From assembly GCA_019828545.1 (NCBI GenBank), contig JACVRA010000077.1, positions 124,001 through 188,000 of the forward strand: 64,000 nt of DNA, written 5' to 3'. Numbering within the stretch: position 1 is the stretch's first letter; every line of letters starts with the position of its first letter. Under the pieces are notes generated by a model. The model made no database searches. It had not been told where the DNA came from and saw only the letters and a program-made list of their open reading frames with translations. The position numbers and the translations under genes were made by a program. Below are positions 1 to 64,000 of this stretch, piece after piece. This DNA comes from Paracamarosporium sp. OC-R06-R3. Lineage: Eukaryota; Ascomycota; Dothideomycetes; Pleosporales; Didymosphaeriaceae.

Positions 1-1227
<1,227 letters not shown>

Positions 1228-1531
1228 AGCTACTTACTCAAGCTGAGTGTAAGAGACTTAGATGCATTCCAGGGCGTTTACTTCACGTGCATAGTTCAAT
1301 ATACCCTTTGCTTGATTTCTATAATATTTTTGCGCGCCGCTGACTAATTCCCCCTCTTCTTCCAGGCATCGAAAAGCCGCGGTGACTGGGCTTTCTCAAA
1401 ACGGTATAGCTCACCGGCAGCTGTCTGACATGTACTGTTTCAGCCGAGCGCTTGATGTATTGTTCTTCCACATTCAACGACGAAATGCTTTTACCCTTGA
1501 TTTTTAGACGTTCGTCAACTAACTTCACAAC
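1228..1531. other. Intergenic, KRR1 3' side / SET gene promoter
   Basis: About 300 bases without a supportable gene. They should contain the KRR1 3' UTR and the promoter of the SET-domain gene. I see no repeat or RNA gene. Confidence 0.5.
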
Positions 1532-2882
1532 ATGAAATTCCTTTCATACTGTCGTGCCACTTTCAGCGTCTTTTTGGTACATGCAACAGCCATCTCGTTA
1601 AGTCAGCAATGCTGGTATGAGTATCCACTATTAGCTGTCAACTTCCAATGTTCAAGCGAGAAAAACCTTGAATACGTACAGCAGTTAGGTCCAGCCGCGT
1701 CTTGCCAGTCTGCTGAACTCAATGGGGATGCCTACCACACGTGGTCCTACCCGCCGATATGCACAGAGACCCTCCATAACATTGGAAGTAAGCTGTGCGT
1801 ATATACAGACTCATCTTTTAGCAACGGGCGGGGCATCTCAATATTCACCACGCCTACCCTTGCCAAAGAATTTCGCGCTTTGGCACCTTTCCACGAGTTA
1901 TCCGCACTGACGGGCATCAATGAATTTTCCGGAAACTGGTACACGCAAGACATGCCTGGTAAAGGCATGGGCATGCTCGCCAAACGAGACCTCAAATTCA
2001 AGGATAGAGTAACAGCATATACGCCAGCACTACTCGCATATCTGGAGTCCGAATTATCTACCACAGAAAGAGAAACTTTCTTCAAGATCGCAGTATCGCA
2101 ACTGCCGAAGGCTACAAGAGAGATGTATTTAGGACTTGCGACTGTGTATGGCTTGCCTCAAGTCAAGTACCAAGATGTTGTCAAGGCGAATACTTTCCAA
2201 TTTGAAATAAATGGACAAAACCACTTAGCCGTGTTTCCGGAGACCTCGCGTTTGAACCATGCTTGCTCGCCAAAGTGAGTGCTTCTGCTCGCGACTGTGA
2301 TCGAAGCTGACTCTCGAAGTGCACAGTATTACTTGGATCCAAAATTTTTGACGCACTTCGTACACATTACAAGACCTGTGAAAGAGGGTGAGGAAATTAC
2401 TATATCATGTATGAGCGCCTTTTTTCGCTTGCTTGTGGTTGCCATTAATTGAGACAGATACCTCCCCTCTCGAACTCACACACATCCGCCAACAGCACCT
2501 CTCCCAAGGCTTCCACTTTACTTGCACATGTATTCGCTGCACCAACCAGGAGAAGACAGATGCCACTCTCAACTCCATTCAAGCAATGCAAGCTTCCCTT
2601 AACGATTGGTCTTCCTCATCAGCTGGCAGCCCTGGCGTAGCTGAGGAATTGCTCGATACCTATCGGCATGAAGGCCTTGATGGCTTCATGGATGTTCCAT
2701 ATGGGTTCGCTGCATTGGCATACAATGCTGTTGGAAATGCAGAGACGGCGGTGAAATATGCTAAGAGGGCAGAGGAGTTGATTTTGCTAAAGGATGGAGA
2801 GTGGGCACCAAATTTACAGATCTGGAAAGAGTTATTGAGGGATCCAAAGAGGCATTGGAGTTTTGGTCGGAGATTGAGGTGA
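1532..2882 (+). CDS. SET-domain protein with N-terminal signal-like segment
   Basis: Three exons, 1532-2274, 2320-2408 and 2458-2882, give 418 residues. The SET core is visible: GKGMGMLAKRDL near residue 145 (cofactor-binding GxG region), SRLNHACSPNAQYY across intron 1 (the NHxCxPN motif), GEEITISY across intron 2, then a post-SET cysteine cluster FTCTCIRC. The C-terminal part is helical and ends PKRHWSFGRRLR. The family (SMYD/SET5-like fungal proteins) transfers methyl groups to protein lysines; the substrate cannot be inferred. Oddly, the first 25 residues (MKFLSYC...ATAISLSQQC) look like a secretory signal peptide followed by a cysteine-containing stretch, which is unexpected for a nuclear or cytosolic enzyme. 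The first in-frame ATG was taken as the start. Confidence 0.82.
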
Positions 2883-3736
2883 CGTTAAAATGGGAGTCAG
2901 GATTCGACAGCAGTTTCGAGGTAATGACTGTCAACATTCTAGGGCTTAGTGTTAGAGATGTTCGAACGCCGAAGGACAAGACGATAATAGGTATGATTCA
3001 TTGACTGGAGAATGCTGAGCGAAACAATAGACTGTAATGCTTGGGAATTGTGGTTTCCGGCTGATCATACAACGTGCTCTTTTACCTGCGGGCTTTTGTA
3101 TAAGTATCTATGTTTCCCATGGTCTGTGGATTGCTATCACAATTTGTTTGCTACGGTATCGCATTGGGAATCTTTCACGCATAGCTGTGCACTTTCACAT
3201 CATGTGGTTTTGGTGCGTCTTTTTTTAGGGCGGTTGTCGGTATGTGCGATCAAATAATATAAGCATCTTACGCAGGTCGTAAATATGGTTAATTCAACGA
3301 AACAATACTGCGGTCACGTATATCTATACTTTCTACGTCCTTCCATTTTTTGACGATGATATCTAACTCTCGCATCTCGATGGCGCGGCACTCGTTGAGT
3401 CCGTGGCATCGCGCAGTAGTATGCTTCAACGCGGTTTTATATGCTCATGCGACTGTTGCATCTTAGATGATAAGTATGAAGACGAAGATCTCGGAGCAGG
3501 AAAGCATCCCACGGAGAAGTTACGGGTCGACTAGTATACACTAGTCCACAGATGTCGGCGGAACAAGTTTAAGCTGCAGTTGAAAATGTGGGACATGTAC
3601 CCAACTGCCCGTGATCAATGCAGCAGCTTAAAGGCGTGAGATTCGCTTTACTAGAGCATGTCAACCGAATCTCGACAGTTCTAGCAGGCAAGAGGTTACC
3701 CTTACATAAGCCATAGTTAAAGTAAACCGCCTTCTG
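2883..3736. other. Intergenic between convergent genes
   Basis: About 850 bases between two convergent genes. A short open frame at 2801-3004 overlaps the SET gene end but shows no family features. Nothing else is supportable. Confidence 0.5.
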
Positions 3737-4900
3737 CTACCAGGATGATGGATTGTTCGCATAACGCTGCGCTGCCGCCACTCTGGCCTTGTCCTGCCAT
3801 CCTTCCCTGAGATCCACGGCGTTCAATCCGCACTTCTTTCTCAAATCTTGAGCTTCGTTCTTCCAATTGATCCATGTTTCCGCACGATATTCTCTCCGTA
3901 TGTTGCCAAAGCTATCGTTGAACTCCACGTTAGCAAGATCCTGACCTACATCGATCTCGTCGATGACCTTTCCATTAGCCCTAAAGGTCATATGGCCAAT
4001 GCGTCCGTGGAACATGCGTGCATACTCCGCCGCATGATAATCCATCCCAAACAAATAGTGCATCTGACGTGCCAGATCGGCAGCGAGCCATTCTGGGCGG
4101 AGGAGCTCTGGCCCTTGCGGATCTGGCGAGCGTGTACGTTCGCAACGGGCGGCCCAGATGGACTGATCCGCCTCTGGAAGAAGCAAGTCGATTTCTTCAG
4201 GGTCAATGAAGTCAAGTTCCAAACGTTCAACTGAAATGACACTAGGAGTTATAGTGGCGTCGGGTACGGCGACCCCGTAAGTCAGAAAATGGACCAAAGT
4301 GTCGTAGAAAATCCATACATAGAATGGTGGCCCTCCGCATCCATATGCCCATGGATTGACTGCTTTGAACTTGCTTTGTAGCGCCGGTTGTTGCCATGCT
4401 CCTATGCTTTGAAAGGCAACATGCACACGCTTGAAGTGTTGCGTCTTCGTAGGTATAAGAGTCCAGGTGGGAGCCAGGTACCGCTCATTTACAAACTTTA
4501 TATCAATCTCATGGGCGAGATTAAGTCGCTCAAGAGCAGCTTGCGTCTCAGAACGTAACTGTGTGCTTGCGAGGAGAAGGCCTGCTGCGTTTGAGATGTA
4601 TGCGTTCCGGTCTGCTAGGTAATAGCTACAGCCGCGCCAAGTAGAATCATCTAGTGACAGTCTACTCTGCATCTCAACGTCACAAGGAGTTTGGGGACTG
4701 GGATGACGATACGCCAAGACAAGTGTAAGTATTTCGTCTCGCAATTCACGAGGTATACTCAGTAATTTGGTCTGAGAATTCGTCGTTTTCAGACGTTCAA
4801 CACTCGATTTGTTCAAACGTGAGTTCATGAAACGGTGTCTGGTACGAATCTCAGCATCAGGTGCTTTTGAAACGGGCAAAAAGTTCGATCGGTTCGTCAT
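3737..4900 (-). CDS. Conserved-looking hypothetical protein, F-box/2EXR-like N-terminus
   Basis: A single exon of 387 residues with a normal start and stop. After a charged N-terminus comes a segment reading LLSIPRELRDEILTLVLAYR (about residues 46-65), the kind of short leucine/proline helix that opens F-box-like and 2EXR-type proteins in expanded fungal families. The rest is aromatic-rich (many W, Y, H) with no catalytic motif I recognise. Such proteins are abundant and poorly characterised in Pezizomycotina. No transmembrane segment or signal peptide is visible. The function is unknown; calling it a substrate-receptor-like protein would be inference only. Confidence 0.7.
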   Translation of the reverse strand: MTNRSNFLPVSKAPDAEIRTRHRFMNSRLNKSSVERLKTTNSQTKLLSIPRELRDEILTLVLAYRHPSPQTPCDVEMQSRLSLDDSTWRGCSYYLADRNAYISNAAGLLLASTQLRSETQAALERLNLAHEIDIKFVNERYLAPTWTLIPTKTQHFKRVHVAFQSIGAWQQPALQSKFKAVNPWAYGCGGPPFYVWIFYDTLVHFLTYGVAVPDATITPSVISVERLELDFIDPEEIDLLLPEADQSIWAARCERTRSPDPQGPELLRPEWLAADLARQMHYLFGMDYHAAEYARMFHGRIGHMTFRANGKVIDEIDVGQDLANVEFNDSFGNIRREYRAETWINWKNEAQDLRKKCGLNAVDLREGWQDKARVAAAQRYANNPSSW

Positions 4901-5682
4901 GCGGTACGGCTACGGGCCTACTGATAAATGCGTAACCATCTAGCAGTACGGAGAGCCGTTTGTTCGACGTGCGCGCAAGCACCTTCCCAAGACATAATAT
5001 CTTGGGGTTTGTCGGGCTGTTATCGTAATGGAGCAAAGTAAAAACTTACGATTTTTTCTTTGAAGCCGATTGTCGATGTGAAAAGATAATAGAGCGAATG
5101 CCGCACATTTTGAGGGATTTCCTTTAGACACAGGATCTCAATAGATAACAACGCGATCGAAGCTTTAGACGCAGTCCTCGACACGCCGACTGTTGCCAAT
5201 TAAAACGTGTACTTCTTATCGTGAAGAGAGTCGTGAGCCTTATATCAAGCCATGAGGGACCCTGTGTATGTGGTTTTGAGATTTTCTTCTGCGCAGCTGC
5301 GCAATCACGGGATGTGTTCAGGCTGACATGGAAGCGAGGGGTGCCCGGCTGATCTACCTACCACTCGCAACGTCCCAACCAATCTAGCGCATGGACGCAA
5401 TTGCGCGGATCTGGCGCGTAGTGTGCGGCATCCTATAGCTTTGTGTACACTGTACACATATACCTTCCTCTCACTCTAAATGAAAGTAACAGTGCAGCAA
5501 GTCTAGAGATACTGAGTATTGTAAACGTACCTCATTACTGATTCTCGTTCAATAAGTTGACGTTGAACGTTACAAGGCATCAGTTATTCTCTCGCTCATT
5601 CGAATTGCTTGACCATTTTGATTAGAGCCTTGGGAGCATCGTTTTCATCACTCCTCGGCGCCATGGTGGTGCATGCGGGAAT
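4901..5682. other. Intergenic
   Basis: Upstream of the minus-strand 387-residue gene. Short open frames only, with no recognisable protein, tRNA or repeat. Confidence 0.4.
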
Positions 5683-6123
5683 GTGCTTTTAGACTGTGAT
5701 GGGGGGTTTTGGCTTTCTGACAAGTTGAAAATGGAAAGAAGGGAGAGAGGAATAACTATTCCTTCCGTGACCTCAAAGGCACTTCACTCACCAGTAAATG
5801 CCTCACGTGCATGTGTAGTTTTGGAGCGGTTGCGTGGCGGGCGTTTGCTGGCAGCTACCCCAAGGCTTTCTTATAATGTAGTGTATAAAGACTGGGATCG
5901 CGCCAATAGTTTTGCAACCAAGATTCAATGGGAACATCCTCAAGGATCGGCACAATTCCATGAGAGGTATATGTATCATAGACAACCGAACAAGTTGCTG
6001 AAAGCTACAGTGCCTGGGTCTTTTATAAGCTATTCTACAGGCATTCGCTTCATTTACTGGTTGTACAGGGAGACGCCTTTGTTTACTGTAGGAAGACTAA
6101 TGATGAAATATTTTCCCAGATAA
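5683..6123 (+). CDS. Uncertain open frame, 146 residues
   Basis: An open frame of 146 residues beginning MLLDCDGGFW and ending MMKYFPR. It has no recognisable domain, signal peptide or membrane segment. It lies just before a frame carrying a cysteine motif (6120-6386), and the two could belong to one spliced or decayed gene, but no canonical intron that keeps the reading frame was found. It could equally be chance. Confidence 0.2.
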   Translation: MLLDCDGGFWLSDKLKMERRERGITIPSVTSKALHSPVNASRACVVLERLRGGRLLAATPRLSYNVVYKDWDRANSFATKIQWEHPQGSAQFHERYMYHRQPNKLLKATVPGSFISYSTGIRFIYWLYRETPLFTVGRLMMKYFPR

Positions 6124-6514
6124 AAAAGCCGAGGTACGGACTTCAACCTAACAGTCGCGAAAGTAAAGCAGAGTGCGACCTGTGTCTCCTACTAGCAGCA
6201 GTCGGTAAACGGGGTGACATTGAAGCAAGATGCAAAGTCGAGGAAGGCTCCCAAGCGTGCAACAACTGCAAGCTCTTTGTCTACCAGTTCGTACTAGGAC
6301 TGCAGGTATGCGGACGACCCCAACTGCCGAACAACAGCGCATTTACGTCAAGATCAAATCGGCTCTACCCATGCAGCCGAATGTGACATCTTCTGGCGAT
6401 GCCTTTCCTATGAAACTTCAAGCATTTAGCCAGAATATGCAAGATATGATGATTGACGAGGCCGAAGCCGAGGAAGAGGAAGAGGAGATGGACCTTAGCA
6501 TCGAGGAGTACTAA
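6120..6514 (+). pseudogene. Fragment with DUF3716-like cysteine motif and acidic tail
   Basis: One frame (6120-6386) reads AECDLC, then DIEARCKVEEGSQACNNCK and a later VCGRPQ. This cysteine spacing resembles the zinc-binding CxxC...C...CxxC module of the fungal DUF3716 family. It runs into a stop at about 6384. A second frame, open from 6224 and ending at 6514, carries a plausible C-terminus with a run of glutamates followed by DLSIEEY. Joining the two needs a frame change, and I could not find a canonical intron of suitable length. The region may therefore be a frameshifted remnant or a gene with an unresolved intron. The DUF3716 resemblance is by pattern only. Confidence 0.3.
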
Positions 6515-7179
6515 CAATGCCTGTAAACGGACGGTACTGCTGTGGTTAGTTGTGTGTCTTCTTAGTTATCATGGCGATAAAGCGATTCAGTGGAAGATTT
6601 CATGTCTTTCTCTTACCTATTTAACAGTTCTTATTTTGGAGTGCTCTTGAATCATGGCGGATCAGCTAACTAGGTTATTTTTGAGCGTCTTTCTTCTCAT
6701 CTCGTCAAACTGGTCTTAGGATGGTTTATTATCGTAAACATGTGAGGATCTTCCATAACATGATTTAACACTGTACCCTAGTAGATATCTTCACTTTTAC
6801 AATTGCTACCTTGTACTTTTACGCGTTGTCCCGATTAACATTATAAAAACTTTGATCAGTTTCTTCGTTATCGTATGCGAAACGCTCCACTTTACAAAAC
6901 ACGAGCTAGGAGGGCCTCACCTTCCTTTCCCAGGGTTGATACTGATGTCATTACCGTTGCCGAACCTCTTGCTATAGATCTTGCAGTGCACAATGCATTC
7001 AGTGGAAGTTACTGCCAGGACAGATGAACTAAACCAATGCTGAAACAGATGCGCTTTGAAGCTTTAGCTAACAGACGAGGAATTTGTTGACTTTACCTAG
7101 TATAGCGGAGGTAGAGGTTGACCAAGTAGCATATTCTAGGGCGACTTGTTATCCGTTTCTTATTTACGATCTAGTAATA
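6515..7179. other. Intergenic, AT-rich
   Basis: About 660 bases 3' of the modin-like gene. Moderately AT-rich, with no supportable gene or repeat. Confidence 0.45.
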
Positions 7180-9226
7180 CTATGTGACCCAGACAGGCGT
7201 CTTGCTCCCGTAAAATGAACTGGGTATTGGAGTGCCCAGTACATCCTGCACAATACCGCTAGGATGCCAAGTCGAAATACTGCACACGATGCCTCTAAGC
7301 TGTAGGACCCACCACGCAGCCTCGATTTCATCTGCATCCAAGTCAATACCGCGTTCTTGCAGATTAGCCGCGACACCGAAATCGGCATGAGGAAGATAAT
7401 CAACGTAGCGCTGTGCTAGTTCATATTGACTGAACCCGAAGAAATAACCGTGATGCGATGTTATGTTGTAAGCCTCCCTCTGCGCTTTGTGAGTGCGACT
7501 ATGGGGATATTTCTTCTCAAAGACCTTCACATCCTCGATGGCATGATGTGTCATTAGTGCGTGCGCGGCAACGAGATGAACATATCTGCTTGATCCATCG
7601 ATATGCGTTCCATTGTACCCGTTTTCAACAAAGTAGTCTGTTGTCCACTGGAATACTCGCCGCATATTTTGAATAGCGGAAAGCCTGTCCTGCCACGTTT
7701 CTTCGCTACGTATAGAAGGATTCCAGAACCAGCGAGAATACCAATAGTCCGAGTGTTGTTGTTCGAGGTTATCCATATGATCCAGCACCTTAGTCAATGC
7801 TCGGTGAGGAGACTTTTTGTCTGAGACCTGTTGTATCCGGTCTCGCAGTCGTCGATGGAAGGCCAATCGTGACTCGCAGTAGAAATAGGCGCTCCTGAGG
7901 TAAGGTTCTATTCGCCACACTGGGAAGCAGTATGAAGTGATTGTAGAACCTTCCAATGGCAAGAATGGAAGCAGTAGAGTAATAATGTCATTGAATGTTT
8001 CCGGATTGTTTTTCTTGTGAGAACTGCATGCAAGGCTTGAGAAACTGAGCAATTCACCAATTCGTACAATATCGTAAACCTTGCCTTGTTTTGACACAAG
8101 GGGTAAGTCCTTACGAACTAGCATTGGGTCGCCTGGCACTATACCGAAGAGCATTTTGTCTGCAGCCTGGCTGGGTATGATTTTTGGAAATTCGCTATGC
8201 AAGCCGGCAGAGGTGAAGCGAAGTACGGTACCCAGCCCTCTGACATCTGTCGCGATCAGACTAAAACCATTGCCGTCTGCTTGCATTTTTCCGATCTCTG
8301 GCTCTAAAGCACGCCATTGCATTCCCATCCGTACGGCAAGAACAATGATGTCTCCAACATTGGTCTCTGCCAAAGGTCGTACCATGTCGGGTGGCATGGA
8401 GTCCCACGTCCGCGTCCGATATATTACTGTGATATCGGTACGTGTCATGTCTGTGTAAAGTTAGGGCGAACGAAGTTGGGGCCTAGTCGGGCATGTGACG
8501 CCTGGGCTGCGTCCAATTATGGAGCCAAACAAGACATGATAAATTGCGATATTACTTACTACAGTGCCCATCAGTTTGCTCATTGCGTGAGAAATTGAGA
8601 TTGGACTCAGAAATACCCGTGTTGTTTTTCTCAGTCGTGCTCGTAGGGCAGATTTTGCAATCAAGCGGCCAATAACTTTGTGAGAGCCGATGGAGATCTC
8701 GAAGTAAGCAAAGCCACGTTACTAAAGTGTCGCTCTTTGTTCTAAGCCGTAACAAACCAGGAGGTACCGAGTCATAAAGTTCAGATGTGGTAGATCCTTT
8801 CTCAATGTCGGAGGTGTTACCTTGGGCCGAGGAGTGCTTTGCGGATCTATTGGATAGTCGTCTCGCTCCCATATGACAGTAATCTTGATGCACCGTGATA
8901 TTGAGCTCTTCACATGAGCCAATATGAAGTGTAGGCCCGTTGATAAGGAACACGTCGCCGTAATGCTCCTCATAGATCTGGCGTTCTTGTGGACTTGTGA
9001 GAATAATCTGCGGTGTTACATACTTTGTTTCTAATCGAAATTCAGACCACTTCCATTTCCGATGCCGTCTCTTGTGCCAAGCATCAATAGCAGTTTCGGA
9101 GCACCTTCGATAGCCATCTGCAGAGTTGAAGAGTTGCAGCAGAAGTTGGTTTCCGGTGAAGGCAAGTGCGATTAGAGACACGATAAGTGCGGCAATGGCA
9201 ACATTTCCCTCAGTCTGGTCGCCCAT
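7180..9226 (-). CDS. Modin-like fungal membrane protein
   Basis: Two exons, 9226-8560 and 8450-7180, with intron 8559-8451 (GTAAGT...CAG), encode about 645 residues. The start at MGDQTEG was chosen over an in-frame upstream ATG because that segment begins the family. Residues 8-31 form one hydrophobic helix (IAALIVSLIALAFTGNQ), followed by SADGYRRCSE and the KWKWSEFRLE block, which match my memory of proteins annotated 'modin' in Pezizomycotina. Exon 2 opens with WDSMPPDMVRPLAETNVGDIIVLA and is long and aromatic-rich, without a known catalytic motif. In Podospora, modin is linked to vegetative incompatibility and development; here the role is unknown. It is likely a single-pass membrane-anchored protein. 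Confidence 0.75.
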
Positions 9227-10177
9227 AATGAGGACCAAGTGAGACAGGAAAGCAGAAGATGCGTGAGAGTGCATTTTTAAACCCACCTAGAAGCACATGT
9301 GTGGCGATGCAACAGCCACCGGGTTGCCATCGGCCACTATGGATTCTATATCGTAAACTGATTGGACATACATTTCGAAAACAGCCGAGTATAGCTCGTA
9401 TTGCGACACCTTGGAACGGACTAGTGCCGTACGCACGGCTGAGCTGAGAATGATGCGCAAGCTATAATACGCGTGTAAGGAGCGCAGGTGGCTGTGACAT
9501 TTCCAACAACGTTGATGGAAATTACACTAGTGTAACTGAAAGCTGTTAGCAATCTTGGAGTATTAATGCTCTCTGGCGCACACGAATAAGTGGCAGACAG
9601 CACGGCCCACAAAGACCAGTGGGTCTTTCTGAACATCAATAATAATATACTAAAGGCAGCCTGGAGGCTTTATACTAAGTTTTCTTCTATTTGAAAGACT
9701 CCTATAGAAGTCTATAGCCATGTGCGATTATTATGAAGTTGAAACTATTGAGTAATGTTAAGAAACGCGCTCGGGCCTCATCTGCCACCATTTCGTGTGC
9801 GCTAGAGAATGATGCTGGCGCAACCCTTGTTAATCGTGAACATCACCATCATCAATAGTCCGATGGTTAAGCTCGAGACATCGCTAAATCTTGCAATCTC
9901 CATAGAATCTCGTGACGGTTTTTGAAAAGGCCACTGGAGCCGCCTGTCAGCCCAGATGGGCCAAGCGCCTGGCATGAGACGTTTCGCATCCACGTTTCGC
10001 GTTTGAGGCTAGCGAGTGAACGTTGCTCTTCAAGATGCCTCACCTTCGCCACAACGTCTTCTATTCCCCGTCCGTTCTTTGCCTCAAGGCTTCCCTTTTA
10101 ATTTTTCTCTTCTTTTGCTGCACCTGGTGTGCTTTTGTCCGTATTTTTTTTTCCTTCATTCTTTACGTGCTTTTATT
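9227..10177. other. Divergent promoter region, modin-like / UstYa-like
   Basis: About 950 bases between divergently transcribed genes. A pyrimidine-rich stretch at about 10060-10170, just before the UstYa-like start codon, is typical of a fungal core promoter. No other feature is seen. Confidence 0.5.
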
Positions 10178-11080
10178 ATGCCGCAAGCATACCGATCAGT
10201 GCCTCTAGAGGAGCAGTCCCAATCCAGTCGCGACGATGCAAGTCTGAACGAGAAGCTTGAGTGGCATTCAGAGAAGAAGACGCTTTCGCAACGGATACGG
10301 GATGCATCAACATCGCATCTGGCGTGGATAGTGCAGGCGGTTATGTTGTCGGCATCGATAACGTTCTTCGCTCTTGGGGTGTGCATGCGGACCACGAAGC
10401 AGGCAGAAGCTATACCTATGACATTCTGTAAGGAGGCAACCCTGATGAGAGGTGGCTGGAGCTGATAAGACGTGCAGCGCCGGTTAATGAGGCGGTCGAA
10501 TACCAGATCAAGCACTTCGATCTCAAACCAATTCCTGAAGGTCCCTTTGTTGGCAAGGGTCCTCAAGTAGATGCAACGTGGGAGTGGGCAACAGACGGCA
10601 GTATGGCAGCTATTATAGGCCCCACTCGCTCAAGCATACTAACCAATATCAGTCCCGGACACCATGGTCACCCGCGAAGAAATGGTCAAGATGAATATGG
10701 ACCCTGAGGGCGCCCTCATGGTCACCGACCCGGCAACCGGGAAACGTGGCTATCGTGTTGCTATCGAAGTTTTCCACCAGTTGCACTGCCTGAACTTGCT
10801 CCGACAAGCGAACTGGAAGGCGCACTATTCGAAGCTGGGCGGGGACACATCTGCGGAACCGGAAGACCTGCACGGCCATCTCGATCACTGCATTGACGCG
10901 CTGAGGCAATTTGTCATGTGTCAGTCCGATACGAATGTATTTCCTTTCCGATTCCCGTTCAACGATGGCGACCCATGGCCGGACTACAGCTCGCCCAGGA
11001 TGTGCAGAAATTTTGAAAAGGTGCGGCAGTGGGCGGTGGATCATGGGGTTGCGCAGGGTGTGGATGAGCCGGACCATTAG
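10178..11080 (+). CDS. UstYa-like (DUF3328) oxidase-type protein
   Basis: Exons 10178-10427, 10478-10600 and 10653-11080 give 266 residues. One membrane helix lies near residues 50-68 (LAWIVQAVMLSASITFFALG). After intron 1 comes SPVNEAVEYQ, and the C-terminal domain contains the two diagnostic HxxHC motifs, HQLHCLN and HLDHCID. UstYa-type proteins act in oxidation and cyclisation of fungal ribosomal peptides (ustiloxin, cyclochlorotine) and in some other secondary pathways. I found no repetitive precursor peptide, peptidase, methyltransferase or P450 nearby, so this copy appears to be an orphan or to serve a dispersed pathway. Intron phases and branch-like motifs are all consistent. Confidence 0.88.
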
Positions 11081-11455
11081 GGCCTTAGGAGTTGTAGAAA
11101 AGCAATTGGCGCACTGTAAATATAAAGCAACATTAGATTGCCAACGCAAGTCATCCTGGAGCTCGAACCTGGGGGCAACTATGTGGTTGATGATGTCTTC
11201 TCGTCACGCCCGTCTCTGTTCAACGTCACATGCGCCACTCTGCTTCCAATGTCTTTCTCGAGTAGAATACAACCTCCCCGTGGTATGAGTAGAATGCATA
11301 AAAGACTCATACTCACCAAGCCTAATTCTGTGGTCTGCATCCGTGTTAATAAGCAATCATCACGTGAAAGCGCGTCTTCGGTTGACGCGCCGGACATTGA
11401 ACCCTGCAGGCGCGGGCGACTCCAAGTCAATACCGGCACCAGCATCCATCACAAC
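11081..11455. other. Intergenic, ORC6 promoter
   Basis: Between the UstYa-like gene and ORC6 on the same strand. An open frame runs into the ORC6 start from upstream, but the family begins at the ATG at 11456. Nothing else is seen. Confidence 0.5.
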
Positions 11456-12612
11456 ATGAGCAAAGCGACGACTGAGCAAGCCTTGACGGGTCTCATTCCC
11501 ACTCTATCTGGTCCGCTCCCTCCGGAACTTGTCGACCTTGCACTGTCCCTACTTGCGCGATCCCGGAGCGTTGCCCATTCTTTGAAGCCTGACGAAGAGA
11601 TCGCACGACCCTATGCATGTGCACAATTAGCGTGCGAAAGGTGCGCATACCGCTAAACTCCTATTAACAACATGTTTTGACCACGTGTAGGCTGAAGAAA
11701 CGTCTAAACCTTCCCTCCATCACACCCCGACCGCCATGCCCTCCGCGCATCTATAAGAAGCTATACAACTACCTCGAGAGCGCTCTCCCCGGGCCAACTA
11801 CCACCCGGGATCCTCAAACACCTCGCAAAGCCGTCTCAAGCGCCCCGCCATCCGCGCGGACTACACCGAAAACACCAAAGACGCCGTTAAGCGCCAAACC
11901 GACACCGAAGAGCACACGTAGGGATGGAAGTAAGGACCAGAGACCCCCCGAATGGGTTGTGCCGACTGTGCGCACGCTTCTCAGGGCATTTGAATATCCT
12001 AATGCGGCAGGAAACATTTACACCGGTCTAGAGGTTATCCTTCCACTGCTCGCACGGATGTCTGCCGCTGCCGCCGAAACTCCCAGCAAGCGACCGAGGC
12101 GAGCTGCCGCAGCGTCGCAACCAACGACATCTGACATCCCAGAGAGCCGAATCCTCGGTCTTATCGCAGTCGTCTTTTTTTATGTTATCTCAAGGATGCT
12201 AGATCAAGAAATCACACCTGAGCAGTTCACTCAGCGGCGCGATAAGGCCGTCGCAATACTGCTCAGATCGTCGGCAGCCAAGGACGTGTCGGAAACTGAT
12301 CTGAGAGCGGAGATCGAGACACTGATGCCTATGGGACAAGAAGAGGGCTGGGTGCGGATGGAGTGGTTCTTGAATGTGCTTCCACCAAGCACTGAAGATA
12401 TGGAAGGTGTGGAGATGACGAATAGAGCGCCTGCCGCAGTCGTTGATGGAGGCCGCAACTTGCGCGAAGGGGGTAGCAATTATATAGGATTAGGGACTAT
12501 GATGCAGGACGCTACCGACTACCTGGGCGAACGACAACGCGAAGATTACAACAGGTGGAAGGCGAGCATCATGGCACGCGTTGAAGTCATGGAGGCCATC
12601 GGGGCATCATGA
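11456..12612 (+). CDS. ORC6: Origin recognition complex subunit 6
   Basis: Two exons, 11456-11640 and 11691-12612 (intron GTGCGC...TAG, 50 bases), encode 368 residues. The N-terminus MSKATTEQALTGLIPTLSG...LPPELVDLALSLLARS followed by ARPYACAQLACERLKKRLNLP is the cyclin-box-like TFIIB-related fold of fungal Orc6. PPCPPRIYKKLYNYL follows. A proline/serine/threonine-rich linker at about residues 105-150 with several TPxK sites could be CDK-regulated, as in yeast Orc6 (inference). The second folded region runs from the WVVPTVRTLL block to the acidic, helical C-terminus. Orc6 is a nuclear component of the complex that marks replication origins and helps load MCM. Confidence 0.9.
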
Positions 12613-14301
12613 TAGCAATTGGTCTATTCAGCTCGCATGAAGAGGTCTGCTTTTCAATATATGAAGCACTATAAATGAGAGCAGTTGCTCGCCCGGAGCT
12701 AAAAGATACAAAGCGACTCTCTTTGCTTATTGCATCTATGCAGTAGTATATTGAGTCCAAACAGTGAGGGCTCGAGGAACAGAATTTCCACTTGCTTCTC
12801 AGTGACAAGTGACGTCGCATTGCTTGCAAATGCCCATCAGTCTGCCTAAATCTAATGTCTCCCACAAGCAACTTATGCCCACCCGGGCCGTTCGCTCTAT
12901 TTTTAATACAGAAGAACATAATGTCTCTGCGTCTCTCCACCAATCCTGGGAGTTTGTTGTCAGATGCGAAATATCTCTGAATGGGTCTTTGTGTTCCTGG
13001 TTCGGTATCTTCCAGAATTGACGATTGTGCGTCTGAGCAGATCCACCGTAACAAATCGACTAGGTGGTTAAACATACGATACTTGCATCGTCATTGGAAG
13101 TTTCGATGAATCGGTAAAGCGGTTGAGACGGTATTGATGTCTCTAAATGTACGATCAATATGAGATCTAGTAGGCACAGCATCATATCTTGGATTTGATT
13201 CCATGTCCATATAGCAATGCCCACGAAGCATTATCAAAGGGTGTTTGGCACACATAGCATCGCTATCTAGCCACTTTCAAGGCTTTGGGGGAGATAGAAA
13301 CGAGTAGATACTGGATCCAGTCTTTAGATTGTGAACGAAGAACACTGATATAGGGCTAATGGAAAGTAGCGATGCTTGTTTCAATATTACAATCATAATT
13401 GACCTTAAACGACCCCGTTCTCCTTCCACAGATTCTAAAACGGGATGCGTGGATCTTTCTGTTTGCTCTCCTTCGACAGCTACCACGATTGATATATCTA
13501 GGTATTATGCTGATACTAGTATAGCATGTAGTAATCATGTTATACTGGGCTTCCTGACCTTCATCTCTTGCCTTCATGTGCGTATGACCCAGACTAGTTT
13601 GTTACCAAGATCACATTGTTCCACTGTTTTCTCTGTTCCTGTCCCATTCATATCCGCCTGGACGCCAAAACACGAACATCTTTTGATGTTCGTTTAGCAC
13701 GCCGGCCCAATTGTAGACATACAGTCACAACCAGCCAGTCTGTCCCATAATGCACTTACTACATTCACACCAGCACCGCCACCGCTCCTGCAGCAGCAGG
13801 TCCGCTAGTATACATTAGGCAAGCTGCTCAAAAATCGCCGTTGTCTTGTACGCCACTGTGCTTTTGGTCTCGGTACTGTTCTGGCTGACATACCCCTCAT
13901 CGTGATGCTTGCTTATCTTTCAGCCTATGGTGTCAGAGTGTTTGTGCTGTCGCGGCGCTATCCATTTCCACAATGCATGTTCGTCAAGTCGATTTGGTCC
14001 GCGATAGTGATGTGTTTGCTGGTCTGCAGGCAGCAGCTTTGACGACTTCGCGATATAGGGTATGTTATAGATAGCGTGGATTGGCGTAACTCGGTCAACG
14101 GGTTTTCGGTGACGATTTGTGCGCAAGAACCGGAAAAAGGATGCGTCGTGTCCCGGGGATATGGGAGCCAATTTCTGTTGCTCAATGTCCACCAACAAAA
14201 TCTTTCTTGGTAATTCGATCACTTCGGAGTTCTTCCTGACCCTGTTGTTCGAGGAATATAAAATACAACATCATCTTCGCCATTATCGTAACGTCCCGCA
14301 C
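12613..14301. other. 1.7-kb intergenic gap between convergent genes
   Basis: Between ORC6 and the transcription factor gene, which converge. Several short open frames exist on both strands, none with recognisable features. I see no tRNA, transposase or tandem repeat. Confidence 0.5.
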
Positions 14302-16248
14302 CTACACTCTTAGTTTGTCTAAGCAGTTCATGACAACCCTGCCAAGTTTCCAATGTGCTCGACGTCCAAAAACTTTCTTTGCCCACGTCAACGCTGCTTC
14401 TCGGTCTCCATCTTGCACCCCAACAACTTGCATACAACCCTGCGCGCTGCCTTCGACGAGCTGCCATGCAATCATAAATGCCTTGTAAGCATAAAGTGTC
14501 AACCATGGCGCTTCCGTATCCGGAACTAGCGTTGTGTCTAGGTAACGCAGAAACCAATCAACGTGAGGCTGTATCGTCGAGGCGATCTTCGCTTTGCACA
14601 AGATGTCATACGACGGCGCCATGACGGTCATTTGGTGTAGAGCAGAATCAAGGCTGTTCGCAATAATGCCGCCTGTATGTGATGGAGACCACATCTGCAT
14701 CTCTATCATAGCCGTCTCCCAAGTCGCTTCCCATATTGGTGTTTGAGCGCTACTCGAAGTTTTTGGGTGCACGTATGGGCTGAGAGCTAAAAGAGAGGCA
14801 CGCAATGGCTCAATCCGTTCCATGCTCAACATGCCAGTCATGGAAGACCAGCCAGATACCTCTCGTGCACTAGAGAGCAAGAAATGTGTGATGTTGATGG
14901 TACCATACGGATCGAAGTCGGGAATAGCATTTAGATGTGCGTCCGACAAGAGGCGTCGCACAGCGTCCGGATAAGGAACCGTAGAACCTTGATGTTTCTT
15001 GCTCAGCTGCCTATGCGCCCATTCTCCAGGCGAGGATGCTGCAAAATACGCCTCCGGACATGGAAGGTCATGCTTGATCTCCAGATGAGAAAGTGAACGT
15101 GGTATTGAAAGGATTTGATACCACAGCGTATCGATTTGATGAACTGCAAACAAAGTTCTCTTGGCCGACTCCGCCTGGGCGAAAGCGTGCCATAATGAGT
15201 CCAGATCTTCAGTCTCCGTATGTGGTGTGGAAGTAGGCTGCATTAGGCCAGCTGCTCGAGCCAAAGATATCATTTTTGAATGCGTCTTGAGACCGTACGC
15301 AGCGTCGTTATCGTTCGAATACATTAATGAAAAAACTTCGAGTAAGAGGTAGGCTTGCACAAGCGTGACACCATGCAACGATTCGTCCACGTTCTCCTCT
15401 TCCATTGCTATGAATGCACGTGCCCGATGGAAACACTGGACAGATAGAGACTGTCCCGAACCTGCTTCGTCATTGCAGTCAGGGTTCTCACCATATTGAT
15501 ATGCGAGGGCGAGCACACTGAGAAGCAGCGCTCTAGACGTCTCGTGGGTGTTGAAGGTGGGTCGATGTAGGAAAGGAAGGAAAGCCGCGACGTGGTCGAA
15601 GAAGAGCTGGCAGCCTTGTGTTACCTGGGGGTCGGATGGGTACCAATCATCCTGCACCAGAGGGTATTGATTTGTGAACAAGGCGTCTGGGCTCCACTGA
15701 TGGAAGTTGAAGTCGGCCAAGGAGGGTACGTAGGCCGTTTCTGATGCGGTTGCATCGGACGTGTTCGGTTCCAAACATGAGGCCAATGATAGGGAGGTGG
15801 GATCCAGGTCCCAGCCGATGACCGAATCTCTTGCGTCTTGGTCGTTGGAAGTGTGGGTAAGAGAGTCACCGCAAGTCTCTGTAGGCGATACAGATGGAGA
15901 GTCGCCTCTCGCTCGCTTCCTGCTGCTCCCACTGCTGGCGACGGAGAGGTTCCTGCGGCGTTGGCCCTCCCTCTCCGGATGCTGCCTCTTCATGTGGCGG
16001 ACGCGGAGGTCAGGCCGCGAGAAGGTGGCATTGCACAGGTCGCACGAGAGGGATGAGTCGGGCGAGCGTGCGTGGAGAGCAGCATGGCGCTTCAAGTTCT
16101 CATGGCGTGTGAAGCGGCTCTGGCATATGGAGCACTGGAAGGGTTGGAACGCCCGGGGCTCAGAGGCCACCGAGGTGACGGAGCAAGACATGGTGTGGAA
16201 GTTGGGTCGAGGTGCTTGGGGGAAGGAGCCCCCGGATGCGGCTTCCAC
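14302..16248 (-). CDS. C2H2 zinc-finger / fungal-specific transcription factor
   Basis: A single exon of 648 residues. Two adjacent C2H2 fingers lie at residues 39-59 (CSICQSRFTRHENLKRH) and 69-90 (CDLCNATFSRPDLRVRH), followed by a basic linker RRNLSVASSGSSRKRARGD that may be a nuclear localisation signal. From about residue 200 the protein has the helical fungal-specific transcription factor domain: FFDHVAAFLPFLHRPTF, a central DSLWHAFAQAESAKRTLFAVHQID segment, and LSHLEIKHDLPCPEAYF. This two-part layout is common in regulators of carbon and nitrogen catabolism in filamentous fungi. It may start at residue 20 (MSCSVTS) rather than residue 1. It lies next to a transporter and three catabolic enzymes, so it is likely their local regulator (inference). 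Confidence 0.9.
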   Translation of the reverse strand: MEAASGGSFPQAPRPNFHTMSCSVTSVASEPRAFQPFQCSICQSRFTRHENLKRHAALHARSPDSSLSCDLCNATFSRPDLRVRHMKRQHPEREGQRRRNLSVASSGSSRKRARGDSPSVSPTETCGDSLTHTSNDQDARDSVIGWDLDPTSLSLASCLEPNTSDATASETAYVPSLADFNFHQWSPDALFTNQYPLVQDDWYPSDPQVTQGCQLFFDHVAAFLPFLHRPTFNTHETSRALLLSVLALAYQYGENPDCNDEAGSGQSLSVQCFHRARAFIAMEEENVDESLHGVTLVQAYLLLEVFSLMYSNDNDAAYGLKTHSKMISLARAAGLMQPTSTPHTETEDLDSLWHAFAQAESAKRTLFAVHQIDTLWYQILSIPRSLSHLEIKHDLPCPEAYFAASSPGEWAHRQLSKKHQGSTVPYPDAVRRLLSDAHLNAIPDFDPYGTINITHFLLSSAREVSGWSSMTGMLSMERIEPLRASLLALSPYVHPKTSSSAQTPIWEATWETAMIEMQMWSPSHTGGIIANSLDSALHQMTVMAPSYDILCKAKIASTIQPHVDWFLRYLDTTLVPDTEAPWLTLYAYKAFMIAWQLVEGSAQGCMQVVGVQDGDREAALTWAKKVFGRRAHWKLGRVVMNCLDKLRV

Positions 16249-16548
16249 GCTTATCTCGCGCCCTTTCCACGCTTATCGTACATGGCGCTTCTCCACATTT
16301 CCCCCCGACGTTTAGACGCACGCTTATCTCGGGCCAAACCTCGGGCGCCAGCGGCGAACATGGTGTTTCACACTCTTCACGACACAGTCACAGAGGATTC
16401 GAACATGAACATGAACATGCACGGTGCATCCTCCGTACACATGGACGGAACTGCACCCCGGAATCGAATTGCCGACAGACGGCGCTACATGAAGCTAACT
16501 AAACCTACCCCGCATTCTTCCCCTACCAGTCACGTGCCAGCCCCCGAC
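16249..16548. promoter_or_regulatory. Promoter of the transcription factor gene
   Basis: 300 bases between the transcription factor start and the MFS transporter stop. TTCTCCACA at 16289-16297, 41 bases upstream of the factor's start codon, matches nine of ten bases of the inverted-repeat arm found in the 2OG-oxygenase/RidA promoter. It could be an autoregulatory half-site (inference). Confidence 0.35.
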
Positions 16549-18057
16549 TCAATACATTTCGTAGCGCCAGTTCAACCTGATCATTTCCTCCGTCACTCCT
16601 CCCTTGACAACCTTGGCAATCTCCTCGGGTCTACCCGAATCCAGGCGCCTGTTCTCGCGTAGCACTAGCCAGCGGTACACGCTGATCGTGACCGCGAACA
16701 GGAACGCGCAGCCCATGAGGGTCCCAAAAGCGGCGTAGAACTGTGGCGGTGCATAGTAGAGATACGAAGCCCAGATGTTAGACGTGCCTCCGATGGCGTT
16801 GACCAGCGCAGACGCTGCTGCTCTCTTCGCCACGGGCCGCGCAAGGTGCAGATTGATCGTCTTGTATAGCACGAGCTGTGGTCCGACCGACGCGAACGGG
16901 AGCACCATCATGGCAAAGTATCGTGCCCCGACATTTTGCGTCGCCATGGGAATGATGTACATGGTGCAGGCAATCGAGATGCAGGCGACGATGATCGGAT
17001 ACGCCGTGTTCCTGCGATCCGACCACCACATGAGCCCATAATAGACGATCCCAGCAAGTATGTATGGCGGTGCGGTGAGAAGCAGGCTGATGGTGTGGTT
17101 GAAGTTCAACGAAGCGACTAGTGTCGGGAAAAAGTTGGCAATGGAGCCTTGTGCCTGCGACAGCATGTTGCAGAAGATGAGCAGAATGAGCTTGGGATCT
17201 GACAGTGCTTTCGCGAAGCCCTTAATCACGCTCTCCTTCTCGGCTCCCTCTGCAGCACCCGATTCTGATTCGATTCGCCATACTGCCAGGTCTCGCAGCT
17301 CCTGTGACAGGATGCGGCTATTGTGCGGGAATTCGGGCATAAAGAAGGCGCATATCGATCCGATTCCAACCGTGGCGCTTCCTTCGATAATGAACAGCCA
17401 TTGCCATCCGCGGATGCCATGTGTCCCGTCGAGCTGTAGGATAGCGGCGGCAAGAAGCCCACCAAAGGCATTTCCAAATTGCTGTGCAATATACAAAGCA
17501 GCAATGCGTTTTCCGAGTTCAGTTTTGGTGTACCAAGCCGAAAGATAGTAAATGGCACCCGGAAAGAAGACGGCCTCCGCAACTCCAAGTACAGCACGTA
17601 CGGCGAGCAGCTGCCCATACGTATGGACCGCTGCAGTCGCTGCGCTTATTGAACCCCAGATTACTACTGCGCCGCAAATGTATAGTCCGGGTCGTGGAAA
17701 CTTCGTGATGAGCAGATTGCTAGGAATTTGGAATGGCAGGTAGCCAACGAAGAGGATCGATACGGCTGTGGCGAATTGCTGGGTTGTCATATTGAGGTCT
17801 TCCATGATGCCTTGTAACTTTGCTGCGGCTAGATTCTGACGATCAATATAGTTGAGGATGTATAGGATGCCGATGATGGGCAGGATGATGAAGTCGATTT
17901 TTCGAACGAGCTTCTTGTTGAGAGCCGCAATCTCCTCTTGGCTCAAACCACGCAACGATTCCGGTCGTCTGTCATCTCGTATCGTCTCGCTTCGCCCGAT
18001 TTCGACGTCTTTTGAGAGCTCAATGTCGCAGTCGGCTGACTTCGTATCGTTGTCCAT
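16549..18057 (-). CDS. MFS transporter, anion:cation symporter (Dal5-like) family
   Basis: A single exon of 502 residues with about twelve hydrophobic segments. The first begins at about residue 52 with KIDFIILPIIGILYILNYID, followed by the signature DRQNLAAAKLQG. VRAVLGVAEAVFFPGAIYYLSAWY and KRIAALYIAQQFGNAFGGLLA match the ACS (allantoate/tartrate/nicotinate permease) group. The central loop is charged (RIESESGAAEGAEKESV), and the C-terminus ends in a long cytosolic helix. These plasma-membrane symporters import small organic anions or amides; the exact substrate cannot be read. The gene is divergent from the HpcH/HpaI aldolase across a 618-base promoter and sits next to the transcription factor, which suggests import of the substrate that the neighbouring enzymes degrade. 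Confidence 0.9.
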   Translation of the reverse strand: MDNDTKSADCDIELSKDVEIGRSETIRDDRRPESLRGLSQEEIAALNKKLVRKIDFIILPIIGILYILNYIDRQNLAAAKLQGIMEDLNMTTQQFATAVSILFVGYLPFQIPSNLLITKFPRPGLYICGAVVIWGSISAATAAVHTYGQLLAVRAVLGVAEAVFFPGAIYYLSAWYTKTELGKRIAALYIAQQFGNAFGGLLAAAILQLDGTHGIRGWQWLFIIEGSATVGIGSICAFFMPEFPHNSRILSQELRDLAVWRIESESGAAEGAEKESVIKGFAKALSDPKLILLIFCNMLSQAQGSIANFFPTLVASLNFNHTISLLLTAPPYILAGIVYYGLMWWSDRRNTAYPIIVACISIACTMYIIPMATQNVGARYFAMMVLPFASVGPQLVLYKTINLHLARPVAKRAAASALVNAIGGTSNIWASYLYYAPPQFYAAFGTLMGCAFLFAVTISVYRWLVLRENRRLDSGRPEEIAKVVKGGVTEEMIRLNWRYEMY

Positions 18058-18675
18058 TGTAAAGAAGTCGAAAGAACTTGCAAGCTTTGCGAGCCGTCAA
18101 TGATTGAGATGCAATTGCTGGAGTAGTTGTTCCCGTCCATACATCGGTAGACTTATATTCATGTTTCCCTTGAGCGCACTGCCAATGAATGATACTATAG
18201 TATCCAATAGATAAGGAGGGAGGAGCGCCCCATGGCCTCCGGATCCCGATTCCCAGCTAGGTGGGATACTAGCACGTTAGCGGTTTAGCTTATCAAAAAC
18301 CTGGGGTAAACCTGCGTGTGCCTATCTGTGTCTTCGGTGTCGAATCACAGGCCCTCGGTAAGTCATCGAAGAGCTCCTCCCGGTGGGTCCGCCGCCACTA
18401 GGCATCGACTCGAGGCATCCAAACCCTGCATATGTCAACCATGCAGATCAATAATCTCGACGGTGCTCCTCACCGAATTCAGGAGCATCACATAGGTGCT
18501 CCGCATGTGGCATGGAGAGATTGTACTATTTGTACGCTGATGCTGGCTTATCTTCGTGGCTAACCTTGCCTTTGCCCACTACTCGTTTATTCTCCAGCAT
18601 CAATTGCGAACAAGTCCATCTAGAACAAATCATTCAACTACGTACCGATACGCGATTCCGGCAGCCATCTCCAAA
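18058..18675. promoter_or_regulatory. Divergent promoter, MFS transporter / aldolase
   Basis: Shared upstream region of two divergent genes. GAGCTCCTCCC at 18371-18381 recurs exactly in the 2OG-oxygenase/RidA promoter (21985-21995). GGTGCTCC occurs twice (near 18465 and 18499) around AGGAGCATC, giving loose inverted symmetry. These are candidate shared control elements, not proven sites. Confidence 0.35.
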
Positions 18676-19494
18676 ATGAGTTACACAACACCCCTCAACA
18701 CCGACGTCAACAACCCGCGCCTCCGATTGCTCAACAAGATCAAGGCAAATGAGTACCCGCTGATGACCTTCGTCGCCATCCCATCGGTTCGGCAAGCTCA
18801 AATCGTGGCTCTAACCGGTCTTGATGGCATCATCCTAGACTGTGAGCACGGACACATTGGTGACGACTCGATGCACAACAGTGTTGCTGCCATCGCCGCC
18901 TTAGACGTCTCTCCCATCATCCGCATTCGAGGCCCCGCACACGATATCATCAAGCGCGCTCTCGACACAGGTGCACATGGCATCCTAGTGCCCCAGATCA
19001 ACAATGCTGAGGAAGCCGCACAAATCGTCGCATCCTCCAAGTTCCCTCCACACGGCATACGAGGGCAGGGAAGCGCCTTCCCAGCCATCGCCCACGGCCT
19101 CACAACACCGCAGTACATGAAGACTGCAAACGAGACCATCTTGACCATGATACAAATTGAGACACGCGCAGGTGTCGAGAACGTAGATGCCATCGCTGCA
19201 GTTCCGGGTGTCGACGTCATCTTCATTGGACCGAATGATCTTGCGCAAGCATTGCTAGGCTATGTGCCTGCGCGGGGCGACGAGCCAGAATTTGTCGCCG
19301 CAATTGACAAGATTGAGGCTGCGGCAAAGAAACACGGAAAATGGTTTGCCCGTATGGTCAACAATGGAACTGCGGCGAAGGAGGCGAGGCAGAGGTATGA
19401 TACCGTGGCTATCACCGGGGACACCAAGGCTATTCAAAACTGGTATACGGCGGAATTTGAGATCGCGAGGTCTGGTGGAGCAAAGACACCGTAG
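18676..19494 (+). CDS. HpcH/HpaI-family aldolase (class II, 2-oxo acid)
   Basis: A single exon of 272 residues from the ATG at 18676 (MSYTTPL). An in-frame upstream ATG at 18556 would add 40 residues rich in S, T and R, possibly a targeting leader. The TIM-barrel motifs of the family are present: LDGIILDCEHGHIGDDS, RIRGPAHDIIKRALDTGAHGILVPQI, a metal-ligand MIQIETRAGVENVDAI and VDVIFIGPNDLAQALLG. These enzymes cleave or form carbon-carbon bonds of hydroxylated 2-oxo acids (for example 2,4-dihydroxyheptenedioate or 2-keto-3-deoxy sugar acids) with a divalent metal. In this cluster it would supply a pyruvate- or aldehyde-releasing step (inference). Confidence 0.9.
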   Translation: MSYTTPLNTDVNNPRLRLLNKIKANEYPLMTFVAIPSVRQAQIVALTGLDGIILDCEHGHIGDDSMHNSVAAIAALDVSPIIRIRGPAHDIIKRALDTGAHGILVPQINNAEEAAQIVASSKFPPHGIRGQGSAFPAIAHGLTTPQYMKTANETILTMIQIETRAGVENVDAIAAVPGVDVIFIGPNDLAQALLGYVPARGDEPEFVAAIDKIEAAAKKHGKWFARMVNNGTAAKEARQRYDTVAITGDTKAIQNWYTAEFEIARSGGAKTP

Positions 19495-20297
19495 AGGCTG
19501 TATGGTTTATACTTATTCATACGATGGTTTACGATGGGCATTGCATATACGGGTACGCAGGTATAGATGCACGGAGTTGAAAGACTAGGTCATACTGTTA
19601 TAGCCATTTTATCTTTTTTTCTTAAATATAAATTTATCTCTCTAAGTAAAAGTTTGTCTGTGTCAGTCCTGCTTCATTCCTTTGGTTCCGTGAATATTCG
19701 GTTCTAAACATGATAGAATGCTCCAGCATCACGTTGTATTATCCTAAATCCTTTTCGATGTCGCGCGTGGTGGCACGAAAAGAAACAACAAATTTTGTCT
19801 TAGATGTATAATTTGTTTAGACATTATTAAAATTGGAAGGTAAATTAATTCTAGCCATCTCAATGGTAGAGTACGTGGTAGTTGAATTAATCCTTCTATC
19901 TTATACCCAGGATCACGGGAAAATCATGAGGCTAAAAGACTGTATTTACAGGATTTATCTCAGAAATAGCTTCCCTAGGGTTAAACAATTCTATATGTTC
20001 GTACGCAGTACGGATCAGATAAGGATATCTACTTAATGCGCCTGAGCCGTGCGGCCNNGTGCGCAGGGGCTGGATATAAGACCATCTCAACACTATATCT
20101 ATATTGCGCAAGTACGATGAACATTCAGATCTTTGAACAAGGAGAAAGGTATATTGCGAAAGGATTCAAGTTTGATCATAAATTCTAGAAAGGGCTTCAA
20201 ATTGTTTGTAAATCTAAGAGAGGAAGAAAAAGAACCAGAGGGAAAAAGAGCCTTGCGCCACGCCATATATCCGCATTAAATATAATCCTTCCTATAA
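19495..20297. other. AT-rich intergenic stretch with assembly gap
   Basis: About 800 bases between convergent genes, clearly AT-rich around 19590-20030. Two N bases at 20057-20058 sit in a locally GC-rich spot. No coding potential or clear repeat boundaries are seen. It may be a decayed insertion, but no terminal repeats are visible. Confidence 0.5.
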
Positions 20298-21610
20298 TTA
20301 TACAGGAAGTACAACCCTCATGCCCATGTACTCCCTCGTGTGCATCAGCTTCCCATCGATGATTGTTTGGTGCACGCCGACCCGGTTGTGTTCAGTATCA
20401 GTCGGGTCCGTAGCAGTTGATATCTGTATCTCACGCCATTGCCGGTTCGTAGGTGCAAGCTCGCCACCCGCAGTTCGCTTCTTGAATTCTTTGTAGATGC
20501 CTTGTTCCTCGACGCATCCTTCGCGCTGAATGAGAGGAGAGTCTGATATATTGTTAGAATCATTCTTGACAACTCTACGAAAGTCTAGGACTGCTTACCG
20601 TAAGCAGGCGACATGCGCAAGTCTCCTACCGAGCTGTTGAACAAAACAAGGGAGAGCCGTTCTTGTTGCAGCTGGTCAACAGGCGGCTTGAATACCCGGT
20701 GTCGTGTAGCTTTGAAGTGACCGCCAGAGACAATCTCGAGCGTGTCGCCGATGTTGATGACGAGTGCACCAGGCTTGTACGGAACATAGTACCACTTCTC
20801 ATCTTGACCCCAGATTTGCAAACAGCTGATGGGCACACTGAACAAGAGCGTTGTCAGACCGAAGTCAGTGTGGCCATGCATGCGCAGACCCTTGGACGCT
20901 TCTTCGGTGGACTTCTGCACGGGCCGGAACAAGGCATGACGGAAGTAGCCTTCGCCCGTTGGGCTACCGTGTGACTGAACATTCTCCCAAAGGTAATCGT
21001 CGGGTAGCTCGAGCACGCGTGAGAAGAGGGTGAGGAGACGGCGGTTGACAGACTGCGTAAGGTAATTGCAGAAGGAGCGAATTTCATCCATAAAGGGGTG
21101 GACGCAGTTGGGCGAACGGTCGAGTGATTCCCAATCGGGTTTATACCAATTGAACTGCTCGATGCCATCTGGAGGGCCACGGTGACGCTGCTATCATGAG
21201 AACCGCTCAATGTAGTATAGATGGTGATGAAAACATACCTTGAAGCCGTAGGGGTGTTTGTAGCCGCTCCAATTCCCCGAATCCGGGCTAAAAAGTAGTC
21301 GCTCTTTGTCTTCGTCGTTGATGTTGTTGTACAGGTATTGCGCAATAGCGAATTGTCGATGCAGCTGTTCAAGCGAAATACCGTAATTCTCAAGAAACAG
21401 GAAGCCGTCCTCACGGATAGCCTTCTTAACTCTTTGCACGAGGTTGTCGACTACAGCAGGATCTTCGGAATCGAGTAATGAAAGATCGATAGAGCTCAAC
21501 TCGGCGAAGTTCTCCTTTTGTTGCGTGACGGGTGGAGGAACCCATTCCGGAACAAATGGCTTGCCTGGTAGGTCGGCAGCTGGTGGGTTGAAGGGAGCTG
21601 TAGGTGCCAT
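20298..21610 (-). CDS. 2-oxoglutarate/Fe(II) oxygenase, isopenicillin-N-synthase-like
   Basis: Three exons, 21610-21239, 21190-20599 and 20542-20298, encode about 402 residues. The N-terminal DIOX_N-like region contains IREDGFLFLENYGIS. The jelly-roll core keeps the iron ligands HTD (about residues 231-233) and RHR (His about 288), and the oxoglutarate-binding RLSLVLF (Arg about 302). Spacing between ligands is normal, so the enzyme should be active. The acceptor of intron 1 is TAGCAG, so splicing could include or omit one glutamine. Members hydroxylate, desaturate or cleave small molecules. It is divergent from a RidA gene across a 661-base promoter, which ties the two together functionally. 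Confidence 0.9.
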
Positions 21611-22271
21611 ATTGGTAGGTAGAGAATGTGGACTGGTTGATTGTGGTGCGTGCTAATGTAGCTATGTTAGGATACCATAGCGCGACTTTATATCGAACGC
21701 CTACGCACTGCTTGCTCTTTTCCAGAGTCCGGTACACAAGTGCCAGAACCTCAAACGAGCTCCGCTCCAGCATGACAATCGAACGACCGCTCAATTCCCC
21801 AGTTCACATCCCAAGCCAGCCGAGACAAGCGGCATCTCCACACGGGGCAGCTCCGCTATCATTCCTGCTCCTCTCCATTCCGGCGGAGCATCCGCTCCTC
21901 CTGCACACTGAGTGATAGGGGTGGCTGGCTGGCTTCGTGGTGGCGTTCTCCACACAGATAGCTGGTGTGGAGAAGCCCCGGGGGGAGCTCCTCCCAGCCC
22001 ACCCAACAAGGGTCCGTAAGGTCCGTGCGCGCTCATCAACCACTCTTGCGATGCCCACTTGGCCACAATTATTCGCATCCGTTCTCGCAACGACCGCAAA
22101 CTTGGAGACTTAAAGCCGTAGATAAGCCACCCTTCATGTCTTCTTCAACATTCAAGCCTACACAAACATCTACATACGACCCTCCATAACTGTCTTTACC
22201 ATACTTTACGACTTCCATATCTTACGACCAATTTCACCCAGAGTTCCCTCGGACCTACAATTCTAACGAAG
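21611..22271. promoter_or_regulatory. Divergent promoter with perfect inverted repeat
   Basis: Between the 2OG-oxygenase and RidA genes. TTCTCCACAC at 21946-21955 and GTGTGGAGAA at 21965-21974 form a perfect 10-base inverted repeat with a 9-base spacer; a third copy of the arm (TCTCCACAC) lies at 21835-21843. GAGCTCCTCCC at 21985-21995 is shared with the transporter/aldolase promoter. The arrangement suggests an operator for a dimeric regulator (inference). Confidence 0.45.
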
Positions 22272-22722
22272 ATGTCCCGTCAACTCATCTCGAGTGAGAA
22301 GTTCCCCCCTAAGCCTCACAATTGTAAGTTCGAAGCCAGGAGATGCCCAGTAGAACCTAACGTTGTCCTCTAGGCCCCGCTGTAAAGGTCCCTGGTCTCG
22401 TCTTCTGCGCCGGCCAGACAGCTACAGGAGAGATCAAACAAGCAACAGTATGTCGGATTCTTCAGCTCCTATACCACGCTCCTAACTAGGTATGCAGAGG
22501 AAAGTCCTTCAAAATTTGAAGGAGGTGCTCGAACTCTCCGGCTCTTCATTAGAGCAAGTCGTCAAGTACAACGTATACTTGGCAGATATGAAGGATTTTG
22601 CAGCCATGAACGAGGTATACATTGAGTTTCTGCCGAAGCCAATGCCTTCGCGGAGTTGTCTGCAGGCGCTTGCGCCCGGAGAAGGGACGGTCATCGAGAT
22701 TGAGTGCATTGCGCAAGTTTGA
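22272..22722 (+). CDS. RidA/YjgF family enamine-imine deaminase
   Basis: Three exons, 22272-22323, 22374-22447 and 22498-22722, encode 116 residues, slightly short for the family. It begins MSRQLISSEKFPPKPHN, then PGLVFCAGQTATGEIKQAT, then NLKEVLELSGSSLEQVVKYNVYLADMKDF. The catalytic-pocket arginine (PSRSC) and the C-terminal glutamate motif VIEIECIAQV are present. RidA proteins hydrolyse reactive imine or enamine intermediates to 2-oxo acids plus ammonia, or related unstable species. In this cluster it probably clears an intermediate made upstream of the aldolase (inference). The intron 2 acceptor was set at 22497 because only that keeps the frame. Confidence 0.85.
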
Positions 22723-24549
22723 GTTCCTACTTCATGACAGGCTATGATTTGGAGTTTCGATATAGATTGGTAAAATCCATACAAATGGTTTTCGACGATT
22801 ACCTAGGTTATCTTGTACTTGATATATCGTGTATTTCATGTTGACTCAGGATGGACGCAGGCGAGCCCATATAATGCTCTAGATAGATCGCCAAAGGCAT
22901 CGCTATGATATTCGGATGCAGCAGTTTATTCAAACTGATCTTACCTGCCAGCCGTTCCTGATTCGATATGTGGGATATGAGTTCATCACATGTTATCTCA
23001 AGGGAAGGATCGGTATGATGTGTTTGCATTTACGGCCTAGAATAATCTTCCATAGCTTAATCCAAGCTGGCCACATATAGAACATAGATAGGTGACCCAA
23101 GGGCCCGCTGCGTAATCATCATTGTGCCGCAGTCGACACTTCGTACGTAAGTAATTGGGTGCGGAAGAGGGCACGTGTTTGTTGTGTGCAAACGTAGCTG
23201 TCTAAATTTCTTGTCATTTAGATCGATGTGGTTCTACTCACTCGTGATTTCCTCTCAAAGAACACATTTTTGTAGCTGTTTCCAGTAGTATTCGGCTTGA
23301 GGTACCCATATTTCTCTTTACACCAATCAAGATGTAGTCATTAGTAAATAAACACGCATAGGAAACGTGCGCATGCTAATCTGATGATTGCCAAGGAAAT
23401 TCTATAAAATATCCAAGGCCAAGTTCACGATGCTCGGCCGCTTAACCTTAGAAAGAAGAAATTACAGTGTGATGTCGATAAGACACATTTACTGATGAAG
23501 ATTCCGTTACTTATGACCGTGAGGCCTCTTATCTATTCGAGCTCCAAGCAGTGAATGGAATCTCACATGGTAATAGAAAAAGTGCTTGTTCATGAATAGT
23601 GATATACGAATAGGCGTAGTAAAAGAGATGGGTTTAAATAATAGAGAGGAGGCAGACAACTGGGTGAGTGGGCTGTGAGCGGACGAGGTGGTACCATTGT
23701 CCCTTTTTGGATGACTTCCACATCGCATCGTTGGTGTTCTTCGGACTACAGCCTATACCACATCACAGCCTGTCTCAGCGCATTGATATTGCAAATCTAC
23801 CCTTGTAATTGGAGAATGAGCTATGACTAAAGAACAGAGATCTGACTTAAATCTCGCAACATTATGGCGTTTTAAACAGCCTTGAAATCTCCTCCATTTT
23901 ACTGTGCGATCTGTATAAAAAGACCATCGTTCAAGGGCCGCGTAACCATTCCATTCGATAGACATAGATGCTGGATCCGCACAGACTGTATATTATTGCA
24001 GGGGCTCGAGCGTACGTACTTAAATTGTACTACTCTATTTTCGACCTTCACGCTGGCTATTACGCCAAGCTCTGAAGGCTTATTTGCATGGTCTGAGTTT
24101 CAGCCAGCAGCTGCCATAAACTCTGTCTTTTAAAGCAACCTGGGTTCTGAAAGTGTCCCGATTCACAAATCCGACGTGAAGTATATGTTGGAGAGCCTGA
24201 AGGAGCGGGGGCAGGCCGCGTCATCGACGCGCGCTAGGGCATGTTGCGTCTTCTTTCACCAAATTTTTCACATGCGAACTCGAATACAGAACACGGGTGA
24301 TACATTTATACCGCAGAATAGTTTAGTCTTAATAAAAACCAGACTGGTACCGTTCTCCCTCAGTTTACCTTTCCCGGTCCCATGTTTGGCTCGTTGTTAG
24401 AGCAGTTCCAAGATTAACAGCAAGGATCCAAACCCCAACCGGCGACACCGGGGAATACATCGGTCGTAACAATAACGCTGCCTTTTCACCATATGCTCCT
24501 CTACCCTCACCCTCTCAACACACTTCGTGCCCAGTCAGTGTGCCTTACG
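22723..24549. other. 1.8-kb intergenic gap
   Basis: Between RidA and the first small secreted protein. Only short open frames without features are present, and the sequence is mildly AT-rich. No RNA gene or repeat was recognised. Confidence 0.5.
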
Positions 24550-24939
24550 ATGCTTTTTGAATTTTTCCTCGCCGCTCTTTTCAGCGCCTTCGTAGCTGCA
24601 GCTCCCACGGAACAATTTGTTGCGACTGGGATATGCGGCTTCGCAAATCGTTTGGACGGAAAATCGGCTTCGCGTTACACGTATTTCGGTCTTGACGAGT
24701 GCCGTTCCCTGGGGAAGGCAGCGCCGGTAAAGAACCTATATCGCGATTTGAACTGTGATTGCACATTCTACAGGTGAGTACTCTACGAGAGCCATTGTTC
24801 TCGAGAGTTGACAATCGATAGGGATGCGGAATGCGAAAGGGAAACGTGGTATCTATCTGTCGATTATGCTGAGTTGCGGGAAGAGGTGGCAGAGGTGTCG
24901 GAATACTACATGTGCACTTCGAGAAGTGGCAGAGGATAA
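24550..24939 (+). CDS. Small secreted cysteine-rich protein A (candidate effector)
   Basis: Two exons, 24550-24773 and 24822-24939 (intron GTGAGT...TAG, 48 bases), give 113 residues. The signal peptide is MLFEFFLAALFSAFVAAAP; an in-frame upstream start at 24493 would bury it, so the inner ATG was chosen. The mature chain has six cysteines: GICGF, DECRS, NCDC, DAECE and YMC. The segment LYRDLNCDCTFYR directly precedes the phase-2 intron. The same cysteine layout and the same intron position occur in the protein at 27689-28091. Size, secretion and gene-poor surroundings fit a secreted effector-like or extracellular defence protein, but no known family is recognised and no function is implied. 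Confidence 0.72.
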
Positions 24940-27688
24940 AACTTAAGAAAAGCGTGATAACATGTGGTTATGTTTTGCTACATCTGTTCGAAGGTGCATA
25001 TTAAGCCATCCTTTTAGGCTCATACTCGATAGTGCAAGCGACAAGCGCGCAAGCGGTCGTTTATCTACGGGTTAAACCTTGCTTCATCGGCGAATCTTTT
25101 GTACAAAGGCGATCAGCACATCAGTTCAGGTAGGAAATGATCACCTACGGGACCGAATAGCGTGCTTAGCTATATAAGCAGCTACACTTCTGTCAATACA
25201 TTCGTCCAAACTCCTGACGTATTCATACCGACAATTCTGATTTCAGCGGGCAGCTAAAGTGACCTTGTGTATATTGCATACATAATGGAATTGCTAGCCT
25301 AAAGCGCAGTTTGCCACTGCCTCAATTTCAACCGTGGCACATCTCTATCTCTCCCCCGCAGTGGTCGATATGAGCGCTATAAGGACCATACTCGAACATA
25401 GCATGCTTGGCAACTAGAATCAAACGGCAATAAAAGACTGTGGATCGCTTTCTACTATAGCGAGGTTGCTGTTACCAATTCTACAAGCAACTTTCCGCTC
25501 ATTTAGCAGGTTAGTCTTATTAGCAGTGGATACTTGATCATCGGGTAATAACCGGGTAGTCCAGACGCCGCTTGCGGAAAGAGACAAGGCCGGTGAGTTT
25601 TCTCCACTATTAGGTACGGAGAATGTGCTGTACGTTTCAAAGTACGTAATTACGGAGGACGATAATCACCCGGCGTAAATTCAGATTAAGCCATTTAGGG
25701 CCAGTGCATACCTCAATTACGGCATTCCTTGATCTCAGAACGATGAGAGAATATTCCTTAATATTATATAGATATTGCGATAGTCATCTCATGAAAAAAA
25801 AACGCTTTTCTTAAATCGAGAAAGACAAGTAGGGGCTACTCTTGTTAACGTCAAGGTTTATAGTTAATTTATAGTAAGTCTTGCCGCGGATATTATGTAT
25901 GTTAGAAGCGTTGTCTGCCGTTTATTACAAAGGGTAATTAGCTCAGTTGTAGTCCGGGTCTTACCATAAACGTTGGGTTATACGGCAACATAGTGGGGAT
26001 CCGTCATTTCGATTGGGGTCCTTATCACTCCAATAGATATGACCTAGCTATGATCGATAGTAGCTGTACATTCGGTATAGACGATATAGAGGAGCGGAAT
26101 AAAAGGCATCACTATTCTTCGAACACTTAGATTCATTTGCTTATTTGTTTCGAGCAAAGTGGAACTATGTGGCTCGCATGTACGTTTCTTTTATAGAGTC
26201 TAGTTATACGGAAGAAGTAAGAGTCTAGAGCTGTCGTATATGAATCCAAGTCAAGGAAGTTTGGAGACATGGAGAGTCCATCAAGTAAGATATTTCACAT
26301 CGTGCCTCTGAGTGCATAGGCTGCAGTAGAGCGAGAATATAATGGTATAGTTCCCTTAGATATAACATGCTATGGAGTTATGGCATCGATCATTAGTCAA
26401 GGTGTCTTCCTAAGACCTCGACTTTGCGAAGACAGATTTGACCCCGATGACAGTGGGTTAAGTATTTTAGAACAATTAATTGAGGATACAAGAATACATC
26501 GTTAAGTAGCGCGTTATGAGAAGGTTCATAAAGGTTTAACTATCATAAGCTTCGTAGTAGTGACTTGTGATATATTGGTTGTGGTCAGAATAACAACAAC
26601 TACGATGACCAGCTACATTAATAGTTGCCTGGAAGACAGACCAAAGGCACGTTGTTTTAGTTTCGTAAATTTGGTTGTTAAAATGGCGTGAAACGTAACA
26701 GCGTGCAACCAGCCATTTTCATTGTCGACATGCTATCCTTTCGCATGTAGAGGATGGTCATTGACAAGGTAAGATCCGCGGGGCGGTTACAGGATCTGAG
26801 CAAGCGTTTGTTAGCGTCGAAAAAACCAGTTCGATGGGAGTAGCATATGATCCTGCTTGAAGACAAAATTTTATCCCCAATAATAGACCCAAACTGTGAC
26901 GCAATCCAGTACTATCTTCAAGCTATCACGCCCTCTATGAAAAAGACTGATATTTGTCGCTGATGTTGCAGCCGCATCTTCCTATGTGCAGCGCTATCGA
27001 AATATTGCATGACAGTGGCACCACTCGCGTGTAAGCAGGGCCCTACCGTATCAACCTGGAGGTGAATATGAGAGGACGAGAAGGTATCGATTGAGGCCTA
27101 GGGCAGGTACTGGAAAATTCAAGAACCAACTAAAAGGAGGCGACAACAAGGATGGCGACGGCAATGATTAGCACTAATTCTAGCGGTGAATATCCAATAT
27201 ATGGAAGCCGGCAAGCTGCAGCGACCGCATGGCTGAGGACACGTCAATAGATCCAACCTCAGATCCCAGGTATCGTTGATGATAGGACAGACCGTGTTCT
27301 TGTAGCCAAGGTGCACACCAATAGAACAAGTTTTGTATCACAAAAGAACCCGACAAACTTGATCTGCTGTTGCACTCTTGTTCCACGAGGAACTCCCGAA
27401 AACGAGTCGTAGGCATCCATAAGTAGCTCATTGTGTAAAAAGTCAGAAGTGAGTAGTCTGTGTAAGAAAATGCTTTGTCAGGACTGTCGGTGAGGACGTA
27501 TCCACCTACGAAGAGGCCTGGAAAGGCCGACGCTGAATTTGAGAAAAGTATATTTAGAGACTTGACGCCCACTTAGGCAGATTGCAGCATCGAGAAAATT
27601 GCCCCGAAATTTGGCCACCAGCCGAAACCAAACAATTCATCTAAAGCTTCTTATCCTTTTTCACATGGCAGTCAAATCCTGCTCCTCC
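24940..27688. other. 2.7-kb gene-poor region
   Basis: Between the two small secreted protein genes. Short stops in all frames, locally AT-rich (for example 25740-25900 and 26480-26600), with no transposase, terminal repeats or tandem arrays that I can see. It may be old transposon sequence degraded by mutation, but that is only inference. A possible minus-strand gene lies at 27113-27572. Confidence 0.45.
27113..27572 (-). CDS. Possible hypothetical membrane-tailed protein
   Basis: An open frame of 130 residues (27572-27180) with a hydrophobic, aromatic-rich composition (FVGGYVLTDS, SLLTFYTMSYLWM). Just downstream another frame carries YSPLELVLIIAVAILVVASF and a stop, which looks like a C-terminal membrane helix. 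An unrecognised intron could join them, but I could not place it with confidence. No family is recognised. Confidence 0.22.
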
Positions 27689-28091
27689 ATGCGGCTCTTC
27701 GTTGCACTTACCCTGACTACTTGTGCTGCCTTTGCGGCGCCGGTCCGCGACACTCCCCCTCCCGATGACACTCCCTTGTGCGGCTACGTACGCATGGATG
27801 AGACTGCCTGGTGGTCAGTAGGTCTGCAGACGCATGGCTATTGTGAGCCCATTTGGAATAACGAAACGGCTGTCATTTACCGTATTGATCGAGACCGGTG
27901 TGGATGCGGGTTCTTTCTGTAAACATAGCTGTTCCAATCACACTAATGTTGCTGATAAGAGTCGCAGGACCGAGGAGGATTGTAAAGGGCAAGGCGACTT
28001 AGTGCTGCATAGGGGCCCGAAGATTGAAGAAACCCGGTTCATGGAGGAAGAGAAGCCAAGATGGGTGCTTTGCCAGAACATTGTGGGGTGA
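27689..28091 (+). CDS. Small secreted cysteine-rich protein B (candidate effector)
   Basis: Two exons, 27689-27918 and 27968-28091 (intron 49 bases, GTAAAC...CAG), give 117 residues. The signal peptide is MRLFVALTLTTCAAFAAP; an in-frame ATG at 27665 would extend it by eight residues. The mature chain has LCGY, GYCEP, DRCGCGFF, EDCKG and VLCQ. Alignment by eye with protein A (24550-24939) matches CG[FY], the middle C, YRxDxxxCxCxF[FY] and two C-terminal cysteines, and the phase-2 intron falls at the same codon, one residue after CxCxF[FY]. They are therefore likely paralogues. Without the intron the frame stops at 27922, giving a protein that lacks two cysteines. Confidence 0.7.
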
Positions 28092-28329
28092 CAGAGGCGG
28101 CAAAGTAAATCGGATGGGCCACAGCCACTTTGTATATGAGCTAGGCTGCAAAAGTATTGCACTGCTAGATAGGGTATGACTGACACTTTCTCTGCACGCT
28201 CTTTGAAACACTGGATGCAGTATTGAAAGTACACGGGAGAGGGAGAAACGAGGCTAGGGGAGAAACGAATGAACGGCAACTCGTATTATGTAACGTCTAT
28301 GGGGGTTGTTTTGACTAATTTTACCAGAG

Positions 28330-29541
28330 TTATACGTCCCTCGGTTCAATAGTCGTGTTCAAGTCGATCTTTGTATCGAGCGATCCTTGTGACTGCCCAA
28401 AGCTCGTCCTAACGGCTTCACTTGCGTACACCCTCATCTCCTTCTCATATGCTTCTGTGATTCCTTCTTTGAAACCGCCGGCCTCCGTCAACAATCTGCC
28501 TAGAAGTTCAGAGTCCCTCACAGCGGTGTTGGCGCCAATGCCGCCTGCTGGGGTCATCGAGTGTACCGCATCTCCGATGACGGTAACGCGGGGCTCGTTG
28601 GGCCATTCTGGTACTCCATCAGGTGTTGAGCAAGTGATCTTCCAGAAGGCAGCCTCTGACTCGTTCATGTTATCAAAGAGAGGCTTGAAGCGGGGGTGCC
28701 AGGACTTGGTGAGTGACTTGGCTATGTCGGCAGCGGGCTTGCCGACCAATGTGTAGTTGTCATTGGGAGCCTGGACAACGCCAGGAGAGCCACCCATGGT
28801 CCAGCCAAACTCGACGTTGGGGTCGTCCATATCCCCAGGGCGGACGTTGGTGATCAAGAAGATCTTGCCGCCCGGAACCGTCTTCTCGTCGACGAGGCGA
28901 AAGACACCCTCTCCCAGGCCCTTGAAGGCGGTGGTCGGCGCTTGGCCGTGGATGCCACGGGAGCCGAGGTCGTAGACCTTAAGCCTGCCGCCAGACAGCT
29001 GCTTTGCGACGTACGAGTAGATGCCCTCGCCGCCAACCAGCAGGCAGCCCTCTTCAGACTTTGAGCCGTCGGCGAAGACGGCGCGCACACCATCAGCCGT
29101 CAACTCATAACTCCTGACGTGGTGTCCCCAGCGGATCGAGTCCTCGATGCCTTCCAGGAAGATCTTGCGCATGTCGCCGCGGCTGATGCCCACGACCTTG
29201 CCGTCGCGCGACGTCAACACCTCCCTCGGGGCCGCTGTGGGTTTGCTGTCGCGCCCGTCGTTCACTATCTCGCCGGTGATGGGGTCGATGGCCACGAGGC
29301 CCGCGCCGCCAGTCTTGCCGCACGTGTCCCAGAACCTTGTCCATTTCTCGGGCGGGAGTGCCTTCTCGATGGCGTCGAGGCCCTCGTTGGAGAGGCGCAG
29401 CCGGTAGCCTTGGGCTCGGAAGATGGGCGATGCATCGCGCTCGTACACGATGAAAGGGATGTTGCTGCGGCGCAGGGTCGAGGCAAGAAGCAGCGAGGCG
29501 ATGCCGCCGCCCGAGATGAGGACGGGCTTGGTGAATGGCAT
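28330..29541 (-). CDS. FAD-dependent monooxygenase (PHBH-like group A)
   Basis: A single exon of 403 residues. The N-terminal dinucleotide-binding motif VLISGGGIASLLLASTL is near residues 7-23, followed by VYERD (the acidic end of beta-2). The second FAD motif GDAVHSMTPAGGIGAN is at residues 323-338. Short C-terminus without a membrane helix. Group A flavin monooxygenases hydroxylate aromatic or related substrates with NAD(P)H and oxygen. Local codon use is GC-rich, which explains long antisense open frames. The next gene on the same strand (29973-31475) is a luciferase-like monooxygenase, so the pair may share a degradation or detoxification pathway (inference). Confidence 0.9.
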   Translation of the reverse strand: MPFTKPVLISGGGIASLLLASTLRRSNIPFIVYERDASPIFRAQGYRLRLSNEGLDAIEKALPPEKWTRFWDTCGKTGGAGLVAIDPITGEIVNDGRDSKPTAAPREVLTSRDGKVVGISRGDMRKIFLEGIEDSIRWGHHVRSYELTADGVRAVFADGSKSEEGCLLVGGEGIYSYVAKQLSGGRLKVYDLGSRGIHGQAPTTAFKGLGEGVFRLVDEKTVPGGKIFLITNVRPGDMDDPNVEFGWTMGGSPGVVQAPNDNYTLVGKPAADIAKSLTKSWHPRFKPLFDNMNESEAAFWKITCSTPDGVPEWPNEPRVTVIGDAVHSMTPAGGIGANTAVRDSELLGRLLTEAGGFKEGITEAYEKEMRVYASEAVRTSFGQSQGSLDTKIDLNTTIEPRDV

Positions 29542-29972
29542 GGCTATGGGGGACAGGCGGCTGCGAGGCTTGGCCTTGCCGCGTACATGAGGGCGAGCAG
29601 GCGACTACGGCGGGATCCCAGTGATTGCGACATCGTCGGGCAGTTTGTAAGCGGCGGCGCTGTGCGAGGGCGAGGGCGAGGTTGCTAAGTGGGGGAGATG
29701 GATGATGCACTCGTCTTGGCCGGAGGTTGACCATCCGCGGCCAGCCCCCTCATACCTTGCAACCCTATGAAGGGAATAATCCAACTCTCTATGAAGGGAA
29801 TAATCCAACTCTCAGCTTGTTAGGTCCTGAGATGCACTGGAATGATGGATCTTGACACGGGCTGGACTCGTCACTATGGTGGGCGCACTACTCTTCGCAG
29901 CTGCATGTGACGCATGGTGGCATATGCATCCTATACGAGTTGCTGATACCATGTTTATCAATCAAACACATT
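29542..29972. other. Intergenic with 24-base tandem duplication
   Basis: Promoter of the FAD monooxygenase and 3' side of the FMN monooxygenase gene. It contains the tandem repeat listed separately; nothing else stands out. Confidence 0.5.
29765..29812. repeat. Two exact copies of a 24-base unit
   Basis: The unit CTATGAAGGGAATAATCC plus AACTCT occurs twice head to tail (29765-29788 and 29789-29812) without mismatches. It lies about 220 bases upstream of the FAD monooxygenase start. A recent small duplication; it could duplicate a regulatory site. Confidence 0.9.
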
Positions 29973-31475
29973 TCACTCAGCAGTCCATTTGTACTGCGAC
30001 CCCGGGTGGTCGTCCCTTAACCGCGGCCCCTTACCGTCGCCAAAGTAGTTTTCCCTCGTCGTCGCCGCCTCGTAGTCGTCCCAGAATAGACCTCGCGCAC
30101 GCAGTTCCGGCAGTAGATACTTGATTATGTCTTCAAAATCGCCTGGATTGATCGCATACGATATGTTGAACCCGTCGACGCCAGACTCGTCGAACCACTT
30201 CTGCAGGAAGTCGGCGACCGTTTTGGCGGACCCGATCGCCTTCGCATGCGGGCCTCCAATGGCCAGCTCCCTAGCCACCCTCGCCTTCGTCCACTTCACC
30301 TTGTCGGTGCCGGGAATCGTGGCCGACCAGGTCGACACCAAGCTTTGGATGGCACCGGGGCCTGTAAACTTCAGATCGTCGTCGTCGCCAATCGTCAAAA
30401 GATCAGTGCCAGTCCAACCACCAAACAGCGTCAATGATCCTTCCAGGTCGGCATACGAAAGATATTCCTGGTACTTTGCCTGAGCCTTCTCATCGGTTTC
30501 ATCGATAATGATGGAAATGCCTGCTATCGTCTTGACATGGTTGGGGTCGCGCCCGTTTTCCGCGGCTTTCTGTTTGATATCCTCCACCGACTTGCGCACC
30601 GCCTGCGGATCCATGCCCGCCAGGAACATGCATTCAGCATGCTTGGTAGCAAACGCCTTACCTGCGCTGCTAGCACCAGCTTGGAAGATGAAGGGCGTTC
30701 GCTGGATTGATGGTTCAGTGGTCAGCGGTCCTGCCGTTTTGAAGTATTTTCTGATCAACCTAGGTCAGCTCTTTTCCCCTTTGCCTCCTGTGCACCTACC
30801 CTTCGTGGTTCACGTATCGTACACGGCCCGGCGAGGTGTACTGTTTCCCGTCTTTAACCACCGCATCATCTCTCCATGAACTTTCCCACAATTTGTACGT
30901 CGCTACCAGATACTCGTCCGCCATCTGGTATCGCTCGTCATGAGGCACCTGGGTTTCGAGACCGACATTCTTGGCTGCGCTCTCCAGGTGGCTCGTGACG
31001 GCGTTCCAGGCTACACGACCCTTCGTCAAGTGGTCGAGCGTTGCGAATCTTCTGGCAAGCAGGAAAGGATTCTCATACGTCGTGGACGCGGTGATGCCGA
31101 ACGACAACCGTGTCGTGACCGCCGCCATTGCACTGATTGGAATGAACGGATCAGTTATAGGGAATTGAGCCGCTCCAGGTAAGCCAGCATCGATGTTACC
31201 AGCGCCCCTGTAGACCCCATAGTGCCCAAGGACATCCGCAATGAACAGCCCATGGAATTTTCCCGCTTCCAGTATCTTTGCAAGATCGGTCCAATATTCA
31301 ATGTCGATGTATTGTGCCGTACGATTACGTGGGTGGCGCCAAAGTCCTATGTATGGTCAGTTTCAATATATAACTTAGTATCACGGCATTTTGTACCAGA
31401 AGCTAGATGGCCTGGCGTGCTCATTGTGAACGCATTCAAGATCCATTTCTTCGGTGGTGCGCTTGCGTCGCCCAT
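29973..31475 (-). CDS. Luciferase-like FMN monooxygenase (NtaA/SnaA/DszA type)
   Basis: Three exons, 31475-31397, 31346-30800 and 30750-29973, encode 467 residues. It starts MGDASAPPKKWILNAF, then GLWRHPRNRT, YWTDLAKILEAGKFHGLFIADVLG, and ATTYENPFLLARRFATLDHLTKGRVAWNAVTS, the hallmark of the flavin-dependent nitrilotriacetate/alkanesulfonate-like monooxygenases. TPFIFQAGASSAGKAFA and DGFNISY follow in the right order. These enzymes use reduced FMN delivered by a separate reductase; none is visible in the window. Substrates range from amino-polycarboxylates to sulfur compounds and cannot be predicted. The gene is divergent from DUR3 and co-directional with an FAD monooxygenase. Confidence 0.9.
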
Positions 31476-32418
31476 GGTTGCCAAATGCAGTTCAACTTCC
31501 TCTATTTTCAAATGTGCGGTCGTTGAATGGAATCGAACAGCAGAACATAATAAACACAACTTTGTACTTGTGCCCGCGAGCGTTCCTTCTACTGTTCCGC
31601 CTATGCGCAAGTGCGCACCTCATAACAGTACCAAATCGCGTCAAAGAACAACCATGTGCCAGTCGCTCGGCAGCCACGGCGCTATGGCATGGAAACCCTA
31701 CCACGATGCTTATCTGCGTTTCTTTTTGCGCTGTTCTCCGTCTCCATTCTGACCTCGAACTAAGCGTATTCTATGGTGTTGGCACCTCATCTTGGCCTGC
31801 AAGCACGACATCAGGCTACGGAACACGACTTCCGAATTTCGAACTTCACTCATCTAACTCAAGAGTTTACCTGATGTAAATGAATGGTACTGAGATTGGC
31901 AGAGGAGATGCTGTTGGTTTAGCACCATGCAGGCAATGACATCGACGTTACTGCCACAATATCGGGGTCTGAAACCTTGTGTAAAAACTGAACCAGTGCT
32001 TAGGATCCCCTTGCCCGAAACACCATCAATAATTCGGCTGCTTTCCGTTCCTCCAAACGCATAACGCTCCTTCTGGCTAGTTGTAGGGTGTAGAATCCTG
32101 GTAACTGGCCTTACCCAAATCTTCGGAGACCAAAACCACGATAAGCCTTAATCTGATTACAGACTATGCGGGTCTATTCCACAGTCGACTCGCCGGCGAT
32201 TCCTCAAGATCTTCCTCTGATTCATGCACAAGCATCTGGACCCTGTCACCTCGATCACATCATAGCAAGCTTGCGTTGCAATCGCATTGGAAATTTAATG
32301 CCAATCACTCTATATTAGCACAAACCTGCAGCACATTACCTAAATATTATCATTCTCGTCGTGGTCCAACAGGTTCATTTTATATACCATCAGATTGATA
32401 TTCCGATCAAGCCACAAT
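31476..32418. promoter_or_regulatory. Divergent promoter, FMN monooxygenase / DUR3
   Basis: About 940 bases between divergent genes. CGATAAG near 32139-32145 fits the HGATAR site bound by GATA-type nitrogen regulators (AreA), and GATA cores also appear at 32397-32400 and on the other strand near 32349. Nitrogen control of DUR3 is known in fungi; applying it here is inference. Confidence 0.4.
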
Positions 32419-34890
32419 ATGTCTACTGTTGAGGCTCCTCTACCACAGGGTGCAGGATATGGAGTCGTCGTTGGGCTCGGCGTCGCTTTTGCCTTGGGTA
32501 TGTGCACACCTAAAACTTTCTTATCGTGTGGCTGATTTGCAAAGGCATGTTATGGGTAACGAATGCATTGAAACGTGCTTTCAACGAGAACAACAAATCT
32601 ACCGAGACGTACGATTATTCGATTACTGATGGATTCAAATTGTTTAATGCATTACAGATTCATGGTTGCCGGTCGCAGTGTTGGAACGGGTCTGACGTCT
32701 GCTGCCGTTATCGCGTCCTGGCTATACAGTACCGCATTGCTCGCCGGTTCTCTATTGACTTACCGGTATGGATTGGCACTAGGCGTCTGGTGGGGAGCGT
32801 CTGCATCTACTATGATCTGCCTAATGGCCTTTCTTTCCATCGAAACGAAGCGAAAAGCTCCGAATGCACATACTATGCTCGAGATCATTCGAGTCAGATA
32901 TGGAAACAAGGTCCATGTTCTTTGGATCTTCCTTTGCTTGCTAAATAACACATTCATATTTTCAAGTAAGTGTAGCCTTTAGCAGTTGGTTTCTGAGTTC
33001 AATGAGTATCACAGCTGACTTAGTCACTTAGGTATGGTACTGGGAGCAAGTACCGCGATCACAGCATTGACGGGTATGGATGCAACGGCCAGCACCTATC
33101 TCCTTCCGTTGGGCGTCGCGATATATACGTACTTCGGCGGATTGAAAGCAACGTTCTTGACGGATTACGTGCACACGACTATCATCATGATTATCTTAGT
33201 GTGGATGACTATCAAGGTATATAAATAGATACTTCAAAAGTCTCAGTTTACTGATCGAGCAATACAGATCATTACATATAAGGAGATCGGCTCGATTGGA
33301 GCGCTTTACGATGCAGTCATCCAAGCTAGTATCGACAAACCTGTAAAAGGAAATTACAAGGGTTCATATTTGACGATGCGGAGTGATGAGTGCTTGTACT
33401 TTGGCATCTTGCATGTAGTGTATGTACCTTTTTTCTACGCTAGCATTCACTAGGAATAAACTAACACCGTTAGTTCGAATTTTGGAGCAGTCATCATGGA
33501 TACAGGATTCTGGCAGAAGGGCTTTTCTGCCGATGTTGCGGCTGCTGTACCCGGCTACATTCTGGGCGGAGTTGCTTCATTCTCAGTACCTTGGGCTTTT
33601 GGTACTATCGCTGGCCTCGCAGCTTTAGCATTGGAGAATACACCTGCATGGCCGACATACCCAAACGTAAGTCAGGATTTAACCTATCGCCTTAATGGTC
33701 ACTAAAATCAAACAGCCCATGAGTGAAGCCGATGTTGGGGCCGGATTGGTGCTGCCATATGTTGCGCAAACGGTAGCAGGCAAAGGGGGCGCCGCGGCGC
33801 TCCTTCTGGTCATCTTCATGGTGAGGATCTCTTCCATCTCAGGCAAGGTACACATTGCTCACTAGTGACCAGTCTTGCACTTCCATTGCATCGGCACAGA
33901 TGATCGCCACCAGCTCAATTCTCTCTTTTGATATCTATGGGACATATTTTAACAAGAAGGCTACTGACAAAGACCTTATTCGTTGGTCGCACATTGGCGT
34001 TGTCGTCACCTCTATTTTTATCTCCACCATTGCCACCGCATTTCACCGTGGTGGTGTTGACATGGTACGCGTTTCGCAGTCCTTTAATATCACCATACTT
34101 TGACAGACTTACGTCTCGATTGTCTCCAACCCATGAACTAATTTATTCATAGACATGGCTCGTCTACATGCTCGGAAATTTCACAAATCCCGGTTGCGTC
34201 CCTACGCTCCTATCCCTCCTCTGGTCTCGCCAAACACGGCTCGCAGCCACCATCGCCCCCATTCTGGGTATGGCCTGCGGACTTTCCGTCTGGCTCGGTA
34301 CCGCATACGCGTATTTCGGCGCCATCACTATCGCATCTACGGGCTCCACAATGCCGTGCCTCTTCGGTTGTGTTACTGCTATGTTTGTTCCGCTTCCAAC
34401 TTCGATCATCACCAGCTTGGTGTGGCCTGAGAAATTCGACTGGGAGGTGTTTGCCACAGACATCAAGCGGGTCCGAGCAGAACATGCTTCCGGGATGTTG
34501 GATGCTGCAGAAATTGAAAGGAGACAAGTGGAGGACGACCGGGAGCGCGCAGCATATTTTACGCCTGAGCGTGTGGCGTATATGAAGCGTATGAGTCGGT
34601 GGGCTGCAGGTTGGGCGGTATTCACCATTGTAGGGCATGTGCTGCTTTGGCCGCTGCCGATGTATGGGGCGAAGATGACATTCTCCAAGTCCCTTTTTCA
34701 GGCTTGGATAGTCATTTCGCTTGTTTGGTTATGGTTTACGTTGGTGGTTGCCATCTTCTACCCATTGTACGATGGTGGTGTGATGCAGATATGGATGGTT
34801 ATACAAGGCAGAACTGGGAAGAAGAAGAAGGAATTAGATTCTGGGAGCTCTACTCCGGCCTTTGAGAGCACGGAGGTTATGAAGGCGTAG
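32419..34890 (+). CDS. DUR3: Urea active transporter (sodium:solute symporter family)
   Basis: Nine exons: 32419-32497, 32545-32608, 32658-32965, 33032-33216, 33268-33419, 33474-33666, 33716-33820, 33873-34064 and 34153-34890, giving 671 residues. All splice phases agree. Key segments: GYGVVVGLGVAFALG (first helix), TFMVAGRSVGTGLT across intron 2, NNTFIFSSMVLGASTAI across intron 3, YTYFGGLKATFLTDYVHT, FGAVIMDTGFWQKGFSA, and SSILSFDIYGTYFNKKA. The order and content match fungal DUR3, a plasma-membrane proton-coupled high-affinity urea (and polyamine) transporter. The C-terminus is a charged cytosolic tail. The upstream region holds GATA-type sites, in line with nitrogen repression. Confidence 0.9.
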
Positions 34891-35831
34891 GATAAGAAAG
34901 AGGTGGAAGGTGAGAGACAGCATTGCCTGAGACGAGCGCAGGTTGAGTACTATGTCAAGATGCACCCTCGCTTCCACATGATAGGTCGCTAATGTCATCA
35001 AAGTCACGTTTTTCTTCTCCAAACTGTAGCTCATCTAGACATGCACTATACTACAGTATGACAATTCTTAACCCTTTCTAATGAGGCTATACACACTGGA
35101 ATGATGAATAGATATACTAACCGAAGACTTGTGAACAGTTACCGTAAAATGTATGGTTCACATAGTTTAGATACATAGACACCTAATATAGCCTCTTCCA
35201 ATCTTACCGTTCTTGGTCACCCTAAGCCTTCGTCCTTCACGCATCCTACAAGGCGGTATCGACCACGTTTTCGGATATCACCATTTCCGAGCCCTTTGAT
35301 AGGGGCAATGTGTTTGTTGATAAGGGGATGTCTCAATACCATGGTTCGTATATCTCGGAAGCACGCATAAATATACACTAACGGTTACCTTCTGAGACGA
35401 TTGGCCCCAGAATCGGGGCTTATAGTGCGTTTGTGTTGCACACACCATGAAAAGCGATTGCGGGTGGCCTCCAATTATGCAAATCTCAAGGATGTACTTT
35501 CCAAATTTATCCCTAGTGCACAAAAAAAACGATATATTGCCCCGCTCTTGAACCTACCATCAGATTAACTGCTTCTTTTCTTCTACACCACCCACCAAAC
35601 AACCATTCTGAATCTACTCATGGCTCTCAAAACCCGAAGTGCCTGATTCTCACGACGACTCTTGCTGCGGCATTAATCAGATATATGCCTGGTCGAAAGT
35701 TTCTAGTACAGTGTTTTACTCAGACTATGAATCATCAACTACTTCAGAACCCCACAAGTCAACGCAAGATCATGAAAGTCACTCGACTCTGCATCCCGCA
35801 AGTCAACGTAAGTTTACCACCCACTAAATGA
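34891..35831. other. Intergenic
   Basis: Downstream of DUR3. An open frame at 35639-35827 (non-ATG start) is Ser/Thr/His-rich and might be an upstream exon of the following zinc-finger-like region, but the phases do not join cleanly. Confidence 0.35.
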
Positions 35832-37213
35832 GAAAAAGTAAGCAGTAAACAACCTTCACCATCTTCTGCTGGCCCTCCTGACACGCACAATGCAGCTGAG
35901 CCCCATCTCTCCCATCTAGAAGAGACCACACCCTCTCCCACTATACCAGAAAGGTTCGACTTAGCCAGTCCCCCGGGCAGCCAAGCCGCTGCATCCCCGT
36001 CCTCCGTCGGTATACAACCAATACCAACTCAAGGCCCGTTCTACTGCCCGTTCAAGACTTGCCGAAAGAAGCAACACGCACACAAAGACTACCGAGCGTT
36101 AGCACAACATTGTACAAGCCACACCCCGGCGATGTTATTGAGAGAGACTCCCCTACACCCAACGGTACATCGAATATACCCTGCCAAAGAGGATGTGGTG
36201 CACGTTTTGCTTCGTATATTGCAGCTATTCTCCACCTCAGACCAACCCGTGCTGAATGCACTGTTCCAGAACCAATGTCCGTGGCGTGCATACACAGACT
36301 GCTCATTCTTTGCCAAGAACGCAAACGTACTTGTTCATCATTACCATCAATACCGACACGATCCTCGGGGCCCGTGGCAGTTCTCCGTAGGGTGCGGTCA
36401 CTTCTACGCATGCATCTACACATTAGCTAGCCACCAAAAAACGTGTAATGGCGTTCCAACTGTTGACAAATTACCGATGCGCTTTCGCTTGACAACAGCA
36501 ACTCGAACAGGACAACAAGACCCACCCAGTATCATTGTTGTCGCTCGGCATCCGACAGCACGCAACCTCAGTTGTGGAAAGCGGGTTGCGATACTGTCGA
36601 AGAAGGACTTCCATGCTTTGGCCGAAAGATCATCAAACATTTATCGCACATCAATGGCGATAATGTCAACAACGCAGTTCTACATGCCAGTAGTCACTGT
36701 AAAACCCGCTATCTGTCTGCACCAGCCATTAGCCATAGTTCATAGGATTCAGATTCATGTCGCCAAAGCTACATAAATACAGCATTCCACTTCACCAAAA
36801 CCATCACTGCAGACCTTCTTGCAGCTAATGCAGCAGGTATTACCCCGATCTTCCTCTCCGTCGGACTAAATGGATGGGCTTGCCGAGGCAGCTTCGTCCT
36901 CGCATATCTACCGTGCGATTTACGTTTCACCCTAGTCCTACGTTTTCGTGCGCTCGAATACGGTCGCAGTCTTGTTAAGGATATCTGCTTCCTGGACAAT
37001 GGCATTTACTGGATACAACTCGAGTCAGCCGTCTTGCTTGAAGCACTTGAGCAGGGAAGCGAAGCTACTAACACCTGCGCTAGCAAACTGGTCAGCCTGT
37101 TGGACCGTATACAAGGGTTAAAGGATACATGGCGGGAAGACCGAAGCACAGGGCTTCCCTCAGGGCGTAATGTGGTTGACATGAATCAGACGTTCACAAG
37201 ATCCAGCAACTGA
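35832..37213 (+). pseudogene. Zinc-finger-like gene of unresolved structure
   Basis: One frame is free of stops for 945 bases (35832-36776) yet has no early ATG (the first in-frame one is at 36132). It carries repeated Cys/His motifs: FYCPFKTCRKK...LAQHCTSH, CPWRAYTDCSFF...LVHHYHQYRH, and GCGHFYACIYTLASHQKTC. A second frame also carries a motif, CQRGCGARFASYIAAILH (about 36180-36235), and a C-terminal-like open stretch from 36746 to 37213 (TADLLAANAAGITPIFLSVG...DMNQTFTRSSN). The frame changes suggest either several short introns I cannot place or a decayed C2H2-type gene. No DNA-binding function can be asserted. The length of open reading and the ordered motifs argue that it derives from a real gene. 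Confidence 0.35.
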
Positions 37214-37757
37214 ATGTTTTACCTATCTATAATCTATGTATTTAGTTTGTATCTCTTGTAGGTGGCGTACACCGATCTCGATGGCAGAGGGCTCTCTATT
37301 TTGTCTTACTTCTCTGTAGCTTGGATTCAGAATACCTGAATACACCATGCTTTGTCCATGTGCTTACATACTAGAACGTGAGACGCTGTACCAAGATCTC
37401 TAGTACTAGCTAAGAGACTACGACTGACACACTCGTTTGGGCACAAAGTCTTATCCATTAAACTTAATTAATACAACTCAATGTTATTATAAAGCTCTTT
37501 ACGCGGTCACATCACTATCTATCCTTCTTCAAGCAAGGAGCTAGTTAGCTATCGTCTACACCATCATCGTCGTCCCCCTCCTCATTTCCTCTTCTTCTTC
37601 TTCTTCTTCTTCTTCTTCTTCTTCTTCTGCTGCTGCTGCTGCTGCTATGTCCCATAAAAGACGGAATGCCCATTGAGGCACAAGCTTGCTGACCATCACT
37701 CAGAACCTTTAATGCGGCGTTGTAATCCGAATCCCGTAATTCTTTTGCGATGTCTCT
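37214..37757. other. Intergenic with microsatellite
   Basis: Between the zinc-finger-like region and the convergent GT8 gene. It contains the trinucleotide repeat listed next; otherwise no features. Confidence 0.5.
37589..37646. repeat. (CTT)n-(CTG)n microsatellite
   Basis: About a dozen CTT units followed by about six CTG units, pure apart from the switch. It lies outside recognised coding sequence, 3' of the GT8 gene. Likely length-variable between isolates. Confidence 0.9.
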
Positions 37758-38882
37758 TCAAGCATGCCTCAAATCCCATGCGTCGTACCAACCCTTCATC
37801 TCCCATCTTTGCGCCTTCAAGAAGTCCTTCACCTTCTGATTTTCATATAAATATGGCTGAGTCCACCACTTCTCATGCATGCTTACAAGACCTTTTGCAA
37901 AATCGTTCTCATTTGGGCATCGTATGTTCCACTTGTAATTGACTTCAGCCCACGGCATCGGGCCGTCCCACCGATGTGCATGGTTAAGCAAGTTCTGCTC
38001 GGGGTATTTAGGATCGAACGCATTAGTGATGTTGAGCAGCGAGCGGTAGTAATCGAACGTGATGCGCGAAGGCGCAAGCAACATGAAGCCTGCGTTCATC
38101 TTCCCTATTTTCTTGAGCCCTGTACCATCCTTGGGAGGAAAGTCGTGCGTGCTATCCCATACTTCTGATAAAGACCCAAGGAGGTACTCAGGCGGCAGAG
38201 GCGCTTCGCCTTTAAGGGTGGTGATATTGTCGAGCTGTCTCGTCTCGCGGATTTCCGCCCCCTGATCGTCGAAAACGCCATCCAGTGGCAAACGCAGCAT
38301 AGTATCCCCATCAAGCATGAGAATACGACTATACTGGGTCATCTCCCAAGCCCTCAGCTTTGTCATAACATCATCCCATCGATGCTGAGCAGCATGTATC
38401 CACTCATCATTCTCAACATGTAAGAAATTAACAGAATGGATGATTGCCCCATCCTTTGCGAGGCGAGTGCGACGCGATTCGGAGACGGACGGCGTCACCA
38501 TTACTATAACATCAATACCATTGGTGCGCGTTTCAGGCTTGTGTAGAAGCTGCCATACAAGAATGCGCGTCGCAACGAAGTAGTTGTCGTCCTCGAGATC
38601 GTCCCCCTGACCAACAGTGCCAGATAGGAAAGTGACGTAGGCGAATCTTTCTTTACCATTCGCAAGTACAGGAACAGAGCCGTTCGTGAATCCTATTCCA
38701 GTACGGTAGATGTCGTTGTCTTCTTTGCTGTAGCTGGTGCTTTTGTGGTCTTGTCCAATTCCGATGCGGACGCGAATCGCTTCCGTCGTACTACTCTGGT
38801 GCAAAGTGATGAATAAAAAGATGGTCACAATTGTGGTAAACACTGCGACCATAAGGCATCGCCACTCAGAGAATGCGATCAT
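37758..38882 (-). CDS. GT8-family glycosyltransferase (GNT1/glycogenin-like), type II membrane
   Basis: A single exon of 374 residues. A short N-terminal cytosolic tail and one hydrophobic helix (about residues 9-28, LMVAVFTTIVTIFLFITL) anchor it as a type II Golgi-type protein. The catalytic domain opens RFAYVTFLSG at about residue 79, has a stretch VWQLLHKPE, and the metal/nucleotide-sugar motif DGD at residues 191-193 (RILMLDGDTMLRLPLDGVF). NAGFMLLAPS and LLNHAHRWDGPMPW follow as in fungal GT8 proteins related to glucose N-acetyltransferase 1. It probably transfers a sugar from a nucleotide donor onto a glycan in the secretory pathway; the acceptor is unknown. Confidence 0.85.
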   Translation of the reverse strand: MIAFSEWRCLMVAVFTTIVTIFLFITLHQSSTTEAIRVRIGIGQDHKSTSYSKEDNDIYRTGIGFTNGSVPVLANGKERFAYVTFLSGTVGQGDDLEDDNYFVATRILVWQLLHKPETRTNGIDVIVMVTPSVSESRRTRLAKDGAIIHSVNFLHVENDEWIHAAQHRWDDVMTKLRAWEMTQYSRILMLDGDTMLRLPLDGVFDDQGAEIRETRQLDNITTLKGEAPLPPEYLLGSLSEVWDSTHDFPPKDGTGLKKIGKMNAGFMLLAPSRITFDYYRSLLNITNAFDPKYPEQNLLNHAHRWDGPMPWAEVNYKWNIRCPNENDFAKGLVSMHEKWWTQPYLYENQKVKDFLKAQRWEMKGWYDAWDLRHA

Positions 38883-41800
38883 AGTTCCCCGAGTGCAGAC
38901 AAGATTAAGCGTTTTTCAATCTGTAAGACGGAGGGCCGTACCATATTAGTAGTGCTGGCGGTGGTATGTTAGTTCTAGCCCGGTTCCCCTACCTAGTCTT
39001 TGATCTGCCGATTGCCGTAAGCTAGCTCGTTCGAACATTAATGGTAAGGCTTTTATTCTACACGTCATTTCTACACAGCATCTATAAATTTTTCTACACG
39101 TTTACAAGGGGCATATTGTATCTCTTGACTCGGCGTGAAATGAAACGCTATTGACTCCAACACAGAGACGAAGTTCAAGTGTTCAACTGCCATAACATCG
39201 AGAAAATGGGGTGCTAAAATGTAACAATGATCTAGCGTATAGGCTCCGCGTCCAGATGCTTGCGGAACCAAGTGGATCTGCTAGCCGCTGACATGTGTCG
39301 GTGGAGCCTCCGTCACTCACTACACTACATACGTTGAGAAATGCGCTTAGGACAACTTCTCCGCGAAATTTTAAGCGGTTTCTTGTGAATAATTAAATGG
39401 CTGTCGTATGGCTTACAAATTGGTTCGGTGCGATGGGTATTTCCTCCAAAATTGGATAATGTGCTGTATTGCATCTGTGACATCGTCAAATTTAGGTTCC
39501 CAGTTTAATCCACTTCCCCGTGAAGATCGCCTCGTTTGTGTTGATCTCCCGAATGCGGCACCCGGCGGTAGATACCACGACGGCCCACCTCAAATTACTA
39601 ATCGAGTTGTTAAGAGATGAGTTGAGCTGATGGCGAAGAATCCACTCTTGGTAGTATGTCGTTATTGGAAGAAGGTTTGGGATACACGGTGTGCTTTGAT
39701 GGTAATTTAATAGGTTCAATTATATTAACTACGAATGGTTGAAAGGTCTGTGGTGTGGTTGAAGGATACATTATGCGGTGGGTGAATGGTTGACGTTGGT
39801 TTGTGTTGTGGTGCAGAAGGAGACGAGGGTAGAGGCTTCCCGAGGCCCTTGTCCAAAACTAGCATCCACTACTCACCCATGAACGTGACCGAACGTGAGC
39901 AATCTACTCTAATCAAGTTGTATAGGTAGCGAAGTTAGATATCCTAACAATCTTATTCTAAGATAATTATGCGATGGAGTCCAGCCTCATTAAGCACTGT
40001 GTCAGCTAGTATATTCCTTTCGCGAAATTTGTTCTTAGCCAACATGTTGTCTCCTTAGACTGATGTACCTACGAGATGCCACCTTTGTTACCCTACCGCC
40101 CTGTCCCACTATGAATGGTGAAACATTGTTATGCCCACTAAAAAGGGCGTAGTATAACCTGCTGCGGACCCCAACGAAAAGGTTTCAAAGAACACTCGAA
40201 TGGCTTCCAACCACGTGCTACATCTGACTGCGTTGGTAAGAACCACTAGAGCGGAGCATGATTTAAATCACAAGTATGTAATTCTACAGTAGCGCGCACG
40301 AAGCGATTGATTAACTAAATTACGGAAATTCGATCGTGAGGTCGGACCGTGCAAAGCACGAGATGGTCTATAGGTGACTACCACCAAGAACGGATCCGAG
40401 GCAGGGGCTACGATAACGAGCAAAGCAAGCCTCTAGAAAATCACATACGTCAACTAAAAAGGTAAGACAGCACCCTGGAGAGCCACCAGTCTTCGACCTG
40501 TTAGTCTTCCTCGACTCGAATTCGTCCCTCATCCCGTCTCTTCGGAAATAATGTACATGGCTACAAAACGGTACACATGTATACAAGTACCAAAAAGAAC
40601 GAGATGCCGCCGTTGGATACGCTGGAGTCTGTGGTACTGGACGCTCTGAGGCCTGGTTTTCCACCTTCGGGGTTCTTCGTGTGTTTACGAGTTTACAAGC
40701 CTACGGCTATCCTGTTTATTATGATTGATCCACACCCCAACGACGTTGCTATTAGTGGTTGACGAGCATAGAATGGGAGGAGAACAAACAAGGGAAAGTG
40801 GTCAACAAGGGTAAAGCATATGCTACCGGAGATTATAGAACGCAACAATCGGCTGCTGGCTGTATGTTCAATGGTAAGGGGGTATGATATTGATGAACTG
40901 GAAGCATGTGCTTTTGAGGTATGAAACGACGTCAAAGTGAGGTAAGTTGTGAATATATTCAAGTCGAACGTCCAAAGAATATCAGCACAGAGAGCCGAAT
41001 GCCACAATGCAATAGCGTGACAAACATTCGATGACCGCATGGTCAACCGTATCATGCTTAACTTCGTCGAGAGCACCCTCGCGATCATCGTTGGTCACTC
41101 GAGGTATAGTAAAGACACTGCGTCACCCCGGGTTAGACAATACACAGGCCGGCTGGACTTGCGTTTCGGCCATGTTAGTGCGCATATGTGGACGCTAACT
41201 CGCAAATGAGATACAGGCACGGCTTACAAGGCTATCCGTTCGCTTCTCAGTCCGCGTCGGGTTCAGTGTCGTGTTGGGGAATCCAGTTCCCCACCACTCC
41301 CCACCACTCCCCACCGTTGAGTTTAGATGTGGAGATGGAATTCCGTGTTGTCATACAAACCCGAAAAAACTTCAATGCAACACACATTGTCTGTGCATTC
41401 GCTCACGAATCCGCGACACCTCAATGGCTCACATACAATGGCTAGCACAAGGCGACACAGCACGAGCTGTGGTAACACGTTTCCGGCGTGCGCCTCGTAC
41501 CGTACTCGGCTCCGGTTGAACTTCACCATCCCCACCCACTATAACATAGCGTCGTAAGCCTGCAACCCATCCTCACCTTCCTGTGTTTCAGCATCGAATA
41601 AAAGCACGAGTCGAATATTGAAGAAGCACGACGAATTATTGAAATATTGGAAGCGTGGCAATCACCTGCACGATCGCGATCCCCAGCTGTACTCGCGGTG
41701 GCACCACACAAGCTATGGCCCGACCGTGCCCCACACGCACCAATGGTAGTGGTTAAGTCTCAGGTGGAACGGATTAGTGGCTATTATTAGGCGTATTGAC

Positions 41801-42509
41801 CGTTGGCATCGTAATGCAATCCACTCCAAGTAATTGCTGGAAAGGAGGTCTTGATGGAGGGATGACTCTTCAGCAATATTGTTATGGTGGAGGGGAAACC
41901 GGGAGAGGGGCCGTGGCAGCAAGGCTCGTTCTATGTGCTTACGGACCGTGATTTCGTGATCGACACGACACAACCAATACGTCGACTGTGCGTTTCCGAG
42001 GGAGCATGGCGTCTCTCTAGGCTAGCAGCTGTGTTTGCCTGAAACAGATGGGCGTCCACTGAATGACCGGCTAGGCTGACGCCACCCTTCGTCGCAATGG
42101 CACTGCTTCGACCATCCGCACGCCGGGCAGCAATGACAGCAAACGGCGCGTCCAGCAGCTCGATTAGCACGACCTCCGAAAGAGAAATGAGCAAAGCGAG
42201 CATCGCCACGGAAAGGCTGGAGCGCGCGGACGAGACGGGCCTATAATTGGCTGGGGCCCCCTGATGGCGCCGTTGCCAGGCCAGGGTGGCGCAGGGTAGC
42301 GAAAACAGGGGGAGCTTTTCCCGCCTGCAGGTTGGAGGCCCCATGGGCTCAAATAAAAGGCGACGCGTCTCCTGAGTGCGTTGAGCCTTCATCCATTCAC
42401 TTGGTCCATCCCGTCGCTTACTAGACTTCTCATCCAGTCCATCGTTGAATATCACTCCATAATATATAACAGTCACTTCCCTTAATCCCAACAAACCACA
42501 ACTGTCAGA
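38883..42509. other. 3.6-kb region without a supportable gene
   Basis: Only short open frames without recognisable features. A short tandem repeat lies at 41289-41315. GC content rises from about 41100 towards the GPI-anchored protein gene. No transposase, rRNA, tRNA or terminal repeats seen. A fast-evolving or non-coding gene could be missed here. Confidence 0.5.
41289..41315. repeat. 10-base tandem repeat, 2.7 copies
   Basis: The unit CCCCACCACT is repeated head to tail without mismatch. It lies in non-coding DNA and its role is unknown. Confidence 0.85.
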
Positions 42510-43131
42510 ATGCGCGCCTTCATCCTCGTGTCTGCTCTTGCAGCTGCTGCTTTCGCTCAGGACTCCTCCGCTGAGTCGTCTGCTGCGTCTGTCACTGAGG
42601 CTCCCTCTGTAAGTTGTGCCCAGTTTCGAATTACAAACACCATCTAACAGTGACTAGTCCTCCGTCGATGCCTTCCCTCAGACTACCTTCCTCGGACAGA
42701 CTGATTCTCGAGGTGTCGTAACGGGCCAGCCCGCCGTTGAGACCTCGCAACCTGCTCAGCCAGACGCCGATACTTCCATCCCGCTGCTCGAGACCTCTCT
42801 CCCAGCCTTCGTGACCATCCCCGCCGTTCCTACTGGTATCAACACTGTTGTCATTCCTCTCGGTCGCAACAGCACCACCCAGGTTGTTGTTTCCGCAAAC
42901 AACTCCACCACCATTGTCTACGGTGCTCCTCAGACTGCCTCCTCGGGTGCTAAGACTACTGGCACCGGCCGCGCATCTGGCACAGGTTCCGAGTCCGGAT
43001 CCTCTGGCTCACCCACTGGCTCCGATGCCTCCGGCTCCGGCTCTGCTCCTAGCAACACCCCTGGTGCTGCTGCCAACGTCCAGGTCGCTGCTGGCTTCCT
43101 TGGTGCCGGTCTTCTCGCTGCTTTCTTGTAA
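42510..43131 (+). CDS. GPI-anchored Ser/Thr-rich cell-surface protein
   Basis: Two exons, 42510-42608 and 42658-43131, give 190 residues. The signal peptide is MRAFILVSALAAAAFAQ. The body is Ser/Thr-rich with several N-glycosylation sites (NST, NNST), and the second half is a Gly/Ser/Thr low-complexity region (SGTGSESGSSGSPTGSD). The C-terminus, AAANVQVAAGFLGAGLLAAFL, has the small-residue cleavage region plus hydrophobic tail of a GPI signal. This architecture is typical of short fungal cell-wall proteins. Codon use is strongly C-ending, as in highly expressed genes. No enzymatic domain is seen. Confidence 0.85.
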
Positions 43132-43637
43132 ACAATTTGTCCGATTTGACTTTGTTACGCGTCGCGCGTCGCTTGATTTAAAATTCATGTTGGGTAGCCT
43201 AGTTAGGTAGCTACTGTTCGATCCTTTAAGATACCTCTAGTCGTGCATTATATGGCGCATTGGACTGATGCTTGTATGCATAATGTTTATTGGGATACTT
43301 GATCTTAGGTATTGTTACATAATAGTCGTAAGATGAATTAAAACTATATCGGATCAATGGTTTTTACTTCGTGGTGTTGCGACGTAATAAACAGACCTTA
43401 GTGTAGTGGCTTGTACCTGACGATCATGCGGACAACCCCGCTGAAAGAATAAGGCCGACGACATTACCGCGCAACGATAAGTCCTACCCGTGTCGACCTA
43501 GGCCACAACTTGTCGCACACTCTATATCGATCGCCTGAATTCTCTCGCGAACCGCTCGTTTATCACGGCATTGTACAAGCCTCGTTGCTATACGTTGAAC
43601 TCGAATACACTTTGCAATATCAGCCCCACTACCGACC
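43132..43637. other. Intergenic
   Basis: 3' UTR of the GPI-anchored protein gene and promoter of the formamidase gene; no further features. Confidence 0.5.
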
Positions 43638-44591
43638 ATGTATTCCCGCGATCCCATAATTCCATATCTTAAACACCTCGCCTCCGTTCCATACAAATCC
43701 AACGCCACGCGCCACCAAACACTCGACATCTGGCTGCCAGAGAACCAGAATACTTCAAAAGCAGCCACATGGCTCATCTACGTACACGGAGGCGCCTGGC
43801 GCGATCCAATGCAGGACTCTCTCTGTGCGGTTCCTACGCTCCGCTCCCTCGTCAAAACTCATCCAGAGTTGGCTCATCAGAGACATATTGCGGGGATCGC
43901 CTCCATCAATTATAGACTTTCGAAATACGAGAATCATGCAACAGATCCGAGCTCACCAGAAGACCCAGATAGGAATGTACAGCACCCGGAACACGCACGA
44001 GATGTAAGAGATGCGCTAGAGTATTTGATTCGGGAGTATAAGGTAGAAAGATGGATTGGCGTCGGACACTCTTGCGGCGCAACGCTGTTGCTGCATCTCC
44101 CACTTCTTTCCAACACCACCGGGTCGAACCAGGGCACACCATCCAGGATCCAGGATACCCTGCAAGGACTGATTTTGTTGGCCGGTATTTACGACATCCC
44201 TCTCTTCCTTGCCTCTCACTCTCCTCCCGCTTGCTCTGATTCCATATCTGCCATCTACGCCTCTATCATTGCTGGCGCATTTGGCGCAGACCCTCAGGCT
44301 TATGCGATTGTATCACCTACACATCTTGATACTAGGGATCTGTGGGGGCGATACATCCTGTTAGGGTACAGTGCAGAAGATCAGTTGGTTGAGCCGCAGC
44401 AGAGGGACGCCATGCTGAAGCGGTATCTGCAGGAAGGGTGGGTGCAGAGGATTGATGCTCAAGGCCAGACTGAGCCCGCAAAGGTCGTAGAGATAAAGGA
44501 CTTAGCCATGGACCATGATAAATTATGGGAAGAAGGGTCTCAGATAGCGGATCTAATCGCTGAGCTCGTGGCGAAGCTAGGTATGGATTGA
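43638..44591 (+). CDS. BNA7: Kynurenine formamidase
   Basis: A single exon of 317 residues with the alpha/beta-hydrolase fold of fungal BNA7. HGGAW at residues 50-54 forms the oxyanion hole. GHSCGA at 143-148 holds the nucleophile Ser145. YSAEDQLVEPQQ supplies the likely catalytic Asp and LAMDHDKLWEE the His near the C-terminus. The enzyme hydrolyses N-formylkynurenine to kynurenine plus formate in tryptophan-to-NAD synthesis, in the cytosol. Length is normal for the filamentous-fungal family. It is convergent with the stomatin-like gene. Confidence 0.9.
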   Translation: MYSRDPIIPYLKHLASVPYKSNATRHQTLDIWLPENQNTSKAATWLIYVHGGAWRDPMQDSLCAVPTLRSLVKTHPELAHQRHIAGIASINYRLSKYENHATDPSSPEDPDRNVQHPEHARDVRDALEYLIREYKVERWIGVGHSCGATLLLHLPLLSNTTGSNQGTPSRIQDTLQGLILLAGIYDIPLFLASHSPPACSDSISAIYASIIAGAFGADPQAYAIVSPTHLDTRDLWGRYILLGYSAEDQLVEPQQRDAMLKRYLQEGWVQRIDAQGQTEPAKVVEIKDLAMDHDKLWEEGSQIADLIAELVAKLGMD

Positions 44592-44954
44592 CGGAGTCTT
44601 AGAGGGTCTTTAAGCTGTAATACCCCATGCTATTTTCGATCCCTCTAGCATGGTTATAAAGAATATCAACGAAGGAACAAACGATTGCATATGAATTTTG
44701 CGGCTCCAGTAGCCATGCGAGAGGTTCAATTCTCGTAATTGCTATTAACATTCGTATTGCGGAGTCTTTCTGACGGAGAGGAGAACTCCGATGCTGGAAC
44801 AGAGGCTTACTTTTAACCTGTCCGACCTATCTAATAAACTCAATGTTTGCTATCGTATTGATACAGCGTGGTAATGTACACTACGTCCATTGCTCCATTT
44901 TCCTATACGATTCCTTCTTGCAAAGTTTCTCCTCACCTCCTGGTGATTTACCTC
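44592..44954. other. Intergenic between convergent genes
   Basis: Two 3' UTRs meet here. No tRNA or repeat is seen. Confidence 0.5.
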
Positions 44955-46264
44955 TCATTTCTTGTTTAGTCGCTGGTCCATGGCCTTGCTAATAGCATTC
45001 TGCACATGTCCCGTATCGTTCTCTACAGCCTCGAGCTCAGCTTCCAATTCCGCAATCTTTCTGCCCGCAGCGGTATCCTCACCGCCCTGAACCATCTTCG
45101 CCGCCACACCTCTCGCATTCGCATCATTCACTTTGCCGTAGACTGCCATGGCGCTAGCGATCATACTGCCGATATCGCCTACGTTTCCGGGCACGATGAC
45201 GCTCGTACCCTCCTTGGCCAAGTTCGCAAATGCGTCCACGTACTTCTCCGCCACAGACAAGGAAACAGCACCTTGAGCGGCGTCCTTGCCTTGAGCAATT
45301 GACTGCGCAACGACATCGATGCCTCGAGCTGTAGCTTGCGCTTTCAAGAGAATAGCCTCGGCTTCTCCGCTTGCCATGTTGATTTGCTCGGCCCTCAAAG
45401 CCTCGGAGGCTAGGATGACGGATTGTTTCTTTCCCTCAGCGATATTGATAGCTGATTGTCTCTGGCCTTCTGACTCGAGAATCTCGGCGCGCTTGGAGCG
45501 TTCCGCAGTCACTTGACGGTGCATAGCTTCAACAACGGGCTCGGGCGCGTGAATGTCACGGATCTCGTAACGTAGGCAGGTAACACCCCAGTCTTGCGCT
45601 GCTTCATTTATAGCGGCGGTGATGTTTGCGTTGAGGTTGGCGCGCTCCTTCAACACATGATCCAGACTAAGTTGACCAATCTCACTTCGCATCGTCGTTT
45701 GTGCGAGCTGTGAGATGGCATATTCAGCATCCTCTACTCCATAACTGTTCCGTTGCATTAGCTCGTGCAGCCATGAGTAGAGGAGGGAGTGGTTCCCTAC
45801 CTTGCTTTATAAGCATCAAAGACCCTCGTATACAGCACGCCGTCCAATTCCAACGTCACATTGTCCGCCGTGATCGCGCTCTGGCTCGGTATTTCAATCG
45901 CGTTTTCTTTCAGACTCTTAACATATGCGATCTTATCAATGATGGGAAGCAGCACGGCCAAGCCAGGCTGCAGTATCCGGTGAAACCTGCCCATGCGCTC
46001 GACAATCCATGCTGTCTGCTGTGGAACGAACCGGATGATCGTGTTGGCTGGAAGTCTTCGAGAGGTGGAGAAGTACGTGGGTTGCGAGTTGGCTGTGATG
46101 AAGGAGGACAGCGGGTTTCCCGGGGTATTTTGGACGGCGGGCGAGAGCGTCTGGGTGAAGGTGCGGATGGCGAGAGGGACCGCCGCCCGTGACAAGAGGG
46201 TCGGTCGTGAGGTTCGTATTAGACCTGAAGCCGTGGAGGCGACCAGGCGGGTGCGCGACGCCAT
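44955..46264 (-). CDS. Mitochondrial stomatin-like protein 2 (SPFH/Band 7)
   Basis: Two exons, 46264-45801 and 45744-44955, encode 417 residues. The start at MASRTRLV was chosen; an in-frame ATG lies 12 codons upstream. The N-terminal 75 residues are Arg/Ser/Thr-rich without acids, a probable mitochondrial presequence. The Band 7 domain starts at NTIIRFVPQQTAWIVERMGRFHRILQPGLAVLLPIIDKIAYVKSLKE and crosses the intron at AYKASYGVEDAEYAISQLAQTTMRSEIG. A coiled-coil with ERSKRAEILESEGQRQSAINIAEG follows. SLP2 scaffolds cardiolipin-rich domains of the inner mitochondrial membrane and stabilises proteases and respiratory components. The family match is strong. Confidence 0.92.
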
Positions 46265-46933
46265 TGTGTGGTTGCGTGGTGATGACGGGCGCCACGACAA
46301 GCTCCCATGGCGGAGCTCGCTGGTCGGAGGAGCGCCCGTCGTTGATTATGTAAGCGATGCTCCATTCGTGCTGCAAGTCACCGTCTCTGTTAGTCCTATT
46401 AACGCTCTACATGGAATAGTGTCCTCAATGCTACTTCTCTGGCATATCGGGATCTACTTTCATGTCTATTGTCTATAGCCGGCTCCTCTAACGTCACTGT
46501 CGTCTGTCATGATACACTCACCGCCTATAGCGCTTCCTTGACCATTCGCTTTGTGTGAATCGAGATCGTGTTGTTCTTTTTGCGGGCTACCGCATAACAC
46601 TCGGAGACGAGATAGGTCAAGTTTTTCCCATATGCAGGGATGAAACTTAAGAAGAAGTCTGGAGCGCTTATTCTAGCGAAGCGCTGTGGCACAGCACCCA
46701 TCCCTCGCAGGCACCAGTAGCCTGCTGCCTCCTGACAAACAACCGCAAGACCAGCCGTTCCAAAACCCAACACTACCACATCTGCATGCAAGTAGGCTTT
46801 ATAACATTGGTTCAACCGATACGTCTCACACCCAGCGCTGCGTCGAATCTTGGTTCCTTGCATAAACCCAAGATAAGCAGTACGAAAACCCACTGTATCA
46901 ACAGTTCCGATCTGGGACTGCACTGCTCCCCAA
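46265..46933. other. Divergent promoter, stomatin-like / HET gene
   Basis: About 670 bases between divergently transcribed genes. An open frame on the minus strand at 46525-46947 has no recognisable features. Confidence 0.45.
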
Positions 46934-48856
46934 ATGAGGCTTCTCAACTGTACAACCGTAAAGTTAGAAGAATTTTACGGAAAGTATCCGCCCTATGCCA
47001 TTTTATCTCACAGGTGGCTCGAGACTGGAGCTGAGCCCACCTATCAGACCTTTACAGATGGGACAGCCCACAAGAGCAAAGGGATCGAGAAAATCAGGTT
47101 TGCTGGTCGTCAAGCTTTAGAAGAGGGATTAATCTATCTTTGGGTCGACACTATCTGCATTGACAAGACGAATCACGTAGAATTATCAGCGGATATCAAC
47201 TCGATGTATAAGTACTATGAACGAGCGAAGGTCTGTTATGCATATCTAAATGATGTGAATACACAGTCGGAGTTTACGGAAAGTATGTGGTTCACAAGAG
47301 GCTGGACGCTACAGGAGCTACTGGCACCTAAAAAGGTCGACTTCTACTCCAAAGATTGGGCATTTTTGGGAGCAAAAGCTGATCCGGGGCTATTCCAATC
47401 CCTCGAGAAAGCGACTGGAATATCCAACCCCTCGGTGTTTGAACGGTTCAATCCATTTTCATATACGATAGCCGAACGAATGTCATGGGCATCGAAACGG
47501 ACCACCACCCGCATGGAAGATATGGCATACTGTCTGCTCGGTATCTTTGGAGTTTCGATGCCTCTTCTATATGGAGAAGGCATGCAAGCTTTCTTCAGAC
47601 TGCAAATGCAGATCATGCAAGACTCCACAGATCATAGTTTGTTTGCTTGGAGCGACAACACAGTCACACGCGGATCCCTCTCCGGTCTCCTTGCATGTGG
47701 CCCCCACTTGTTTGCATCATTCGCGAGTCCTGGCCAAGATGCTGATGAGTACGCTGAGTACAGGACTGAAATGGATGAAATGCAGAGATTTCCATGGAGG
47801 TCTTCGAAGATAAGATGGGCGGAAGACCTTACGCCAATGTCCTTTACTAACTTAGGCATTAAAGTTGAAGTGCCGCTGGTACCCTTCGAAGCACTCCCAA
47901 ACGCGTTTTATGCTCTCCTAGGATATGGAATGATAGACAAGCGACCCGCTATCGTTGTCCTCCGCTTAAATCGTAAGCAGTATGCAAGAATTTATAGCGA
48001 TACTGAGCTACCCGCGGAGGCATTCAAACCCGCATTAGACAAGCATGGGTACCAAATGAAACAACTTTACATTCGGTGGGATATAGCTCTTCCTCGTGCC
48101 TTATTGGTATGTTATGGACTAAACGTGGACCATTCTCAGATGATATACGCCGGGTTTAGTGCTCGCGACTCATCAAAGATTTCCGAAATCTATCGAGACA
48201 CAGGAATTCTCCGTTCGACAAACCCTCTAAGGATTTGGTACTATCATCCAATGTTTCCTGATGGCGTCTTATTAGATTTGAATCTAAGACGGCAAGAGAA
48301 CAGAATCACTCTCAAAAGCGCCCACCGAGTCTCCCTACCTCCTCACGTGTCAGGAAGTACATTTTCTACTAGTGAAACAGCTAGTATGCTACCGATTCGC
48401 CCACATAAAAGTACAAACGAAGTGTTAGTGATTACAGCCTGTATCATCGAAGAACTTCCCTGGAATGACAAATCACTGTACACTGTCTTAGTACAAGTAG
48501 CACATGTCAGCATCCCGCATCCACTCTCACGTCGACTCGCCATAGATTCAGCATGCCAACTTCGACCATATCTGAAGCTGTTCGTATCTATTGTTATGTT
48601 CCGAGAAGGAATATGGAAGCATTTGTTCAAGAAGCATCCCCACCTAGAGAACATCATATTTAGGGCTGCTGTGCTTATACCATGTATCATGGCAGTTCGG
48701 GATTTCGACAACACTGGTATTACGATACTTTGTGAGCGACTGCGTACTTGGATGGTCTCAAGGTTTAGTCGTCTATCTATATGGCGACGAAGCGAGATTG
48801 GTGATGCTAGCCCTGGAGTTCAAGATACACTGGACCTGCAAGAGGATGTCGATTAA
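46934..48856 (+). CDS. HET-domain protein
   Basis: A single exon of 640 residues. The HET domain fills the first 200 or so residues: YAILSHRW at residues 21-28, GRQALEEGLIYLWVDTICIDK, MYKYYERAKVCYAYL, and the conserved WFTRGWTLQELLAPKKVDFYS. It is followed by MSWASKRTTTRMEDMAYCLLGIFGVSMPLLYGEG, the usual post-HET block. The C-terminal 350 residues contain no NACHT, WD40 or ankyrin repeats that I can see. HET domains are TIR-like and trigger cell death in heterokaryon incompatibility and fungal immunity; most copies in a genome are uncharacterised. No allelic or partner gene is adjacent. Confidence 0.9.
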   Translation: MRLLNCTTVKLEEFYGKYPPYAILSHRWLETGAEPTYQTFTDGTAHKSKGIEKIRFAGRQALEEGLIYLWVDTICIDKTNHVELSADINSMYKYYERAKVCYAYLNDVNTQSEFTESMWFTRGWTLQELLAPKKVDFYSKDWAFLGAKADPGLFQSLEKATGISNPSVFERFNPFSYTIAERMSWASKRTTTRMEDMAYCLLGIFGVSMPLLYGEGMQAFFRLQMQIMQDSTDHSLFAWSDNTVTRGSLSGLLACGPHLFASFASPGQDADEYAEYRTEMDEMQRFPWRSSKIRWAEDLTPMSFTNLGIKVEVPLVPFEALPNAFYALLGYGMIDKRPAIVVLRLNRKQYARIYSDTELPAEAFKPALDKHGYQMKQLYIRWDIALPRALLVCYGLNVDHSQMIYAGFSARDSSKISEIYRDTGILRSTNPLRIWYYHPMFPDGVLLDLNLRRQENRITLKSAHRVSLPPHVSGSTFSTSETASMLPIRPHKSTNEVLVITACIIEELPWNDKSLYTVLVQVAHVSIPHPLSRRLAIDSACQLRPYLKLFVSIVMFREGIWKHLFKKHPHLENIIFRAAVLIPCIMAVRDFDNTGITILCERLRTWMVSRFSRLSIWRRSEIGDASPGVQDTLDLQEDVD

Positions 48857-49350
48857 AGGGTGACAAATCAGTTAATGCGCATGTTAGAGTCTGGGTAGCT
48901 TCTACACCCCCTTGTCGCAAGTCGTGGAACAGAGTAGACTTCTCCTTCTACTTACATCATAAGATATACGATACATAGGCTGGTTATAGGAGAGATTGAT
49001 GTATTGGAGCGAAGTTTAGTCTTGCACGGGCAGCCAGTGTATAGAATTTCTAGTCGTGATACGGAGACTCAACCAGCCGATCATGGTTCTGTTCTCCGTC
49101 TGCAAGTAGAGCGGAAGTGACTTGAGTAGAATTGCGCAGGTGCTCTAAAGCAGTTTAGTGCTCTTGGCGCTGCCCCGCGAACCGTGAATCGAAGCTTCGT
49201 GTAAGTTCATCGGATATCCGCCGCCTCCTCCCTCAAAGCTCATCAATAACTTAACGCACGGCCCCCTGTGTAACAAACACTCTCGAAGCAACCGCCCGCC
49301 AGATCCAAACCTCACTGCCTCTTCCATCTCGACACCCGTCAGTTGCCACC
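48857..49350. other. Intergenic
   Basis: HET gene 3' UTR and SGT2 promoter. No other features seen. Confidence 0.5.
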
Positions 49351-50622
49351 ATGGCAAGTGCACCTAGCCCCGCCATGATGTAAACACCGCGGGTTCCCTT
49401 CTGACAAAGCTCCAGGCATCCTCCGCCCAGTCCAAAAAGCGCCTTGCGCTTGCAATTCTCGATTTCTTGCAGACGTCGCAGACCGATGGCTCTGTCGCCG
49501 CAGAAGATGCAGAGCAACTCGAAGTAGCTGCCAATTGCATCGGCGAAGCCTTCAAAGTCGACCTTTCAGACAGCGATGCCGTAAAGGATGCTCTCGGTGG
49601 TCAGAACCTCCTCGCTATATACAATGTATATGAGAAACTCAAGGGCAAGACGACGGCTAGTACGCAAGGGTCTTCCTCGGCTTCTGAAGCGCGACCTGCA
49701 ACACCACAAACACCGTCATCTGATAACGTGAAAGCTGGGCCCGGTGGTGTGAACAAGGATGAGGCAGAGCGGCTAAAAGGCTTGGGGAACGAGGCTATGA
49801 AGAAGAAGGATTACGCTGCTGCTGTCAAGCACTATTCCGCCGCTCTCGATATCGTTCCGCTGAACCCAATTTACCTGTCAAACCGTGCGGCCGCGCACTC
49901 AGGCGCAGGAAACCACGCCGACGCAAAGAGCGACGCTGAAATGGCTCTCGCTGCGGAACCCACCTACTCAAAAGCTTTTTCACGACTCGGTTTCGCGAAG
50001 TTCGCACTCGGTGACGCAAAGGGTGCTATGGAGGCGTACAAGCATGGCATGGAGGCCGAGGGTGGCGGATCGGACGTTATGCGCCGCGGTTACGAGACGG
50101 CGAAGAAAAGATACGAAGAAGAAGGTGGTGACGTCGGTGCTGCTGAGTCGGAAGCCCCACGTGGTGTACCCGGGGCAGGCGCTGGTGGGATGCCCGATCT
50201 CTCATCATTGAATGGCATGCTAAATGGAGAAGGTGGTGAAACCGATAATCCCCGTGATATGAGCGGCCTCGCGGGCTTGATGAACAACCCCATGATCCAA
50301 CAGGCGATGCAGAGCCCGATGGTGCAGCAGATGATGCAGAATCCGAATATGATAGCCAATTTGATGAACGATCCAGGAATGAGGCAGATGGCTGAGAGGT
50401 TCACAGGTGGAGGCGGTGGAGGCGGTGGGATGCCCGACCTCTCATCCATCATGAACGATCCTAACATTGCAGATATGTGAGTCACAAGTAGTCCCCTTCC
50501 TTCCTTCCGATAGCTCGGCATTCTCCTACAAACGATTACTAACATGCTCGTACAGGGCACGGAATCTAATGGGTGGAGCTGGTCGAGGGGGCGCTGGTCG
50601 AGGAGCTGATGGCTCGTCATAG
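49351..50622 (+). CDS. SGT2: SGT2, small glutamine-rich TPR co-chaperone
   Basis: Exons 49351-49353 (only the ATG), 49416-50476 and 50556-50622 give 376 residues. The N-terminal dimerisation domain KKRLALAILDFLQTSQTDGSV binds Get4/Get5. Three TPR motifs follow at about residues 110-220 (AERLKGLGNEAMKKKDYAAAVKHYSAAL...NPIYLSNRAAAH), then a Met/Gln/Asn/Gly-rich substrate-binding region (MIQQAMQSPMVQQMMQNP, GGGGGGGMPDLSS). Sgt2 hands tail-anchored proteins to the GET pathway in the cytosol. No ordinary GT donor allows a start, because the conserved frame has no upstream ATG. The sequence GCCACCATG|GCAAGT reads as a GC-AG intron (49354-49415) giving MASSAQSKKRLAL. The body is certain; the start is inferred. 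Confidence 0.88.
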
Positions 50623-51226
50623 CTGAGATGATCGTGAGAGAGCTTGGGGGAAGCGGTTTAACTAGACAGAATCTTGAAAGGCGAGGCACAGATCGTCGCT
50701 TTACGACTAGACGGTGATAATGATACCAACCAACAATCATACCACTTTCTTTGCTTATAGTCTTCGCCGCGCAATCAACCTGTCTCCGGTGTTATCCTAA
50801 GGACTTTTATATGAACCGGGTACAGCCAGTCATCTGTCTGCTCCTTACAGGATGATCCCTTTGTTCATACACAGTGGGAAACGTAATGGAAACCGTCTAA
50901 CTATACCTACCCTCTTTCTCTCTCTCTCTCTACCTACCTACCTACCTTACCCAGGACATTCGATGTAAATGGCAACTTAGAAACAGAGGTATATTGCTTC
51001 AGGATTTTCTCTCCTATAGTTCACATCTGCGAAGTATCTTAAGGTACCACGTACTGCGTACGCTCGCGACGGTGGTCTTGTTTTTTCTTTCTTCCACCGT
51101 GATGAGGTTCAATATGCAAATCACATGGCCTTCCAAATCTTTCCTTCGCATCTCTAGCATCTCTTCACCGTCTATCCCACCAAAGCTTCGCCAGCATATA
51201 ACCGCTTCACATCTGCAGTACTATAC
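50623..51226. other. Intergenic with simple repeats
   Basis: Between convergent SGT2 and TMA20. A (CT)n run followed by ACCT tetranucleotide units lies at about 50913-50947. No other features are visible. Confidence 0.5.
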
Positions 51227-51941
51227 TCATAACGCCAGCGTCCACAGCCCGTCTCCCAGATAATGCCCCGCTTCACATGCTTGCCCTTTCTTCACTTTCT
51301 TCATCTCCGCCGTCCCCACTTTCAGAACGCCTACCATGCATGCCGTCTCTTTCCCTTCGGCCTCGATGACGACTGGCGTGCCCGCTTCTAGTTCCTCTTT
51401 CCCGTACCTTCCTTCCGTGTCGTCTGCATCACCAGGCAAGCGGCCGCCGGGGGAGGTCAGGCCAGGAGCCATGAGGGTTGCGCCCGAGAGCACGAAGCGG
51501 ATTGCGCCACGGTCGATACGCAACCTTGGGAAGCAGTTTGGGTAGCGGTGAACGATGGTGAGATGTGGTAGGAGGGCGTCATCCATGTGTTGAAAGAAGA
51601 GCGGGGTTGACTGGAGGGTGTAGAGAGATACGCGGTCGGGCCTAGATGTCTTCATTAGCAGCGATGTAGTGAATCAACATAGGTGAAAAGGCCTTGAGAG
51701 CGCGCGTGGGGCAATGAGCAGAAGTACACACAATTTTACGAGGTCAAGCTGCTCTTTCTTGGGCATGATGTCCTCAATGTAAGGTTCGAGAAGGGGATAT
51801 GTATCCAGCACTTTCTGGCGAATGGTGCGCTGCACTGAAGACTTCACCTTGGACTTCGCGCCGGAGGTTATGCTGCTCCCGTTAGCAAAGAATCCGCAAA
51901 ACCACGTGGGAACGTGACAGTCCATACTCCTTTTTGAACAT
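51227..51941 (-). CDS. TMA20: TMA20 (MCT-1-like) PUA-domain translation factor
   Basis: Three exons, 51941-51928, 51872-51732 and 51641-51227, encode 189 residues. It starts MFKKDITSGAKSKVKSSVQR, then YPLLEPYIEDIMPKKEQLDLVKLPDRVSLY across intron 2, then the family block PLFFQHMDDALLPHLTIVHRYP and the PUA domain IDRGAIRFVLSGATLMAPGLTSPGGRLP. It ends HYLGDGLWTLAL. TMA20 binds 40S subunits with Tma22 and promotes subunit recycling and reinitiation. The first exon is only 14 bases. The intron 1 acceptor is GAGCAG; the inner site gives MFKKDITSG, matching the family better. The frame stays open for over 110 codons upstream of the start, but the family starts at MFKK. Confidence 0.92.
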
Positions 51942-52476
51942 GGCGGCGGCTTGAGGGAACGAGACGAAAGGGTTTGGCAACGTTTGGGAGAGGATGCGCG
52001 TCAAGGTGAGGGGCAGCTGCGGTATGGCGGGGTAGTTGCGCGGGCCGGTGGCGCGTGCGCGTTTTCCTTGGGAGTGATTGTGTCGGCCATCCTCCAAGCT
52101 CGGGAGCAGCGTGTTGATATGCTCGAGACGGTGATCGTCCAAAGCAGCTACGCCCAAGAACTCGCCTTCGGTTGGAACTAGGATGGAAAATCGAAAAATC
52201 CCAATCTTCTGGCTGGTCCACAGCAGGTTTGGATCGACTGTGGTGTTTGTTTGCATCCAAACATGCCCAGGAACAACACCGACTTGAAACACAATCCACG
52301 CATATTCTACCCGTCCGGTCTTGCCATTTGCAACAGATGGCTATGTCTATCCTCGCGATACATCGTGGGGTTTCAAAACATGTGGCTGGGAGTCTACACT
52401 AAATCGGAAAGCGCGTTTTTTAGACGCGTCCTCCAGCTCTATGAGATCACGACCACCTCTACCTTTGCCTCTTCGG
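51942..52476. other. Divergent promoter, TMA20 / AT-hook gene
   Basis: About 535 bases between divergently transcribed genes. Open frames on both strands enter it but show no family features. Confidence 0.45.
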
Positions 52477-53136
52477 ATGGGTAACGAGCAATCCCACCAA
52501 CAATCGCGCGAAATGTCTCCCACAAAGACTCCCACGAAGCGATCGCTTGAAAGCAGCGACGCGCCTCCCACGAAGCGTCCACGCGGCCGTCCCAGAAAGG
52601 ACCCGAATGCACCTGCAGCACCACCAAAGGATCCTAATGCCCCAACCCGTGGTCGAGGAAGGCCAAAGAAAGACGTTCAGGGAGTTGAGTCATCGGCGAC
52701 ACCGCAAAGTATTGGTGTAGCGAAACGAGGCCGGGGTCGTCCCAAGAGCTCAACATCGGTTATCAAGAAGGTCCCGAAGACCACAACTCGTGGAAGAGGA
52801 CGACCAAGGAAAGATGAAAACTCAACTGCACCTGCAAAAAGCTCTACTACGGCTGGGCGTGGGAGGGGTCGCCCCAAGAAAGACGCAGTCACGACTACGC
52901 CTACGGATAGTTCGGCCCAGTCCAGCCAGGGTAAAAACCAGCCAGAGGTGACTACGAGTGCAGAAAAAGCTACACCAGTTGCGCCTGAGGCCGGTCGAGG
53001 TGATCGTTCGAAGAAGGAAATGGAAGTTTCCGCTCCGACTACGAACGATGGAGATACATCCCCCGCGACACCAGCTCATCTTGTCATCACTTCCGACGTT
53101 GAGGAAGAGGAACAAGACGCTGCGGCATCAGAGTAG
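52477..53136 (+). CDS. AT-hook protein with five hooks
   Basis: A single exon of about 219 residues from MGNEQSHQQ; an in-frame ATG at 52441 is possible. It contains five AT-hook cores: KRPRGRPRKDP, RGRGRPKKD, KRGRGRPKS, RGRGRPRKD and GRGRGRPKK, separated by Ser/Thr/Pro/Ala linkers, and ends with an acidic tail (SDVEEEEQDAAASE). AT-hooks bind the minor groove of AT-rich DNA, so this is probably a nuclear architectural protein of HMGA type. The hooks are arranged like tandem duplicates. Such low-complexity proteins evolve fast, so orthology cannot be judged. Confidence 0.82.
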   Translation: MGNEQSHQQSREMSPTKTPTKRSLESSDAPPTKRPRGRPRKDPNAPAAPPKDPNAPTRGRGRPKKDVQGVESSATPQSIGVAKRGRGRPKSSTSVIKKVPKTTTRGRGRPRKDENSTAPAKSSTTAGRGRGRPKKDAVTTTPTDSSAQSSQGKNQPEVTTSAEKATPVAPEAGRGDRSKKEMEVSAPTTNDGDTSPATPAHLVITSDVEEEEQDAAASE

Positions 53137-53843
53137 CTGAGTGAGGCAGATATCACAGCACAGAAACCCACTAGTTTGAGCTGTGAAGGAGTCTGTTCCG
53201 GCCTTGGTGAGTACTCGAAGAGCAATAAGACTATGTATTATACAGGAGGTGTATGATCAAAAGAAAGCAAAAGGTACACGGATGAAAACCGGAACGCCGA
53301 TAGACTTTGCAGATATGTCGAGTGGTCGGAGAATCTCAACAGTTTGGGACAAGATTTGGAATGGACAGTTATCTCATGGTATTGATAACGTAGACGAGAG
53401 CAATCGAACGGGCTTTGTCTTATGTATATAGTCGTCAGGGAGATGCACGGTGTTGAGGCGTGCAATATAATGCATTCGGGTAATTCGATAGGAACACCTA
53501 CCTGGATTTATTGTGAACTGTTCGATGTTGTGCAACACAATCGTTATAGGAAGCGATATGTGACACTTCCTATTTTCGTCTGAGCAATAATATCAGGAAT
53601 GGGGGAGTAAAGGACTGTGAGCCGAGTGGATCGTCCAAGTGGAGCTCACCCTCGCACATGCCAATCATCTTCGCCTCTGTTGCACGCCCTGTCGGAGCGA
53701 TGACACATATGCACAGAGGTGTTGGCCACTCGCAAATTGGAGTGTCGACTGTAGAGCAGGAAAAACAATAGCCTATATAATTGATTTTATCCCACAAAGA
53801 CTCATCAATCAGGTGATTAGCGACTCACCAAAATCGATACCAC
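53137..53843. other. Intergenic before the tRNA gene
   Basis: 3' side of the AT-hook gene and 5' flank of the tRNA gene. A short open frame at 53183-53431 has no recognisable features. Confidence 0.4.
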
Positions 53844-53996
53844 GGTGGTATGGTCTAGTGGTATGACGTCGCGTTGTGGAAACACATGATAATTCCGCGC
53901 CAGCCTGGGGTAGGTTGGCCCTCTCCTCGAGAGGATCTATCAATCCAATGAGCAAAAGTACTGACTGTCGTGACAGTTCGATTCCCAGTACCGCCA
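53844..53996 (+). tRNA. tRNA-His (anticodon GTG) with two intervening sequences
   Basis: The acceptor stem GGTGGTA (53844-53850) pairs with TACCGCC (53989-53995), followed by A73. TGGTCTAGTGG (53851-53861) is box A and the D arm. The anticodon stem TCGCG, loop TTGTGG with anticodon GTG at 53876-53878, is followed by a canonical tRNA intron after position 37 (53880-53894) whose CACA pairs with TGTG as in other fungal tRNA introns. The T-stem strand CTGGG (53905-53909) is separated from loop TTCGATT and strand CCCAG (53977-53988) by a second insertion, 53910-53976. Removing both gives a tRNA of about 71 bases with a perfect T arm. Base 27-43 is mismatched. Seven Ts follow at 54015-54021 as a Pol III terminator. 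Confidence 0.8.
53910..53976 (+). other. 67-base GT-AG insertion in the T arm of tRNA-His
   Basis: It begins GTAGGT and ends GACAG. TACTGAC at 53959-53965 matches the fungal branch-site consensus, with the branch-type A 12 bases before the AG. Length and signals equal those of the mRNA introns in this window. It contains two hairpins (CCTCTC/GAGAGG; ACTGTC/GACAGT). I see no bulge-helix-bulge at its ends. Confidence 0.7.
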
Positions 53997-54014
53997 GCAA
54001 CGTTATAAGCGTTC

Positions 54015-54021
54015 TTTTTTT
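54015..54021 (+). terminator. Pol III terminator of tRNA-His
   Basis: Seven consecutive Ts, 18 bases after the discriminator base of the tRNA. Confidence 0.75.
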
Positions 54022-54233
54022 GAAGACACCCCACCTTACAATCAATTTTTTGGTCGTGTGTGGGGGTATTGCTGTCATTAGCGATTCGTAGCGCTAGTGG
54101 GACGGCGGTGAATGGCAGGGATCCGAAGCAGGGGTCGATGGAAACCGCTCCGAAGTAACCCCGGCCTCCGCGTCTAACTTTTTGTCGCGCCGATTGAGAC
54201 AGGTCTGTATTCATCACCGCACGTTCGCACAGC

Positions 54234-55671
54234 ATGGCTGAATCGGATGCGAAAGCATCGCCAGCCCCAAACCCATCCCAAAATGCCGCGAAACCGCCAA
54301 AGCCTCCGAATCCCGTGTGGAGGATGATGGGTGCGTCTTCCTTTTGCCCATCTATGTTTGCCTACCTACGCTCACGCATCGTCCTATCTAGGCTTGCCCA
54401 ACTTCCGATGGAGACTACCTTCGCGAAACTGGATGATATTCCTCACCGTCACCGGGTCTTGGACTGCCGCCGTCATCTATGACCGTCGCGAAAAGAAGCG
54501 CATACAGCAAAAGTGGACAAAGCTTGTCGAACACATCGCGAAGGAACCGATAGATATGCATCAGATGCCGCGTAAGCTTACCGTGTACCTTTCCGCACCG
54601 CCGGCAGATGGGCTTGTAGCTGCACGCGACCATTTCAACGAATACGTAAAACCGATTTTGGTTGCGGCGGCACTGGATTGGGATGCGGTAGAGGGGAGAA
54701 GAGAGGGCGACGTCAGGGCAGGGTTGGCGGAGAGGATACGTAGATTGAGGTGGAAGAGAGGAGAACATGTGAAGGAGGAACCGGAGATTGACACAAAAGA
54801 CGTTATAGAGGAATCAAGGCTGAGAGCTGGCATAACGGAGTGGGACGGGCCGGCCGGTGATATTATAGTCGGGAGACACACATGGAAGGAGTATGTTAGA
54901 GGCTTACACGAGGGATGGTTGGGTCCTTTGGATCCTCCTGCTTCTGTAGACCTATACGAGCCTGCACCACCTGCACCAGAAGCTCCGCCAGCTGCCACAC
55001 CGACATCTCCAGAAGAGTCTACTCTCCCAGCTTCGACCGACGACGCTTCCCCGACCACCATCCATGAATCACCCACACCCTCAGAAGCAGAAAAGCCAAA
55101 AGCAGAAGAGATAAAGCCGAAGAAGAAAAAGCAGCTTCCTCCTTTTATCACAACCGCCGAGTACTCACAAGCGCAGCTTCCGTCTACTAGCCCGCAAGCT
55201 CTTGGCCCCTCGACCACCGTCGCCCTCCCGCACCTCCTCGGCTTCTTCAATTTTCCGATCCGCATGTACCGCTTCCTCAACCGACGGAAGGTGGCAGACG
55301 AAGCGGGCCGACAAACTGCTGCCGCTGTGCTTGGCGCGTACAGACCTTATCACACATCTTCCGAGCTAGTTGGTGGGGGTGATGATGAGGGAACACAATG
55401 GGAACAGCAGCGGTTGCTCACGCATGAAGAGCCTGAGTGGCACAAGACGGCAAAAGAAAGGAAAGATGGTGAAGGAGAAAGGGAGTGGTTGGATGACATG
55501 GTCATCGATCCTCGGATTGGCGAGAGGATGAGAAAGTTCGAACTCAGTTCGGATCAAGAAGACAGGGCGAAGAATATGCCCGTTGGAAACGACGGGGAAT
55601 CAAGGTTCACCGGCCTATGGCCAAAAAAGGACAAGAAGCCGTGGGAGGGACTGCATGATGACTTGGACTAG
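54234..55671 (+). CDS. TIM54: Mitochondrial inner membrane translocase subunit TIM54
   Basis: Two exons, 54234-54330 and 54392-55671, encode 458 residues. A proline-rich N-terminus (PPKPPNPVWRMMGLPNFRWRLPSRNWMIFLTVTGSWTAAVIYDRREKKR) holds the single inner-membrane helix. RKLTVYLSAPPADGLVAARDHFNEYVKPILVAAALDWDAVEGRREGDVR is the conserved core, then DIIVGRHTWKEYVRGLHEGWLGPLD. A Pro/Ser/Glu-rich low-complexity linker follows, then HLLGFFNFPIRMYRFLNRRK. The protein ends GLWPKKDKKPWEGLHDDLD. Tim54 belongs to the TIM22 complex, which inserts carrier proteins into the inner membrane. The match along the full length is strong. Confidence 0.93.
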
Positions 55672-57039
55672 AAGGGCAAGACATAAGGAGGAGAGCGCGT
55701 TGTAGATACCAGCATCCCGCCTTCTTACTGATGTTAATGTGTTTTGTACGAGTACGGTTGTAGCATTGTACGATTTAGCATGGGCATAGCACACTTGCGT
55801 GTGTGATGCTCTCCATAGACATGTATATTTAAGCGTGCAGTTCTATGCACACTTGCAGAAATTGGGGAAGTTGTCTTTGTCGTCCGGTTGTATACGACTT
55901 CAAATTGCGCGCCGAAGACTTGGCTTGACTAGGATAGACTAAGACCAAATGATGCCAATGTAATCTACGGAGAGTGTTGGACGAGGGGCGGTAGGTAACA
56001 TATGAACAAACACCGATGCTTCTTGTCAGCGTTGGCATGCTGTCATTTTCGTCCCGGCTTGGGTTGTGGTCGTTTTTCTTGGTCATACCATCCGTAACTG
56101 AATCTAACTTGGAAGTCTCTACTCATTTTGTAGCCTCCATTGCGTCAGTCTCACTTCCTGCGTCTTTTGATCGGTTTCAACCTCACCTGTTTCACTCGTT
56201 GGTCTACACTCGACACCTATCGCAGCAAAGCACAACGTTATGGCTGTGAGAAAGACATATGTCATGATCACGCGGATATATGGGACCAAGTTCGTACTAC
56301 ATTCGTAAAGCCCTCCATTCCTTAATAGGAAACCGCTGGGTTGGAGCTCGTGGGTGAGTTACACAGCAGTATCATGTGCATTTGCTCTTCATTGGCATAT
56401 ATTAGAGTCGGCTGATCCTCTTACGCTACATATGTGATGATACGGCACGTCCTATCCCTTTTCACCTGTGCGCGAGTGTTTCGGTCGCTTAGAAGCTGGG
56501 AAGCCGCGCGCTCTTGCTTGGAATCTGCTATGATGATCACACATCTAAGAGCTTTGCTCATAGCAGGTTCCCAATCTCATCTCCAGTACGGCTTGATTGT
56601 TTGTATTGCATACTCGCCCGATTGCGAATATCGAGTTTACGCCCTGTCAGTCTTACTTACGCCTAGTTACGAACCAGTCCCAGCCAAGAACGTCTCTCAT
56701 TGAGCTATCCGCTCCCTACACTTATTAAATGCATAACTATGACCATTTACCCGGCATTGACCGATAGATCGTCACACAGATGTGTTTTCATTGGTAACAG
56801 ACCCTTGTAGTTGCAGCATGCCGGAGCGAGCTAGACCCGCTCGCACCTCAATGATGCTGGTACGCCCTGGAGAAAAGTATGTAGAAGACTGCGAAGTTGC
56901 TCAAGTATGGACTGCTGGTGCCTTCTATTAGCTTCTGCCAATGTTATATTGGCAAAGTGTATCGTTGCATTTGTCATTGTCTAAATAATTGTTGAAATCG
57001 AGGCTCGACTTCGAGAGGAAAGTATCTACGACAGGAAAC
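55672..57039. other. 1.4-kb intergenic gap
   Basis: Between TIM54 and the GMC oxidoreductase gene. Short open frames only, with no recognisable element. Confidence 0.45.
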
Positions 57040-58943
57040 ATGGTACCAACGATGAACTTGATTTTCCCAGCTGTAATTGCAGTGGCACAAGCAGTCGTGC
57101 TATCAGAGCAGCAGATACTCAATACTACTTTTGACTACATTATAGTGGGAGGGGGTACATCTGGCCTAACGGTTGCAAACCGACTAACAGAGAACCCAAA
57201 CCGTTCGTCAACCCGCGCATTATCCTCGACTCAGAGTGCTAACAGTCGACAACAGGTTCAGTTCTTGTCATCGAATTCGCACCCCTCAACAATGATCCAG
57301 GAATCTTGATTCCTATGGACGCGCAATTACCGCATCCGGACCGTTACTATAACATCACCTCGTTGCCTATCTCTGGCCTTAACAACCGCACGAATAATGT
57401 TCCCTCAGCGTACCTCGTGGGCGGCGGCTCAGGCGTGAATGGAATGACCTTCGATCGCGGATCTAAAGCAGACTATGACGCGTGGGAGGAACTCGGAAAC
57501 CCAGGTTGGGGCTGGGATGGCATTCTTCCATACTTCAAGAAGAGCGTGACTTTCAACGCACCCTCAGAAGATATAGCTAAGAAGTACAATTATACCTGGG
57601 ATATTCAAAGCGCGTATGGAGGGCAAGGAGAGATCCAGCTAGGCTTTCCGCCGTATCAGTTCCCGGGGCAGGAATACGTGTTCCGCGCATTTCAAGATAT
57701 TGACGTGGGAAAGCCGAAAGAAGCCGCGAATGGGGATGCTATTGGAGCGCTTCGCATTCCAAGTCCTTTGGATCCTGTGAACAAGACGAGGAGCTATGCA
57801 AGGACGGCGCACTATGATGCCTACAAAGATCGGGCGAACTATTATCTTCTTACTGGGTATCGAGCGGTCGAGGTGCTGTTTACAGATAGTGAAGGCTTGG
57901 AAGTTAGCGGTGTAGAATTTGTTAAACGTGGCTCAATGGAACGGATCACAGTATCTGTAAAGCGCGAGGTCATCCTCGCGGCTGGTGCGATTTGGACACC
58001 TTGGCTTCTGCAGCGCTCCGGTATAGGTCCTAGGAGGATTTTGGAGGCGGCTGGGATCGAAATTAGGAAGGACTTTCCTGGAGTTGGTGCAAATTTCCAA
58101 GATCATGCGCTCGGAGGGGTAAGCTGGAACTGGACGAAGAGTACGATTTGGCCGACTGTTGGTACGCTTCTCACAAACACCACATTTTTCGAAGATGCGA
58201 AACAGGAGTACGAGCAAAACAGGAGCGGGCCGTTCACCGTAGCGCGTGGGAATCAAGCCGCCTTTCTGCCCCTGAAAACAGTGGCCAACGAAACATGGGA
58301 GTCCATTGTCAACGCAGTGGAAACCCAGGACGCAACACCGTACCTGCCAGCAATATACGAGCAACCTCTTATCAATGGATTCAAAGCCCAGCAGAAACTC
58401 ATAGCAAGGCGGCTGTCCAGGGACGACAGCGCAGCGTACGAATTCCCTTTCGGCGCAGGTCCGTTGGGTGGAGGCGTGCTCATGCGCCCTTTGAGCCGCG
58501 GGACCGTGGCTATAAACGTTACCAGCCCGCTTAGTGAACCTGTTGTTGACTTTCGCACCTTTTCCAACCCAATCGACGTTCGAGTGGCGATTGCCATGGT
58601 CCACTTTGTTCGGCACTTCAATGGGCTGCCGTCGTTCTCATCTTTGGGAGCAAGAGAGCTCGCTCCCGGCATCAACGTAACCAGCGATTCGGATATTGAG
58701 GCTCATCTGCGCCGCGTTTTCGTGCCGACTTTCGCGCATCCTTCTGGCACTGCGTCAATGTTGCCAGAAGAGCATGGAGGGGTGGTGGGGCCAGATCTGA
58801 GGGTATATGGAATAAGGAAGTTGAGCGTTGTAGATGCGAGCATAATCCCGTATCTGCCCGCGACACATATCTGCACGACGGTGTATGCGGTTGCAGAAAA
58901 GGCGGCGGATGCAATCAAGGCGAGAACAGCGTGGAGTGGGTAA
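57040..58943 (+). CDS. Secreted GMC oxidoreductase (glucose/alcohol oxidase-like)
   Basis: Two exons, 57040-57202 and 57256-58943 (intron GTTCGT...CAG), encode 616 residues. MNLIFPAVIAVAQAVVLS (residues 5-22) acts as a signal peptide. FAD-binding GGGTSG is at residues 37-42. GMC signature 1 surrounds LVGGGSGVNGMTFDRGS and signature 2 is GAIWTPWLLQRSGIG. Both active-site histidines typical of the family are kept: AHPSGTASM and PATHICTTVYAVAEKAAD. Many N-glycosylation sites occur. These flavoenzymes oxidise sugars or alcohols outside the cell and often release hydrogen peroxide. The substrate is not predictable. The intron donor GTTCGT is weak but is the only choice that restores RSVLVIEF. Confidence 0.9.
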
Positions 58944-59393
58944 GCGTGAAGTAGATGAAGTTGTGTGCTGTACGTCGACACGAGCGATAGTCATGTCAAA
59001 ATGATAGTAGGAAACACGGACTCACGTGCAACTGCGTCACGGACGCGTCCCAGGCCAGCCTCGCACCGTTTCGATGATCAGTTTCTTTTGCGACAGGCTA
59101 ACGCTTGTTTGGGCGGCGCTGCTGGTGAATGGCCGCGGCTGTTTGGTCGTAAACAGTGCCTGATCCGCTCAATCTGAAACGCCAGCGCAGCCCGGAATAC
59201 GACAATTCACGAGACAGGCCGCTTGATTGGCCGCCGAGGGATCGACGGAGTTCGTGTCGATCAATGCGAGCGGTGATGCCGTGGCACCGCGAAGGGGCTC
59301 AGCTCAGCGCGAGCAGGTGAGCTGCGGGCAGCCGGGAGCTGGAGTCTCTCTCCACACCGTCGCTCTTTTTCACGCTCCTTCTATCTGCTCGTC
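58944..59393. other. Intergenic, CFEM promoter
   Basis: About 450 GC-rich bases between the GMC and CFEM genes, transcribed in the same direction. No RNA gene or repeat is seen. Confidence 0.5.
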
Positions 59394-60237
59394 ATGCGGT
59401 GCTCAGCAGCCGCGTCGGTGCTGGCGGCGAACTTGATTGCAGGTGCTCTCGCGCATGGCCGAGGCGGGTGGGACTGGGTTCATGGGCTGCCAAGCTGCTG
59501 GGAGAGATGTTTGGGAGACGCTGGATGTAGCTCCAAGAGCTGTCAGTTCGTTTCAACCCACCTGTCCTGCGCAGACTGACCCGAGACCAGGCATATGCGA
59601 GTCCAGCCAAGATGACGACTACCTCACCAGTGCAGTGGAATGCGCGGTGCAGTCCTGTGACGCGGACGGACTGAACGTCGCCCTAAGCTTCCTTGCACCT
59701 TTGCAGATGTACTGCCAGGCCGTTCGGGATGAAATCCCTGCCTCTATAATGAGCAGTGCCTACGCATGCGCCTCCGCTACGAAGACCTCGGCGGCTCCGT
59801 CCCCTACGCGCAAGGTAGACCACTCCACACAAGGTCACAAGACGACCAAGGAGGCAGAAAATAAGCTAGAGAGCACCATCACAAGCACAGTCACACTGAC
59901 AACCACAAACGGCGATGGGAACACGCTGCAAGTGCTGATTCCCATTGTAATGGGCCCAAGTACCATGACCACGGGCGAATTGATCACATCAACACTCGAC
60001 ACTAAATCGACCGCCAGCCCCGCCGCGACCTCGAACGCGGAGCCCGCCGCTGAGCCAACCGACGCCGCGCCGCTTCAGACACAGGACTCGCCTGCCTCTT
60101 CGGCCACCGCAAAAGCAACGAACATCGGCAACGGAAGCCCCTTCGATCTTTCTGCGCAGGGCGGATCAGTGCGTTGGGGCTTCTCGGCAGCACTCGTCGG
60201 GATTGGCATGCTGTGCGGAGCGCTCGTAAGGCTCTAG
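59394..60237 (+). CDS. CFEM-domain GPI-anchored protein
   Basis: Two exons, 59394-59541 and 59591-60237, encode 264 residues. The signal peptide is MRCSAAASVLAANLIAGALAHG. The CFEM domain follows: PSCWERCLGDAGCSSKSC, ICESSQDDDYLTSAVECAVQSC and LAPLQMYC, giving eight cysteines with family spacing. The intron donor GTCAGT at 59542 with phase 1 is the only choice that restores the SCIC motif. A Ser/Thr-rich stalk follows (about residues 120-235), and the C-terminus VRWGFSAALVGIGMLCGALVRL is a GPI-type hydrophobic tail. CFEM proteins act in haem uptake, cell-wall stability or host interaction. The Asp commonly used to bind haem is not obvious here, so a haem role is uncertain. Confidence 0.87.
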
Positions 60238-62769
60238 TTGCCTGCGAGATGCGCTGATCACTGTGTACGATATAATAGCAAAGAGGGTGCATGGCGCGGT
60301 TTACAATGATACCACGAGAGCGAAGGCTTAGGATTGCCTCATCGGTAATCGGACGGCTATCGTTGCCGATACGGAAGACGTACATAATGAACGATATCTC
60401 TCCCTGAACGCAGTCATTTAAATGCACGTGTGCTTGGTCACACGTGCATCTGTTGAGCGCGCACAGTTCAACATCTCTTCTACACGCTACCTTGCCATAC
60501 ATAAAAAGGTTGCATTCCCGAAGCTTACCCAATACTGTGTTTAAACAGAGAGGACATTCGACCGGTAAGAGGTCATCCTTGTCAGGGGCACACGAGCGGA
60601 ACCACGTAATATAGTGCCAAAAGGTGACCAGCAACAATAGCCGGGCATACATATGCTATCATGGTTGGATTCTCCGTAGTAACCAAGTCAATTTTATTGT
60701 TCCCACCAGCTATATGAGCGAAAACATCATGCGTGATGCTATACCTTTCCAATGCCCTGAAGTTGCACGTTATTGGACAGGCAAAAGATTTAATGCTTCG
60801 CTACCGTGGCAACAACGCAACTGGGCCGGTTAGATCGCAGTGGATTCTAGGCTAGGCAGCAGTATTGAGTCTCGGATGCCGAACGTTCTTGTATTCTTTA
60901 GCGGGTATGTGGTTTACCTGAAAAGCGTCCACAATGACGATAACTGTCACCTTGTCTCACTCTCAAGGCCGATTTGAAGACCTGGAGTCTAAGGTCGTAA
61001 ACCCTATCCTAGCTTTTGCCGGATCATACCACAGCGAGAAGCTGAACGTATGGTCAACGTACCAGGTCACTTCTAAGCTGTTCGTCCCTAGCGTAACAAC
61101 GGAGCCGGGCTGCACCTTGACTCAAATTGATATCCGACGATATACTAATTCGAAGGAGATTGAGACAGGTCACTGGGCCGGGAGAAAAGGCAGTGTCAGG
61201 CACCGCGAGCGCACGCAGGGTAGGTTACTAATTCCTGTCGCTAGTTGAAGATGCGTCGAGAGTAAGGAACTCAACACAAATTTGACATGCGACACACAAA
61301 AGTATCCTCTCGGCCTAGATAGTTCGTCAACGGCATCTTGGAACCAAAATCGTAGAAGGGAATTTTGGCAGTGACAATGTAGAGTGAAAATCATCTAGTG
61401 GGTTCGCATTGGCCGAATACAGTTGCCGCGTATGCAGCGTTTCAATTTTGATAACCCACAGCAGGCAACAAAGTTTCGAATGGCCATCGCTAGGGCAATA
61501 CCACTCAGTGATACCCAAGAGTATATATCTCACAGGCGAAATACATGCACATTGTTACCCGAGTGACACGCTACCTTTCTAAGAAATGGGATTTACAAAG
61601 AATACAACAAATAACATGTACACTGTTGGCAGCATTAGGGTCTTTAGTATTTTGCTCTGCCTACTATAATCTATAATATCAGTGCAGTTCTAAATGCGAG
61701 GTTTGGCCGCGGCGATGAAAATACCTCTACATGCCGTAATAAGACATACAACTCCGGAGTCCGGATCTAACAGAGTGTTTCTAGATCCTGTGTATTTCAG
61801 GGTAATCTTTTACCAGCGTGTATTCCAGTAGAGTGGCCGTTTCTGTTTCAAAATGACATTCACTCATGATGCTGTTCCCACATGTGTCTTAACCTCAAAA
61901 CCATGGACCACGAACACATCTTTCCTCTTAAATAGCTATTAAGTCATTCACCGAGTTCTGCTGAATAGTCGAGCGACTAGGAAGTAAAGGTTTCTTTACT
62001 TCTGCACATTCTATGTCCTATGCTTAAGGTATGGAACTAGAGTGGCGATATGGATAGGCACTGCTGATCTACACTGGTAGTCGTCATTTTGAGATCACAT
62101 GGTGGATAACGTCGGGAAATGGGAGGCACTGATGTCGGTGAAAACGTAGGGTACGTTGGACATTTATGCTGAGATTACAACCACCATGTCACCTCCAAGG
62201 TAGACAGTCGAACTCGCCTGTTTCACAGTCTTCATTGGTGACGTGCCAAGGATGAATTTTGGCCTTACATTCTGTAGAAAGGAAAAAAGCTCTGTTGAGC
62301 TGCAACCACATCGAACTACTTAGGGTCCCAATATATCAAACACGATTAGAGGCTGAATCTCGATCGCAGGTACCTCGCTATTCTTGCCCTTTTTATTTGC
62401 TTTTTAGATTTGCGTGATCGTGTGCCGCCATCGCAAACTGGCTGCGATCGTCCCACCCGCCCTATTCCGAATTGACGTTGATCGGACCCTTCTCCGCATG
62501 TTCGCCCACTACGCCACTAGCTCGCCAAACAGCCGCTCGCCCATCCGCAAACCCTATCCTAGACTATCGGCTTAGTAGTCTCGATGCGAGCTCCACATGG
62601 TTAGCTTCCTGCTATCCTATGACAGATCAAGGTGGAAAATGGCGGTATCCTGCTCGGATCGCCGCCAGGTTCTTTCGTATTCTTGACGTCCGTCTTCAAT
62701 CTACATATCTATCTACGCGTTTGCGACGATACCTCGATAGTAAGGCTACTTCTGATGCCATTGTAGTTG
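60238..62769. other. 2.5-kb intergenic gap
   Basis: Several short open frames (for example 60934-61248 on the plus strand) without recognisable features. CACGTGTG occurs on both sides of a short spacer at about 60424-60449. No transposon features are seen. Confidence 0.45.
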
Positions 62770-64000
62770 ATGGCATTGATGCCCGTTTTACCTGTTAATG
62801 CGGCCTTGCTGCCGCGTCCTTCTGCTGCACGCATCCAAGGAGTGCGGAGCTTCTTACCGCGAGATGGGAATAATCGTACGATTTACGCAGGAGAGCCACC
62901 TCGGGACCGGACCATCTTCACAGCGCTATCTCTCTTCTGCGTCATCATACTCTCGCTACTGCTAGGTATGTTATACTAAATCATTGAAATGCAATGTCTG
63001 ATGGCTTGCAGGATCCCGGTTTAGTCGACTACGACGCAACGCCATCATGAAGCGGAACCTGACTTCGATGCTCGTTCTGGCCATGTACGTTTCTGTCCTG
63101 ACGTTCATTATCTGCTCCGCAATAATGCTCGCAGGTCAAGGACTGTACAATTACGGGTTATGCGTTAGTGCTACCTGGATCTGCTTGATCTTGTATACCG
63201 TCGCGAAGTTTGTCATGTCAGTCATGTCCTTGCATATGAATTACACAATACTGAGGTCTACAGATATCTCTTTCTTGTTGAGCGTATCCATGTCGTCCGC
63301 GCTCCTTTCGTCCGCCGCAGCCGGGATTGGCTGTACTTATCGTGTCTGGTTTCGATGTCGGTCTCCTTCTTAGCTGTCGCTATCAACGCGTACATGTCAC
63401 CAATCATTACCATGGAATCAGATGATGGGCGCTGCCATATGGGTATACCTGGAAAAGCTTCCATCCCGTTCATGTCAGTGGACATAGTCGTCGACATCGC
63501 CTTGACAAGTGTTTTCATCTACCTCTTACGACCGGTTGTCATGATGCATGGACTCAACAAAGTGTCAAATGTGGTTGGAGTCTCTAAGACACAGAAACCT
63601 AGTACCGAGAAAGAGAGGCATGACACTGCGGTGCAAAAGAATATCAGGGCATTACTATGGAAGAGCCTCATTGGCAGCTTGCTCATTATGATTCCCACGA
63701 TTGCAAATATGATTCAATTCTATATTATGCATGGAAAGGAATTGGCGTTGATCTGTTTAACGCTATGCACGTTGGATGGTAAGTGGCCTTTGAATTTGAT
63801 GTCCTAGACTCTAAGACAGGTCACTGACAGTCTGCAGTAAGCTGGGATGCCGTGGTCATTCACTGGCTCACCTTTGGATCTACAGAGCAAGAAAGAGACC
63901 TATCCAGATCCGTTCAGTCCTTGGATCATCCTTTGAAGAACAGGGTATCCATAGGGCCAGAGGAGCTTTGCCCCGGCTGTAAAGCAGACAAGACCACCCC
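62770..64000 (+). CDS. Multi-pass fungal membrane protein (3' truncated)
   Basis: Exons 62770-62965, 63012-63216, 63264-63778 and 63838 onward; the gene runs off the right edge. At least five hydrophobic helices are seen: IFTALSLFCVIILSLLLG, LTSMLVLAMYVSVLTFIICSAIML, CVSATWICLILYTVAKFVI, LYLSCLVSMSVSFLAVAINAYM, VDIALTSVFIYLLRPVV and SLIGSLLIMIPTIANMIQFYIM. Between them lies YLFLVERIHVVRAPFVRRSRD, a loop typical of uncharacterised seven-helix fungal membrane proteins. The last part, VSWDAVVIHWLTFGS, precedes a hydrophilic tail. It resembles receptor-like fungal integral membrane proteins of unknown role. The start could also be the Met at 62779. Splice phases are consistent. Confidence 0.72.

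Follow-up and report, generated by a model that had tools for sequence, protein, structure and literature searches.

Organization of the tRNA-His locus

The analysed window, a stretch of 64,000 nucleotides (positions 124001-188000 of contig C317), is part of the genome assembly of a filamentous fungus (43.1 Mb in 337 contigs). The proteins encoded in the window are nearest to those of Pleosporales, e.g., Kalmusia, Didymosphaeria, and Paraconiothyrium, which points to the family Didymosphaeriaceae in the class Dothideomycetes; identities are 78% (GMC oxidoreductase), 92% (stomatin-like protein), and 82% (Tim54). At positions 53844-53996, the forward strand of the window carries a tRNA-His(GTG) gene that is interrupted twice, by an anticodon intron of 15 nt and by an insert of 67 nt, the latter exactly at the border between T-stem and T-loop. 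Exon 1 (53844-53879) comprises the 5' strand of the acceptor stem, the D arm, and the 5' half of the anticodon arm with the GTG anticodon. It is followed by the canonical anticodon-loop intron (53880-53894) and, as delimited by the sequence and its Rfam alignment, by a second exon part (53895-53909) with the 3' half of the anticodon arm, the variable loop, and the 5' strand of the T-stem, CTGGG. The insert (53910-53976) separates this part from the last exon (53977-53996), which contains the T-loop, the 3' strands of the T-stem and acceptor stem, and the discriminator A. Exon 1 and the last exon are the same in two further copies of the gene, on contigs C37 and C18 (see below). Upstream of the tRNA gene, positions 52288-53136 form an open frame with a match to AT-hook motifs.

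The ends of the insert are of the spliceosomal type. It starts with GTAGGT (53910-53915), which resembles a 5' splice site, contains the branch-site-like motif TACTGAC (53959-53965), and closes with CAG (53974-53976), which resembles a 3' splice site; all three motifs are the same in C18. A preliminary description of the locus had already noted these motifs, the canonical intron in the anticodon loop, and the exact separation of T-stem and T-loop by 67 bases. The sequence bears out each of these points, and the C37 copy, which has an empty site in its T arm and in which ARAGORN called the same 15-nt anticodon intron, confirms the latter two. The branch motif also stood, but not the distance of 12 bases given for its A: in both interrupted copies, the branch-type A of CTGAC precedes the A of the closing AG by 11 bases.

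Such a gene is easily overlooked. The Rfam tRNA model aligned to it over positions 1-71 with two insertions and a score of 26.9 bits, which is below the gathering score of 29 bits, so that a gathering-level scan of the window did not find it; ARAGORN, run with bacterial settings, made no call at this position either. Once the insert is removed, the score is 51.2 bits. In the predicted mature tRNA, the D stem is limited to 3 bp and some pairs are non-standard; the intact gene on C37 has both features as well.

Promoter elements and tRNA gene census

The elements that presumably drive transcription by RNA polymerase III (Pol III) are all in place. A TATATA element (53774-53779) is located 70 bases upstream of the tRNA, an internal element that we take to be the A box on the basis of its consensus (TGGTCTAGTGG) spans 53851-53861, and a run of seven T (54015-54021) likely serves as terminator. 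Although the insert interrupts the B box, its closing AG supplies the first two bases of a usable one (53975-53985), which reads AGTTCGATTCC instead of GGTTCGATTCC and depends on this dinucleotide. The form AGTTCRA occurs at the same place in 8 of 32 other nuclear tRNA genes. TATA[AT]A was found at most 100 bases upstream of all three tRNA-His genes (at -70, -55, and -48) and of 23 of these 32 genes. A T7 run follows 3/3 tRNA-His genes, and at least four T occur within 60 bases of all 32 others. Both interrupted genes keep the TATA element, A box, usable B box, and T7 terminator, and no run of four T was found in the C317 or C18 insert.

The genes used for comparison stem from an Rfam tRNA census in which 62 matches were above the cut-off. 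From these, 29 were set aside (14 on C26, 14 on C300, and one on C316), which left the C37 tRNA-His gene and the 32 comparison genes. These are minimum numbers for the nuclear tRNA genes, because only 63 of 1284 first-look candidates were scored and the window gene is absent from the matches. C26 and C300 each carry COX1 and a mitochondrial-type tRNA set, and the assembly therefore appears to include two distinct mitochondrial genomes, whereas nuclear Tim54 is matched only once. The sample may have contained a second fungus.

Three copies of the tRNA-His gene

A genome search with the window tRNA as query, from which the insert had been removed while the anticodon intron was retained, found three places: the window gene itself, C37, and C18. 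The C37 gene (228935-229020, minus strand), which ARAGORN called as tRNA-His(gtg), lacks the insert and, over all of its 86 bases, does not differ from the window gene without it. This identity fixes the boundaries of the insert to one base of slide, with ends that are either GT..AG or GG..CA. In the C18 gene (174471-174614, minus strand), the 71 exon bases are likewise unchanged, the anticodon intron is an unrelated one of 8 nt, and the T arm holds an insert of 65 nt at the identical position. Thus, the window gene has its anticodon intron in common with C37 and its T-arm insert in common with C18. According to the preliminary description, intact tRNA-His genes elsewhere, combined with a lack of reads across the insert junction, would mark the window gene as a broken copy; the C37 gene supplies the first half of this combination. 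An assembly error was considered as well and is unlikely, because the insert is present at two loci.

In comparisons of 12 kb of the window with 8 and 9 kb around the other two genes, nucleotide similarity did not extend beyond the tRNA and its immediate flanks (C37, 106 + 21 aligned bases; C18, 190), and no wider duplication was seen. Judged by their sequences, the three genes are dispersed copies. In the 120 bases upstream, the alignments of the window gene with C37 (score 54) and with C18 (score 49) surpass all 500 letter shuffles, the C37-C18 alignment does not beat its shuffles (0.16), and in the 60 bases downstream the C317-C18 pair again exceeds 500 of 500 shuffles, with values of 0.026 for C37-C18 and 0.1 for C317-C37; all these values are soft because the flanks are A/T-rich. 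Possible histories include a precise loss of the insert in C37, its gain followed by gene conversion, and recombination between copies.

Features of the T-arm insert

The inserts of C317 and C18 agree in 52 of 67 alignment columns and differ in 15. All 14 columns of the motifs GTAGGT, CTGAC, and CAG are unchanged (hypergeometric 0.018). Between the same two genes, none of the 71 exon bases has changed, compared with the 15 of 67 insert columns (Fisher 8e-6), and this holds for the 20-nt last exon by itself (0/20, p 0.018). As far as the insert is concerned, the argument from conservation is based on n=2 sequences.

In composition and spacing, the insert resembles a U2-type intron: its GT..AG ends include a 5' splice site similar to others in this organism, and its branch motif is found at a spacing usual in fungi. 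Of the 127,866 67-mers that the two strands of the window contain, a single one combines a GT..GT start with a CTRAC(4-22)YAG end, and this match, on the plus strand, is the insert. Three introns of neighbouring genes (56, 61, and 53 nt), placed with the help of homologous proteins, start with GTAGGG, GTGCGT, and GTTCGT and end with CAG, TAG, and CAG; inspection by eye showed CTAAT, CTCAC, and CTAAC inside them. Their ends, motifs, and lengths uphold the earlier statement that the insert looks like the spliceosomal introns nearby.

The first 16 letters of the insert are the same in C317 and C18, which is more than a 5' splice site needs. They pair with the exon in a predicted 9-bp hairpin (-13.5 kcal/mol) around the 5' splice site, an energy that 0.6% of shuffled tails and 2% of random ones also attain. 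Such a hairpin would bury the 5' splice site and is not required by any simple splicing model. The start of the insert (53910-53919, GTAGGTTGGC) is nearly the reverse complement of the preceding exon (GCCAGCCTGG), a likeness that may hint at the origin of the insert.

A canonical eukaryotic tRNA intron is found one base 3' of the anticodon. The 15-nt intron fits this position, whereas the T-arm insert differs in its site, its greater length, and its GT..AG ends. The strict form of the bulge-helix-bulge motif was not found at the insert junctions in eight registers (two slides x two cut offsets x two genes): a 4-bp central helix was absent, and the best register had 2/4 pairs. A genome search for near copies of the window insert matched only the insert itself, with a sensitivity that is limited because the 78%-identical C18 insert was also missed. 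The several near-identical copies in other genes that would characterize an introner-like element were not found in this same search. Its result and the clean empty site on C37, which lacks duplicated flanks, weaken a mobile insertion, which the preliminary description had named as an alternative.

Processing of the interrupted genes

By the current view, introns of nuclear tRNAs are removed by the tRNA endonuclease and those of mRNAs by the spliceosome. The best single reading of the T-arm insert crosses this division: it probably is a spliceosomal intron in a tRNA-His gene transcribed by Pol III. The window would then contain a working gene with two introns of different kinds. Pol III would transcribe the entire unit by means of the TATA element, the A box, the B box completed by the intron's AG, and the T7 terminator. 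The spliceosome would remove the 67-nt insert (GU..CUGAC..CAG) and thereby restore the T arm, and the tRNA endonuclease and a ligase would excise the 15-nt anticodon intron; the order of the two steps may be either. This arrangement suggests that the mRNA-splicing machinery can process a tRNA. A wider scenario is tentative and, taken as a whole, rather doubtful. In it, the maturation of a cytosolic tRNA depends on the spliceosome, two unrelated machines each splice pre-tRNA-His once, and the C37 gene, which retains the anticodon intron and is devoid of the T-arm intron, was copied from a precursor in mid-processing from which the spliceosomal intron alone had been removed.

The intact C37 gene speaks against a spliceosomal intron in working genes, because the interrupted genes may be dispensable in its presence, and the GG..CA ends are formally possible given the one-base slide. 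The hairpin around the 5' splice site, the intron-less U6 and U3 genes of this genome, the outcome of the one-site pattern search, which gave no further tRNA of this kind (see below for both), and the small number of inserts behind the conservation argument also weigh against this reading. The interrupted genes might instead be pseudogenes: an insertion would have disabled one copy, the dead gene would have been copied, its exons would have been kept alike by conversion with C37 or by recent copying, and all tRNA-His would come from C37. We regard this explanation as unlikely on the whole, but gene conversion from the intact copy is a serious rival. It could account for the identical exons, and the letter-identical anticodon introns of C317 and C37 fit it well. 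What it explains less readily is that two genes are interrupted at the same site by inserts that have diverged, next to exons that show no decay relative to the intact copy (0/71 bases changed in either gene), a contrast that argues against simple pseudogenes. Conversion would also have to restore a last exon of 20 nt that has diverged sequence on either side, the insert and the region downstream, and both genes retain their promoter parts and terminator, with the splice motifs among the unchanged columns. The preliminary description had offered two readings, a Pol III transcript processed by the spliceosome or an interrupted pseudogene. This interpretation is supported in part, and the second interrupted gene on C18 was added to the picture. 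With its insert at the same site, unchanged exons, and diverged insert sequence, this gene is not what a recent one-off broken copy would predict.

It is quite improbable that the GT..AG ends are coincidental and that the insert, like the ectopic introns of archaea, nucleomorphs, and Cyanidioschyzon, is excised by the tRNA splicing endonuclease or some other enzyme of RNA processing. Hairpins do fold in both inserts, and 53/54 is listed as an archaeal intron position in a paper that also describes spliced T-arm introns in a nucleomorph (PMC4090602). Yet the central helix expected of an archaeal-type endonuclease substrate reaches no more than the two pairs mentioned above, and a complete set of spliceosomal motifs at spliceosomal spacing would be left unexplained. 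More improbable still is a function of the unspliced transcript as a tRNA-based structured non-coding RNA that is no source of tRNA. The predicted C18 precursor is more stable than versions with a shuffled insert (z -2.7; 5/300 reach its energy), the C317 precursor shows a weaker signal of this kind (z -1.8; 16/300), and hairpins recur in both predicted folds; but the 3' hairpin of C18 has lost one pair without a compensating change, and the 71 exon bases still are those of the complete C37 tRNA-His, including T-loop and acceptor.

If the T-arm insert indeed is a spliceosomal intron, a pre-tRNA can be a substrate of the spliceosome, and an internal Pol III promoter can accommodate an intron whose terminal AG rebuilds the B box. 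Routine tRNA annotation can then overlook such genes, as exemplified by the window gene, which scored below the Rfam cut-off and was not called by ARAGORN. The question is directly testable, because one genome holds both an insert-bearing gene and a letter-identical gene without the insert.

Comparison with known introns

Spliceosomal introns in small structured RNAs are known, but a tRNA as their host was not found in print: among the matches listed in searches of the open-access literature, no title or abstract beginning reported a spliceosomal intron in a tRNA gene. Fungal U6 and U3 genes bear spliceosomal introns, and, according to a survey of fungal U3, no other small structured RNA is known in which introns are frequent (PMC5832005). 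U6, in turn, is a Pol III transcript (PMC10484740). The tRNA-His genes resemble these cases in having a short GT-AG intron inside a small structured RNA gene and in the coexistence of intron-bearing and intron-less paralogues in one genome, which the same survey describes as possible (PMC5832005). They differ in that the host is a tRNA, that the intron splits an internal Pol III promoter, and that a tRNA-type intron is also present. Moreover, U6 and U3 of the present genome are uninterrupted: no intron was found in the two full-length U6 matches (100 nt, 91.4 bits), a shorter third match, or the one U3 match above the cut-off, the latter as seen by eye. A shortened U6-like match (C302:51797-51868; 72 nt, 62 bits) is about 220 bases from a full-length U6 match (C302:52088-52187) and in opposite orientation.

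The ectopic tRNA introns of archaea, nucleomorphs, and Cyanidioschyzon merolae likewise lie outside the anticodon loop, including the T arm, where those of one nucleomorph are confirmed, and there may be two per gene (PMC4090602). In archaea and C. merolae, such introns are tied to the bulge-helix-bulge motif and the splicing endonuclease; here, spliceosomal motifs take the place of this helix. The anticodon intron at 53880-53894 agrees with the canonical introns of nuclear tRNAs, from which only the T-arm insert departs. Introner-like elements are a route of spliceosomal intron gain in Dothideomycetes (PMC4457414), the class to which, judging by its protein matches, the present fungus belongs, but the window insert had no near copy in the genome besides itself.

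tRNA genes of the type described here could be commoner in fungi than annotation indicates. Annotation may undercount them, because the analysis of noncanonical introns by tRNAscan-SE 2.0 is described as applying to candidates of the archaeal search model (PMC8450103).

Searches for similar arrangements

A pattern search of the genome covered one insertion site and the CTRAC motif. With CTGAC or CTAAC followed after 2-30 bases by AGTTCRANYCC, 10 and 12 matches were obtained, respectively, and the reversed controls yielded 9 and 7. Among the resulting 22 rows, two of which overlap, inspection by eye placed only the two interrupted tRNA-His genes within a tRNA, and no other tRNA with this T-arm arrangement was found. 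Exact patterns used to look for relatives had 0 matches in viral contigs and 0 in contigs of prokaryote genomes, as expected for a fungus. Two of the remaining loci, C241:298004-298045 (L083) and C258:125806-125841 (L086), combine a TATATAT-like element upstream with a B-box-like motif (AGTTCGANTCC) and, by eye, no recognisable tRNA; they are possibly other Pol III genes. Two more, on C197 (L071) and C330 (L075), have a similar stretch (CACCGAATCAAACAAAAAC...GAGCCGGGCTTCGAAGTGGCTTTTAG) beside a B-box-like motif, which, as seen by eye, makes this stretch a candidate for a repeated element or RNA.
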